This document shows, piece by piece, positions 1-64,000 of a stretch of 64,000 nucleotides of DNA. Made by a program: the position numbers and the translations under genes. Location of the stretch: the NCBI GenBank assembly GCA_022826245.1, contig JAJDVG010000040.1, positions 1 through 64,000 of the forward strand. The letters run 5' to 3'. The notes beneath the pieces are model-generated. The model had not been told where the DNA came from and searched no databases. It saw only the letters and a list, made by a program, of their open reading frames with translations. How positions within the stretch are numbered: position 1 is the stretch's first letter; every line of letters starts with the position of its first letter. The DNA comes from Gammaproteobacteria bacterium (lineage in GTDB: Bacteria; Pseudomonadota; Gammaproteobacteria; Steroidobacterales; Rariloculaceae).

Positions 1-170
1 CATCAAACTGCACAGCTTGTATCCGTCAATATCAGAATGAAGACGTACTAGGCTTGTCAAGCAGTTTTTCAACAGCATTTGTGTGCATTCATGCTACAAG
101 CGTTCTTGCGCCTTCACCCGTAAGCTGGTGACATCATTCGCGGTACCGGCGGCATCCGCAACATCCGCAG

Positions 171-826
171 GTGGGCGATGTCTGGACGCGGACGGCAAGG
201 TCCGGTGGTGCTGTATTCGAGGGACAGCCCTTGGTATGCGTTGGACCGGGCGTCGCAGAGGTGGGCGTCAACGCGACCGGCGAGCCGTCGCTGTCGCTGA
301 GCGGCAACTGCCTGCTGCTTGACGCTAACTGCCGGGCGCGTGAGGATTTGCTGAGGGATAATCTCGTCGCCGCGGTGTTCCAACTGAACGCCGCTGGTAT
401 CCCGGGCGGGATGGCCGGCCGGCGGGGGTGATTGCGTCGCTGGAGCGGGAGTTTCCGGAAGTCGCGAAGGAGGAAGGGACCATGATGGCATTGGCGAAGC
501 GAGCCTTGGAGTGGGAAGAGGAATACGGTCGGCAAGGCTTTGAGAAGGGGCTCAAGCAAGGCTTGGAGCAAGGCGAGAAGCGCGGTATTGAGCGGGGCCG
601 AGCGCAGGGCCTTGAGCGGGGTCTCGCGGCGGAGCGCGAACTGCTGCGCCGACAGGCGACCCGCAAGTTCGGTGCCGCGATCGGTGACGCGCTCGTCCGC
701 TATCTTGCCGAAGTTTCCGACCCGGACCGTCTCGCGGGGATCGGGGAACGCATCATCGATTGCGGCACGGGCGCCGAACTGCTCGGGTGGCTCGATGCGA
801 ACCGCGACGGCGACGACGCACATTGA
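171..826 (+). pseudogene. Remnant of Rpn-family (recombination-promoting nuclease / putative transposase) protein; C-terminal half split over two frames (171-431 and 428-826)
   Basis: LLLDANCRAREDLLRDNLVAAVFQLNAAG in frame 171-431, then ORF 428-826 with the typical GFEKGLKQGLEQGEKRGIERGRAQGLERGL tail; N-terminal nuclease part absent. Confidence 0.55.
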
Positions 827-1040
827 CCGGCGCACGAACTCCACAGGCGCCGCATTTACAACGATTTTCGTGAAAGAGTGATGATCGTGCTCCGGGCGTT
901 CGCAACTATCCCGGACACTCCAGCCTCATATCTCCTGAAGGAAATACTTGTGCGCCGAGCCTCATTCGTACGGATTCGAAATTCGATGGAAGCGGCGCTT
1001 GTCGAGCATCGACAAAGCGATTTTCTCGTGGAACGTGGCG

Positions 1041-1286
1041 TCAGGCGGCGTCGATGGCTTCGAAGCGCAGCGTCGGCCGGTCGCCGCGCCTGGAATAGCG
1101 GTGCTCACTGGCCATGTCCTCAAGTGCCGCATCGCGTTCGTCGGCTGTGGCATACCAGTGATAGCGTTCCCAATCCGCGCCGAGCAGACGTGCGAAGGAT
1201 TCCCCGCGCGGCAGGCTGACGCGAATGCCGAACGGCTTCGCCGCCGCGGGCTCGCGGCTCAGATTGTGTGCGTCGCAAATCTCCAT
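1041..1286 (-). CDS. Conserved hypothetical protein (MEICDAHNLSREPAAAKPFGIRV...)
   Basis: Open frame 1041-1325 with charged soluble composition; internal ATG at 1286. Confidence 0.45.
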   Translation of the reverse strand: MEICDAHNLSREPAAAKPFGIRVSLPRGESFARLLGADWERYHWYATADERDAALEDMASEHRYSRRGDRPTLRFEAIDAA

Positions 1287-1365
1287 GGGCGGGACCGCGT
1301 CAGTGACCGTCGAATCATAGCCCAACGCGCGGGAGGCGGCATGAGTGCGGTCACCGCCGCAGCCC

Positions 1366-2016
1366 TCAACCCAGTTGACGCTCCTCGGCCCCGTCGCGCT
1401 CGGGCCAGCCGAGGAGTCGCCGCGTCACGAAGTGGTATGGGGGTTTGAACAGCATTCGCCAGAGCCGCGCCATGAGCGACGGTCGCGCGAGCAATGCGCG
1501 CTGCCGCCGCGTGAGCGCTTCGGGTAAATAGTGGCGCTTGTGCTTGAGCAGATGGCGCAGGTCCTCGCGTGCGAGCAGGCGAAACCATCGGCCGCGCCGG
1601 GCTGAAACGACGGCGAGCTGGAAATCGACAACGGCCGGGCGCTCTCCGGGCATGCAGATCCAGTTGGCTTCCTTGGCGAGATCGTTGTGGGCGACGCCGC
1701 AGCGGTGCATCCGGAACAGGAGTCTCTGGGCGCGCCGAAAATACTGCCTCGTGACCGGTTGACCGACGTGCATCGGCACGCCGGGCAGCCAGGTCCGTCT
1801 GAGTGCGTGGCCGTCGAAACCGACCAGGCGCGGCGTGCCTGCCTGACCGTCCAGCGCCGCGAGCGCCGCCGCTTCGCGCCGCGCGAGGCTTTCGGCAAGC
1901 CAGCGCAGCCAGCCATGCGCTGACCGCGTATCGCGTACGACTACGGCGGCGCCCCCGTCGACTCCGAGCGCCACCGTGTCGAGACTGTCTCGCTTCAAAA
2001 TTCGCCGGGCGGCCAT
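1366..2016 (-). CDS. RIO/Kdo-kinase-like small protein kinase
   Basis: HRCGVAHNDLAKEANWICMPGERPAVVDFQLAV: kinase catalytic loop (HNDLAKEANW) and a metal-binding D segment. Confidence 0.75.
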   Translation of the reverse strand: MAARRILKRDSLDTVALGVDGGAAVVVRDTRSAHGWLRWLAESLARREAAALAALDGQAGTPRLVGFDGHALRRTWLPGVPMHVGQPVTRQYFRRAQRLLFRMHRCGVAHNDLAKEANWICMPGERPAVVDFQLAVVSARRGRWFRLLAREDLRHLLKHKRHYLPEALTRRQRALLARPSLMARLWRMLFKPPYHFVTRRLLGWPERDGAEERQLG

Positions 2017-2032
2017 TGCTACAATCCGATCC

Positions 2033-5000
2033 GTGTCAAGAGTAACGCATGCAGGTGACTTCTTCGTCGTCGGTGGCGCCGTTCTGCCCGACCGGGCCTG
2101 CTACATCGAGCGCCGCGCCGACGAAACGCTGCGGGAGAGCATCGCCGAGCGGCAGTTCTCGTATGTCCTGAGCCCGCGCGCATCGGGCAAGTCGAGCCTC
2201 ATGGCGCGGACGATCGCGAAGCTGCGCCAGGCGAACCAGCTTGCCGCCGTCGTCGACCTGGCGCAGATCGGCGAGCGCAGCGACGGCGACGATGCGGGCC
2301 GCTGGTATTACAGCATCGCCTACCGGGTCCTGCGTGAACTCAGGCTCCGGACGGATCTGCAATCCTGGTGGCAGGACTCGAGCGTCCTGCCCGGCGAGCA
2401 ACGGCTCGTCGAGTTCTTCTCGGAAGTCGTTCTCGCGCATACGATCGAGCCCGTCACGATTTTCGTCGACGAGATCGAGCGCGCCGAAGCGCTGCCATTC
2501 GCCCGGGAACTGTTCTCCGCCATTCGGACCTGTTACGCGCGCCGCGTTTCCGATCCCGATTTCCATCGGCTCAATTTCGTCGTTCTCGGGGTCAGTACGC
2601 CGGCCAGGCTTTGTCCGGACGAGAGCTGGTCGCCGTTCGCCGACGGCCGCGCGATCGAGCTGCCCGATTTCAGCGCGGCGCAATGCCATCGCTTCGCCGC
2701 CGGCTTCGGTCTCGACGAGGAATCCGGCCGCGCACTGATGGACAGGATATACGGCTGGACGCGCGGCCAGCCCTATCTCACGCAGAAGCTCGCGAGGGGC
2801 GTTGCGAGAAAGGGCGCAAAGCTCGCGGATATCGATCGCACCGTACATGAGCTGTTCCTCGTGCCCGGCACGGCGCGCGAGGAGCCGCTGCTCAATCAGA
2901 TACGTGTCCTGCTCACGACGAAGTCCCCGACGACGCGGCAGGCCCTGGCATTGCTCGAACGATTGGGGCGCAAGGCCGAGACCGTTTCGTCGGCGGGTTC
3001 CGCTGCGCGCGAATCGCTGCACCTTGCCGGAATCGCGAGCCCGGAAAGCGGCGGTCGGCTGAGTTACCGCAACCGGATCTACGAGCGCGTGTTCGATGCC
3101 GAATGGGCAGCCGGCGCGCTGCCGATCAACTGGCGCAGGCCCGCCGCGGCCGCGGCCGTACTGGCGGTGCTCGTTCTCGCGCCGATCTGGTACTTCCAGG
3201 TCCTGCCGCAACCGTATATCGCGACGCTGTCGGTCGTGACCGGGGACTACGCGGTCGCGCAGGACGCGTACGAAAACCTGCGCGGCATACCGGGGTTCGC
3301 CGGCCGCGCCGACGGCCTGCTCGCCGAGGCGATGACGCGCCGCAGCCGCTCCGCACGCACGATCGACGAGGTGCTGGCCGCCGATGCCGTGCTCAGAGGC
3401 TTGCCGGATCGCGCCGCGCTTGCCGATGAACTCATGGGCGATTATTGGCTGCGCCGTTCCCGCGATGCGGCCCGTCGCGAACAGCGCGACGAAGCGTTGC
3501 TGCTCGCGGTTCAGGCCTTGCCGGGCCGCCCGGAAGCAGTGCTCGCAACCGCCGCAGAACTCATCGGTTCCGATTATCGACAACTCGAGCGCAGCTTTCG
3601 CTTGACCGAGCCGCCGCTCGACTGGCGGGTCGACTGGCAGCGCGGCGAACTGGTCGTCGTCGATCAGGCTCATCGCGTGCGGCATCTTGCATTGCGCGAG
3701 ACGCCGCGGCGCGCGGCCGCGGCCGACATCGGTTCGGTCGGGCGCATCCCCGGACGCTTGACCGCGCTGCAGCCGGTGCCCGTCGTCCGCGGGCTCGACG
3801 TGCCCGACGGCGGACTGGCCGGGGCGTTCGACCTGCTGCTGACCCTGCGGCACGCCCGGGCGAGCGACCTGCTCGTCACACTGACGGGGCCGAGCGGCGC
3901 CGACGCAACGCTTGCCGTACCGCAGCCACGTGCGGATCAGCAGGCGTTGCGCTTCAGTGCGCGCCCGGGCTCGCCGTTGTTCACGCTGGCCGGGGAGAGC
4001 AGGCGCGGGCCGTGGCGCCTGACCGCCATCGACCGCCGCTCGGGAGAGGTCGGTGTGCTGTTGAGCTGGGGGCTGCAGTTTGCCGGCGACGCCACCGGCT
4101 ACGTGGACACGCCCGAGCAGGGCATCGCGCTTCCCGATCCCCTCAGGACCGACGACGTCGGGATCGATCTCGATGCCGCCGGCCGCATCGCGCTCGCGCG
4201 GCCGACGCGGTCCGGCACGGTCGGTGCGCTTGCCGTGTGGGATCTGCTGGAGGGCGAGCTCGTCGGCGACGTGCAGATGCAATCGCCCGTCGAGCATGTG
4301 GTTTACAGCTCCGCGCACTCGCGCGCGCTCGTCGCGACGGCCGATGCGCTGACGATCTGGGATGTCGGCCGGGAGGCGCCGATTGCGAGCATCGAAGCGC
4401 CCGCGGGGTTCGCGCCGCCGCCGGTGCTCAGCATCGACGGCGGCTACTTCGCGGTCGCCGAGCGGTCCGGTTTCGCGCCGCCGCGTTTCAGTCTCGCACG
4501 CGTCGAGGATGGCGCGGTGGTCGGCGGAGGCACGGGCATTGCGGATGCTGTCGACTGGGTGCTCGGTCCCGGCGCGCGTTACCTTGCCGTGGTCGACTCG
4601 ACGGGAAGTGTGCGCGTCGTGGATCCACGCGGCGGCCGCCAGCTTGCGGATCTGCGCCACTCCCGGTCGATCGAGCGGCTCATTGCCGTGTCCGGTCAGG
4701 ACGTTCTCATTGCGATCGACAGCGCCGGCGATCTGCTGGCGTGGCGGATCGGAGCCGATGCGTCAGGCACTACACTGCCCGAACCGTCGCTGCTGGGCAC
4801 GACGATCGACCCGGCGAGCGTCAGCGTGGCGGCGGACGCCGGGGTGATCGCTTTCGAGGCGTCGCCCGGCCACGTGCAGGTCCGCGACCTTGGCGGCGAA
4901 ACGAGTCCGGGCTACTTCCGTCTCGATCCGGGCGTCGTGACGCGGCTCTCGGCGGACGGCCGGCAGATGCTGACCGTGACCGGCGATACGGTGTTTCGGC

Positions 5001-6046
5001 TGTGGACACTCGATCGGCGCGAGTCCGGGCTCACGCCGGATCCGGGACTGTCGGCACTTGCGCGCGACTCCGACGGCGGGACCGTGGCGCTCGGCTATCG
5101 CGGCGGACATGTGCGAATTCTCCACGTCGAAGAACTGCAGGAAGCCGCCGCGGTCGCCGACAGTGTCGATTTCATCGGTCATCGGGGCACCGTCACGAGC
5201 CTCGCGCTGAACGCGGCGAGCGGCATCATCGCCAGCGGCGGCGCCGACGGTGTCGTTCGTGTCTGGGATGCGGCCAGCGTCGCGCCGAATCCGGAGTTCA
5301 TGCGTCATCCTGCAGGTCCGGTACGCGCGGTCGAGATCAGCGCCGACGGCCGCTGGATCGTCAGCGCCGCGGAATATTCCGCCAGAGTCTGGTCAGCGAA
5401 CGACGGCGAGCTGGTCGGCGAGATCCCCGTCAACGGTACGGCGCTCGCGGTCGCGTTGTCGCCCGACGCAGAGCTCATTGCGGTCGGCGACAGCGCGGGC
5501 AACGTGTTCTTCGGCGCGCCGAGGGGGTCGGAGCCGCTGCAGTCGACGCGTACGCAGGCCGCCGTCAGGGCGGTTGAGTTCTCGCCTGATGCGACGCTCT
5601 TCGCGACCGGCGATGACGCCGGCGGTCTTCAGCTCTGGGACGCGGGCACGGCGCTGTCGCGCGGTGCGCCGAGCGTGTTTCCGCACGCGGTCGAGTGGCT
5701 GGATTTCAGTCCCGACGGGCGCTTCGTGCTCGCTCGCAGCGGTCACTGGATGCACCGTCTGGAGCTGACCGAAGCGGGCCTCGCGATCATCGATACGCGC
5801 CTGCTGCCTGTCGGGCTCGAGGCGGACGCCGTGCTCGCGGGCACGCAGGGGGAGGCCGTGCGCCTCGCCGGCGGCCGGGAAACGGGCCGCACGGCGTTTC
5901 AGACCCTCGATCTGACCCGGCCGGCCGAACCGCCGCTGCCGGAAGATTCTCCGCAGCTCGCGCGCGACTGGGAGGCGGTCCTAGGCCTGACGCTCGATAC
6001 CCGCACCGGCCTGGTCCGCGGTTCCTTCCAGCCCGATCGCCGCTGA
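2033..6046 (+). CDS. AAA_35-like ATPase / transmembrane / P-proprotein-convertase-like domain / WD40 repeat protein
   Basis: SPRASGKSSLMART (P-loop) and TIFVDEIERA (Walker B-like); hydrophobic PAAAAAVLAVLVLAPIWYF; P-domain-like LLVTLTGPSGADATL...GPWRLTAIDRRSGEVGVLLSWGLQF; WD repeats such as GHRGTVTSLALNAASGIIASGGADGVVRVWD. In-frame GTG at 2033 is a likely start (ORF opens at 1976). Confidence 0.8.
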   Translation: MSRVTHAGDFFVVGGAVLPDRACYIERRADETLRESIAERQFSYVLSPRASGKSSLMARTIAKLRQANQLAAVVDLAQIGERSDGDDAGRWYYSIAYRVLRELRLRTDLQSWWQDSSVLPGEQRLVEFFSEVVLAHTIEPVTIFVDEIERAEALPFARELFSAIRTCYARRVSDPDFHRLNFVVLGVSTPARLCPDESWSPFADGRAIELPDFSAAQCHRFAAGFGLDEESGRALMDRIYGWTRGQPYLTQKLARGVARKGAKLADIDRTVHELFLVPGTAREEPLLNQIRVLLTTKSPTTRQALALLERLGRKAETVSSAGSAARESLHLAGIASPESGGRLSYRNRIYERVFDAEWAAGALPINWRRPAAAAAVLAVLVLAPIWYFQVLPQPYIATLSVVTGDYAVAQDAYENLRGIPGFAGRADGLLAEAMTRRSRSARTIDEVLAADAVLRGLPDRAALADELMGDYWLRRSRDAARREQRDEALLLAVQALPGRPEAVLATAAELIGSDYRQLERSFRLTEPPLDWRVDWQRGELVVVDQAHRVRHLALRETPRRAAAADIGSVGRIPGRLTALQPVPVVRGLDVPDGGLAGAFDLLLTLRHARASDLLVTLTGPSGADATLAVPQPRADQQALRFSARPGSPLFTLAGESRRGPWRLTAIDRRSGEVGVLLSWGLQFAGDATGYVDTPEQGIALPDPLRTDDVGIDLDAAGRIALARPTRSGTVGALAVWDLLEGELVGDVQMQSPVEHVVYSSAHSRALVATADALTIWDVGREAPIASIEAPAGFAPPPVLSIDGGYFAVAERSGFAPPRFSLARVEDGAVVGGGTGIADAVDWVLGPGARYLAVVDSTGSVRVVDPRGGRQLADLRHSRSIERLIAVSGQDVLIAIDSAGDLLAWRIGADASGTTLPEPSLLGTTIDPASVSVAADAGVIAFEASPGHVQVRDLGGETSPGYFRLDPGVVTRLSADGRQMLTVTGDTVFRLWTLDRRESGLTPDPGLSALARDSDGGTVALGYRGGHVRILHVEELQEAAAVADSVDFIGHRGTVTSLALNAASGIIASGGADGVVRVWDAASVAPNPEFMRHPAGPVRAVEISADGRWIVSAAEYSARVWSANDGELVGEIPVNGTALAVALSPDAELIAVGDSAGNVFFGAPRGSEPLQSTRTQAAVRAVEFSPDATLFATGDDAGGLQLWDAGTALSRGAPSVFPHAVEWLDFSPDGRFVLARSGHWMHRLELTEAGLAIIDTRLLPVGLEADAVLAGTQGEAVRLAGGRETGRTAFQTLDLTRPAEPPLPEDSPQLARDWEAVLGLTLDTRTGLVRGSFQPDRR

Positions 6047-6152
6047 CGGTACTGCGACGGCACGATTTCCGCGCACCCGTTCGTGGTATAGATACACACC
6101 CGTAGTGCGACTCCCCGCACCATCCACATCAACAGCGCGAGGAGCAGGAACG

Positions 6153-7094
6153 ATGTCAGCGACAGCCGTCTTGGTCTGCGGACCGGAGATCGCCTCGTAC
6201 GGCTTTCCTGACGGGCACCCATTTGGCACGTCCAGGCACGACACGTTCATTGACGAACTCGAGAAGTCCGAGTGCTGGGACCGGCTCGAGCGCATTTCGG
6301 CGCGACAGGCCACGCGCGGGGAACTGGAGTACTTCCATACGCCGGCTTACGTCGATCGGGTGATCGAGATGTCGCGCATCGGCAGCGGCTTTCTCGACCT
6401 CGGCGACACGCCGGCTTACGCGGGCGTGTACGAGAATGCCGCGTTCGTCGTCGGCGGAACGCTCAATGCGCTCGAATCGATCATGACGGGCCCGATTCCG
6501 CGCGCGTTCATCCCGATCGGCGGTCTGCACCACGCGGCGCGCGATTCGGCGGCAGGGTTCTGCGTGTTCAACGACTGCGGCATCGCCATTGAGGCCGCGC
6601 GGCGCCACCATGGATTGACGCGTGTCGCCTACGTCGATATCGACGCGCACCACGGCGACGGCGTCTTCTACGGTTTCGAGGACGATCCGGACGTGATCTT
6701 CGCCGACTTGCACGAGGACGGCCGCTTCCTCTACCCCGGCACCGGTTCGCGCGACGAGACCGGCAAGGGCGCCGCTGCCGGCACGAAACTCAACGTGCCG
6801 ATGCTGCCGGGGGCCGGGGATCAGCATTTCCTGCAGGCCTGGGAGGAAGTCGAGCGTTTCCTCGAGGATCATCCGCCCGAACTGATCCTGCTGCAGTGCG
6901 GCGCCGACTCGCTCGGCGGCGATCCGATCACGCACCTGGCCTACACCGAGGAAGCCCACGCGCACGCGGCAGTGAGGCTCCGGAAGCTTGCCGACCGCCA
7001 CTGCGGCGGACGGGTTCTGGCGATGGGCGGCGGCGGGTACAACCCGTACAACCTGGCGCGGGCCTGGACGCGTGTCGTCGAGGCGCTGGCCTGA
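6153..7094 (+). CDS. Histone deacetylase family protein (AcuC / acetylpolyamine amidohydrolase-like)
   Basis: GGLHHAARDSAAGFCVFND, YVDIDAHHGDGV and MGGGGYN motifs. Confidence 0.9.
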   Translation: MSATAVLVCGPEIASYGFPDGHPFGTSRHDTFIDELEKSECWDRLERISARQATRGELEYFHTPAYVDRVIEMSRIGSGFLDLGDTPAYAGVYENAAFVVGGTLNALESIMTGPIPRAFIPIGGLHHAARDSAAGFCVFNDCGIAIEAARRHHGLTRVAYVDIDAHHGDGVFYGFEDDPDVIFADLHEDGRFLYPGTGSRDETGKGAAAGTKLNVPMLPGAGDQHFLQAWEEVERFLEDHPPELILLQCGADSLGGDPITHLAYTEEAHAHAAVRLRKLADRHCGGRVLAMGGGGYNPYNLARAWTRVVEALA

Positions 7095-7116
7095 CGTCGC
7101 GACCGGAGTGGCTCGA

Positions 7117-8382
<1,266 letters not shown>

Positions 8383-8388
8383 CCTGCC

Positions 8389-8916
8389 GTGTACTGTCCG
8401 TTCTGTAACCATAACGACACCCGGGTGATCGACTCGAGGCTGGCCGCGGAAGGCCGGCAGGTGCGCCGCCGCCGGGAATGCCAGGAGTGCTCCGAGCGGT
8501 TCACGACCTTCGAGACGGCGGAACTGCTCATGCCCCACGTCAGAAAGCGCGACGACCGCCGCGAACCTTTCGATGACGCGAAGCTGCGCAGCGGTATCGT
8601 CGCGGCGCTCAGGAAACGCCCGGTCGGCAGCGACGATCTCGAGAGGGCGATCGAGCAGATCGCCCACCGCATCCGCGTGACCGGCGAGCGCGAAATCGAC
8701 AGCAGCGCCATCGGCGGCCTGGTCATGGATCAGCTACGCCGGCTCGACGAGGTCGCCTACGTCAGATTCGCATCCGTCTACCGGAGCTTTCAGGACGTGA
8801 CCGAGTTCGAGGAGGAGATCAGGCAGTTGAGGGCGCTCTCGGATGCCGCCGCGGACCGCGGTCAGTTGTCCCTGCTTCCGGAGGATGCCGACGACGCCGG
8901 GACGCCGAAACCGTGA
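8389..8916 (+). CDS. nrdR: Transcriptional repressor NrdR
   Basis: [17 protein letters not shown] zinc ribbon and ATP-cone. Confidence 0.96.
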
Positions 8917-10028
8917 CCCGGGCGGCCGACCGCGAGTTCATGGCGCGCGCGCTCCGGCTCGCCCGTAACGGTCTTGCCACGACCGACCCGAACCCGACGG
9001 TGGGATGCGTGCTCGTCCGTGACGGCGAGATCGTCGGCGAGGGCTTCACGGCGCCGGTCGGCGGGCCGCATGCCGAACGCGCGGCGCTGGCCGCGGCCGG
9101 CGACCGGGCACGGGGCGCGACGGCCTACGTGACGCTCGAGCCCTGCTGTCATCAGGGACGCACGGGACCTTGCACATCGGCGTTGCTCGAGGCCGGTGTG
9201 GCGCGCGTGGTTTGCGCGATGAGGGACCCGAACCCACTCGTCAACGGTGTCGGACTGAGCACACTCGCCGAGGCCGGCGTCGCGGTCGAGCAGGGCCTCA
9301 TGGCAAGCGGCGCGCGCGAGCTGAACGAGGGTTACCTGGCGCGTATGTCCCGCGGGCGGCCCTGGGTCAGGAGCAAGATCGCCGCGAGCATCGACGGCCG
9401 GACCGCGCTTGCGAGCGGCGAGAGCCAGTGGATCACGGGAGCCGACGCCAGACGCGACGTGCACCGCTGGCGCGCGCGCTCGAGCGCCGTCATGAGCGGC
9501 ATCGGAACGGTGCTCGCCGACGACCCTTCGCTGACCGCGCGGCCGGACGACGACTACGGCGAATTCGTCGCGCCGCTGCGCGTGATCGTCGATTCCGCGC
9601 TCCGAACGCCGCCCGCCGCGCGAACGCTGTCCCTGCCCGGCGAAGTCGTCATTTTCACCGTGGCCGACGCCACCGACCGGCGCCCCCCCCTTGAAGCGGC
9701 CGGCGCCCGGATCGAGCGCGTCGGCGGCGAGCCGCGCTGCGATCCCGAACATCTGCTCGCCCGCCTTGCGGAACTCGAGGTCAACGACGTCTGGGTCGAA
9801 GCCGGTCCGACGCTCAACGGCGCGCTGCTCGAGCACGGCCTCATCGACGAACTCGTGCTCTATCTTGCGCCGCGAATACTCGGGGACGACGCGCGCGGCA
9901 TGTTCGCTCTGCCGCCGCTCGCGAGTCTCGGGGACAGCCTCGAACTCGCGATCGATGACGTGCGCCGTGTCGGCGCCGACTTGCGCGTCCGGGCCCGTCC
10001 CGTTACGGTGCTGGCCCCCCGGGGATAG
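8913..10028 (+). CDS. ribD: Bifunctional diaminohydroxyphosphoribosylaminopyrimidine deaminase / uracil reductase
   Basis: [24 protein letters not shown] deaminase motifs; reductase domain [12 protein letters not shown]. Confidence 0.95.
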
Positions 10029-10050
10029 GACAGGCAGGCGGCGAGTCAAG

Positions 10051-10650
10051 GTGTTTTCCGGGATCGTCAGGACCACCGGCCGGGTCATCGAACGGACCGA
10101 CCTGGGCGGCGATGCGCGGCTCGCGATCGGTTACGGAACCGACGAACTCGGCGCCATCGCGCCGGGCGCGAGCATCGCGGTCAACGGGGCCTGCCTGACC
10201 GCGACTGCCTGTGGCCCCGGCCGTTTCGAAGCCGACGTATCGAAGGAAACGCTGGCGGTGACGACCCTGGGCGCCCTGGAAGTCGGCAGCCCGGTCAACC
10301 TCGAACCGTCGCTCAGGGTCGGCGACCCGATGGACGGCCACTACGTGAGCGGTCACATCGACGGTGTCGGCCGTGTCGTCGAGATCGGGCCTGCCGCGCG
10401 TTCGACCTTTCTCGCCATCGAGTTGCCCGGGACGCTGAGCCGCTACGTGGCGCGCAAGGGCTCGATCGCCGTCGACGGAGTGAGCCTGACGGTGAACGCC
10501 GTCAGCGGCCGCCGTTTCGAAGTCAACATCGTGCCGCACACACGCGAGGCGACGGTCATTTCCGGGTATGCGCCCGACACGCCTGTTAACATTGAGGTCG
10601 ACATCGTCGCACGCTATGTCGAACGTCTCGGCGGCCGGGAATCTTCGTGA
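10051..10650 (+). CDS. ribE: Riboflavin synthase alpha subunit
   Basis: VFSGIVRTTGRV start; duplicated lumazine-binding repeats; GTG start at 10051. Confidence 0.93.
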   Translation: MFSGIVRTTGRVIERTDLGGDARLAIGYGTDELGAIAPGASIAVNGACLTATACGPGRFEADVSKETLAVTTLGALEVGSPVNLEPSLRVGDPMDGHYVSGHIDGVGRVVEIGPAARSTFLAIELPGTLSRYVARKGSIAVDGVSLTVNAVSGRRFEVNIVPHTREATVISGYAPDTPVNIEVDIVARYVERLGGRESS

Positions 10651-10720
10651 CGAACGATCCCGGGCACACCGGACAGGCAAGCAAAGTGCAGCGAACCAGG
10701 CATCCGGCTTCAGGGAAATC

Positions 10721-11887
10721 ATGATTACGCGAGCAGGAACCGAAAAGGCGTGGTCGGGACTCGATCCGATCGAGGACATCATCGCCGCGATCCGCAAGGG
10801 CGAGATGGCCGTGATCCTCGACGACGAAGATCGCGAGAACGAAGGCGACCTGATCATGGCCGCGAGCAAGGTTCGCAGCGAACACATCAATTTCATGGCG
10901 CGCTACGGCCGCGGCCTGATCTGCCTGACCCTGACGCGGTCGCGCTGCGAGCAGTTGCGGCTGCCGCTCATGGTCAGCGGCACCGACCGCCGCAAGTCCA
11001 CCAATTTCACCGTGTCGATCGAGGCGACCGAAGGCGTCACGACGGGTATCTCGGCGCATGACCGCGCTCGTACGGTGCGCGCCGCGGTGGCGCCCCAGGC
11101 GCAACCGGACGACCTGCGCCAGCCCGGGCATATCTTTCCGCTCATGGCGCAGCCCGGGGGCGTGCTGACGCGCGCCGGGCACACCGAGGCCGGTTGCGAC
11201 TTCGCGCGGCTCGCGGGACTCGAGCCGGCTTCGGTGATCGTCGAAATCCTCAACGACGACGGCACGATGGCGCGCCGCGACGATCTGATCGCCTTCGCGC
11301 GGCGTCACAATCTCAAGATCGGCACGATCGCGGACCTGATCGAATACCGCCTCGCGCACGAGGAAACGGTCGAAGCGATCGCCGAGCTCGGTATCGAGAC
11401 GCCGTTCGGCCCGTTCAGGCTCATCTGCTTCGACGATCACATCAACCGCAATGTGCACCTCGCGCTCGTGCGTGGAACGATCGACACGAGTCGTCCCGTG
11501 CTCGTGCGCGTGCACCGTCAGGACACCCTGAGCGACGTGGTCAACGTCCGGCATCCGCGCCTCGGCTGGCCCCTGGCGGACGCGATGCGGCAGATCGCCC
11601 GCGAGGGCAGCGGCGTGATCGTGATACTCAGGCACGACGAATCGGCCCGGGACCTCATGTCGGCCCTGCGTTCGCTGCGCGAAACGCAGGACTCGCTGGC
11701 GGCGCGGCGCGAGCGCAGCATGGACCTGCGTACCTTCGGCACGGGCGCGCAGGTGCTTCGCGCGCTCGGGATCACCAAGATGCGGGTGCTCAGCGCGCCG
11801 AAACACATGCATGCGCTGTCGGGATTCGGTCTGGAGGTCGTCGAGTACGTGGCGCCGGAAGACAGCGGCGACGCCGGGCATGGCTGA
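10721..11887 (+). CDS. ribB: 3,4-dihydroxy-2-butanone 4-phosphate synthase fused to degenerate GTP cyclohydrolase II-like domain (RibBX type)
   Basis: [15 protein letters not shown] and [23 protein letters not shown]-terminal RibA-like region lacks the Zn cysteines. Confidence 0.9.
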
Positions 11888-12359
11888 CAATATCCGCACG
11901 ATCGAGGGCGGCCTCGACGCGCGTGGATTGCGCGTCGGGATCGTCGCCTCGCGTTTCAACGACTTCATCGTCGACCGGCTGCTTGGCGCGGCCGTCGATA
12001 CGCTGCTCGAACACGGCGCCGATGCAGCGGACATCACGGTCGTTCGCGTTCCGGGAGCGTTCGAGACGCCGCTCGCGCTGCGCAAGATGGCCGCGAGCGG
12101 CGGCTACGACGCGCTCGTCGCGCTCGGTTGCGTGATCCGCGGCGCCACGCCGCACTTCGACTACGTCGCGGGCGAGGCGAGCAGCGGCGTCGCGAGCGCA
12201 TCGCTCGAGCACGGCATCGCGATCGGCTTCGGCATCCTCACTGTCGACACGATCGAACAGGGAATCGAGCGGGCCGGGTCGAAGGCCGGCAACAAGGGCG
12301 TCGATGCGGCCATTTCCGCGATCCGCATGGCGTCGGCGATGCGCGAGCTGGAGCGCTAG
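11880..12359 (+). CDS. ribH: 6,7-dimethyl-8-ribityllumazine synthase
   Basis: [60 protein letters not shown]. Confidence 0.96.
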
Positions 12360-12362
12360 CGT

Positions 12363-12797
12363 TTGGCAAGTACCGGTTCGCGACGCGGCGCTCGGGACTA
12401 TCTCGTCCAGGCGCTCTACCAGTGGCAGCTTGCCGATCACGACTTCGCTGAACTCGTCGGCCAGTTCGAGCGCGAGGAGGATTTCGCTTCCATAGACCAG
12501 GCGTATTTTCGGGCGCTGCTCGAAGTCGTGCTCGAGGATGTCGAGACGCTCGACGCGACCATCGCCCGTTTCGCCGTGAGGTCTCCGCAACAGCTCGACG
12601 CCGTTGGCCGCGCGATCCTGTTGCTTGGGCTGGCGGAACTCGGGAATCGCCCCGATGTTCCGACAAATGCGATCATCAACGAGGCGGTCGAGCTCGCGAA
12701 ACGGTACGGCGCCACCGACAGCTACCGCTTCGTCAACGCGTTGCTCGACAAGGCGGCGAAGGAACTCGGAGAGCGTGATGGCGGGCGCAGGCAATGA
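12363..12797 (+). CDS. nusB: Transcription antitermination factor NusB
   Basis: ARDYLVQALYQWQL; ELGNRPDVPTNAIINEAVELAKRYG. Confidence 0.95.
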   Translation: MASTGSRRGARDYLVQALYQWQLADHDFAELVGQFEREEDFASIDQAYFRALLEVVLEDVETLDATIARFAVRSPQQLDAVGRAILLLGLAELGNRPDVPTNAIINEAVELAKRYGATDSYRFVNALLDKAAKELGERDGGRRQ

Positions 12798-13755
12798 CGA
12801 CGAGGCATTGGGCGAGTTCGAGCTCATCGACCGGTTTTTCGCGAGCGAAGCCGACGCCGACGGCATGCTGATCGGCATCGGCGACGACGCCGCCGTCATC
12901 GACGCCGAGGGGCCCTTGGCCATCGCCGTCGATACGCTCGTTGCCGGCACGCACTTTCCCGACAACTCTCCGGGCGACCTGGTGGGTTACCGGGTTCTGG
13001 CCGTCAACCTCAGCGATCTGGCGGCGATGGGCGCGCGACCGCGCTGGGCAACGCTGGCCCTGACCTTGCCGGAGACCGATCCGGTCTGGCTCGACGGTTT
13101 TTCAAAGGGCTTCCTGGACCTTGCCGCAGGGCATGGCGTCACGCTCGTCGGCGGCGACCTGACGCGGGGTCCGCTCGCTGCGACCGTTCAGGTCATCGGC
13201 AGCGTGGACCCGGACACCGCGATGACCCGCGGTGGGGGCAGGATCGGCGATGAGGTCTACGTGACGGGCACGCTCGGCGACGCGGCGGCGGGACTTGCCG
13301 CGCTCGGCGGCTTCCAGGTGCCGGACAGCGCCGTGCGCGAGCGGCTCGAGGGCCGATTCGCCCGGCCGGACGTGCGCGTCGCCGAGGGCCTTGCGATTGC
13401 GTCCCTTGCGAACGCGGCGATCGATGTTTCCGACGGGCTCATCGCCGATCTGGGGCACATCTGCAGGCGCAGCGGCTGCGGCGCCGTCGTCGATGTCGAG
13501 CGGATTCCGCTGTCCGCCGATCTGCTTACCGCATGCGCGCCCGACGAGGCTCTGGCACATGCGCTCGGCGGCGGCGATGACTACGAGCTCTGTTTCGCGG
13601 CGCCGGCCGAACGATCGGCGGCGATCCGGCGCGCGCTGCTCGAGACCGGCACGCGCGTCACGCGTATCGGTCGACTCGTTGCCGGCAACGGCGTCGCCTG
13701 TCGGCGCGGCGGCGAACCGTTCGACGTCTCCACGGGCGGCTACGCCCACTTCTGA
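12778..13755 (+). CDS. thiL: Thiamine-monophosphate kinase
   Basis: IGIGDDAAVIDAEGPLAIAVDTLVAGTHFP; DVSDGLIADLGHI. Confidence 0.95.
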   Translation: MAGAGNDDEALGEFELIDRFFASEADADGMLIGIGDDAAVIDAEGPLAIAVDTLVAGTHFPDNSPGDLVGYRVLAVNLSDLAAMGARPRWATLALTLPETDPVWLDGFSKGFLDLAAGHGVTLVGGDLTRGPLAATVQVIGSVDPDTAMTRGGGRIGDEVYVTGTLGDAAAGLAALGGFQVPDSAVRERLEGRFARPDVRVAEGLAIASLANAAIDVSDGLIADLGHICRRSGCGAVVDVERIPLSADLLTACAPDEALAHALGGGDDYELCFAAPAERSAAIRRALLETGTRVTRIGRLVAGNGVACRRGGEPFDVSTGGYAHF

Positions 13756-13861
13756 CGTGGCGTCTCCCGATCCGCATAGCTCGCCGCGCTGCCGCGTTCA
13801 TCGTCGCCCACACGCGCGGCCGGGCGTGATTCCCGGCGATCGCCGCACCCGGAGCTGAGCC

Positions 13862-14338
13862 ATGCGGACCCGATTCAATCCTCGATTGCTGCGCGATCCT
13901 GTTCACCTGCTCGCAACCGGTTTCGGGATCGGCCTCGTGCCGCGCGCGCCGGGCACGGCGGCCAGCGTGCTTGCGCTCGCGCCGCTGTGGCTGATGCTGG
14001 ACCTGCCGCTGGTCTTGCGGGCCGCCGTGGCGCTCGCCGTCGTCGCGCTCGGCATATGGGTGTGCGGAGAGAGCGCGCGCCGGCTCGAGGTCCACGATCA
14101 TCCGGCGATCGTGCTCGACGAAATTGCGGCGATGCTGTTGCTGTCCGTGCTGCTCGATCCCGACCTGCCGATGCTGCTGACGGCGCTCGTGCTGTTCCGG
14201 GTATTCGACATCGCCAAGCCCTGGCCGATCCGCGGCGTGGATCGGGCCGTGCCGGGCGGTGTGGGCATCATGCTCGATGACGTGCTCGCAGCCGGCTATA
14301 CGGCCGTCTGCCTCGCGGTCATCGGGATCGTCGTGTAA
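13862..14338 (+). CDS. pgpA: Phosphatidylglycerophosphatase A
   Basis: GFGIGLVPRAPGTAAS; HDHPAIVLDEIAAM; FDIAKPWPIRGVD. Confidence 0.95.
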   Translation: MRTRFNPRLLRDPVHLLATGFGIGLVPRAPGTAASVLALAPLWLMLDLPLVLRAAVALAVVALGIWVCGESARRLEVHDHPAIVLDEIAAMLLLSVLLDPDLPMLLTALVLFRVFDIAKPWPIRGVDRAVPGGVGIMLDDVLAAGYTAVCLAVIGIVV

Positions 14339-14344
14339 GGGCCG

Positions 14345-14593
14345 TCAGTCCCCTGCCGTTTCGAACGGTTCCGGTTTCGGTTCCGCCTCGGCGCCCGACT
14401 TGAGCAGGATCTCGACCTTCTGTTCGGCTTCGCGCAGCGTCGTCTGGCATTGCCGCGTCAGCTTGACGCCGCGTTCGAACTCCTTGAGCGCCTGCTCGAG
14501 CGACAGTTCGCCGCTCTCGAGATTCCTGACCAGGGCTTCGAGTTCTTCGAGCGACTTCTCCAGTCGCGCGAGGTTGTCGGATTGCCCGGTCAT
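14345..14593 (-). CDS. xseB: Exodeoxyribonuclease VII small subunit
   Basis: LEELEALVRNLESGELSLEQALKEFERGVKLTRQCQTTLREAEQKVEIL. Confidence 0.93.
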   Translation of the reverse strand: MTGQSDNLARLEKSLEELEALVRNLESGELSLEQALKEFERGVKLTRQCQTTLREAEQKVEILLKSGAEAEPKPEPFETAGD

Positions 14594-14668
14594 TCGATCA
14601 CCACGCGGTTCACCGGATGCCCGGCCGCTGCCGCGCGCTCGACGCCCTTCGGAACCGCTTTGCCCGGA

Positions 14669-16888
<2,220 letters not shown>

Positions 16889-17155
16889 CTATTTTGCCCG
16901 GGTCCCGTGAGCGCGGGGGTCACCCTCGCGAAGACGTTCCCGGAAGCGGTGGGGGGGACGTTTATATGACGTAGAAATAACCTGGTCAATAGCGCGGAAT
17001 TGATCCCGCAACCCGCCGCAATGGAGGGGGCCTTCGCGCCGATTTCAATTGAGCCGCTGTTCGCAGTTTCAGGCGTCTGAACTCGGCGCCAAACAAGTTA
17101 CAATCATTACTCCCACCGGGTCGGGCAGCGGCCGCCCGAACGGCGGGCTTCATCG

Positions 17156-19042
17156 ATGAGCAAGAGCTACCTCGCTGCCGACATCGAAGTGCTTAGCGGC
17201 CTCGAGCCCGTGCGCCGCCGGCCCGGCATGTACACCGACACCACGCGGCCGAACCACCTCGCGCACGAGGTCGTCGACAACAGCGTCGACGAGGCGATCG
17301 AAGGCTACGCGAAGAAGATTCGCGTGCGCCTCTTCGGCGACGGCTCGCTCGAGGTCGAGGACGACGGTCGCGGTATGCCGGTCGACATGCATCCGAAGGA
17401 AAAAATGCCCGGCGTCGAACTCATACTCACGAAGCTGCACTCCGGCGGCAAGTTCTCGAACAAGAACTACCGGTTTTCGGGTGGCCTGCACGGTGTGGGC
17501 GTCTCGGTCGTGAACGCGCTGTCGCAGAACCTCGAGGTGTGGATCAAGCGCGGCGGCGCCGAATACAACATGAGTTTCGTCAACGGCAGACGCCGCGGCA
17601 AGCTCGACATCGTCGGCAAGGTCGGCAAGGCGAATACGGGCACGACGATCCGTTTCTGGCCCGATTCTCGGTACTTCGACACCGTGACCTTCTCGCTCTC
17701 GAGGCTCCGGCACATGCTGAGAGCCAAGGCGGTGCTCTGCCCGGGTCTCGAGGTCTCGCTCGAGATCGAGAAAACCGGATCCAGTGAAACGTGGCACTAC
17801 GACAAGGGCCTCGAGCAATACCTGGAGGAGAGTCTCGTCGACGGCCAATGGTTGCCGGAGGCGCCCTTCGCCGGCCATCTCGAAGGCAAGCGCGAGACGC
17901 TCGACTGGGCGCTCGTCTGGCGCCTCGACGACGAGACCGGCGTCACGGAGAGCTACGTCAACCTGATTCCGACAACGCAGGGCGGTACCCACGTCAACGG
18001 CTTGCGTTCCGGGCTCACCGAAGCGCTGCGCGAATTCTGCGAGTTTCGCAACCTCTTGCCGCGCGGCATGAAGCTCTCGCCCGAGGATGTCTGGGACGGC
18101 GTGAGCTACGTTCTCGCGGTGAAGCTCGAAGACCCGCAGTTCGCGGGCCAGACCAAGGAGCGGCTCGGCTCGCGCGAGTGCGCGACTTTCGTTTCCGGCG
18201 TCATCAAGGACAACTTCGCAATCTGGCTGAACCGGCATCCGGAGACGGGCGACGAGATCGCGGCCGGGGCGATCGCCAGGGCGCAGCAGCGCGTCAAGTC
18301 GGCGAAAAAGGTCGTACGCAAGCGCGTCGTCTCCGGCCCCGCGCTGCCGGGCAAGCTCGCCGACTGCACGCTGCAGGAGCCGGCACTGACGGAGCTCTTT
18401 CTCGTCGAGGGCGATTCGGCGGGCGGCTCGGCGAAACAGGCCCGCGATCGCGAGCGCCAGGCCGTGATGCCCCTGCGCGGCAAGATCCTCAACACCTGGG
18501 AGGTCGAAACTTCCGAGCTGCTGGCCTCCCAGGAAGTGCACAACATCAGCGTGGCGCTCGGCGTCGACCCGAGTTCGGGCAAGCTCGACGGCCTGCGCTA
18601 TCACAAGATCTGCATTCTTGCCGACGCCGATTCCGACGGCCTGCACATCGCGACGCTGCTTTGCGCGTTGTTTTTGCGGCACTTCCGCTCGCTCGTCGAA
18701 GCCGGCCACGTGTTCGTGGCCATGCCGCCGCTGTACCGCATCGATGCCGGCAAGGAAGTCCACTACGCGCTCGACGATGCCGAGCGCGATCTCATCGTCG
18801 ATCGCGTCGAAGATCGCAACAAGCGCGTCGCCGTGACGGTCACGCGTTTCAAGGGGCTCGGAGAAATGGACCCGACCCAGCTTCGGGAAACGACGATGGC
18901 GGCCGATACGCGGCGGCTCGTTCAGCTTACCGTCGACGGCAGCGACGGCACGGACAGGCTCATGGACATGTTGCTGGCCAGGAAGCGCGCCCCCGACCGG
19001 CGCGAATGGCTGCAGGAGAAGGGCAATCTTGCGGAACTGTAG
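17156..19042 (+). CDS. parE: DNA topoisomerase IV subunit B
   Basis: LEPVRRRPGMYTDTTRPNHLAHEVVDNSVDEA; LFLVEGDSAGGSAKQARDRERQAVMPLRGKILN. Confidence 0.95.
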   Translation: MSKSYLAADIEVLSGLEPVRRRPGMYTDTTRPNHLAHEVVDNSVDEAIEGYAKKIRVRLFGDGSLEVEDDGRGMPVDMHPKEKMPGVELILTKLHSGGKFSNKNYRFSGGLHGVGVSVVNALSQNLEVWIKRGGAEYNMSFVNGRRRGKLDIVGKVGKANTGTTIRFWPDSRYFDTVTFSLSRLRHMLRAKAVLCPGLEVSLEIEKTGSSETWHYDKGLEQYLEESLVDGQWLPEAPFAGHLEGKRETLDWALVWRLDDETGVTESYVNLIPTTQGGTHVNGLRSGLTEALREFCEFRNLLPRGMKLSPEDVWDGVSYVLAVKLEDPQFAGQTKERLGSRECATFVSGVIKDNFAIWLNRHPETGDEIAAGAIARAQQRVKSAKKVVRKRVVSGPALPGKLADCTLQEPALTELFLVEGDSAGGSAKQARDRERQAVMPLRGKILNTWEVETSELLASQEVHNISVALGVDPSSGKLDGLRYHKICILADADSDGLHIATLLCALFLRHFRSLVEAGHVFVAMPPLYRIDAGKEVHYALDDAERDLIVDRVEDRNKRVAVTVTRFKGLGEMDPTQLRETTMAADTRRLVQLTVDGSDGTDRLMDMLLARKRAPDRREWLQEKGNLAEL

Positions 19043-19198
19043 TGCGGCAGAGCGGCCGCACGGCGCAGGCGGCATCCGGCAACCCGCCGCCCAGGCACGC
19101 GTGGCAGCCGATCCGCCGTTTTCGGCGAGGCGGTCTTGCGCCACATGTGGCGGAGCCCTTGCCACGGGCTGACGCACGAACCATTCGAGGCACGGATC

Positions 19199-21433
19199 AT
19201 GAAAGTGCAGGAGCTTGATTTCGACGGCATCGAGCGCGTGCCGATGGCCACGTTTACCGAGAAGGCCTACCTCGACTATTCGATGTACGTCATTCTCGAT
19301 CGCGCGCTGCCGCACATCGGCGACGGCCTGAAACCCGTCCAGCGGCGCATCGTGTACGCGATGAGCGATCTCGGGCTGTCATCGCGCTCCAAACCCAAGA
19401 AGGCCGCGCGCACGGTCGGCGACGTGCTCGGCAAGTTTCACCCGCACGGCGATTCGGCTTGCTACGAAGCGATGGTGCACATGGCGCAACCGTTCGCCTA
19501 CCGCTACCCGATCGTCGACGGGCACGGGAACTGGGGGTCGCAGGACGACCCGAAGTCGTTCGCCGCGATGCGCTACACGGAAGCGAAGCTCACCGCCTAC
19601 GCGCGCGTGCTGCTCGCCGAGCTCGGTCAGGGCACGGTCGACTGGGTCCCGAACTTCGACGGCACGCTCAAGGAACCGACGCTGCTGCCCGCGGCGCTGC
19701 CGAATCTACTGCTCAACGGCACGAGCGGGATCGCCGTCGGCATGTCGACCGACGTGCCGCCGCACAATCTTCGCGAGGTCGCGACCGCGCTCATGCGCCT
19801 GCTCGATTGGCCGAATACGAGTCTTTCGCAACTCATGCAGCACATTCAGGGTCCGGACTTCCCGACCGGCGGCGTGCTCGTGTCGAGCGCCGGCGACATC
19901 GAGCAGGTCTACCGGACCGGAACGGGCTCGCTGCGCCTGCGCGCCAGTTACGAGATCGAGAACGGCGAGATCGTCATTACCGAGCTGCCCCATCAGGCCT
20001 CGGGCGCCAAGGTACTGGAGCAGATCGCAACGCAGATGCGCGCGAAGAAGCTGCCGATGATGGACGACCTGCGCGACGAGTCCGACCACGAGTGCCCGAC
20101 CCGGCTCGTGCTGACGCCGCGCTCCAACCGCGTCGACGTCGCAAGGCTCATGAGCCACCTGTTCGCGACGACCGATCTCGAACGCACGGTGCGCGTCAAC
20201 TGCAACGTCATCGGCGTCGACGGCCGCCCGCGGGTTTACGGGCTCAAGCCCCTGCTGGAGGAATGGATCGGCTTTCGGACCGCGACCGTAAGGCGCCGTA
20301 TCGAGCATCGCCTGAACCGGGTGACGGCGCGCCTGCACGTCCTCGAGGGCCTCTTGATCGCGTACCTGAACATCGATGAGGTGATCGCGATCATCCGCGA
20401 GGAAGACGAGCCCAAGCCCGTGCTCATGGCGCGCTTCGACCTCAGCGACGCCCAGGCGGAATCGATCCTGGAACTGAAGCTGCGCAACCTCGCGAAGCTC
20501 GAGGAGATGAAACTGCGCGGGGAGCAGGCGGACCTGATGGAAGAACGGGCGGAACTGGAGGCGACGCTCGGTTCGCAGGAGAAGCTCAACGACCTGATCA
20601 AGCGCGAGCTTGCGGAACTCGCCGAAACCCATGGCGACGACCGGCGCACGGAGATCGACGACAAACAGGCACCTGCCCAAGCGATCGCCGAAGCTGATCT
20701 CGTCACGAGCGATCCGGTGACCGTCATCCTGTCCGAGCGCGGCTGGGCGCGCGCGGCGAAGGGACACGAGATCGATGCCGAAGCGCTCTCCTACCGCTCG
20801 GGGGACGGGTTTCTCGCCTCCGCGCCGGGCCGCAGCAACCAGCTTGCGGTGTTCATCGACAGTACCGGACGCGCCTACAGCCTCGCGGCGCACACGCTGC
20901 CGTCGGCCCGCGGCCAGGGCGAGCCGCTGTCCGGCCATGTCAACCCGCCCGACGGCGCAAGCTTCTGCACGGTGCTGACCGGCGCGCCGCAGGACCGCTG
21001 GATCCTCGCGTCATCGGCAGGCTACGGATTCATCGTCAGGCTCGAGGATCTCTATTCGCGCACCAAGGCCGGCAAGGCGGTGCTGCGCGTGCCGGACGGG
21101 CACACGGTCGTTGCGGCGGCGCCGGTCGGCGAGAAGGCCAGGTGGATCGCCGCGGCATCGAGCGACGGGCGCCTGCTCGTATTCGATCTGAAGGAATTGC
21201 CCGAACTCGGCAAGGGCAAGGGCATCAGGATTCTGGGGCTGCCTCCGGCCACCGGCGCGACGCTCGCGGGGCTCTGTGCTTTCGGTGAGCGCCAGCGTGT
21301 CAGGATCAAGGCCCTGGACCGCTGGATGACTCTCCGGTACAAGGACCTCGACCGCTATCGCGGCAACCGCGGCCGCCGCGGCCTGCTGCTGCCGCGCGGC
21401 TGGCAGAAGGTCGAGCGTGTGGCGAGGGGATAA
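19199..21433 (+). CDS. parC: DNA topoisomerase IV subunit A
   Basis: [53 protein letters not shown]. Confidence 0.95.
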
Positions 21434-21476
21434 TACCCGCGCGTCCACCAGTCCCCATCGGACCGCAAGCGACTGA

Positions 21477-21539
21477 TCGCAACCGTTTCTCCCGAACACC
21501 TTCGAACTTGCTCGGCTTGAGCGGGAGAAACGGTTGCGA
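21477..21539. repeat. Perfect 18-bp inverted repeat (TCGCAACCGTTTCTCCCG / CGGGAGAAACGGTTGCGA), 27-nt spacer
   Basis: Arms at 21477-21494 and 21522-21539, between the convergent ends of parC and epmB. Confidence 0.9.
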
Positions 21540-21577
21540 GTAGTCGCGTGGCCCGCAGTCGCGAGCACACCCGCCGC

Positions 21578-22615
21578 TCAGAGCGGCATCTTGCTCGACG
21601 CTCCGGGAATTTCTCGAACGAGTTTCGGAACGAGGTAACCGGGAAGTTCCGCCCGCAGGTCGGCGAGCAGTGCGCGCGCCCGCTCGTCGACGACCTCAAA
21701 GTGCGCCGTGCCCGTGACCGGATCGAGCGCGTTCAGATAGTACGGCAGCACGCCGCAGTCGAAGAGCCGGCGGCTGAGATTCGCGAGCGTTGCCGCGTCG
21801 TCGTTGACGCCGCGCAGCAGCACCGACTGGTTGAGCAGCAGGTCCGCCGGTCCTGCCAGCTCGCGAAGCGCGGCCTCCACGCTGTCGTCGAGTTCGTTGG
21901 CGTGGTTGCAATGGACGACCACGACGATCCGTGCCGAGCTTCGCCCGAGCAGTGCGAGCAGCCCCGTATCGACGCGCTCCGGGATCATGACGGGGAAGCG
22001 CGTGTGAATGCGGATGCTGCGGACCGAGTCGATGGTGTCGAGCGCGTCGAACAGGGTTTGAAGGCCCCGGTTCGAAACGCTGAGCGGATCGCCGCCGCTC
22101 AGAATGACCTCGCCGATATCGCCGCGACCTCGCAGCTTGCCGATCGCGCCCTCCCAACCGTGGCGGGAGGCGAGCTGCCCGGAGTACGGGAACTCGCGTC
22201 TGAAGCAATAGCGGCAATGGACGGGGCAGGCGCCGCTCGCGATCAGGAGCGTGCGCCCCCGGTACTTGCGGATGACGCCGTCGTCGGCGATGTCCTGTTC
22301 GCCGAGCGGGTCGTCGCTGAATCCCGCGGCGCGAACGTCTTCCTCGGCCCGGGGCAGGACCTGCAGCAGCAGCGGATCGTCGAGATCGCCCTTGCGCATC
22401 CGCGCGACGAAGCCGCGCGGCACGAGCAGCGGAAAGCCGGGCTCGCAGGCCACGGCTCGCAACCGCGCGGCCGGAATCTCGAGCAGTCCGGCCAGTTCGT
22501 CGATGTCCCGCACGGCGTCCTGCAGCACGCGTTGCCACGACGGGCGGTCGTGCCTGGCCACGTCGATGGAGCCCGTGACCGCGGGGTCGATCGAAGGTCG
22601 TTGAAACATGTCCAA
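21578..22615 (-). CDS. epmB: EF-P beta-lysylation protein EpmB (lysine 2,3-aminomutase family radical SAM)
   Basis: GACPVHCRYCFRREFPY; EVILSGGDPLSVSNRGLQTL. Confidence 0.95.
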   Translation of the reverse strand: MDMFQRPSIDPAVTGSIDVARHDRPSWQRVLQDAVRDIDELAGLLEIPAARLRAVACEPGFPLLVPRGFVARMRKGDLDDPLLLQVLPRAEEDVRAAGFSDDPLGEQDIADDGVIRKYRGRTLLIASGACPVHCRYCFRREFPYSGQLASRHGWEGAIGKLRGRGDIGEVILSGGDPLSVSNRGLQTLFDALDTIDSVRSIRIHTRFPVMIPERVDTGLLALLGRSSARIVVVVHCNHANELDDSVEAALRELAGPADLLLNQSVLLRGVNDDAATLANLSRRLFDCGVLPYYLNALDPVTGTAHFEVVDERARALLADLRAELPGYLVPKLVREIPGASSKMPL

Positions 22616-22877
22616 TATCGTCGCTTAACGCAGCTTCATGTCGTTTTATGCGTCAATTGAGCAGGACTAGAGCGCATTTCCAACAAATTACGCACGGCTC
22701 CGCTCACGCCCCGGTGCTTCGGGACGACCCTGCCGAGCGACCGTCACCGGTTCGCTTAATTCATTGTTGCGGTTATCATCCGGCGTGGCGCCGGGCGCTG
22801 CCGGTCCCCGCCGACACGACGCGCCGCCGGGCAACCACGATACCGCTCCGACCCCTGCTACGGATTTCGACCCTCCC

Positions 22878-23447
22878 ATGGCCAGTTATAACACCAACGA
22901 ATTTCGCGGTGGCTTGAAGATCATCATCGACTCCGACCCCTGCGTGATCATCGAGAACGAGTTCGTGAAGCCCGGCAAGGGCCAGGCCTTCAATCGCGTC
23001 AAGATCCGCAATCTCAAGACGGGCCGGGTCGTCGACCGGACCTTCAAGTCCGGCGACTCCGTCGAGGCCGCCGACGTGATCGAGCAGGAAATGGAGTACC
23101 TGTACACGGACGGCGACCTCTGGCATTTCATGGTCGCCGATAGCTACGAGCAGTTCGCCGCGGACAGGTCCGCCATCGGCGATGCCGAGCAGTGGCTCAA
23201 GGAACAGGGCGTCTGTCTCATTACGCTCTGGAACGGTTCGCCGCTGCACGTCGCGCCGCCGAATTTCGTCGAGCTCGAGATCGTCGAGACCGATCCCGGC
23301 GTCCGCGGCGATACCGCGCAGGGCGGGGTCAAGCCCGCACGGCTCGAGACCGGGGCCGTGGTGCGGGTGCCGCTTTTCGTCGAGCAGGGAGAGGTCGTCA
23401 AGGTCGATACGCGGAAGGGGGAGTATGTGTCGCGGGTGAAGGACTAG
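22878..23447 (+). CDS. efp: Elongation factor P
   Basis: [44 protein letters not shown]. Confidence 0.97.
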
Positions 23448-23530
23448 CTTCCACGGGAGTCACCGAGCGCCGACGACTCCGGGTGCGCGCGCCGCTTGCC
23501 GCCCGTCGGGAAAGACCTTTCCGCCGCGAT

Positions 23531-24595
23531 TCACCGATGCGCAAAGCTCATCGCCGCGGCGACATCGTCGAGTCCCGCCGCGAGCGCGACGAGGCGGTCG
23601 ATGCCGACAGCGACGCCTGCACAGGCGGGCAGCCCCTGCTCCAGCGCGGCGAGGAAGGGTTCGTCGAGCGGCGCTACCGGCTGGCCTCGCGCGTGCCGGG
23701 TTTCGATTTCCTGGACGAATCGGGCGCGTTGTTCGGCCGGGTCCGTCAGTTCCCGGAAACCGTTCGCGAGTTCGATCCCTCCGGCGAACGCCTCGAAACG
23801 CGCGGCAACGGGCGGTGTCTGCGGCTTGATTGCGGCGAGCGCCGCCTGGCTCGCGGGATAGTCGTGGATGAACGTCAGCACGTCGGGATCGAAACCGGCG
23901 ACCACGGCCTCGCTGAGCGCCAGGTCGAGCAGGGCATCGCGGTGGAGCCCGTCGGGCACGTCGATGCCGAGGCTCTCGAGGCGTCCGGGCAGCCCCGTGA
24001 GGTCGCCGTGCGGATCGATGCCCAGGCAGCGCTCAAAGGCCTGCGCGTATGTCAGGCGCGAGGCGGATTCGAACCGAACCGGTCCTCCGGGGATGCGGCC
24101 GAACCGGTCTGGTTTCTCGGATGTCGACTCGAGCCGGTCTGGTTCCACGGATGCCGACCCGAACGGATCGGGCGCCGACGACAGCGACCCTAGCGCAACC
24201 GACTCGCCGACGGCATGCCGAATGAGCTCGTCGACCTCGTCCATGAGCACCGTTTCGTCCCAGCCCACGCGGTACCATTCGAGCAGCGTGAATTCAGGCT
24301 GGTGCCAGCGGCCGAGTTCCGCGTCACGGAAGACGCGGCAGATCTGGTAGCTGTCGCCGACGCCGGCTGCCAGCAGGCGTTTCATGGCGAACTCCGGCGA
24401 CGTGTGCAGCCAGTGTTGGCGTCCGCCGACGCTCGCGCCGACGCTCTCGATGGCCGGATCGCTGATGCTCGCCGTAGACAGCGCCGGCGTCTCGACTTCG
24501 AGCACGCCTCGCTCGGCGAAGAACTCGCGGATGCGGGCGAGCAGGCCCGCTCTGAGGCGAAGCAGGTCCGGGGACGCGGACAGGACGTACGACAT
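23531..24595 (-). CDS. epmA: EF-P--lysine ligase EpmA (GenX/PoxA, class II LysRS-like)
   Basis: VETPALSTASISDPAIESV; HTSPEFAMKRLLAAG; ELANGFRELTDPAEQRARF; GVAVGIDRLVALAAG. Confidence 0.94.
   Translation of the reverse strand: MSYVLSASPDLLRLRAGLLARIREFFAERGVLEVETPALSTASISDPAIESVGASVGGRQHWLHTSPEFAMKRLLAAGVGDSYQICRVFRDAELGRWHQPEFTLLEWYRVGWDETVLMDEVDELIRHAVGESVALGSLSSAPDPFGSASVEPDRLESTSEKPDRFGRIPGGPVRFESASRLTYAQAFERCLGIDPHGDLTGLPGRLESLGIDVPDGLHRDALLDLALSEAVVAGFDPDVLTFIHDYPASQAALAAIKPQTPPVAARFEAFAGGIELANGFRELTDPAEQRARFVQEIETRHARGQPVAPLDEPFLAALEQGLPACAGVAVGIDRLVALAAGLDDVAAAMSFAHR
24070..24189. repeat. Degenerate 30-bp tandem repeat inside epmA
   Basis: Units at 24100, 24130 and 24160 (CGAACCGGTCTGGTTTCTCGGATGTCGACT / CGAGCCGGTCTGGTTCCACGGATGCCGACC / CGAACGGATCGGGCGCCGACGACAGCGACC) plus a partial unit at 24075; encodes about 4 x 10 aa. 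Confidence 0.8.
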
Positions 24596-24621
24596 CCGGA
24601 TTGCTCAGGTACCCGCCGGGA

Positions 24622-25527
24622 TCATTCGACAGTCCCGGAGTTGAGCTCGACATGGCGGTTCGCGGAGGATTCTGAGGTTTCGCCCCGCGCAGTGAGCGTC
24701 CCGATCGGCATGCCCATCCTGAGCGTCTGGCCGCTCTCGAGCGCCTCGTTCCATACTGCGGCGCCGCGCTCGAAGACCACGATCACCGTCGAGCCGAGGT
24801 TGAAGCGTCCGATTTCCTCGCCCTTGCGGTAAGCGACGGACACCGGTTCATCCCATTGCCTGGCCCGGCCGCTCGGCAACTCGCCGTGCCGGGCCGTGCT
24901 GATGCTCGCGACGTTGAGCGCGCCGACGAGCACGACCGCCATGCGGCCGAACTCGCCCTCAAAGTGGCACACGACGCGCTCGTTGCGGCAGAAGAGTCGA
25001 TCGACGACGCTGGCGGTTGCTTCGTTGACGGCGAACCTGCGGCCCGGGATGTAACGCGTTTGCGTCAGGCCGCCCGCCGCGGGGGCGTGCACGCGGTGGT
25101 AGTCGCGCGGCGCGAGATAGACCGTGGCGTACGATCCGCCGATGAACGCATCGAGCTCCGAGCGCTGCTCGCCGAGCAGCGCCTCGATCCGGTAGCGAAT
25201 CCCCTTGGCCTGCAGGAGCGTCCCGTCGTCGATCGTGCCGTATTCGGTGAGCCTGCCGTCGGCCGGTGACACGATCGATCGCCCGCTGTCGTCGACCGGT
25301 CTTGCCCCGGACTTGAGCGCGCGGGTAAAGAAAGCGTTGAAGGTCGGGTAGTCGGCGGGGCTTGCGAACTCCGCTTCGCTCGCGTCGATGTGGTAGCGCC
25401 TGCTGAACCAGCGGATCAGCGCGTTCTTGACGAAGCGGTTCCCGGTTCGCGCGATGCGATAGACAAGTGCGCCGAGCAGGCGCTGCGGCAACAGCGCCTG
25501 CAGCCCGACGCGAAGCCTGGCTGTCAT
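24622..25527 (-). CDS. psd: Phosphatidylserine decarboxylase proenzyme
   Basis: SPADGRLTEYG; PRDYHRVHAP; FNLGSTVIVVFE autocleavage LGST motif. Confidence 0.95.
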   Translation of the reverse strand: MTARLRVGLQALLPQRLLGALVYRIARTGNRFVKNALIRWFSRRYHIDASEAEFASPADYPTFNAFFTRALKSGARPVDDSGRSIVSPADGRLTEYGTIDDGTLLQAKGIRYRIEALLGEQRSELDAFIGGSYATVYLAPRDYHRVHAPAAGGLTQTRYIPGRRFAVNEATASVVDRLFCRNERVVCHFEGEFGRMAVVLVGALNVASISTARHGELPSGRARQWDEPVSVAYRKGEEIGRFNLGSTVIVVFERGAAVWNEALESGQTLRMGMPIGTLTARGETSESSANRHVELNSGTVE

Positions 25528-26198
25528 GAAGAAGGCGAGTTTGCGTAGCGTGTGCGGATTCGAACGACGTCGGTCGCGATCGCGGCGGCGTCATGGGAGG
25601 AGCCCGAGAACAGCGCCACCAGATCGGCGTCGGGTCCGATCACGTAAACCGTGCCGTTGTGGACCACGTTGTACCACTCACCGTCGCGCTCGTTCTTGTG
25701 CACCGTGACGCCGAGCGCGCCGAGCAGCGGCGCGAGCGCCTCGTCGGACCCGGTGACGCCGATGAACTCGGGGTCGAAGTTGCTCACGTAGTCGCCGATA
25801 CGTTCGGGCGTGTCGCGATAGGGATCCACGCTCACGAAGACGACGTCGGGGACGAGTTCCGGCGCCTGCGTGCGGATTTCGTCCCGGGCGCGGGCGAGCA
25901 CCTGCAGCGTCAGCGGGCAGATGTCAGGGCAGTGCGTGAACCCGAAGAACATGAGGCTGAATCGGCCTTCGAGATCGCTTGTCGTGAATTCGCGGCCGGC
26001 CTGATCGACGAGCACGGCATCGGGAATGGCGAGCGGAGGCGACAGCACCGTCGCGATTTCAGGCTCGGGCATCGTGTTGCGCACCGTCAACGCGAACAGC
26101 ATCGCGAGGCCGACGGCGAGCGCGGCGCCGATGAGGAGCGCAACGACGAGGTTGCTGGTGGCTTTGCCGGTCACGCGGCAAATTATCTCACAAGGCAT
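25524..26198 (-). CDS. SCO1/SenC family copper-dependent assembly / thioredoxin-like protein
   Basis: N-terminal TM; LMFFGFTHCPDICPLTLQVLA (CPxxC); FVSVDPYRDTPE; start may be the downstream in-frame GTG. Confidence 0.9.
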   Translation of the reverse strand: MPCEIICRVTGKATSNLVVALLIGAALAVGLAMLFALTVRNTMPEPEIATVLSPPLAIPDAVLVDQAGREFTTSDLEGRFSLMFFGFTHCPDICPLTLQVLARARDEIRTQAPELVPDVVFVSVDPYRDTPERIGDYVSNFDPEFIGVTGSDEALAPLLGALGVTVHKNERDGEWYNVVHNGTVYVIGPDADLVALFSGSSHDAAAIATDVVRIRTRYANSPSS

Positions 26199-26212
26199 AT
26201 CATCGGCGACCC

Positions 26213-27211
26213 ATGAAAGACGCCGAACCTCGCAAGCGGCTCGAAGCGCATCGGCGCGGCATCGCTACCCGCCGGGCCACGAACGACCAGGAGCTTCGCC
26301 GACGGCTCGAACGCGCCGGGCGCAGTGAGGATTGGGTCGCAACGCTCGCCGACTGGTTCGACGGCCACGACCTCGCGTTCGGCCATGGCACCGACAATTC
26401 CACGGACGAAGCGTACTGGCTCCTGCGCCACCTGCATGAGTGGCGCGACGAGCTCCGGGATGCGCCGCCGGACCGCACGCTGCTCGATCCGCTCGTTGAA
26501 CTCGCCGTCAGGCGCGTGCGCGAACGCAAGCCGCTCGCCTACCTGCTTGGCGAGGCCTGGTTCGCGGGCTTGCGGTTCAGGGTCGACGAACGCGTGCTCG
26601 TGCCGCGCTCACCGATCGCCGAACTGATCGAGCGCCGGTTGGCGCCGTGGTGTGCGCTCGAACCCGGCGACCGGGTGCTCGACATCGGCACCGGCAGCGG
26701 CTGCCTGGGCATTGCCGTCGCAGTCCATTGCCCCGGCACGCGGGTCGACGCGACGGACGTGTCGGCCGATGCGCTCGCCGTCGCGGCCGACAACGTGGCG
26801 CTGCACGGCCTTGAGGATCGGGTCAGGCTGTACCGCGCGGACCTGTTCCCGGATACGGACGCGCGCTATCGCGCTATCATATCCAACCCACCGTACGTGC
26901 CCGCGGCGGAGATCGAGTCGCTGCCGCCGGAGTACGCGCACGAGCCCGAGCTCGCATTACGGGGTGACGCTGCGGGCCTGGGGCCCACGCTGAGATTGCT
27001 CGACCGGGCGGCCGATTACCTGCTGCCGGACGGCGTCGCGATCGTGGAGGTCGGCGACAGCGCCGAGGCGCTCATGCAGGCCCGACCGCGGTTGCCCTTC
27101 GTCTGGGTCGAGCTCGGACGCGGCGGTCACGGGGTCTTCGTGCTCGAGGCGGGCGATCTGCACCGATCCGGGCACAGCGCCGGGGGCGGGGCAGGACGGA
27201 ACAGGACATAG
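26213..27211 (+). CDS. prmB: 50S ribosomal protein L3 N5-glutamine methyltransferase
   Basis: [41 protein letters not shown]-terminal segment typical of PrmB. Confidence 0.9.
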
Positions 27212-27224
27212 GACGATAGGAGCG

Positions 27225-28325
27225 ATGGCGGGCGACACCTTCGGGCGCTTGTTCACGGTGACGAGCTTCGGCGAGAGCCACGGCCCGGCGATGGGCTGTG
27301 TCGTCGACGGCTGTCCGCCGGGGCTCGCGATCGCCGAGAGCGACATCCAGCACGACCTGGACCGCAGGCGTCCCGGGCGCTCGCGCCACGTCAGCCAGCG
27401 CAAGGAGCCCGACCAGGTCAAGATCCTGTCCGGCGTGTTCGACGGCATGACCACGGGCACGGCGATCGGCCTGCTCGTGGAAAACGTCGATCAGCGCTCG
27501 CGCGACTACAGCAAGATCAAGGACAAGTTCCGGCCGGGCCACGCCGACTACACCTATCAGCACAAGTACGGGATTCGCGACTACCGAGGCGGCGGCCGGG
27601 CTTCGGCGCGCGAAACCGTCATGCGCGTCGCGGCCGGCGCCATCGCGCGCAAGTATCTTGCCGAGCGCGCCGGCATCAGGATCAGCGGCTACCTCGCGGA
27701 ACTTGGGCCATTCGAACTGAAGCCCCTCGATCTCGACGCGGTCAACGACAATCCGTTCTTCTGCGCGGAGCCGGCCAAACTCAATGCGCTTGACGGGTTC
27801 ATGGACCGTCTCAGGCGCGCGGGCGATTCCATCGGCGCGCGGATCAACGTGATCGCTTCGAACGTACCGACGGGGCTCGGCGAGCCCGTATTCGACAAGC
27901 TCGAGGCCGACCTCGCACACGCGCTGATGAGCATCAATGCCGTCAAGGGCGTCGAATTCGGCGACGGGTTCCGGTGCATTCAGCAGCGCGGCAGCGAGCA
28001 CCGCGACGAAATCACGCCCGACGGTTTCGCGAAGAACTCTTCGGGCGGCACGCTCGGCGGCATCTCGAGCGGCCAGGACATCCTCACGAGCATCGCGCTC
28101 AAGCCCACCTCGAGCATCCAGGTGCCGGGACGCACCGTGGATACCGAGGGCAAGGCCGCCGACATCGTCACGACCGGCCGGCACGATCCCTGTGTGGGAC
28201 TGCGCGCGACGCCCATCGCCGAGGCCATGGTCGCTCTGACGCTCATGGATCACTACCTGCGCCACAGGGCGCAGAATGCCGACGTCGCTCAGACGGACGC
28301 GGCGGGCACGAAGCGCAGCCCGTAG
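27225..28325 (+). CDS. aroC: Chorismate synthase
   Basis: [58 protein letters not shown]. Confidence 0.97.
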
Positions 28326-28409
28326 TCCCGGCCGGAGGCGGGACTGCGGGTACCGTCTTCAAACCTTCGCCAACCCTTATTCCCACGATGACCCATTCGA
28401 GTTAGCAAG

Positions 28410-29432
28410 ATGTCCACTACCCATGACGTTGCCGTCGTCGGCGCCACCGGCCTCGTCGGCGAGACCATGATCCGAACCCTCGAGGAACGGAGTTTCCCGG
28501 TCGGCAAGCTGTATCCGCTGGCGAGCAGACGCTCGGCCGGGCGCACGGTCGCGTTTCGCGGCGAGCCGATTCCCGTCGGCGTGCTTGACGACTTCGACTT
28601 CGGGCAGGTGCGGATCGCACTGTTTTCGGCGGGCGGATCGGTCTCGGCCGAATTTGCCCCGCGGGCGGCGGAAGCCGGCGCCGTCGCGATCGACAACACG
28701 TCGCATTTCCGCAGGGATGACGACATTCCGCTCGTCGTCCCGGAAGTCAATGCGCACCGGGTCGCCGACTACACGAACCGCGGAATCATCGCCAATCCCA
28801 ACTGTTCGACGATCCAGCTCGTCGTCGCGCTCAAGCCGATCCACGACGCCGTCGGCATCGAGCGCATCAACGTCGCGACCTACCAGGCCATTTCCGGCGC
28901 CGGCCGCGCCGCGCTCGAAGCGATGAGCGAGGACGCCCACCGGATGGTGGCCGGCGGCGACGCCGCGCAGCGCGGCAAGGAAAAGCACGTCGCGTTCAAC
29001 GCCGTCCCCCACATCGCGGACTTCCTCGACAACGGGTACACGCTGGAGGAAATGAAGATGGTCTGGGAGACGCGCAAGATCCTCGAAGACCCCGCCATCC
29101 TCGTCAATCCCACGGCGGTGCGCGTGCCGGTCCATTACGGGCATTCCGAGGCCGTGCACATCGAGACGCGGAAAAGGATCACGGCGGCCGAAGCCCGCGA
29201 ATTGCTTGGCAATGCGCCCGGCGTCAGCGTCATCGACGGGCATGAAGTCGGCAGCTACCCGACGGCTGCAACGGATGCCGCTCACCGGGACGCCGTTTAC
29301 GTCGGGCGCATCCGCGAGGACCTGTCGCATCCGAGGGGGCTCGACCTCTGGATCGTTGCGGACAACATCCGCAAGGGCGCGGCGCTCAACAGCGTGCAGA
29401 TCGCCGAGATTTTGGCGAAGCGGTTCTTGTAG
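28410..29432 (+). CDS. asd: Aspartate-semialdehyde dehydrogenase
   Basis: VVGATGLVGETMIRTLEER; NPNCSTIQLVVALKPI; VPVHYGHSEAVHIE. Confidence 0.95.
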   Translation: MSTTHDVAVVGATGLVGETMIRTLEERSFPVGKLYPLASRRSAGRTVAFRGEPIPVGVLDDFDFGQVRIALFSAGGSVSAEFAPRAAEAGAVAIDNTSHFRRDDDIPLVVPEVNAHRVADYTNRGIIANPNCSTIQLVVALKPIHDAVGIERINVATYQAISGAGRAALEAMSEDAHRMVAGGDAAQRGKEKHVAFNAVPHIADFLDNGYTLEEMKMVWETRKILEDPAILVNPTAVRVPVHYGHSEAVHIETRKRITAAEARELLGNAPGVSVIDGHEVGSYPTAATDAAHRDAVYVGRIREDLSHPRGLDLWIVADNIRKGAALNSVQIAEILAKRFL

Positions 29433-29521
29433 GGTATTGTTTGGCAATGGATTCGGGGCTTGCTCCACGCGCGATGCCCCGATGCGACTCGCCGGATGAC
29501 ACGCGCGGCGACGGAGGTTCC

Positions 29522-31198
29522 ATGAGAATACCGGCACGTTGGGTCGTCCTGCCGCTGTTGGCCGCGCCGCTTGGCGCAGGGGCGCTTGAACTCGGCGAAA
29601 TCGATATCCGCTCGGCGCTGAACCAGCCGTTCCTGGCGCGGATCGGGCTTCAGGTGGAAGCGCTCGACGAGCGCGAAGGCCTGTCCGTGGAGCTTGCGAG
29701 TCAGGAAACCTTCGAGCGCTATGGGCTCGATCGCCCCGAGTTCCTGTCGTCGCTCGAGTTTCGCGTCGCCCGCACCGCCGACGGCGGCGATTTCGTACTC
29801 GTCAGTTCGCAGGATCCGATCGCTGAGCCGTTCGTCACGATGCTCGTCGAGGCGACCTGGCAGCGCGGCCGAGTTCTGCGCGAGTACACGGTGCTGCTCG
29901 ATCCTCCGCTGCTGCTGCCCGAACCGGTCGCGGCCGTGCCCGTCGAGCCCGCCGAGACGCAAGCGCCGCAAGCGAACATCCCGCGTTCCGCGCCGCCGCC
30001 GCCGACTCCGGAACCGCCCGCACCGCAAGACGCGCCCGCGCTTGAGCCGAGCCCGCAAGCGCCGTCGACCCCGGAGGCGCCCGAACCGCAAGACGCGCCC
30101 GAACCGCAAATTGCGTCCGAGCTTGAGCCGCGCCCGCAAGCGCCTCCGTCTCCCGAAGTGACGCCGGTGCTTGCCGATGGCGGAAGCCACGGCCCCGTGC
30201 AGCGCGGCGAAACGCTCTGGGGCATCGCGGAGTCGTACCGGCCCGAAGACATCACCGTCTACCAGATGCTGGTCGCGCTCTACGAAGCCAACCCGGAGGC
30301 GTTCGGGGCCAACATGAACATGCTCTACGCCGGCGCCGTGCTGCGGATACCGGAGCGAGCCGAACTCGTCAGCTACACCGCGAGCGCTTCCGTGGCCGAG
30401 TTCGTACGCCAGACCGATGAATGGCAGGGACGCGTCCAGCAGCAGGCGCGGTTGCGCCTCCTGCCGCCGGATCCCGATCCCGGTGCTGCCGCCAGCGCTG
30501 CCGAGGCGGGCGCCGCAAGCCGGGATTCCGATGTCGGCGAATTGCGCGAAGAGGTCGCGGCCCTGCGGTCCGAACTCGATGAAAGCCAACGATTGCTCGA
30601 AATCCGGGATCAGGAACTCCGGGATCTGCAGGCGCAGGTCAACGCGGCAGGCGCCGCGGAGCCCGCTGCCGATCCCGAATCCGATCCCGTGTTCGCCGAC
30701 GAGTCCGGGTCCGCTCCCGGCGACGCGACTGCCGAGGATCGCCCGCCCGAACCGGTCGCGGCGCCTTCGTTCGTTTCAAGAGTCTGGCAGTTCGTCACGG
30801 GCCCGCTCGTCCTGATCGCGATCGCCGCGGCGCTCGTCGTGTTCATGGCCTTCCTGTTCCAGCGCCGCCGGCAGCGTTCGGAGCTTCCGGCTTTCGATCT
30901 CAGGATGATGACAGCCGGGCTGCGCGACGCAGACGCGGACCGTGCCGATCCGAAGGGCTCCCGGTCGGAGGACAAGCGGACAGCGGATGCCCCGCCGGAG
31001 GATGCCCCGAAAGCGGATGCGCCGCCGGAGGACGCCCCGACGGCGGATGAGATCGGGTCGAAGCTCGACCTCGCTCGTGCGTACACCGACATGGGCGATG
31101 CCGAGCGCGCGCGCAAGGCTCTTGCCGAGGTGCTCGAGGACGGCGATCCGGACCAGCGCCGGGAAGCGCAAACGCTGCTGGACGCGCTCGACGAGTAA
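29522..31198 (+). CDS. FimV-like protein (LysM peptidoglycan-binding, TM, C-terminal TPR-like)
   Basis: LELGEIDIRSALNQPFLARI FimV N-terminus; HGPVQRGETLWGIAESY; KLDLARAYTDMGDAERARKALAEVLEDG. Confidence 0.9.
   Translation: MRIPARWVVLPLLAAPLGAGALELGEIDIRSALNQPFLARIGLQVEALDEREGLSVELASQETFERYGLDRPEFLSSLEFRVARTADGGDFVLVSSQDPIAEPFVTMLVEATWQRGRVLREYTVLLDPPLLLPEPVAAVPVEPAETQAPQANIPRSAPPPPTPEPPAPQDAPALEPSPQAPSTPEAPEPQDAPEPQIASELEPRPQAPPSPEVTPVLADGGSHGPVQRGETLWGIAESYRPEDITVYQMLVALYEANPEAFGANMNMLYAGAVLRIPERAELVSYTASASVAEFVRQTDEWQGRVQQQARLRLLPPDPDPGAAASAAEAGAASRDSDVGELREEVAALRSELDESQRLLEIRDQELRDLQAQVNAAGAAEPAADPESDPVFADESGSAPGDATAEDRPPEPVAAPSFVSRVWQFVTGPLVLIAIAAALVVFMAFLFQRRRQRSELPAFDLRMMTAGLRDADADRADPKGSRSEDKRTADAPPEDAPKADAPPEDAPTADEIGSKLDLARAYTDMGDAERARKALAEVLEDGDPDQRREAQTLLDALDE
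30983..31050. repeat. Two 30-bp tandem units in the fimV-like gene (PPEDAPKADA / PPEDAPTADE)
   Basis: Units at 30983-31012 and 31013-31042 plus a partial third. Confidence 0.8.
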
Positions 31199-31294
31199 CC
31201 GCGCCAGGCGCGGCAACCCGTCCGGCCGTCTTGTCGGACGCCCGCCAATGCCGCGGCGCGGCCTGTGTTTCCCGCATTGACAGTTGGCCCAGAC

Positions 31295-32104
31295 ATGCCG
31301 AGATTCGCAGCGGGTATCGAATACGACGGAACCGATTTCGTCGGTTGGCAGACGCAGCGCAACGGGCGCAGCGTACAGTCGTCCCTCGCTGCCGCGGTCT
31401 CCACCGTCGCAGCGGAGCAGCTTGCCGTCCACGGCGCCGGCCGGACGGACGCGGGCGTTCACGCCCACCGCCAGGTCGTGCATTTCGATACGGCCGCAAG
31501 CAGAACGCCGCGCCAATGGTTGCTCGGAATCAACTCGAACCTGCCGGATGACGTCGCCGCGCGCTGGGTGACGCCGGTGGCAGCGGACTTCGACGCCCGC
31601 CGCTCGGCGCTGTCGCGAACCTACCGGTACTCGATCGTCTCGAGCGCGACCCGACCCGTGCTCGAGCGCCGCGGCGCCTGGTGGATCCGCGATTCCCTCG
31701 ATCCGGCCGGTATGAGCGCGGCGGCGACCTGGTGGCTCGGCGAACGTGATTTTTCGGCCTTTCGCGCTGCGGGATGTCAGTCGCGCACTCCGAACCGCTG
31801 TCTGAAAGCGGTCGGGATCAGCGCCAATGAATCGCTGACCGTCCTCGAGTTCACCGCCAACGCGTTTCTCTATCACATGGTGCGCAATCTCGTCGGCGCC
31901 CTCGTGCACATCGGTCGCGGCCGGGCGCCGGCGGACTGGGCAGGCGAACTGCTGGCGAGCCGGGACCGCACGCTGGCGCCGGCGACCGCGCCGGCGCGAG
32001 GCCTCACGCTGCTCGCCGTGAGCTATCCGGAATCCTGCGGATTACCCGTCGACAGCGAACGCCCGTGTATCATTCGGTCGTTGGAGTCTACGGTCAGACC
32101 ATGA
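31295..32104 (+). CDS. truA: tRNA pseudouridine(38-40) synthase TruA
   Basis: [36 protein letters not shown]. Confidence 0.95.
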
Positions 32105-32961
32105 GCTGGTTCGACAAACTGATGCCGTCGCGTATCCGGACGCAGCGGCGCAGCCGCTCGGTGCCCGAAGGGCTCTGGGTCAAGTGCGAAGCGTGTTCGG
32201 CGCAGCTCTACCGGGCCGAACTCAAACGCAATCTCTACGTCTGTCCGAAGTGCGAGCACCACTTGCGAATCGGGGCTCGCGAACGGCTCGAAATGTTCCT
32301 CGATGCGAACTCCGAGCACGAGATCGCCGCGAAGCTCGAACCGCAGGACCCGTTGCGGTTCAGGGACAGCCGGCGCTATCGGGAGCGATTGTCGACGGCG
32401 CAGAAGGAAACCGGCGAAACCGACGCGCTCGTGGTCATGGCAGGGACGCTCAAGGCCATTCCGCTCGTCGCCGCGGCGTTCGAGTACCGCTTCATCGGCG
32501 GATCCATGGGTTCGGCCGTCGGCGAGCGTTTCGTGCGCGGCGTTCAGTACTGCATCGAGCACCGCCGGCCGTTCGTGTGCTTCTCGGCGAGCGGCGGCGC
32601 GCGCATGCAGGAGGCGCTGTTCTCGCTGTTCCAGATGAGCAAGACCAGCGCGGCGCTCGCGGCCCTGGGCGAGTCCGGGCTGCCGTATGTCTCGGTCATG
32701 ACCGATCCCACGATGGGCGGCGTATCGGCGAGCATCGCCTCGCTCGGCGACATCAACGTGGCCGAGCCGAGATCCCTGATCGGATTCGCGGGTCCGCGCG
32801 TCATTCAGCAGACCGTCGGCGAGACCTTGCCGGAGGGGTTCCAGCGCGCCGAGTTGTTGCTGGAGAAGGGGGCGCTCGACATGATCGTCGATCGGCGCAA
32901 GGTACGCGACGAGATCGCATCATTGCTGGCCAAGCTCACGGATCGTCCGGAAGTTTCTTGA
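32101..32961 (+). CDS. accD: Acetyl-CoA carboxylase carboxyltransferase beta subunit
   Basis: [23 protein letters not shown] zinc ribbon; ATGA overlap with truA. Confidence 0.96.
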
Positions 32962-32978
32962 GCGGGGGTCGCGCCACC

Positions 32979-34280
32979 ATGGCCGATGCCGGGCGTTTCG
33001 CCACGGTCGACGAATGGCTCGCGTGGCTCGAGACGCTCCATCCGAAGAAGATCGACTTCAGTCTCGATCGGGTTCGCGCGGTGCTCGCCGCGCTCGATCT
33101 GAAGCCGCCGCCGTACCGGGTCATTACCGTCGGCGGCACGAACGGCAAGGGTTCCTGCGTCGCGCTGCTCGAGGGCGTTTATCTTGCGGCCGGCTATTCG
33201 GTCGGCGCCTTTACCTCACCGCATCTGTGGCGGTTCAACGAACGCTTGCGCCTCGACGGCGTGGACGCGACGGACGCGCAGTTGCTCGAACTGTTCCGGA
33301 TCATCGATGCCGGGCGCGGTCCGGTATCGTTGTCCTACTTCGAATTCTCCGCCGTTGCGGCGATCCTGTTCTTCGCCCGCGAACGCGTCGACGTCGCCTT
33401 GCTCGAGGTCGGCATGGGCGGACGGCTCGACGCCGTCAACGCCATCGATGCCGATGCCGCGCTGATCGTCAGCATCGATCTCGATCACCTCGAATGGCTC
33501 GGCGAGGATCGCAATTCGATCGGCCGCGAGAAGGCCGGCATCATCCGCGCGGGCCGGCCGGTCATCGTCGGCGACGCGGAGCCGCCCGATAGCCTCCTGT
33601 CCGCGATCGAGGTCAAGCGCGCGCACGGCATCCTGCGTGGCCGGGACTTCGACTGTAGCGCGAACGGCAGCGAGCTCGCCTTCGTTCGCAACGGAAAACC
33701 GGCCGTGGCGCTCCCGGCGCCGCGTTTCGGTGGAGCGATCCAGACAGCCAATACGGCGGCTTGCGCAGCCACGGTCGATGCGCTGCAGGCGATCCTGCCC
33801 GTGCACCGGGAAGCGCTCGTCGCGGGCCTGCGGCGCGCAAGCGCCCCCGGCCGGTGGCAACGGCTCGCGATCGACGGCGTGGAATGGATTTTCGACGTGG
33901 CCCACAATCCCGCCGCCGCCAACTGTCTGCGGCGCGAACTCGATGGCCTGCCGCCGGTACGACGCACGGTGGCGGTCTTCGCGGCGATGCGGGACAAGGA
34001 ACTCGAGCATCTCGTCGGCCCGTTCATCGCCGAGGTCGAGCGCTGGTTCGTCGCGCCGGTCGATTCCGAACGGAGCGCCTCGCCCGATGCGCTGGCGAAT
34101 CTGCTGCGTTCGCTGGGTTCCGGACGAGTCGAATTGCAGAGCGATGTCGCGAGCGCCTGCCTGTCGGCGCGAGCCTGCGTGCGGCCCGGCGACCGGGCTC
34201 TGGTCTTCGGTTCGTTCTATACCGTCGGTCCCGCTATGGCCGCGCTTGGGCTATACTGCGAACCACGTTCAGTTGGGTAA
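32979..34280 (+). CDS. folC: Folylpolyglutamate synthase / dihydrofolate synthase
   Basis: VITVGGTNGKGSCVALLE; TSPHLWRFNERLRLDG; FDVAHNPAAA. Confidence 0.94.
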   Translation: MADAGRFATVDEWLAWLETLHPKKIDFSLDRVRAVLAALDLKPPPYRVITVGGTNGKGSCVALLEGVYLAAGYSVGAFTSPHLWRFNERLRLDGVDATDAQLLELFRIIDAGRGPVSLSYFEFSAVAAILFFARERVDVALLEVGMGGRLDAVNAIDADAALIVSIDLDHLEWLGEDRNSIGREKAGIIRAGRPVIVGDAEPPDSLLSAIEVKRAHGILRGRDFDCSANGSELAFVRNGKPAVALPAPRFGGAIQTANTAACAATVDALQAILPVHREALVAGLRRASAPGRWQRLAIDGVEWIFDVAHNPAAANCLRRELDGLPPVRRTVAVFAAMRDKELEHLVGPFIAEVERWFVAPVDSERSASPDALANLLRSLGSGRVELQSDVASACLSARACVRPGDRALVFGSFYTVGPAMAALGLYCEPRSVG

Positions 34281-34288
34281 TCCTTGAG

Positions 34289-34939
34289 ATGGACCCGCGG
34301 TTGAAGGAACGACTCATCGGCGCAGCCGTGCTGGTGGCGCTGGGAGTGTGGCTGATTCCCTGGATCCTCGACGGTCCCGACCGGCAGCCCGCTCAGACCG
34401 AGACCGAGCCCGCGGTGGTGCTGCCGTCTCAGCCGGACGAATCCGCGCCGCTGCGAACGCGGACTGTCGATCTCGGCGGGCGTCCCGGCGCCGCGGCGGC
34501 TGCGCCCGAGACGGCCGTTGCAGACAATGCGGCAGCCGCGCCGAATGATCCCGACACCGATGCCGCCGGCGAGCCCCCGGCCCCGCAGCTTTCGGAACCC
34601 GTCGTGGCCCGTACGCGCGACGTGCGGGGCGTGGCCGCACCAGGCGCGCTGCGCCCGCCACCGAATCCTGAACCGGAATCCCGGACTGTCGCCGGCCGGA
34701 TCGAAGCGGGCGACTGGGTCGTTCAGCTTGGCAGCTTCAGCGAGCAGGACAATGCCGAGCGGCTGGCGGCTCGAGTGACGACACACGGCTTCGAGCCCGC
34801 CGTTTCAGTTTTCAGGGCCGGCGGGCAGCCCATGTACCGCGTCCGCGTCGGGCCCTACGACTCGCGCGGCCGCGCCGACGAGACCGCGTCTACACTCGCC
34901 GCGAACGGGTTCGTCGCACAGGTCGTCGATGCGAACTGA
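34289..34939 (+). CDS. SPOR-domain protein (DedD-like)
   Basis: N-terminal TM LIGAAVLVALGVWLIPWIL; SPOR WVVQLGSFSEQDNAERLAARV...YRVRVGPY. Confidence 0.9.
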   Translation: MDPRLKERLIGAAVLVALGVWLIPWILDGPDRQPAQTETEPAVVLPSQPDESAPLRTRTVDLGGRPGAAAAAPETAVADNAAAAPNDPDTDAAGEPPAPQLSEPVVARTRDVRGVAAPGALRPPPNPEPESRTVAGRIEAGDWVVQLGSFSEQDNAERLAARVTTHGFEPAVSVFRAGGQPMYRVRVGPYDSRGRADETASTLAANGFVAQVVDAN

Positions 34940-34960
34940 CTTCCCGTCAGACGAGGAAAC

Positions 34961-35539
34961 ATGTCCTGGGCCGACTGGTTGATCATTGGCGTTTGCCTGC
35001 TTTCGGGCGCGTACGGGTTCTGGCGCGGATTCGCCAGCGAGGTCGTTTCGCTTGCGACCTGGCTCGCTGCGATCTGGCTCGCATGGCGTTTCGGCGCGTT
35101 CGTCGAGCCGTTGCTCGGAGTCTGGGAGGCGGCGCCGGAGCTCAGGGTCTGGGCTGCGCGCATCGTGGTCTTCGTCATCGTGCTCGTGGCCGGGGGATTG
35201 CTGGCCTGGATGGCGCGTGGACTCGTCAAACACACGGGCCTGACGGGAACGGACCGGAGCCTCGGAGCGCTTTTCGGCGTGGCCCGCGGCGTGCTGATCG
35301 TCGGCCTCGGCGTCATCGGCATGCAGTTCGCCGGGCTCGATCAGGACCCCTGGTGGCAGCGTTCGAAGCTCAGGCCCACGAGCAGCCAGGTCGCCGAAGC
35401 GATCCGCTACTACGCGGAACTCGGCGGCCGCTATCTGGCGGCCCGTGACGAGAGCCCGGCGGCGTCGGACAGGCGAGGCGGAGATTCGACTCGGGTTTCC
35501 GGAGGCGCAAGCATTCACATGACCGTCCGCGAGCATTAA
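34961..35539 (+). CDS. cvpA: CvpA family protein
   Basis: Multi-TM; GAYGFWRGFASEVVSLATWLAA; position between dedD and purF. Confidence 0.93.
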   Translation: MSWADWLIIGVCLLSGAYGFWRGFASEVVSLATWLAAIWLAWRFGAFVEPLLGVWEAAPELRVWAARIVVFVIVLVAGGLLAWMARGLVKHTGLTGTDRSLGALFGVARGVLIVGLGVIGMQFAGLDQDPWWQRSKLRPTSSQVAEAIRYYAELGGRYLAARDESPAASDRRGGDSTRVSGGASIHMTVREH

Positions 35540-35542
35540 ACG

Positions 35543-37072
35543 ATGTGTGGAATAGTCGGAATCGTCGGACGCGAAGCGGTCAACCACCCGCTCTACAACG
35601 CGCTCACGGTACTCCAGCACCGCGGGCAGGACGCCGCCGGCATCATCACCGACGGCGACGGGCTGCTGCAGATCCGCAAGGGCAACGGACTCGTCCGCGA
35701 CGTGTTCGAGGAGCGCCACATGCGCAGGCTGCGCGGCAACGTCGGCATCGGCCACGTGCGCTATCCGACGGCCGGCAGCGCGAGCCAGTACGAGGCGCAG
35801 CCCTTCTACGTCAATTCGCCATACGGGGTCTGTCTCGCGCACAACGGCAATCTCGTCAACGCCGAGGAACTCAAGCAGCTCGTCGAGCTGCACGATCGCC
35901 GTCACCTGAACACGAATTCGGATTCGGAAATCCTGCTCAACGTGCTCGCTCATGAGCTCGGACGGCACTCGAGCAACGGGCTTCGTCCGCCGGAGATACT
36001 GGCCGCCGTGCAGTCGCTGCACCAGCGCTGCTCGGGCGGCTACGCGGTCGTCGCGATGATCTGCGGCCATGGCATCGTCGCGTTTCGCGATCCATACGGA
36101 ATCCGTCCGATCATACTCGGAGTGCGCGAAACGCCGGCCGGCGTCGAGCGCATGGTGGCTTCGGAGAGCGTCGCGCTCGATGCGCTCGGTTTCGAGGTCG
36201 ACCGGGACATCCTGCCGGGCGAAGCCGTCTTCATTGGCAAGGACGGGGCGCTGCACAGCAGGGAATTCGACGGCGAGGCCGTCTATTCGCCGTGCATCTT
36301 CGAATTCGTCTATTTCGCACGTCCCGACTCGATCATCGACAATCTCTCGGTCTACAAGGCGCGCCTGCGGATGGGGGAGACGCTCGCGGCGAAGATTCAG
36401 CGGACCCGGCCGCATCACGATATCGATGTCGTCATCCCGATCCCGGACACGTCGCGGACGGCTGCGATGCAGGTCGCGTACCGGCTCGGGCTCAAGTACC
36501 GCGAAGGGTTCATCAAGAACCGCTACATCGGGCGCACGTTCATCATGCCCGAACAGGCGGCGCGGCAGGCGTCCGTGCGGCGCAAGCTCAATGCGATCGA
36601 TCTCGAGTTCGGCGGCAAGAACGTGCTGCTCGTGGACGATTCGATCGTCCGCGGGACGACGTCGCGCCAGATCGTCGAAATGGCCAGGGAAGCCGGCGCG
36701 CGTAGCGTCTATTTCGCTTCGGCCTCGCCGCCCGTCCGCCATCCCAACGTCTACGGCATCGATATGCCGGCCGCCCACGAGCTCATTGCCGCAGGTCGTA
36801 CCGAGGAGCAGGTGCAGCAGTTCATCGGCGCCGACTGGCTCGTGTATCAGGACCTTGAAGATCTCGTGGATGCCGTCGACCACGACAAGTCCGATATCGT
36901 CGCTTTCGATACTTCGTGCTTCTCGGGTGAGTACGTTACCGGCGACGTGAGCAGCGAATACCTCCACGCGCTCGAGGTCGTGCGCTCGAACACGGCCAAG
37001 GCCAGGCGGGACGAACGCGTCCGCCGGGACGAGGTCGGCGACGACGCGATGCAGGCCGCGGCGGGCCTTTAG
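35543..37072 (+). CDS. purF: Amidophosphoribosyltransferase
   Basis: MCGIVGIVG Cys nucleophile; [22 protein letters not shown] loop. Confidence 0.97.
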
Positions 37073-37099
37073 GCGGAGGCGGCTCCCCGGCGCCGCCGC

Positions 37100-37816
37100 T
37101 CAGATTTCGACGAGCTCGAAGCCCTTCTGGTCCCAACGTACGACACTTGCGCCGTCGTGCCACTCGCCGAGGACGATCCGCAGCGCCTTTTCCCCGTCAA
37201 GCGTAATTTCGTGCACGGCAGGCCGGTGCGTATGCCCGTGGAGCAGCGTCCTGACCCCGAAGCGCTGCATCGTCGCTTCCACGGCTGCCTGGTTCACGTC
37301 CATGATGTCTTCGGGCTTGGCCGCGATCTCGGTGCGGCTGAGCTGACGCAGGCCATCGGCGATCGCGCGCCGCTCCTTGAGCGGCTTGGCCAGAAACGCA
37401 GCCTGCCAGGCCGGATCGCGCACGGTCGCGCGCAGCGTCATGTAGTCCTTGTCGTCCGTGCACAGCAGGTCGCCGTGGGTCAGCAGCACCGCTGTGCCGT
37501 GGACTTCGACCGTTTCGTAGTCGCCGAGCAGCGTGCAGCCGGTCTCGGCGACGAAACGCTCGCCGATCAGGAAATCGCGATTGCCGTGCATGATGAAGCA
37601 CGCCGTGCCCGAGCGGGTCAGATGCTTCAGCGCGGCGGCGACCGGACGAACGCCGGCGTCCGTATCGTCGTCGCCGATCCACGCTTCGAACAGGTCGCCG
37701 AGGATGTACAGGCGCTCTGCGATGCACGCTTCGCGTTCGGCGAAGTCGATGAACCGCTCGATTCCTTCAGGGTGCGCCGACTCCAGGTGAAGGTCGGAGA
37801 TGAAGAAGACCGCCAC
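37100..37816 (-). CDS. lpxH: UDP-2,3-diacylglucosamine diphosphatase
   Basis: FISDLHLES; MHGNRDFLIGERF; LLHGHTHRPAVHE. Confidence 0.95.
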   Translation of the reverse strand: MAVFFISDLHLESAHPEGIERFIDFAEREACIAERLYILGDLFEAWIGDDDTDAGVRPVAAALKHLTRSGTACFIMHGNRDFLIGERFVAETGCTLLGDYETVEVHGTAVLLTHGDLLCTDDKDYMTLRATVRDPAWQAAFLAKPLKERRAIADGLRQLSRTEIAAKPEDIMDVNQAAVEATMQRFGVRTLLHGHTHRPAVHEITLDGEKALRIVLGEWHDGASVVRWDQKGFELVEI

Positions 37817-37823
37817 GTGGCGG

Positions 37824-38402
37824 CTACTCGATCAGCAGGACGACGTTCTCGATGACGATCGGGTTCACGGGCACGCTGCGGTCGAACTCGCCGCCGGCGC
37901 CGGTCGGCGCGTGGCCGATCTCGTCAACGATATCCATGCCTTCGACGACCGTACCGAACACCGTATATCCCCAGCGGGTCGGGCGCGGGTTCAGATCGAG
38001 GTTGTCGACGAGATTGACGTAGAATTGCGTCGTGCCGGAATGCGGCTCGGCCGTCCGTGCCATGCCGACCGTGCCGCGCAGGTTGCTGAGCCCGTTGCCC
38101 GATTCGTTGACTACCGAGCCTTCAGTCGGCTTCAGCATGAGATCGGTGGTGTAGCCTCCGCCCTGGGCGATGAATCCGCTGACTACGCGATGAAACACCG
38201 TGCCCGCGTAGAAGCCGGTGGTGACGTTTCTCAGAAATGCCTCGACGGTCAGCGGCGCCCGGCCCTGATCGAGTTCTATGACAAAGTCGCCGGCGCTCGT
38301 CTCCACGCGAACTCGCGGATCCGCCGAAATGATGGAAAGATCCTGGCCAAGAACCTGCGCGGTCGGCAACAGCAGGCTTAGCAATACGATCGCTGACCTC
38401 AT
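37824..38402 (-). CDS. Cyclophilin-type peptidyl-prolyl cis-trans isomerase, signal peptide-bearing
   Basis: MRSAIVLLSLLLPTAQVLGQ signal; FHRVVSGFIAQGGGY; GTVGMARTAEPHSGTTQFYVNLVDN. Confidence 0.93.
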   Translation of the reverse strand: MRSAIVLLSLLLPTAQVLGQDLSIISADPRVRVETSAGDFVIELDQGRAPLTVEAFLRNVTTGFYAGTVFHRVVSGFIAQGGGYTTDLMLKPTEGSVVNESGNGLSNLRGTVGMARTAEPHSGTTQFYVNLVDNLDLNPRPTRWGYTVFGTVVEGMDIVDEIGHAPTGAGGEFDRSVPVNPIVIENVVLLIE

Positions 38403-38485
38403 GACTGAATACCGTGCGTTGCCTGGCGGGACCCCCGATGATAGCCAAGTCGCCGCCGCCGTTGCACTGCGCGCCGCGCAGAACC

Positions 38486-39415
38486 TCATCCGCTCGGGCG
38501 AAGTTCCGCGGCCCTGACGGTGTTCGCCATGAGCATCGCGATCGTCAGCGGCCCGACGCCGCCCGGCACGGGCGTGAGCGCGCCTGCCGCCTCGGCGACG
38601 TTCGGGTGCACGTCGCCGACGAGGACCGAACCGCGGCGCTCGAAGAGTTCGAGCCGTTTCGGTTGCGTAGCGAGGAGTTGTCGGGCCTGGTCGGCATCGG
38701 TGACCCGGTTCATGCCGACATCGATCACGACGGCGCCGGGCTTGACGAATTCCTGCGTGACGAGGCCCGCGCGGCCGATCGCCGCGACGAGGATATCCGC
38801 CTCGCGGGCCACGCCCGGCAGGTCCCGCGTCCTCGAGTGGCACACGGTCACGGTTGCATTGCGGTGCATGAGCAGCATCGCCATGGGTTTGCCCACGATG
38901 TCGGAGCGGCCGATCACGACGGCGCGCGCGCCTTCGATGGCCAGACCTTCGCGATCGAGCATCTCGATGATCCCGGACGGTGTGCACGGCGCGAATCCGG
39001 TCCTGTTCTGCGCCAGATGCCCGGCCGAGATGGGGCTGAAACCGTCGACATCCTTGCCGGGATCGATGGCGTCGAATACGCGCTGCGCGGCGTTCGCGCC
39101 CATCGCCGCGGGCAGCGGCGACTGCACGAGGATGCCGTCGATTCGGGCGCTCGCATTGAACCGTTCGACGACGGCGAGCGTCTCTTCGAGCGTCGAACTG
39201 CCCGGCAGCGTCTCGAGCGTGACGCCCATACCGGAGTCTTCGGCGGTCCTGAGCTTGTTGCGGACGTAAACATGCGAAGCGGGATCGTCGCCGACGATCG
39301 CGATCGCCAGGTGCGGCGGACGTCCGAGCCCCTCGCGCACGGCCGCGATACGTGCTGCGAGGTCATCCCTGATTTGCTGCGCGATGGCCTTCCCGTCGAT
39401 AATTCTGGCCGGCAT
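38486..39415 (-). CDS. folD: Bifunctional methylenetetrahydrofolate dehydrogenase / cyclohydrolase
   Basis: VGDDPASHVYVRNK; DGILVQSPLP; VVIGRSDIVGKPMAMLL; GGVGPLTIAMLMANT. Confidence 0.96.
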   Translation of the reverse strand: MPARIIDGKAIAQQIRDDLAARIAAVREGLGRPPHLAIAIVGDDPASHVYVRNKLRTAEDSGMGVTLETLPGSSTLEETLAVVERFNASARIDGILVQSPLPAAMGANAAQRVFDAIDPGKDVDGFSPISAGHLAQNRTGFAPCTPSGIIEMLDREGLAIEGARAVVIGRSDIVGKPMAMLLMHRNATVTVCHSRTRDLPGVAREADILVAAIGRAGLVTQEFVKPGAVVIDVGMNRVTDADQARQLLATQPKRLELFERRGSVLVGDVHPNVAEAAGALTPVPGGVGPLTIAMLMANTVRAAELRPSG

Positions 39416-39547
39416 CCGCTTTACCCCGTGGGCGAAGGAGCGCGGATTCTCGCACGGCGTTTCGGCGAGCCTCAAGCGCGGCGTTCGATTGATTCGACGG
39501 TCCACGGCCCATACCATCTTGCTCTGGCGTCGATCGTCGACGCGAAT

Positions 39548-39624
39548 CGGGGCATGGCGCAGTCTGGTAGCGCATCTGCTTTGGGAGCAGAGGGTCGGCG
39601 GTTCAAATCCGTCTGCCCCGACCA
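39548..39624 (+). tRNA. tRNA-Pro (TGG)
   Basis: CGGGGCA...TGCCCCG acceptor stem, anticodon loop CTTTGGGA, encoded CCA. Confidence 0.95.
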
Positions 39625-39664
39625 GTTTCAATGAATTCGACAGGAGGTAATCACCACGACGAGA

Positions 39665-39741
39665 GCGCCCGTAGCTCAACCGGATAGAGCATCGGCCTTC
39701 TAAGCCGAGGGTTGCAGGTTCGAGTCCTGCCGGGCGCGCCA
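39665..39741 (+). tRNA. tRNA-Arg (TCT)
   Basis: GCGCCCG...CGGGCGC acceptor stem, anticodon TCT, encoded CCA. Confidence 0.95.
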
Positions 39742-39874
39742 TTTTGCTACACGACCAAGCGCCATCGCAGGTGCTTGCCGGCTCTTGTGTCGCCCATGAA
39801 CCAGTTGGCGGGGAGGGCGACGGTATTTCAGGGCGACCTTGAACTGTTGCCGACCAGCCCGCGGACCCCCGGCA

Positions 39875-41746
39875 TCAATTTTCACCGGCCGCACTTGCGC
39901 TGGGGCCCGATGCAACTCCTCGGAAATCGGTTTCACCGGGCTTTCTGGGGTTTGCCTGGAACACGCAGCACGTCAGATCCCGGGCCCAGCAACTCTCGAC
40001 CGGGCATTCCGTATTGCCTTCGTCCTGCAATCGTTGCCAGGCGTGGTGGAGCGCGTCGTCGCGGCTGTGGAAGAAGTGGTGTTCCCCCGCCACGTCGAAA
40101 AAGCCGGTGCGGCGAAGGGCCTCCGTCACGTTTCCCGGTACGCGTGCGAACAATATCGAGATATCGAGACCGGCCAGGGTTTCGGAGAGCGTGCGCAGCA
40201 TGGCCTCGCCCGTGGCGTCGATTTCGTTGATGGCAACGGCATCGACGATGATGAACTTGAGGCCCGGCATCGCCGACACCCGCTCGAGCACCTTGTTTTC
40301 GAAGTAGGTGGTGTTGGCGAAGAACAGCGGCCCCTCGAAGCGCAGCATCTCGATCTTCGGACACTGTCCGGAGTCCGCGCGGCCCGCTTCGCGCAAACCG
40401 CCCTCGGCGTGGCGGGACAGGGAATAGATACGCGGGCTCATGGTGCGGTAGATATAGAGTCCGAGCGACAGCAGCACCCCCGTAACGATGCCGGTTTCAA
40501 GATTGGGTGCAAATGCCAGCGTCAGCACAAAGGTGGTCAGCGCGACGATGCCGTCGTGTTTCTGCGCTTTCCACGCATGAATCATCGGCTTGATCCGCAC
40601 CAGCCCACCCACGGCCATGATGATGATGATGGCCAGCGTCGGTTGCGGCAGGTGATACAGCAGGGGTGTCAGCAGTATCAGTGTCAGTCCGACAGTGGCG
40701 CCGGTGATCACCGCCGAGAAACCGGTGACCGCGCCCGCCTCGGCATTGACCGCTGAGCGGGAAAACGACCCCGCAACGGCATATCCCTGAAAGCAGCTCG
40801 CGGCGATGTTGCCGAGCCCCTGCCCGATCAGTTCCTGGTTGGCGTCGAGGCGCTGGCGCGTCCGCACGGCCAGGGCCTTGGCGACGGAGATCGCCTCCAT
40901 GAATCCGATCAGAGCGATGGTGACGGCAATGCCGGAGAGTTGCGTGATCGTGGAAAAGTCCAGTTGCGGCAATTCGAACGGGGGCAAGCCCCGCGGGATG
41001 CTGCCGACCACCTGGCCGCCAAAATTCTCGAAACCGATGATCCAGGACACGAGGGTCGTGACGATCACGGCGAGCAGTACGTTCGGCAGTTTGGGGTAGT
41101 AGCGTCTGATGGCGACGATCGCCACCAGCGTCAGCAGCGTGATGCTGATCGTCGGCCAGTGCGGCGACTCGACAGCCAGCACGATCGACTGCCAGACGGT
41201 TTCGTAGTGCTGGTCCGTTGGCCCGGGCTCGACGCCGAAAAGGTTTCCGAGTTGCGATGTGGCGATGATGATGGCGGCGGCGTTGGTAAAGCCGAGCACA
41301 ACGGGGTGCGACAGGAAGGCGATCAGGAAGCCCAGGCGAATCATTCCGAGTATCACCTGTACCAGCCCGATGAGCAGTGCCAGGGTGACGGCGTAGCTGA
41401 GATAGGCTTGCGGATTGTCCGCCGCGAGCGGCCCGAGCGCCGAGGCGGTCAACAGCGATACGACCGCGACGGGACCGGTGGCCAGTTGCCGGGAGGAGCC
41501 GAAAATGGAGGCTATGGCGACCGGCAGAAACGAAGCGTACAGGCCGTAGTGCGGCGGCAGGCCGGCCAATTGCGCATAGGCCATGGATTGTGGAACGAGC
41601 ACCAGGGCGACGGTGACGCCGGCAGTGATGTCGGCTCTGCGAACTGCGGGGTGCTTCAGTTCTCCGATCCAGTCCGCAAAAGGCGTGAAATGTGCCAGCA
41701 GACTCCGGGCAAACTGGATCGAGCGATGTAGGGAAGGGCGTTCCAT
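39875..41746 (-). CDS. SulP/SLC26 family anion transporter with STAS domain
   Basis: AGVTVALVLVPQSMAYAQLAGLPPHYGLYAS; C-terminal STAS LKFIIVDAVAINEIDATGEAML. Confidence 0.95.
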   Translation of the reverse strand: MERPSLHRSIQFARSLLAHFTPFADWIGELKHPAVRRADITAGVTVALVLVPQSMAYAQLAGLPPHYGLYASFLPVAIASIFGSSRQLATGPVAVVSLLTASALGPLAADNPQAYLSYAVTLALLIGLVQVILGMIRLGFLIAFLSHPVVLGFTNAAAIIIATSQLGNLFGVEPGPTDQHYETVWQSIVLAVESPHWPTISITLLTLVAIVAIRRYYPKLPNVLLAVIVTTLVSWIIGFENFGGQVVGSIPRGLPPFELPQLDFSTITQLSGIAVTIALIGFMEAISVAKALAVRTRQRLDANQELIGQGLGNIAASCFQGYAVAGSFSRSAVNAEAGAVTGFSAVITGATVGLTLILLTPLLYHLPQPTLAIIIIMAVGGLVRIKPMIHAWKAQKHDGIVALTTFVLTLAFAPNLETGIVTGVLLSLGLYIYRTMSPRIYSLSRHAEGGLREAGRADSGQCPKIEMLRFEGPLFFANTTYFENKVLERVSAMPGLKFIIVDAVAINEIDATGEAMLRTLSETLAGLDISILFARVPGNVTEALRRTGFFDVAGEHHFFHSRDDALHHAWQRLQDEGNTECPVESCWARDLTCCVFQANPRKPGETDFRGVASGPSASAAGEN

Positions 41747-41903
41747 ACCGCGTTATGACACGGAGGACGTATTCGCCGGTAGATTCATCCTAGCATACGC
41801 CGGGGCGGCGCCCGGTCGGCCGACTACGGGATGCGGCGCGACTGTCATGGCATCCCGAGGCGGGCGCGCCGCAAATTGATTACAATCGCAACCGGACAAC
41901 GAT

Positions 41904-41980
41904 GGTGGGCGTAGCTCAGTTGGTAGAGCCCCGGATTGTGGATCCGGTCGTCGTGGGTTCGAATCCCATCGTCCACCCCA
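41904..41980 (+). tRNA. tRNA-His (GTG)
   Basis: G-1 plus GTGGGCG/CGTCCAC acceptor stem, anticodon GTG, encoded CCA. Confidence 0.95.
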
Positions 41981-42000
41981 CCTGACAACGTGCAATACAC

Positions 42001-42077
42001 GGGCCGTTAGCTCAATCAGGCAGAGCAGTGGACTCTTAATCCATTGGTTGTAGGTTCGATTCCTACACGGCCCACCA
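42001..42077 (+). tRNA. tRNA-Lys (CTT)
   Basis: GGGCCGT...ACGGCCC acceptor stem, loop CTCTTAA, encoded CCA. Confidence 0.93.
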
Positions 42078-42161
42078 TCCGAAAGACGGGCGCCTGCGTC
42101 ACAGGCGATCGCGCGGCGCGATAGTGGAATCGCGAAATCACGGCAGAAGAGGCTGAAGACC

Positions 42162-43514
42162 ATGGTACAGGCTGGCGAGTCACCCGAATCGGTCGGCGGC
42201 GAGCCGACGCTGCGGCGCAGCATCAGCCTGTGGCAAATGACGCTATACGGCGCCGGAGGCATGCTGGGGGCCGGCATCTACGGCCTGATCGGGCAAGTCG
42301 CCGCCGAGATGTGGTCGGCGATCTGGCTGGCTTTTGCGCTGTCGCTGGTCGCCGCGGGACTGACGGGGCTGTCCTATGCCTCGCTTGGCTCCCGTTATCC
42401 GCGGGCGGGCGGCGCGGCCTACATCACGCAGCGCGCCTACCGCCGCAGTCTGCTGACCCACATGGTCGGCCTGACCGTGGCCTGCTCGGGCCTGACCTCG
42501 ATTGCCGCCGGCGCCCGCGTGGTGGGCGAGAATCTGCAGGCCCTGGCCGTTCTCGAAGGCCTGCCCACCGGGACGTTGGCGTTCATCTATGTAGCCATCG
42601 TGGGCGCGATCGTCTATCGCGGCATCCGCGAATCGATGTGGGCCAATGTCGCCCTGACACTGATGGAAGCGGGAGGCTTGCTGCTGGTAATCGCGGTGAG
42701 CCTGCGTTTCTGGGGCTCGGCGAACCTGATGGAGTTTCCGGTCGGCCCTGAAACCGAAGCAGGGCTTCCGCTGGTGTTCCTGGCGCAGGGTATCGTGCTC
42801 ACCTTCTACGCCTTCATCGGTTTCGAGGACTCGCTCAACGTCGCCGAGGAGTTGAAGAACCCGCGCCGCAACCTGCCGCTCGGCCTGATTATGGCGCTGC
42901 TGCTGACCGTCGTCATTTACATGAGCGTGGCGGTCAGCGCCGTCTCGGTCGTGCCCTGGCAGGAGCTGGCCGAGGCCAACGCGCCGCTCGCCGAAGTCGT
43001 GGCGCGCGCCGCACCCTGGTTCCCGGCGTGGGTGTTCATCGTGATTACCGTGTTCGCGGTCGCCAACACCGGTCTGATCAACTACGTGACCACGTCGCGT
43101 CTGCTCTACGGCATGGCGCGCGACGGGCACCTTCCGCCCGTACTCTCGAGAGTTCATCCGGTGCGGCGCACGCCGCACCTCGCGATCGGGCTGATCTTCC
43201 TGCTGATCGTGATTCTGATTCTTTCGGGCGACATCTCGGAACTGGCCTCGGCGACCGTATTGCTGCTGCTGTTGGTGTTTTTGATGGTGAACAGCGCACT
43301 GGTCGTCCTGAAGCTGCGGCCCGACGAACCCCCGGGCGGTTTCGAACTGCCGATCGCGGTGCCTGCGCTCGGCGCGGCCGTCTGCGTCGTGATGTTCGCA
43401 ACCCGCGTCGGCGCCGGGGACTGGCGCGCCCCGGTGATTGCCGGCGTACTGTTGCTCGGGGTGGCCGCGCTTTACTTCGTGCTCAGGCTCCGACGCGCAG
43501 CGGATGAGGGATAG
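42162..43514 (+). CDS. APC family amino acid permease
   Basis: 12-TM-like; LYGAGGMLGAGIYGLIGQVAAEM; FYAFIGFEDSLNVAEELKNPRRNLP. Confidence 0.93.
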   Translation: MVQAGESPESVGGEPTLRRSISLWQMTLYGAGGMLGAGIYGLIGQVAAEMWSAIWLAFALSLVAAGLTGLSYASLGSRYPRAGGAAYITQRAYRRSLLTHMVGLTVACSGLTSIAAGARVVGENLQALAVLEGLPTGTLAFIYVAIVGAIVYRGIRESMWANVALTLMEAGGLLLVIAVSLRFWGSANLMEFPVGPETEAGLPLVFLAQGIVLTFYAFIGFEDSLNVAEELKNPRRNLPLGLIMALLLTVVIYMSVAVSAVSVVPWQELAEANAPLAEVVARAAPWFPAWVFIVITVFAVANTGLINYVTTSRLLYGMARDGHLPPVLSRVHPVRRTPHLAIGLIFLLIVILILSGDISELASATVLLLLLVFLMVNSALVVLKLRPDEPPGGFELPIAVPALGAAVCVVMFATRVGAGDWRAPVIAGVLLLGVAALYFVLRLRRAADEG

Positions 43515-43606
43515 CATCCGGCTCGGGGCCGGCGTTCGGCCGGAGTCGTGGCTTCCTTGCCGGAAACAAGGGCGGGGTCGTTGAAGATCGTTGCCGGCAC
43601 GCAGGT

Positions 43607-44185
43607 TCATCCGCCGGCCGGTCGGTCCGGCGGCGCCTGTCCGGTTCTGCGCAGGAACGCCTTGATGTGCGATGTCTCGAACTCCTGATAGTAGGCCGTG
43701 ATCATGAAGACCGGTTCGAAGTGCTGCCGATGGGCTGCGATGAAGCCCTCGAGGGATTCCTGGACGGTCTCGAGCACCGCTTGATGCGCCGGCACGCTCC
43801 AGTGCCCGGGCTGCTCCATGATGACGCGGCACGAGACTGCGCGGCATTCGACAAAGAGGTCGGAGTACTCGGGTCCGGCGCGTTCGACGTGCGCCTCGAT
43901 CTGCGGCTGCATCGATCGGGCCCACTCCGGGTCGCGCGGCTCCTCCGCGAACAGCAGGTCGGCGCGCAGGCGGTCGTGAACCATGACCGAGAACTCGGCG
44001 TTGACGACCTCCTCGAACTGTGACGCGTCGAGGCCGCTGGCGCCGGTGCCTGCGAATCGGATCAGCAGATGCCCGTCATCGTCACTGAAGACGAAGTTCC
44101 GGTCTGACTGGGTTTGGCCGTATTGCGGCCACATCAGCAGGACCCATCCCAGCGCGATGACGGCGGAGGAAACGGTGGCTCGCAT
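43607..44185 (-). CDS. Hypothetical protein with N-terminal signal/anchor (EPRDPEWARSMQPQIEAH... VECRAVSCRV)
   Basis: Full-length ORF with hydrophobic leader and one CxxxxC pair. Confidence 0.7.
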   Translation of the reverse strand: MRATVSSAVIALGWVLLMWPQYGQTQSDRNFVFSDDDGHLLIRFAGTGASGLDASQFEEVVNAEFSVMVHDRLRADLLFAEEPRDPEWARSMQPQIEAHVERAGPEYSDLFVECRAVSCRVIMEQPGHWSVPAHQAVLETVQESLEGFIAAHRQHFEPVFMITAYYQEFETSHIKAFLRRTGQAPPDRPAGG

Positions 44186-44399
44186 GACCGATTGCCGGCC
44201 CCGATAGCTTCGATGCCGGCAATTCTGCCTGTCTGCGGTCCCGCATTGTCAAGTGATCTGTGGCCGTGGCATATCGGTCCCGAACCGATTGTGATGAAAT
44301 GGGGGGTGGTGTTAGTCTGATACGACGAAAAAATTGTCTGAACATCAGGCAGAACGGGCTTACGGTTGTCGATCACTGACTCCTTTGGAGGCAAATGAA

Positions 44400-44792
44400 A
44401 TGCTAAAGCGGACTTTGGGAACAATCATTTTTTCCGGGTGGTTTCTGGCCAGCGGCGCATTGTTGGCGCATCACTCCCTGTCAGCGGTTTACGACATCCG
44501 CGGCCAGGGGGAAGTGACGGGCGTCGTCAAGAAGGTCGAGTTCGTCAACCCTCACGGGGTGATGACGATCGAGGTGCCGAATGACGACGGCGAATCGACC
44601 GAATGGGAATTGACGACGGGTTCGGCCAACACGCTGTCGAGCCTCGGCTTCGGCGGCGACGGCCCGAACAACGTCATCGCCGGCGATGTCGTCACCATCA
44701 CGTTCTACCCGGCCCGCAACGGCACGCCCCTGGGCTTCATCCGGTCGATCACACTGGCGGACGAGCGCACGATCGAGTTCGAGATCGAATAG
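44400..44792 (+). CDS. DUF6152-type small exported protein
   Basis: Signal peptide ending LLA|HHSLSAVYD; EFVNPHGVMTIEV. Confidence 0.75.
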   Translation: MLKRTLGTIIFSGWFLASGALLAHHSLSAVYDIRGQGEVTGVVKKVEFVNPHGVMTIEVPNDDGESTEWELTTGSANTLSSLGFGGDGPNNVIAGDVVTITFYPARNGTPLGFIRSITLADERTIEFEIE

Positions 44793-44826
44793 GGCCTGAT
44801 TCCAACAATTCACGGGGGAAACGATC

Positions 44827-46605
44827 ATGTTCCTTGACAATGGAATCGTCAGGAAAGCGGGCGCCGTTGCGGTGGCGCTTGCCATCGGTTTGTCGTTCTC
44901 GGCGCGCGCCCAGTTTGGCCAGCCGCCGCAGCTATACACGCCGGAGCCCGACGCCCGAGACCTGAAGTCGGTGCTGTTCAACTGGACCTGGTACATGGGC
45001 ATGTTGCGCGGCATCGAGGAGCACGAGCTCATCATCTCGCTCGAATATCGGGGCGAAGGCACCATCCAGGTTGACGGCCAGGCCTGCGCGATCGCGCCGT
45101 ACGAGGACGCGGCGCGGCGGGGCGAGCTCGGCACGTCGGGATACCGCATCAGCGCCAGCTACCAGACGCCCGGCTACCGCACGCACATCGACTGCACTCT
45201 GCCGAATGGTCAGACGTATGCCAATATCGAGGTCGTCAGCGGCGAATACGCCTGGGACGAAGATATCCCGGGCGCCGGCCTCGTGCCGGGCGAAGGTACG
45301 GCCACGCCGAACGCCGATGCCCTCGAAGAGCGTTTGATTCGTCTTTGGGCCAGCCCGTTCGGCGCGCCCAAGGCCGCTTTGGCGGGCGCCGGAATCCCCT
45401 TGAGGAGAGTCTGGCGCGATCCCGGCGGGTTGCTCGAGGACGGTCCCGCGATGATCGGCGAAACGTCGCTGAGCTGGGACGGCGAGACGCCCGTCATCTC
45501 GTTCCCGATTCCCGGCGTCGACGGCGCCACGGGCGTTGCGCGGCTCGACGATCGCTTCATGGCCGAATCCGTGGTCGTGACCCACGGCCGGGATACTTAC
45601 GAGTTCGCCTACACCGACTACGACGACTACAACAATCCGCTGCACAAGATCGAGGTCTACCTGCCCGGCAGAATGACGGAGACCAAAAACGGCGAGGTCC
45701 AGCGCGATCTGGACACGATCGTGACGGAAACGGGCAGCGTCTACGTCGTCATACCCGTGCCGTCGAGCGTTGGCCCGGCCACCGAGGCGGTGGCGATGTA
45801 CGGGACCGACCAGCAGGCGCCGGTGCTCGACTCCACTGCGCCGACGCCGAGGCTCGCCGACGGCAGGCCCGACCTGACCGGGAGCTGGAGCAATCCCGGC
45901 AAGTTCTTCATCTGGCGCTACGGCAGCCGCCGCTGCGGGCCGACCCAGCTCGAAGGCTGCAGCACGCAGTGGAATCAGACGGTAGATTTCGTGTTCGAAG
46001 CCGCTTCGCGATTCGGGCCGAATCGCCCGATCTACCGGCCCGAGCAATGGGACGAGGTCATTTATATGGATATGTGGACCAACCTCTACGATCCGATCAT
46101 GACCTGCCAGCCGATGGGGATTCCGCGCCAGGGCGCACCCGGGCGTATCTTTCATACCGAACGCGACATCACCCTGCTCTATGGACGCGGCGGCGATGGC
46201 GGCGGCGGTTATCCGGACTTCCGCGTGATCGCGACCGACGGCCGCGAGGTGGACGAAAGGCAGGTCAGACAGACCAAGTACACCGGGCATTCCTCCGGCC
46301 ACTGGGACGGCGACACGCTCGTGATCGAGTCGATCGGCTTTACGCCGCTGACCTGGCTCGCGCGCGGCGGCTTCTTTCACTCCGAGGACATGAAGGTCAC
46401 CGAACGCTTCACGCGGCAGGGCGATCAGATGCTCTACGAGGTGACTGTCGAGGATCCCCAGGTGCTGCTCCATCCCTGGGTCCAGAACCCGATGCTCATG
46501 ACCACCGGCCAGGGCGGCCGCAACAGCAACGGCCTGGTCGGCGTCGAGCGCGGCAACTGCCAGCAGATCGTACTCGACGACATCGAGACGCAGTACCGTC
46601 ACTAG
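44827..46605 (+). CDS. Exported protein of the uncharacterised GHWDGDTLV family
   Basis: Signal peptide; RLADGRPDLTGSWSNPGKF; GHSSGHWDGDTLVIESIGFTPLTW. Confidence 0.75.
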   Translation: MFLDNGIVRKAGAVAVALAIGLSFSARAQFGQPPQLYTPEPDARDLKSVLFNWTWYMGMLRGIEEHELIISLEYRGEGTIQVDGQACAIAPYEDAARRGELGTSGYRISASYQTPGYRTHIDCTLPNGQTYANIEVVSGEYAWDEDIPGAGLVPGEGTATPNADALEERLIRLWASPFGAPKAALAGAGIPLRRVWRDPGGLLEDGPAMIGETSLSWDGETPVISFPIPGVDGATGVARLDDRFMAESVVVTHGRDTYEFAYTDYDDYNNPLHKIEVYLPGRMTETKNGEVQRDLDTIVTETGSVYVVIPVPSSVGPATEAVAMYGTDQQAPVLDSTAPTPRLADGRPDLTGSWSNPGKFFIWRYGSRRCGPTQLEGCSTQWNQTVDFVFEAASRFGPNRPIYRPEQWDEVIYMDMWTNLYDPIMTCQPMGIPRQGAPGRIFHTERDITLLYGRGGDGGGGYPDFRVIATDGREVDERQVRQTKYTGHSSGHWDGDTLVIESIGFTPLTWLARGGFFHSEDMKVTERFTRQGDQMLYEVTVEDPQVLLHPWVQNPMLMTTGQGGRNSNGLVGVERGNCQQIVLDDIETQYRH

Positions 46606-46887
46606 AATCCGCGCGGTCTGCGGGCGCCGGGCGTTGACGAGACGGCCGGCGCCCGCCTCGTCTCGCGACGCGAATATCGGACTTGCGAATCCGATACCGA
46701 TTCCAGCCATCCCCGAACGCCCCACGGGCGGGGCTTCGAATCCGGTTCAGGCTGCGGTGGTCACGACCTTCCTGCCGCCCGACCGGAGCATGGCAAAGAC
46801 AACGCCCTTTTCCATGCGCTGCGCCTGGGTCTATCCGCTCCGGCACGGTTTCCGCGACAGGCAGGCACAAGTCCCGCTTCCGCCGAT

Positions 46888-46906
46888 TCCGGTCGAGTCG
46901 ACCGGA
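46888..46906. promoter_or_regulatory. 19-bp palindrome TCCGGTCG-AGT-CGACCGGA upstream of vapBC
   Basis: 8-bp perfect arms, 3-nt centre. Confidence 0.5.
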
Positions 46907-46984
46907 TTTCGGTGGTTGGTGGGCAGCGTGCGGTCGCGCGCGCTAGTATTGGCATATCATATGTATATCTAGTAGGCACTTCAT

Positions 46985-47239
46985 ATGGCTACCAGGACAA
47001 CTCTCTTGTTGGATGACGAAGTGCGCACGGCGGCCAGGGAACTGGCTCTCCGATACGGCTGTTCGGTGTCCGAAGCCATTCGCCGCGCCGTGCTGCGCCA
47101 CCGCGACGCGACACTCGGCATTTCTCCGGGGCGGCGCAGAGCGAGGATGCGGGTCCTTGAGGAGTTGTTCGATCTGTTCGAGGGTCACGATGCCGAAGAG
47201 GAAATCCGTCGGCTCAAGGAACAGGATGAGGACTTCTGA
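46985..47239 (+). CDS. vapB: Ribbon-helix-helix antitoxin (VapB-like)
   Basis: TRTTLLLDDEVRTAARELALRYGCSVSEAIRRAV; stop abuts the PIN toxin ATG. Confidence 0.8.
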   Translation: MATRTTLLLDDEVRTAARELALRYGCSVSEAIRRAVLRHRDATLGISPGRRRARMRVLEELFDLFEGHDAEEEIRRLKEQDEDF

Positions 47240-47635
47240 ATGCCGATACATCTGGATACCGATTTTCTGGTATACGCGTTGTCGGTAGCCGGGCCAGAGA
47301 GGCGGAAGCTGATAGAGATTTCGAATTCGGGCCAGTTGATCGAGATGAGCGCGATCGCGTGGTACGAATTCATGCGAGGGCCTCGTACTCCCCAGCAGAT
47401 GGGCCGAGCGCGAGCATTTTTTCAGCAGGACGGCATCATTCCTTTCTCGGAGTCCATCGCGGCGGAGGCAGCGGAGATGTTCCGACAGCTTGGGTCGCCT
47501 CGCCGGCGGGCTGCCGATGTGGCGATCGGCGTCACGGCCGCCGCCCGTGGAGCGACTCTACTCACCCGCAACGTCAGGGATTTCGCGGGAATCGCAGGGC
47601 TCGACGTCGCGGATCCGGAGGGGCGCTTGCGTTGA
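47240..47635 (+). CDS. vapC: PIN-domain ribonuclease toxin (VapC-like)
   Basis: HLDTDFLVYAL; SAIAWYEFMRG; RRAADVAIGVTAAARGATLLTRNVRDF. Confidence 0.85.
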   Translation: MPIHLDTDFLVYALSVAGPERRKLIEISNSGQLIEMSAIAWYEFMRGPRTPQQMGRARAFFQQDGIIPFSESIAAEAAEMFRQLGSPRRRAADVAIGVTAAARGATLLTRNVRDFAGIAGLDVADPEGRLR

Positions 47636-47682
47636 AGCGCCGACTCCCACTCAGACGCGCGTTCGACGCACTGCAGGAACCG

Positions 47683-48063
47683 TCAGATACTCAGATGCAG
47701 CCGCATCGCCGCGTCGATCTCGTTCATGGTCCTTCGCGGCACGCGGCCCAAGCGATTCTTCAAGCGCTCAACGGCAATGGCGCGGATTTGTTCCGCCTGT
47801 GCTTTGGAGTCTTGCCGCAGACCGCACGGTCGGGCCGCGAGCCTGACCTGGAAGGGATACACGCGTCGAACGTTGCCGGTGACCGGCACAATCGTGACCA
47901 CGCCCCGCCTTATCGCCCAAGCGCTCTCGTTGGCCGCGTTATTGCTGACGACCACCGCCGGCCGCTCGAAAGCGGCCTCGGCGCCAATCGGGTGAGCCAA
48001 ATCGACCATCCATATGTCGCCCCGCCGAGGGCCACCGGGGAGTTCACTCCACGATGCCGTCAT
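47683..48063 (-). CDS. mazF: MazF/PemK-type endoribonuclease toxin
   Basis: RRGDIWMVDLAHPIGAEAAFERPAVVVSNN; VTIVPVTGNVRRVYPFQV. Confidence 0.85.
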   Translation of the reverse strand: MTASWSELPGGPRRGDIWMVDLAHPIGAEAAFERPAVVVSNNAANESAWAIRRGVVTIVPVTGNVRRVYPFQVRLAARPCGLRQDSKAQAEQIRAIAVERLKNRLGRVPRRTMNEIDAAMRLHLSI

Positions 48064-48262
48064 CTGCTGTCGCGTCCCAGTTCCTGGCGTCTTCTTCGGT
48101 CCATTCGGTCCAGGCCGACGCGTAGTCGTCGGCAAGTTGCGATGTGCGCAGTAGACGAAGCGCAGCCTGTATGACGCCTGATCGCGACTTAATGCCTTGC
48201 GAGCGCGCATAGGCGTCCACGAATCCGACTTCCTCGGACGGGAGGCTGATGCTGAGTTTCAT
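48044..48262 (-). CDS. Ribbon-helix-helix antitoxin paired with MazF
   Basis: MKLSISLPSEEVGFVDAYARSQGIKSRSGVIQAALRLLR; 20-bp overlap with toxin start. Confidence 0.82.
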   Translation of the reverse strand: MKLSISLPSEEVGFVDAYARSQGIKSRSGVIQAALRLLRTSQLADDYASAWTEWTEEDARNWDATADDGIVE

Positions 48263-48294
48263 AAGCGGGTGGTCGACGGTCTTAATTTGAATGC

Positions 48295-48307
48295 TACTAG
48301 GGTAGTA
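48295..48307. promoter_or_regulatory. Candidate operator, 13-bp inverted repeat TACTA-GGG-TAGTA upstream of the MazEF-type operon
   Basis: Perfect 5-bp arms about 33 bp upstream of the antitoxin ATG. Confidence 0.35.
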
Positions 48308-48469
48308 CATTTCCGGCTTTACGCCAACCGGCTCCGGGGCATTGTCGGCGCCCCCGTTGCTCCTTGCTGTTGCGTCAACCTGAATTAGAGGGGGGCCACG
48401 CTACCTGGAGTCAGCGCTGCCAATATATTGCATGGGACAATGGAGCGCCTTTGCAAACGGAATCTACGG

Positions 48470-48874
48470 ATGCCAACCAACAGCTACATTGAGGCGAGCG
48501 GCAGTTGTCTGTGTGGCGGCGTGCGTTACCGTCTCACGGAACCGCCGCGCCCGGTTGTGTATTGTCACTGCAGTCAGTGCCGGCGGACGAGCGGCCATTT
48601 CGTCGCGGCCACGGCCGTGGCTCGGGATGCGCTCGTAATCGTCGCCGACGAGAGCCTCGAATGGTTCGCCTCTTCGGAGTTCGCCTCGCGCGGGTTCTGC
48701 AGGCGTTGCGGGTCGAGCCTGTTCTGGCGTCGGGTGGCCGGGGACCGTGTCAGCATCATGGCCGGGACGCTGGACGACCCCGACGGACTGCAGGCTCGCG
48801 AACACATCTACGTCGCCGACAAGGGCAGCTACTACGACTTGACCGATGGCTTGCCGAAGTGGCTGCAGGGATGA
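48470..48874 (+). CDS. GFA (glutathione-dependent formaldehyde-activating-like / Mss4-like) family protein
   Basis: GSCLCGGVRYRL; YCHCSQCRRTSG; FCRRCGSSLFWR. Confidence 0.9.
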   Translation: MPTNSYIEASGSCLCGGVRYRLTEPPRPVVYCHCSQCRRTSGHFVAATAVARDALVIVADESLEWFASSEFASRGFCRRCGSSLFWRRVAGDRVSIMAGTLDDPDGLQAREHIYVADKGSYYDLTDGLPKWLQG

Positions 48875-48943
48875 GTGCGACTCCAGTCGTTCCATCCGGC
48901 ATGGCCATACTGCGACGGCCGGCTTCCGCTGCCGCCCAACGAT

Positions 48944-49375
48944 CTATCGCGTGCTTCTCAAGTCCGACGACGAGCCCGCGTTCACGACCCGACCGTCCGG
49001 AAACGTAACGGTCTTCGCGTTGGCGAGATTCGATCCATCTCTTGCGAGATAGCCCTCGACGGTGATCCGGTCGCCGATCTTCATCGTATCGCGGCCCCAT
49101 CGATACCGGATCAGCGTGTTCGGGCTTCCGAGTTCAAACGCCCAGTTGCTGACGGTGTCGTCGCCATCGGTGACGTCGAGATAGAAGAACGCGTGCGGAT
49201 TGGTCCATTCGACGTTCGTCACGGTGCCGGTCATGCTGACGAATTTCTCCGGATCGAACTGAGCGACGAAGGAGTGATGCGCGAACGCCATCCCCATGGC
49301 GCCGCCAAGAGCGAGCAGGACAACACCGCGCATGAGCGTTACTCCCGTGATCACATGGACTCTCCTGGTTGTCAT
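48944..49375 (-). CDS. DUF6152-type small exported protein
   Basis: Signal peptide ending AFA|HHSFVAQFD; EWTNPHAFFYLDV. Confidence 0.75.
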   Translation of the reverse strand: MTTRRVHVITGVTLMRGVVLLALGGAMGMAFAHHSFVAQFDPEKFVSMTGTVTNVEWTNPHAFFYLDVTDGDDTVSNWAFELGSPNTLIRYRWGRDTMKIGDRITVEGYLARDGSNLANAKTVTFPDGRVVNAGSSSDLRSTR

Positions 49376-50433
49376 GGCCTGCCCCGCCACGGCAGCCCTT
49401 CGATGTTCATTTCCCGGTCGTTGTTTTCCATGCACACGAACTCGAGAATCTCCTGATCGGCGGCGGCGATGCCCGCCGTGCGGCGTATCGTGAACGGCTC
49501 CGTCCACGCATCGGGGTCCTCGGCCGTGACTTCAAGCTCGAGCGTACCGAAACTCGTTCGCCGGTAGCGCTCGACGATCCGCAGGCTCTCGCTGTGTATC
49601 CCGAAGCCGGGCGTGATCTCGTTGTAGCCGATCGTCTCGACCACGAGCGTATCGCCGTCCCAGTGACCGAGCGAGTGACCGTACCAGGACGGATTCCAGA
49701 ACTCCGGGCGATCGCGGTCGTCAAGGAAAATCTGCCGATACGCAGGTGTGACGAATTCCGAAATCTGCACGATCAGATCCGGCGTCTGCACGATCTTGTA
49801 CGGAAAATTCAGCGTCGTCGGGACGGCGCTGTAGGGCAGACAGTAGGCGCCGGCGATCGGATCGACGTTCATCTCGCGTAACTGGCGCGCAATGTCCTGC
49901 GCCCAGGGCTGCATTGCCGGCTGCCGACCCGGACCGGTGGACGCGATGTTGTACCAGATGCCGGACAGATCCGGCGTACCGTCAGCGAACCGGGGCGCCG
50001 GGTCGGACACCTCGCTCGACTTCGATCGCATGTCGTTGCCGAGCATCCCCGGATCGTCACCGATCGTGCCGAGGTTGATATGCCACTGCAGATTCAGGTC
50101 ATGGACGAGTGGCTCGCCGGCCGCAATGGCGACGCTGTCCTCGTTATAGCTTGCATACATGCAACAGGACGTCGGAAAGCTCAGTCGGTAGCTGCCTGCC
50201 GGCAGCCCGTCGACCGCGTACGATCCCTCGACGGAGACATCCGCGGAATAGACGACGTCCGTAGCGTTGTGAGTGAGATGGATCGGCGTATCGAGTCCGG
50301 TCACGATCGAGCCGTTCGGATCGATGAGCTTGCCGCTGATCGATCCGGATTCGCCCTGAGAAAAGCCTGGCCGGGGCACGAGCGCGAAAACGCTCAACGC
50401 GCCGACGGCCGCTGCGGTCATGGCTCGACTCAT
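49372..50433 (-). CDS. Exported protein: carboxypeptidase-regulatory-like N-terminal domain plus GHWDGDTLV family region
   Basis: GSISGKLIDPNGSIV...VEGSYAVDGLPAGSYRLSF; PRFADGTPDLSGIWYN; GHSLGHWDGDTLVVETIGYNE. Confidence 0.72.
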   Translation of the reverse strand: MSRAMTAAAVGALSVFALVPRPGFSQGESGSISGKLIDPNGSIVTGLDTPIHLTHNATDVVYSADVSVEGSYAVDGLPAGSYRLSFPTSCCMYASYNEDSVAIAAGEPLVHDLNLQWHINLGTIGDDPGMLGNDMRSKSSEVSDPAPRFADGTPDLSGIWYNIASTGPGRQPAMQPWAQDIARQLREMNVDPIAGAYCLPYSAVPTTLNFPYKIVQTPDLIVQISEFVTPAYRQIFLDDRDRPEFWNPSWYGHSLGHWDGDTLVVETIGYNEITPGFGIHSESLRIVERYRRTSFGTLELEVTAEDPDAWTEPFTIRRTAGIAAADQEILEFVCMENNDREMNIEGLPWRGRP

Positions 50434-51938
50434 TGTCCTGTCTCCACCTGACGGATCACGGGCATCGTGTGTCCGGACGTATCCACGGGATGAGCAGCGA
50501 TCCCCGAACCATGACCGCCCGCGTGTTTCTCGACATCGATTCCGTGCCACCTGATCGCGCTCATGAGGTCGTCGAACCACAGGCTGAATTGCAGCGGGCG
50601 GTTTGGCGAGAACAGGTCTGCATTGAAGAGCAGCTTCTCGTCGGGTACGTACGCGGCGATCATTCCTTCGGCATGTTCGGTGTAAACGTCGTAAACGTGA
50701 ATCTCGCGTCCGAGTTCGTCAAGGGACAGGAACTGGCCCACTTCAATGAGGTTCACGCTCCGTGCCATGGTCGTTTCGAAGATCGCCCGAAAGTAATCGG
50801 CGTTCTTTTCGCTCGTGACGACGCTGGCGCCCGCCTCGACCACCGGTCGCATGCCGCCCGTGTGGTCGATGTGGTGATGGGTAAGGATCAGGTAGCTGAT
50901 CGGTTTTTCGGGCCAGCGCTCGGCCATCAGGGCAAGCAGCGTCCGCGATCGTTCCGGATACCAGCTCGCATCCACGAGGGCCAGCCCCTCGGGACCCTCG
51001 ATGATGAGATTGTTATGCGTGCCGGGCACCAGGAAGATGCCCGGAGCGATCTCCTCGATCGTGACGTTGTCGATCTGCGGATAGTTGCCGATGTTTCCGC
51101 CGCCGCCGCGCTTGAGGATGATGTGCGACATGTCCCAGCCCCAGCGCCGCATGGCGGGATCGCCGGACGCCAACTGGCTCGCATCGAAAGCGAGCAGGGA
51201 CTCGGCATCCTCGGGATTGACGGATACGGCCGATCTCACCTCACGACGCACGAGTCCGTCCCCGGTGAACTGTTCCAGTCGGAACGGAAACGGTACTCCG
51301 TCGATGTCGCGCCAGTCGCTGAAAACGATCCGGTTCTCGATGCGTCCCTCGTGCGGATCGTTTTCGGTCGTACTGACCGTTGCCGGCAGTCCACTCGTTG
51401 CGTCCATCTCTACCAACCATTGCGTGTCCTCAAGCACGAGTTCGCGCAGTTCGGCCGCACGTTCGCCGCTACCGGTAGTGCTGACCGCTCGCTGCTCGGC
51501 GTGAGCGAGCAGCAGGATCGGGTTCGATAGCCAGAGATCCTTGAAGTTCGCGCCGATCCGCGAGCTTTCCATGGGTCCGTCGAACTGGCCGGCAAGGCCG
51601 CCGCTCTGTCTCCTGGTGCCCACCGTTGCATTGTTGGTAAACGCAATCTGCATCGTGCCCGGCAGCGGATAGATCAACGACATGTCCCAGGACTCATGGG
51701 CACGATTGCCGGCCGGATCCCAGACCGCGACGAGGTCGTAGTCGGACGTATGCATGGCGAAAGCCCCGGCTACCACACTCTGCCTGGGTTCGAATCGCTG
51801 GGCGCGAGCTTCGATCCGGATGGATTCAACCTCGTCGCGGATCCGGTCGAAATCGATTTCCTGTCCCGCTGCGATGGTTCCGATGCCCCAGGCGAACAGG
51901 AAGAGCGCAGTCGATCGCGTAATCGTGCCAACGGACAT
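50430..51938 (-). CDS. Exported MBL-fold metallo-hydrolase
   Basis: Signal peptide; LTHHHIDHTGG zinc motif; HNNLIIEGPEGLALVDASWYPERS. Confidence 0.88.
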   Translation of the reverse strand: MSVGTITRSTALFLFAWGIGTIAAGQEIDFDRIRDEVESIRIEARAQRFEPRQSVVAGAFAMHTSDYDLVAVWDPAGNRAHESWDMSLIYPLPGTMQIAFTNNATVGTRRQSGGLAGQFDGPMESSRIGANFKDLWLSNPILLLAHAEQRAVSTTGSGERAAELRELVLEDTQWLVEMDATSGLPATVSTTENDPHEGRIENRIVFSDWRDIDGVPFPFRLEQFTGDGLVRREVRSAVSVNPEDAESLLAFDASQLASGDPAMRRWGWDMSHIILKRGGGGNIGNYPQIDNVTIEEIAPGIFLVPGTHNNLIIEGPEGLALVDASWYPERSRTLLALMAERWPEKPISYLILTHHHIDHTGGMRPVVEAGASVVTSEKNADYFRAIFETTMARSVNLIEVGQFLSLDELGREIHVYDVYTEHAEGMIAAYVPDEKLLFNADLFSPNRPLQFSLWFDDLMSAIRWHGIDVEKHAGGHGSGIAAHPVDTSGHTMPVIRQVETGQ

Positions 51939-51996
51939 CAGGTGTCTACTCCGGGAACGGCCAATATTGCAAGTGTGAGTCTAACGCAGAGAGTGC

Positions 51997-52419
51997 TCAG
52001 TCCAGCAGCCAGTGCCTGTTGCTCATGTCGCCGATCCGGTAGCGCCCCGCACCGGTGAAGAACAGTGCCGCGCCGACCGCCAGGAAGAACAACTGTCCTT
52101 CCTTGTTCCAGCCGCCGAACTGATTGAGCCCGAAGAACGGAATCGGCAGCACGTAGAAGACCACGACCATCGTAATGATCACCGAAACGGCCGAAAGCCG
52201 TGTGAAGAGGCCGAGCACGAGCAGCACGGGGGCCACGATCTCCGACACGTAGACGAAATACATGAAGACGCCCGGGATGCCGTTGGCGGCCAGCAATCCC
52301 ATCTGACCTTCGACACCTTCGACGACCTTGGGCCAACCGTTCAGAAACAGATTGATCGCGAGCGTAATGCGCAGGATCAGGATTCCGGCGTCGCTGTCCG
52401 TCCAGCGGCCCTGTTGCAT
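51997..52419 (-). CDS. DoxX family membrane protein
   Basis: ITLAINLFLNGWPKVVEG; multi-TM. Confidence 0.85.
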   Translation of the reverse strand: MQQGRWTDSDAGILILRITLAINLFLNGWPKVVEGVEGQMGLLAANGIPGVFMYFVYVSEIVAPVLLVLGLFTRLSAVSVIITMVVVFYVLPIPFFGLNQFGGWNKEGQLFFLAVGAALFFTGAGRYRIGDMSNRHWLLD

Positions 52420-52434
52420 GTTCGCGCTTGCGAA

Positions 52435-53193
52435 TCAGTAGCCGACCGTGAAGCGTTGCCGCACGAACGCCCGGTTCTCTGCTTCATCGACCATCGCAGC
52501 CGCAAGATCGGCCACGTAAATCGAGCTGTTGCCGTCGGCATCGGTGACGAAACCGGTCGTCGATGTGCGGTACTCGCCGCGCCGCGTCGTGTCCGTGATG
52601 CCGCCGAAGGAGTAGCCGAGAATCCCGAACGGCGGGGTGATGACCGTCCAGTCGATGTCGCTTGCGAGGTAGGTGTCGAGCGCAACCCTGTGACCGATCA
52701 GGAACGAATACGGTTGCGTACCTTCAGCGACGGGCATCGGCGCGGCTGCGATCATCTCCTCGACCGTATCGAGCATCGTGGTGGCGCCTCCCACCTGAAT
52801 GACGTACGGAGCGTCCTCCATCGCGCCGAAAGCCGCGATCGCCGTGCTCGCCGCACGCGCATGGGTCGAGTTGGCCGGATCGAAGTCGCCCTCGGGATTG
52901 CCCTGCACCGAGATGACCACCGAGTCCGCGCCGCTCGTGACTTCGGTGAAGGACTCGACATCGGTGACGTCTCCCTGACGGGCGGTGAAATTCGGGTGCT
53001 CAACGGTCAGCCGGTCCGGCGAACGCGAAATTCCGATAACCGCGTGCCCTCGTTCGAGCGCCTCGGCAACGACGAGTCCGCCGATGTTGCCGCTGGCGCC
53101 GAAGACGACGATGGTCTGGCTTTCCTGCGCCTGCGACGGGCCGAAGCCCAGCAGCATGGCCGCAAGACCAGCCGTCAGCAGCGTGATTCTCAT
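52435..53193 (-). CDS. NAD(P)-binding SDR/NmrA-like protein with N-terminal signal peptide
   Basis: MRITLLTAGLAAMLLGFGPSQAQES leader then IVVFGASGNIGGLVVAEALERGH Rossmann motif. Confidence 0.85.
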   Translation of the reverse strand: MRITLLTAGLAAMLLGFGPSQAQESQTIVVFGASGNIGGLVVAEALERGHAVIGISRSPDRLTVEHPNFTARQGDVTDVESFTEVTSGADSVVISVQGNPEGDFDPANSTHARAASTAIAAFGAMEDAPYVIQVGGATTMLDTVEEMIAAAPMPVAEGTQPYSFLIGHRVALDTYLASDIDWTVITPPFGILGYSFGGITDTTRRGEYRTSTTGFVTDADGNSSIYVADLAAAMVDEAENRAFVRQRFTVGY

Positions 53194-53446
53194 TGCTTTT
53201 CCTCCGCGTTGGAAAAACACCCGTTCGGGATTCCGTGACCGACGGGCGTTGCCGGCACGATGTTACCGTATGCGTTCGCCGGTTCGCGGGAAGAATCGTC
53301 AAGAATGATCAAGCGGCCGGGGTTCGGCAGAAATGTTGTGCTACGATCAGTCGCTCGTGACGGGGCCACCGGCAGGCGGCTCGGCAAGGAACAACGATGT
53401 AACAGGCTCGCCGCTGGCGGCGTCGAGCGACGGAGGACTTCGGGGG

Positions 53447-53842
53447 ATGATCAACCGGCGACATTTCCTTGAGATGAGCAGCGGCGTGCTCGTGCTGCCC
53501 GCGACCGGACTCGGCGCCCTGGCCACGGTCGGCGAACCGGCCGATCGATTAATCGTCTACAACGCGGAGTACGCCGACTGCCGGCGTTTCGCGCGCGAGG
53601 CCCTGGGTGCAGGCGGCACTGCCGTCGCGCTCAGCGGTGACATCGGCCTTCGCGAGCGCATGGAGCTGTACCGCACGCTGCTCGAGACACCGAGGACCGT
53701 GCTCGGCATGACGACCGACGAGAATGCCTTTCGGATCGGCATGCTCGCGCGCGACGCCTTTCACGAGCAACTTGTGCATGAGACGGCCGGGCAGCGGCCG
53801 GTCTCATGGTTGGTGACACCGGTCAGGGAGCGCGCGGGCTGA
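53447..53842 (+). CDS. Small Tat-leader-like exported protein, unknown function
   Basis: MINRRHFLEMSSGVLVLPATGLGALA leader; 131 aa. Confidence 0.65.
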   Translation: MINRRHFLEMSSGVLVLPATGLGALATVGEPADRLIVYNAEYADCRRFAREALGAGGTAVALSGDIGLRERMELYRTLLETPRTVLGMTTDENAFRIGMLARDAFHEQLVHETAGQRPVSWLVTPVRERAG

Positions 53843-53896
53843 GCGGCGATTCCTTGAAGACCATAGCGTAAAGATCAGGACGAGAGGGAGATTTCG

Positions 53897-55558
53897 ATGG
53901 CGATTCCACCGGGAGTAAGCGAAAGCGACTTCAACCAGGCATTGCAGGAGTTCGAGAACATCGTCGGCTCCGAATGGGTGTTCACGTCTCCGGAGGCCGT
54001 GGCGCTGTACCGGGACACCTATTCGCCCTTCTACGACGATGAGGGGGAACGGCTGACCTCGGCGGCGATCGCGCCCGATTCATCGGAGCAGGTGCAGGCC
54101 ATCATGCGGGTCTGCAATCGATACCGGATTCCGATCTACCCGATCTCCACGGGCAAGAACCTCGGATACGGCAGTGCGGCGCCGGCGTACTCCGGCAGCA
54201 TGGTGCTCGATCTGAAGCGCATGGACCGCATTCTCGAAGTCGACACCCGCAACCACACGGTGCTCGTCGAACCGGGCGTGACCTTCTTCCAGATCTATCA
54301 GCACTTCCGGGACAACAACCTCGAACTCGACCTCGACATACCGGACCCGGCCTGGGGCAGCCTGATCGGCCACGCGCTCGATCGCGGCGTCGCTCACACC
54401 TATACCGATTTTGGTCGGGACCGTTTCAGCACCGGTTGCGGCATGGAGGTCGTGCTCGCGAACGGCGATCTCGTGCGCACCGGTACGGGCGCGCTCGAAA
54501 CGTCCACCATGTGGCAGCACTACCGTTACGGCGTCGGCCCTTACGTTGACGGCATCTTCAGCCAATCGAACTTCGGTGTCGTGACGAAGATGGGTTTCTG
54601 GATCCGACCGCGCCACAGGGGCTTCAGGACCGGTTACGTGCACGTGCCGAACTACGAGGATCTCGAAGCGCTCATCGACGTGGAGTGCGAGCTCAGCAAC
54701 TCAGGCATCAATAACGGCATGACGTTTTTCGGCAGCGACGTCATGTCCCCGTTCGCACAGGATCCCGAGATCCGCGCCCAATTGCCGTCGAGCGGCCCGC
54801 TCGATCTTGCGGCCATCGATCGCCTCAGGCAGGAGCGCAATACCGGGTTCTGGTGGGCGAAGCTCGATTTCAACGCACCGCTCAAGGTCAGCGCGGCGCA
54901 GTGGGAGCACTGTCAGGATGTCTATTCCGCCGCCATACCGGGTTGCTGGTTCGAGGAGGAGATCGCGCTCGAGTTTCCGCTCAGCGAGGAGGAGAAAGCG
55001 CGCTTGAACACGCCCGGCAATCCGGAAATGGTGCATCTCGGCATGCCGAGCCTGGCCCGATTCCGCGGCGGCAACCGCAGCCCGAGGAATCCCGATCCGG
55101 ACTGGGGACACCTGTGGTTCGCGCCGCTGATTCCGAAGCGCGCCGAGGACATCTTCAGGGCCCAGCGAGTCTTCGATCAGGCGTACCGGGAACGCGGCAT
55201 CGACGCGGGCGTGACGTACTTCGCCAGGATCCCGATGTTCTGGCATGCGCGCGTCGGCGTATTTCTGGCGTCGCTTTCCGTCGGCCGGGACATCGAGGCC
55301 AACCGGAAATCGCGCGAGGACTTCCTGTACCTCGTCCAGGTCGCGGCCGACAACGGCTGGCAGGAATACCGCACGCCGAGCTTCTTCCAGACCGAGGTCA
55401 TGGACATGACCTGCGGATTCAACGATCACGCACTCATGCGTTTCTACGAAACCCTCAAGGATGCCGTCGATCCGAACGGGATACTTTCGGCCGGCAGATA
55501 CGGCATCTGGCCCGAGCATCTGCGCGAGGAGAAGGCGCCGTGGCACAAACGAGGATAG
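53897..55558 (+). CDS. FAD-binding oxidoreductase, 4-cresol dehydrogenase (PCMH flavoprotein) / vanillyl-alcohol oxidase type
   Basis: YPISTGKNLGYGSAAPAYSGSMVLDLKRMDRILEVD PCMH-type FAD fold; SNFGVVTKMGFWIRPRH. Confidence 0.88.
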   Translation: MAIPPGVSESDFNQALQEFENIVGSEWVFTSPEAVALYRDTYSPFYDDEGERLTSAAIAPDSSEQVQAIMRVCNRYRIPIYPISTGKNLGYGSAAPAYSGSMVLDLKRMDRILEVDTRNHTVLVEPGVTFFQIYQHFRDNNLELDLDIPDPAWGSLIGHALDRGVAHTYTDFGRDRFSTGCGMEVVLANGDLVRTGTGALETSTMWQHYRYGVGPYVDGIFSQSNFGVVTKMGFWIRPRHRGFRTGYVHVPNYEDLEALIDVECELSNSGINNGMTFFGSDVMSPFAQDPEIRAQLPSSGPLDLAAIDRLRQERNTGFWWAKLDFNAPLKVSAAQWEHCQDVYSAAIPGCWFEEEIALEFPLSEEEKARLNTPGNPEMVHLGMPSLARFRGGNRSPRNPDPDWGHLWFAPLIPKRAEDIFRAQRVFDQAYRERGIDAGVTYFARIPMFWHARVGVFLASLSVGRDIEANRKSREDFLYLVQVAADNGWQEYRTPSFFQTEVMDMTCGFNDHALMRFYETLKDAVDPNGILSAGRYGIWPEHLREEKAPWHKRG

Positions 55559-55890
55559 TCCTGTTCGTGCTGGGCCTTGGCCTCGCCGGCACCGCGTCGG
55601 CTCAGGACGACGCGGACCTCGCAACCGGCGAGCAGGTCTACAACACCTGGTGCGTGCATTGCCACGATGACAACCGGCCGTGGTCGGGCGGCGGCACGCA
55701 GGCGCTTGAAGTCAAGTACCAGGGTGAGCTGCCGGCCGATCTGCGCGAACGCACGGACATGAGCGCGGACCTCATCACCGCCTACGTGCGCGACGGCCTC
55801 TATCGCATGCCGCCGTTTCGGCTTACGGAGATCGGTGAGGAAGATATGCGGGCGCTTGCCGCATACCTGACGCGCAACAATCCCGAGTGA
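55540..55890 (+). CDS. Exported class I c-type cytochrome
   Basis: Signal peptide VLFVLGLGLAGTASA; CVHCHDD CxxCH; overlaps the flavoprotein 3' end, GTG start. Confidence 0.88.
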   Translation: MAQTRIVLFVLGLGLAGTASAQDDADLATGEQVYNTWCVHCHDDNRPWSGGGTQALEVKYQGELPADLRERTDMSADLITAYVRDGLYRMPPFRLTEIGEEDMRALAAYLTRNNPE

Positions 55891-55940
55891 TCGCCGCCTG
55901 GCCGGACATCCAGCGCCCTTGAAGCTTCAGGCCCGCGTTG

Positions 55941-57389
55941 TCATTCCGATGCGAGCGCCCGAAGCCGTTCGGTCAGCGTTTCGTATGAGGTCCGTGCGGC
56001 GCCGGTGAGATCCGGCACGGAGAGCGGCCTGAGTTCATGGGGGTCGTTGACGAGATCGTAGAATTCCTCTCGCTCGTTGATGACCACGAGCTTGTAACGT
56101 TCGTCGCGGATCGCCGTGCCGACTACCGCGCCCAGCGTACCCTCGCTCAGCACCCAGGATCGCCGACTCGGCAGGTTCTCCTCGTGGAAATGGTCCGCAA
56201 TGCTGACGGAGTCGATGGCGAGGTCGCCGGGCAGCGCCGCATCGATGTCGACTTCGGCGAGTTCGAGAATCGTCGCGAACAGATCGACCGCGTGAGCGAG
56301 CGGGCGCTCGACACGCCCCGCCGCGATACCCGGACCCGTGACGATCAACGGCACTTCGATCCCGCCCTGATAGACGGTTCCCTTGACGCGGTCACGGTCC
56401 CTGGGCGGCGGCGGATCGTCCCACTCGACCGTGCCGTTGTCGCCGAAGAAGATCACGTAGGTGTTCTGCATGACTTCATCCGGAATGCTATCGAGCAGCC
56501 GGCCGATCAGCGTGTCCATGGCCTCGACCTGCGCGAAGAAATAGGCCCGGTTGTTTTCTTCGCTGTCGAAGTTCGGCGGCAGGTCGCGGGCCGGGCTGCG
56601 GAGCAGTTCCCGCGGCGGCAGGTGCACCGGAGTGTGGGGGTTGGAGTAGGACATCCACAGGAACCATGGCTCGTCGCCCTGCTCGCCGATCCAGCGGATC
56701 GCGTCTTCGGTAATGTGGGTATCGTAGTAGCCCGATTCGGCCCTGAGTTGGCCGTTCTCCAGGTGCCGCCACGCAAAGTAGCTCGATGGCCCCCCGAACA
56801 GTACGCCCGAGTAATAGTCGAACCCGGAATCGTTCGGATGATCCAGTTGGCCGTTCAGGAGATCGGCAAGGTGCCACTTGCCGACGGCCGCGGTGGCGTA
56901 GGGCTCGGGCGCAGCCTGGAGCAGACGCGGCAGCATTATCTCGTCGGTCGACGGTCCGCGCGGGCGTCGGTTCGGCGGTGGGGGCCGTCGCGCGGAGAGC
57001 GACTCGTTGCCGGCCCCGACGAGACCGGCCGGCGTGTAGACGAGTTCGGTGGTCGCGTGGGCAGGCGATGTCGGGGTCGGCGCTTCCATCGCCGCCCACT
57101 GGGCCGGGATGGCCGAGCGAACGCCGGTGCGAAACGCGTAACGGCCGGTCAACGCGGCCGCCCGCGTCGGTGAGCAGACGTGCTGCGACCAGAAACGCTC
57201 GAAACGTATGCCCTCTGACGCCAGCCGATCGAGGGTCGGGGTCACCGCCGTGCTCTCGCCGAAGCCGTAACTTGCCAGGGATTCCGTGCCGAGATCGTCC
57301 GCGATGATCACGAGAATGTTGGGTGCGGCCGCGGAGACAGCCGGCAGCAGAACCGAGACCGTCGCGAGCGCGAGAACGAGTTTTTTCAT
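55941..57389 (-). CDS. Exported arylsulfatase-type sulfatase
   Basis: Signal peptide; APNILVIIADDLGTESLASYG; VCSPTRAAALTGRY (C-x-P-x-R formylglycine motif); GKWHL. Confidence 0.93.
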   Translation of the reverse strand: MKKLVLALATVSVLLPAVSAAAPNILVIIADDLGTESLASYGFGESTAVTPTLDRLASEGIRFERFWSQHVCSPTRAAALTGRYAFRTGVRSAIPAQWAAMEAPTPTSPAHATTELVYTPAGLVGAGNESLSARRPPPPNRRPRGPSTDEIMLPRLLQAAPEPYATAAVGKWHLADLLNGQLDHPNDSGFDYYSGVLFGGPSSYFAWRHLENGQLRAESGYYDTHITEDAIRWIGEQGDEPWFLWMSYSNPHTPVHLPPRELLRSPARDLPPNFDSEENNRAYFFAQVEAMDTLIGRLLDSIPDEVMQNTYVIFFGDNGTVEWDDPPPPRDRDRVKGTVYQGGIEVPLIVTGPGIAAGRVERPLAHAVDLFATILELAEVDIDAALPGDLAIDSVSIADHFHEENLPSRRSWVLSEGTLGAVVGTAIRDERYKLVVINEREEFYDLVNDPHELRPLSVPDLTGAARTSYETLTERLRALASE

Positions 57390-57490
57390 GGTTTCCCCCG
57401 GGCCGGTGGGCCGATTGCGATTCTGGCTCTCGCGTTTGACGACTGTCAATGCTGGCCCTGTCGGCGCCCGGGGCAGGCCCGCGGCTCCGC

Positions 57491-57496
57491 TATAAT
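57491..57496 (+). promoter_or_regulatory. Perfect -10 hexamer TATAAT upstream of tRNA-Leu
   Basis: CCGCTATAATGGG; no convincing -35 seen. Confidence 0.45.
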
Positions 57497-57504
57497 GGGA
57501 AATG

Positions 57505-57602
57505 AGGAGTCTGCGCCGCAGGAAGTCGCGATCGGCCGTCTTCGGCCAGGCGTTTCGCCCACAGCGAATTTTGAGCCGTGAATTCCTGCGGCGCAGGCTC
57601 CT
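57505..57602. repeat. Inverted repeat, 19/20 matching arms, 58-nt spacer, just upstream of tRNA-Leu
   Basis: AGGAGTCTGCGCCGCAGGAA (57505-57524) versus TTCCTGCGGCGCAGGCTCCT (57583-57602). Confidence 0.85.
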
Positions 57603-57616
57603 GGCGGCGGGCCTGG

Positions 57617-57701
<85 letters not shown>

Positions 57702-57863
57702 ACGCTTTCGCATCGCCGGCATTCCGCGGCGATACTCCGAGTCCTGCCGGTTCAGCCGTCTTCGGCGAGGAGGTATTCCACCCCGCGCAGTTGGGCTTTG
57801 GCGCCGGGCTGGTAGAATTGCCGACCGGCAGATTGGCGCCGCGGCGCCGGAGAACGGAACAGG

Positions 57864-59189
57864 ATGGCAAGCACGGCCAACGTCGACGTCTCGGTCGAGG
57901 CGCCCGGTACGCTGCAGCGGCGCATGACCGTGCGTGTGCCGTCCGATGAAATTGAGCGCGAGATCGACGCGCGCCTGAAGAACATGCGCAAGACCGCGCG
58001 GCTCAAGGGGTTCCGTCCCGGCAAGGTGCCCGCCAGGGTCGTTCGCAAACGTTTCGGCGGCCAGGTGCGAAGCGAAGTGCTTTCGGACGTCATCCGCACG
58101 AGTTTTTCGCGCGCGATCGATCAGGAACGCCTCAACCCGGCCGGCAGCCCGGCGATCGAGCCGCTGACGAGCCAGGACGACCATTTCAGCTACCGGGCCA
58201 TCTTCGAGGTCTACCCCGAAATCGAACTCAAGGGCGTCGAAGGGCTCGCCGTCAAGCGGCCCGAGGTCGCGATCGAGGACAGCGACATCGACGCGATGAT
58301 CGACAAGCTGCGCGCGGGACTCGCCACCTGGGAGGCGGTCGAGCGCGCGGCGGCGCCCGGCGATCGAGTTACCGTCGACTTCACGGGCAAGATCGGCAAG
58401 GAGGCGTTCGAAGGCGGCGAGGGCAAGGATGTCCCGATCGTTCTCGGTTCCGGGCAGGTGATCCATGACTTCGACAAGGCGCTCAAGGGCGTCAGGTCCG
58501 GTGACGAAAAGCGCGCCAGGGTCAAGTTTCCGAAGGACTATCCGGTGGAGGAACTGGCCGGCAGGAAGGCCGTGTTCGAGATCGCGGTGCATCGCGTCGA
58601 GGAACAGGTGCTGCCCGAGGTCGACGACGAGTTCCTCACCAATTTCGGAATCGAGGACGGCGACATCGAGCAGCTCCGCAGTCAGGTGCTCGACAACATG
58701 CAGCGCGAACTCGACGAGAGGCTCAGATCGCACGCGAACACCAACGTGCTCGAAGCGTTTCTCGACGCGAACGAGATCGAGGTGCCGAACGCGCTCACCG
58801 AGCAGGAGATCGATTTCCTGCAGGCCGAAGCGATGCGCAGGCTCGGCGCCGACGATCCCGAGCAGGCTCCGGCCAGAGAGCTGTTTGCGGACGCCGCCGC
58901 CAGACGTGTCAAGATATCGCTGCTCGTGCAGGAGTTCATCGCCCGGCAGGGGCTTGAACTCGATCGCTCGCGGGTCGAGGAGCGCCTGGACACGCTCACG
59001 GCGCCGTACGAAAACCCGCACGAAGCCGCGCAGCTTTACAGGAGCAACCGGGAACTCATGGCGCAGGTGGAGTCGGCCGTCGTTCAGGATCAGGTCGTGG
59101 AACTGCTCACGGAGCGCGCCAGGGTGACCGGCAAGAAGATGACTTTCGATGAATTCATGGGCACGGCGGAAGCGGCGGAATCCGGCTAG
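57864..59189 (+). CDS. tig: Trigger factor
   Basis: [33 protein letters not shown] domain [20 protein letters not shown]. Confidence 0.96.
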
Positions 59190-59217
59190 CGTTGCGGGGC
59201 CGGGAGTCGAGGAGCGG

Positions 59218-59838
59218 ATGGTGAGCACCAAAGGACTGAACCTTGTCCCGATGGTCGTCGAGCAGACGGCCCGCGGCGAGCGCGCGTACGATATCTACTC
59301 GCGGCTGCTCAAGGACCGGATCGTTTTCGTCGTCGGCGGGGTCGACGACCATGTCGCCAACGTCGTCGTGGCGCAGTTGCTGTTCCTGGAGTCGGAGAAT
59401 TCCGACAAGGACATTCATCTGTATATCAATTCGCCGGGCGGCATCGTCAGCGCGGGCCTGTCCATCTACGACACGATGCAGTTCATCAAGTGCGACGTCA
59501 GCACGATCTGCGTCGGCCAGGCCGCGAGCATGGGCGCATTGCTGCTCGCCGGCGGCGCGCAGGGCAAGCGTTTCTGTCTGCCGCACTCGCGCGTCATGAT
59601 TCATCAGCCGAGCGGCGGGTTCCAGGGACAGGCGTCGGACATCGACATCCACGCTCGCGAAGTCCTGAAACTGCGCGAGCAACTGAACGAAATCCTGGCG
59701 CGGCATACCGGTCAGCCCGTCGAACGGATCGCGCAGGACAGCGATCGCGACAACTTCATGGACGCTGCCACCGCGGTCGATTACGGTTTGATTGACGCCG
59801 TGCTCGAAAAACGCCTGGACTCGGACAGTAATCGCTGA
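59218..59838 (+). CDS. clpP: ATP-dependent Clp protease proteolytic subunit
   Basis: [46 protein letters not shown]. Confidence 0.98.
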
Positions 59839-59892
59839 AAAGTCAAAAGTTTAGGGCTCCGAATTCGTACTGATTGGCTGCGAAATACGGCT

Positions 59893-59921
59893 TTGCAGAC
59901 GTTCGGAACTAATGCTATAAC
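59893..59921 (+). promoter_or_regulatory. Candidate sigma70 promoter TTGCAG-17-TATAAC upstream of clpX
   Basis: Hexamers at 59893-59898 and 59916-59921. Confidence 0.45.
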
Positions 59922-59959
59922 GCCGGAACACGCTTCGAAGCTGGGCGGAAGGACTGCCA

Positions 59960-61240
59960 ATGACCGACGATTCTCGCGGCAAATCCGACGACGGTAAACT
60001 GCTTTACTGCTCGTTCTGCGGGAAGAGTCAGCACGAAGTCCGCAAGCTGATCGCAGGGCCCTCGGTGTTCATATGCGACGAGTGCGTCGAACTGTGCAAC
60101 GACATCCTCCGCGAGGAACTTGACGACCGCGCCGAGCGCGGCCGCGACGAGTTGCCGAAGCCGCACGAAATCAAGGCCGTGCTCGACGAGTACGTGATCG
60201 GCCAGCAGATCGCCAAGAAGGTGCTGTCCGTCGCGGTCTACAATCACTACAAGCGGCTGCAGACGCGTTTCAAGGAAAAGGGCAAGCAGGATGTGGAACT
60301 TGCCAAGAGCAATATCCTGCTGATCGGCCCGACGGGTTGCGGCAAGACCCTGCTCGCGGAGACGCTGGCGCGCCTGCTCAACGTGCCGTTCACGATCGCC
60401 GATGCGACGACGCTGACCGAGGCCGGTTACGTTGGCGAAGACGTCGAGAACATCATCCAGAAGTTGCTGCAGAAGTGCGACTACGACGTCGAGAAAGCGC
60501 AGACGGGTATCGTCTACATCGACGAGATCGACAAGATTTCGCGCAAGTCCGACAATCCGTCGATCACGCGCGACGTCTCCGGCGAAGGTGTCCAGCAGGC
60601 GCTTCTGAAGCTCATCGAGGGCACGGTCGCCTCCGTACCGCCGCAGGGCGGACGCAAGCACCCGCAGCAGGAGTTCCTGCAGATCGACACGTCGAACATC
60701 CTGTTCATTTGCGGCGGCGCGTTTTCGGGGCTCGACAAGATCATCCTGAATCGCTCCAGGCGCAGCGGCATCGGCTTCGTGGCCCACGTGCAAAGCGCCG
60801 ACACCGCACAAAACATCGGTGAGCTGCTCGGCGAGGTGGAACCGGAGGATCTGATCAGGTACGGCCTGATCCCCGAGTTCGTCGGCCGGCTGCCCGTCGT
60901 CGCAACGCTCGAGGAACTCGACGAGGACGCGCTCGTCGAGATTCTCGTCGAACCGAAGAACGCGCTGACCAAGCAGTACCAGCGGCTGTTCGAGATGGAA
61001 GGCGCGCAGCTCGAGTTCCGCGACGATGCCCTGCGCGCGATCGCGCACAAGGCCATGCGGCGCAAGACCGGCGCCCGCGGGCTGCGCACGATTCTCGAGA
61101 ACGTATTGCTCGACACGATGTACGACCTGCCGTCGATGAGCAGCGCAACCAAGGTGGTCGTCGACGATGCCGTGGTTACGGGCGACACGAAGCCCTACGT
61201 CATCTACGAGACCGAGGAGCGAGCCGCCGTCGGAGACTAG
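59960..61240 (+). CDS. clpX: ATP-dependent Clp protease ATP-binding subunit ClpX
   Basis: [18 protein letters not shown] zinc finger; [18 protein letters not shown]. Confidence 0.98.
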
Positions 61241-61310
61241 TTTCCCGTGGCATGCGCCCGCGACGCATCCGACGATGCAGCGGGAATTTCGTCACGGGTT
61301 GTCGTGCGCG

Positions 61311-61338
61311 GTTGATTTCGGGGCGTGCCGCCCCAAGC
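61311..61338 (+). promoter_or_regulatory. Candidate heat-shock (sigma32-type) promoter upstream of lon
   Basis: GTTGATT-13-CCCCAAGC resembling CTTGAAA-N-CCCCATnT. Confidence 0.35.
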
Positions 61339-61393
61339 TGTAGTCACAACGATGCCGGCGCCGTGCGCGCAGGTAGTCATTCGGGAAATTCGC

Positions 61394-63814
61394 ATGGAAA
61401 CAGTCAGGTCCGATCTCGTGAGCGGCGGGCGTCTGCCGATACTGCCCCTGAGGGACGTCGTCGTGTACCCGCACATGGTGATTCCGCTCTTCGTCGGGCG
61501 GGAGAAGTCCATCGTTGCGCTCGATCAGGCCATGGAATCCGGCAAGGACATCTTCCTGGTCGCGCAGACCCAGGCGGACGTGGACGAACCTGAGGAATCG
61601 GACCTCTACCTGATCGGGACCGTCGCCAAGATTCTCCAACTGCTCAAGTTGCCCGACGGTACGGTCAAGGTGCTCGTCGAGGGCGCCGCGCGAGCGAGGC
61701 TCCACGAGCTTGAGATCGACGACTGCTTTTCGGCCGAGGCGGAATTGCTCGACGAGGACGACGACAATGACGATCGCGAGATGGACGTGCTGTCCCGTTC
61801 GGTCGTGGCGAGGTTCGAGCAGTACGTCAAGCTCAACAAGAAGATTCCGCCGGAGATTCTGACCACGCTCGCCGGCGTCGACTCCAACAGCCGGCTGGCC
61901 GACACCGTGGCCGCTCACATGGCGCTCAAGCTGTCCGAGAAGCAGAAGATTCTCGAGCTCGTCGAAGTCCGCCCGCGCCTGGAGCACGTGCTCGGCCTGA
62001 TCGACAGCGAGATCGAAATGCTGGGCATCGAGAAGCGAATTCGCGGCCGCGTCAAGCAGCAGATGGAGAAGAGCCAGCGCGAGTACTACCTGAACGAGCA
62101 GATGAAGGCCATTCAGAAGGAACTCGGCGACATGGACGAGGCGCCGAACGAACTCGCCGAACTCGAGCAGAAGATCAAGACATCGGGCATGTCAAAGGAA
62201 GCCAGGGAGAAGTCCACCTCCGAACTCAACAAGCTCAAGCTCATGTCGCCGATGTCGGCCGAAGCGACCGTCGTCAGGAACTACGTCGATTGGCTCGTGA
62301 AGGTGCCGTGGAAGAAGCGCACGAAGGTGCACGAGGATCTCGAGGCGGCCGAACAGGTGCTCGAGGAGGATCACTACGGTCTCGAGAAGGTCAAGGAGCG
62401 GATCCTCGAGTTCCTGGCGGTGCAGCAACGCGTCAGGGAGCTCAAGGGCCCGATCCTGTGTCTGGTCGGTCCCCCGGGCGTCGGCAAGACATCGCTCGGG
62501 CAGAGCATCGCGCGCGCCACGAACCGCAAGTTCGTGCGCATGTCGCTCGGCGGCGTCCGCGACGAAGCGGAGATCCGCGGTCACCGCAGGACCTACATCG
62601 GCTCGATGCCCGGCAAGATCATCCAGAACCTCGGCAAGGCCAAGGTGCGCAATCCCCTGTTCCTGCTCGATGAAGTCGACAAGATGTCGATGGACTTCCG
62701 CGGCGACCCGTCCTCGGCGCTGCTCGAAGTGCTCGATCCCGAGCAGAACTCGACATTCAACGACCACTACCTCGAGGTCGACTTCGATCTGTCCGAAGTG
62801 ATGTTCGTCTGCACGGCCAACAGCCTGAACATTCCCCCGCCGCTGCTCGATCGCATGGAAGTCATCCGCCTGCCCGGCTACACGGAGGATGAGAAGCTCA
62901 ATATCGCCAAGCGCTACCTGAACCCGAAGCAGATGCGCCAGAACGGCCTCGAGAAGGAAGAGGTCGCGATCTCCGACACGGCGATCATCGACATCATCCG
63001 CTATTACACGCGCGAGGCCGGCGTCCGAAACCTCGAGCGCGAGATCGCGAAGATCTGCCGCAAGGTCGTCAAGCAACTGCTGCTCAGGCCGCGCAAGAAG
63101 GCCCTGCGCGTCAACCATCGCAACGTCGGCAAGTATCTGGGCGTGCGCCGTTTCCGTTACGGGCGTGCCGAGGAGAACGATCAGATCGGTCAGGTGACTG
63201 GCCTGGCCTGGACCGAAGTCGGCGGAGAATTGCTCACGATCGAGGCGGCCACCGTTGCGGGCAAGGGCAAGCTCATCCAGACCGGGCAACTCGGCAACGT
63301 GATGCAGGAATCCGTCCAGGCGGCGATGACCGTCGTTCGCAGCCGGGCAGGCGTGCTCGGCATCGACGAGGAGTTTCCGCAGAATCTCGATGTCCACATC
63401 CACGTTCCGGAGGGCTCCACGCCCAAGGACGGCCCGTCGGCGGGCATCGGGATGTGCGCAGCGCTCGTGTCGTCGCTCACGAAGATTCCCGCGCGCTCGA
63501 ACTACGCGATGACGGGGGAAATCACGCTGCGCGGCGAAGTGCTGCCGATCGGCGGCCTGAAGGAGAAGTTGCTGGCGGCCCACCGGGGCGGCATCGATAC
63601 GGTGCTGATTCCGTCGGAAAACGAGAAGGATTTGGTTGAAATTCCAAAGAATATCAAGGACAAATTGGAGATCGTTCCGGTCAAGTGGATCGACGAGGTT
63701 TTCGACCTGGCTCTGCAGCATCGGCCCCATCCGAAAGCGGCCGAACCGGCGGCTGCCGAACGCGATCCCGCGCCTCAGGAAGGCGACCCGAACGAGGCTC
63801 ATTTGCCGCATTAG
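61394..63814 (+). CDS. lon: Lon protease (endopeptidase La)
   Basis: [51 protein letters not shown] catalytic Ser. Confidence 0.97.
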
Positions 63815-63833
63815 CACTGCAAACGCGCGTTGG

Positions 63834-63863
63834 TTGACACGTCAAAAACCGCCTTGGTATAAC
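63834..63863 (+). promoter_or_regulatory. Candidate sigma70 promoter TTGACA-18-TATAAC downstream of lon
   Basis: Near-consensus hexamers at 63834-63839 and 63858-63863. Confidence 0.55.
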
Positions 63864-64000
63864 GCCATTTTCTTGCAGTCCCCGCGCGCGCGACCGGCCA
63901 GGCGGAGACGGTGTCCGCCTCCGGAGGACGAAGAAAAATTCTTTGGGAGACGCCATGAGCGTTTGGGGTAAATGAGAAGCCGCGAAAGCGCGTAAGGGAT

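Follow-up and report, generated by a model that had tools for sequence, protein, structure and literature searches.

The divergent gene cluster at positions 48944-55890 of the window (the whole stretch of 64,000 nucleotides analyzed here) raises the question of how a flavoprotein that carries no export signal could work together with neighbors that are almost all exported. The first-pass annotation had placed eight genes in this region and had described visible leaders on all products but DoxX and the flavoprotein. All eight genes were present, with boundaries that changed only slightly:

48944..49375, minus strand: DUF6152 protein with leader (PF19649, 1.1e-29)
49372..50433, minus strand: GHWDGDTLV-motif exported protein (CarboxypepD_reg, 1.5e-07, a weak match slightly below the cut-off)
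50430..51938, minus strand: MBL-fold protein with leader (PF00753, 5.6e-15)
51997..52419, minus strand: DoxX family membrane protein (PF07681, 1.9e-16)
52435..53193, minus strand: SDR/NmrA-like NAD(P)-binding protein with N-terminal leader (PF13460, NAD_binding_10, 5.4e-21)
53447..53842, plus strand: small Tat-leader protein of 131 aa (MINRRHFLEM...), ATG at 53447; candidate Tat escort of the flavoprotein
53897..55558, plus strand: PCMH/VAO-type flavoprotein of 553 aa, leaderless (PF01565, 4.9e-26)
55540..55890, plus strand: single-haem cytochrome c (CVHCH) with Sec-type leader (PF13442, 3.7e-14)

Inspection by eye revealed leaders on the SDR, MBL, GHWD, DUF6152, small and cytochrome proteins and none at the N-terminus of the flavoprotein, in agreement with the earlier description, and the reported 4-bp ATGA overlaps (50430-50433 and 49372-49375) and gaps of 58 and 15 bp on the minus strand were likewise confirmed in the sequence. 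The SDR gene starts with ATG at 53193, with a GTG at 53220 as a possible alternative, and the cytochrome gene starts with GTG at 55540, overlapping the end of the flavoprotein gene by 19 bp. A pattern scan for promoters in both directions of the divergent cluster yielded none that was convincing. The leaderless flavoprotein, an exception in the list of exported products, proved to be the telling part of the locus, and the small protein encoded upstream probably carries it out of the cytoplasm.

The plus-strand trio (small Tat-leader protein, leaderless VAO/PCMH flavoprotein and cytochrome c) is a flavocytochrome resembling p-cresol methylhydroxylase (PCMH). The flavoprotein matched PCMH/VAO/EUGO structures in PDB along its full length, the best match being 9h40 ('p-cresol methylhydroxylase', 6.6e-158). 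Its Tyr91, Tyr491 and Arg492 were kept in the alignment as a Tyr/Tyr/Arg phenol site, which we take to be the known phenolate-binding active-site residues. FAD is covalently attached to Tyr in PCMH and to His in VAO/EUGO; the His-His motif of eugenol-oxidase-like sequences was absent from the aligned flavoprotein and its 9h40-type subgroup, in which no Tyr could be assigned as the attachment site either. The adjoining, overlapping gene (55540-55890) encodes the c-type cytochrome subunit. Approximately 11 PCMH/VAO-type flavoprotein paralogues were found in this genome, an unusually high number for a single genome, and a cytochrome c of the same type was adjacent to nearly all of those examined.

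Based on these sequences and on analogy with known Tat hitchhikers, it appears quite likely that the trio represents a periplasmic PCMH-type flavocytochrome whose flavoprotein is co-exported by the small Tat-leader protein. The flavoprotein would fold and bind FAD in the cytoplasm and would then bind the small protein, whose twin-arginine leader would take the folded pair across the Tat translocase. In the periplasm, the flavoprotein would join the Sec-exported cytochrome, and the enzyme may oxidize a 4-alkylphenol-like compound and pass the electrons to cytochrome c. As expected of a Tat hitchhiker pair, the twin-arginine signal is found only on the small partner, and the leaderless, cofactor-bearing partner is genetically linked to it. 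TatC is present in the genome. Four lines of evidence argue for such an escort, namely that the small-protein gene tracks the exported cytochrome, that the flavoprotein itself bears a Tat leader at two loci, that orphan genes can be matched by clade, and that the distances of the two partners are correlated.

Among flavoprotein places with full flanks, the small-protein gene was found at 59 of the 75 that bear a cytochrome and at none of the 8 that lack it (Fisher 1.9e-5), although the counts and the Fisher value take no account of relatedness, and a few contigs enter them in duplicate. Relatives in Rhodococcus and Corynebacterium that have no cytochrome also lacked the small-protein gene. Moreover, at two cytochrome-bearing loci without the gene, L137 and L098, a Tat leader was present on the flavoprotein itself (MSDLNLDRRGLLGAGIIGAASLGLGTG and MPSRRQSLKTGALAMMVAAV, respectively). 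No profile-detected partner was nearby at 16 of the 75 cytochrome-bearing places; a divergent RR protein or a leader in cis occurs at some of these, and neither was found at L059, L077, L078, L115, L117, L014 and L016. On balance, it is probable that this unnamed, fast-evolving family is a dedicated Tat escort of the VAO/PCMH superfamily, so that PCMH-type flavoproteins would be exported on a Tat leader supplied either in trans or in cis, and cytochrome-less oxidases would have neither.

Small Tat-leader proteins of one divergent family lie beside seven of the 11 flavoprotein paralogues in this genome. A profile built from them matched approximately 40 family members in 39 related genomes. Among the 30 members fetched from near relatives, 27 had a flavoprotein within 1.5 kb, two had a cytochrome and one was located at a contig end; the usual order was small protein, flavoprotein and cytochrome, with gaps of -3 to approximately 100 bp. 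When the profile was run over 298 further genomes from across the phylum, clear matches were obtained only in G165 (twice) and G287, all beside PCMH genes, together with two marginal fragments. Since only PCMH-linked genes were matched apart from these fragments, a role of the small protein as a general Tat substrate was rejected. Named genomes with the family beside PCMH genes included Gammaproteobacteria, Acidobacteriota, sphingomonads, Roseomonas, Pseudomonas, Nitrosomonas and Sulfuricurvum. Small RR proteins missed by the profile were observed at bpf-like (L136) and Paraburkholderia (L138) loci, and further examples came from Massilia, Caballeronia and Novosphingobium plasmids. On plasmid pNL1 of Novosphingobium aromaticivorans (L191, 1950-2492), the annotated start of a hypothetical protein leaves out the twin arginine that its close relative at L201 shows, and this gene start was probably called too late.

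The pairing of the two partners could also be followed where they have become separated. Two flavoproteins of this genome (L009 and L015a) have no partner and two partner genes (L048 and L049) have no flavoprotein, and these were matched by clade: L048 groups by sequence with the partners of the closest relatives of L009, and the orthologue of L049 in another genome stands as partner next to that genome's orthologue of L015a. Distances between partners and between flavoproteins were correlated (r=0.62, 50 pairs), a value reached in none of 5000 permutations; inside this genome alone, the correlation was weak (r 0.56, 160 of 5040 permutations). Partners were also swapped, in that window-type flavoproteins of other genomes have a small Tat protein of the L011 type (72% identical) as a divergently transcribed neighbor (loci L011, L056, L057, L023, L033 and L034).

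A twin arginine was present in 66 of 67 examined members of the small-protein family. The typical sequence consists of SRREFLQ-G-AA-ALP followed by a core with SGDIT-LW, AGLT and LVSWVIAP, and AlphaFold2 (AF2) predicted a disordered leader followed by a confident small alpha/beta core. Searches of Pfam, NCBIfam and PDB sequences with the family gave TAT_signal as the only domain, and this in some members alone (22 of the 55 aligned sequences in Pfam), and Gluconate_2-dh3, the Pfam entry for the gamma subunit of GMC dehydrogenases, matched none of the 55 at E values up to 0.1. Comparison with known hitchhikers revealed no sequence similarity, and Foldseek searches of both models against PDB returned a best E of 0.02 with low TM-scores and no fold match. 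Databases annotate the family only as hypothetical or Tat-signal proteins. As far as its sequences tell, this is an undescribed, divergent family that has no entry in the searched domain libraries.

Other explanations of the same arrangement should be considered. The small Tat protein might be exported alone, as an assembly, flavin-insertion or stabilizing factor or as a third structural or redox subunit, with the flavoprotein crossing the membrane in some other way. Its conserved alpha/beta core with motifs of its own suggests more than a tag holder, and genetic linkage and cytochrome dependence are equally compatible with such a role. However, this would leave unexplained both the Tat leaders on the flavoproteins of two loci that have no small-protein gene and the route by which a leaderless flavoprotein reaches an exported cytochrome, and we therefore consider it unlikely. 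It is very improbable that the flavoprotein acts in the cytoplasm and that its small Tat neighbor is a periplasmic protein unrelated to it, with only regulation in common. The missing leader would fit such a location, but the flavoprotein adjoins an exported cytochrome c, the small protein is missing from cytochrome-less relatives, and the characterized PchCF is periplasmic (PMC12724174). Co-export by the small Tat partner thus appears to be the best account of the trio.

The first-pass annotation had also regarded the products of both strands as a coordinated envelope oxidation/hydrolysis system. This description holds for the plus-strand trio, as a PCMH-type flavocytochrome, but not for the two arms as one pathway, because the arms are apart in a same-genus genome. 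There, the approximately 9 kb upstream of the flavoprotein orthologue (95%) are free of SDR, DoxX and MBL genes, and another contig carries the MBL orthologue (78%); MBL orthologues of 78-79% occur in two same-genus genomes, both away from PCMH. The expectation that the arms would co-occur across genomes was not borne out, since SDR and DoxX had no match at about 100 related flavoprotein loci, and the one partial MBL match among the over 100 loci searched was at a locus without the flavoprotein. The head-to-head arrangement and the many exported products in the window would suit a single periplasmic pathway, as would the DUF6152 and GHWD homologues seen at some other PCMH loci. However, DUF6152 (PF19649) had 91 matches in this 3.6-Mb genome versus none in 14 control genomes, so that its proximity says little, and for the same reason the DUF6152/GHWD pair was dropped as a marker of a PCMH pathway. 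A single coordinated pathway therefore seems hardly credible. Given the separated orthologues and the abundance of DUF6152, the minus-strand genes look like a separate exported operon that neighbors the trio. Many of the DUF6152 matches sit in open frames of 340-430 aa, which suggests a fusion with the GHWDGDTLV domain. Elsewhere in the window, a second, larger exported protein with the GHWDGDTLV motif and no Pfam match is encoded at 44827-46605 (plus strand). Inspection by eye also pointed to two toxin-antitoxin-like pairs: at 46985-47635 (plus strand), a PIN-like ORF is abutted by a short antitoxin-like one, and at 47683-48310 (minus strand), a short antitoxin-like ORF accompanies a MazF-like one.

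If the small protein is indeed a Tat escort, this would explain how the PCMH enzyme class reaches the periplasm, to which the PCMH complex has been assigned since 1985. c-type cytochromes receive their haem after Sec export. Neither PchF nor BpfA has a signal peptide, the PchCF complex is periplasmic, and a 2025 paper suggested that the signal of the cytochrome guides the PCMH flavoprotein there (PMC12724174). PchCF and its relatives, eugenol hydroxylase and the bisphenol F hydroxylase BpfAB, share with the window trio the VAO/PCMH flavoprotein and single-haem cytochrome c, as well as the pattern of a leaderless flavoprotein and an exported cytochrome. In contrast with them, the flavoprotein of the window is of the 9h40-type subgroup and has a recognized small Tat partner. 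Because c-type cytochromes acquire haem and are matured after Sec export, guidance of a folded flavoprotein by the cytochrome signal appears unlikely, and a dedicated Tat partner would be mechanistically simpler. Our literature search found no published answer to how leaderless PchF reaches the periplasm and nothing relevant on pchX, PCMH with Tat or eugenol hydroxylase export, the original pchX data being outside its reach. In Pseudomonas putida, the open reading frame pchX lies between pchC and pchF; the order cytochrome, small RR protein and flavoprotein was matched in Sulfuricurvum, Massilia and one genome of the phylum sample, a likeness of gene order. The bpf paper gave no role to orf5017, located between the cytochrome and hydrolase genes, and a small RR protein that may be its equivalent is encoded in the corresponding place on L136, a related plasmid. 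In practice, co-expression of the small gene could be a remedy for poor heterologous production of lignin- or pollutant-degrading PCMH-type enzymes.

A close functional parallel is FAD-glucose dehydrogenase, in which the role of the gamma subunit as a Tat hitchhiker of a GMC flavoprotein is documented (PMC6719666). This enzyme likewise consists of a small Tat-leader protein, a leaderless flavin catalytic subunit and a c-type cytochrome subunit. However, its flavoprotein belongs to another superfamily, and its gamma subunit has no sequence match to the small-protein family and is all-helical, whereas the latter is predicted to be alpha/beta. By analogy, the small protein would work like the gamma subunit of FAD-glucose dehydrogenase and is not homologous to it by sequence.
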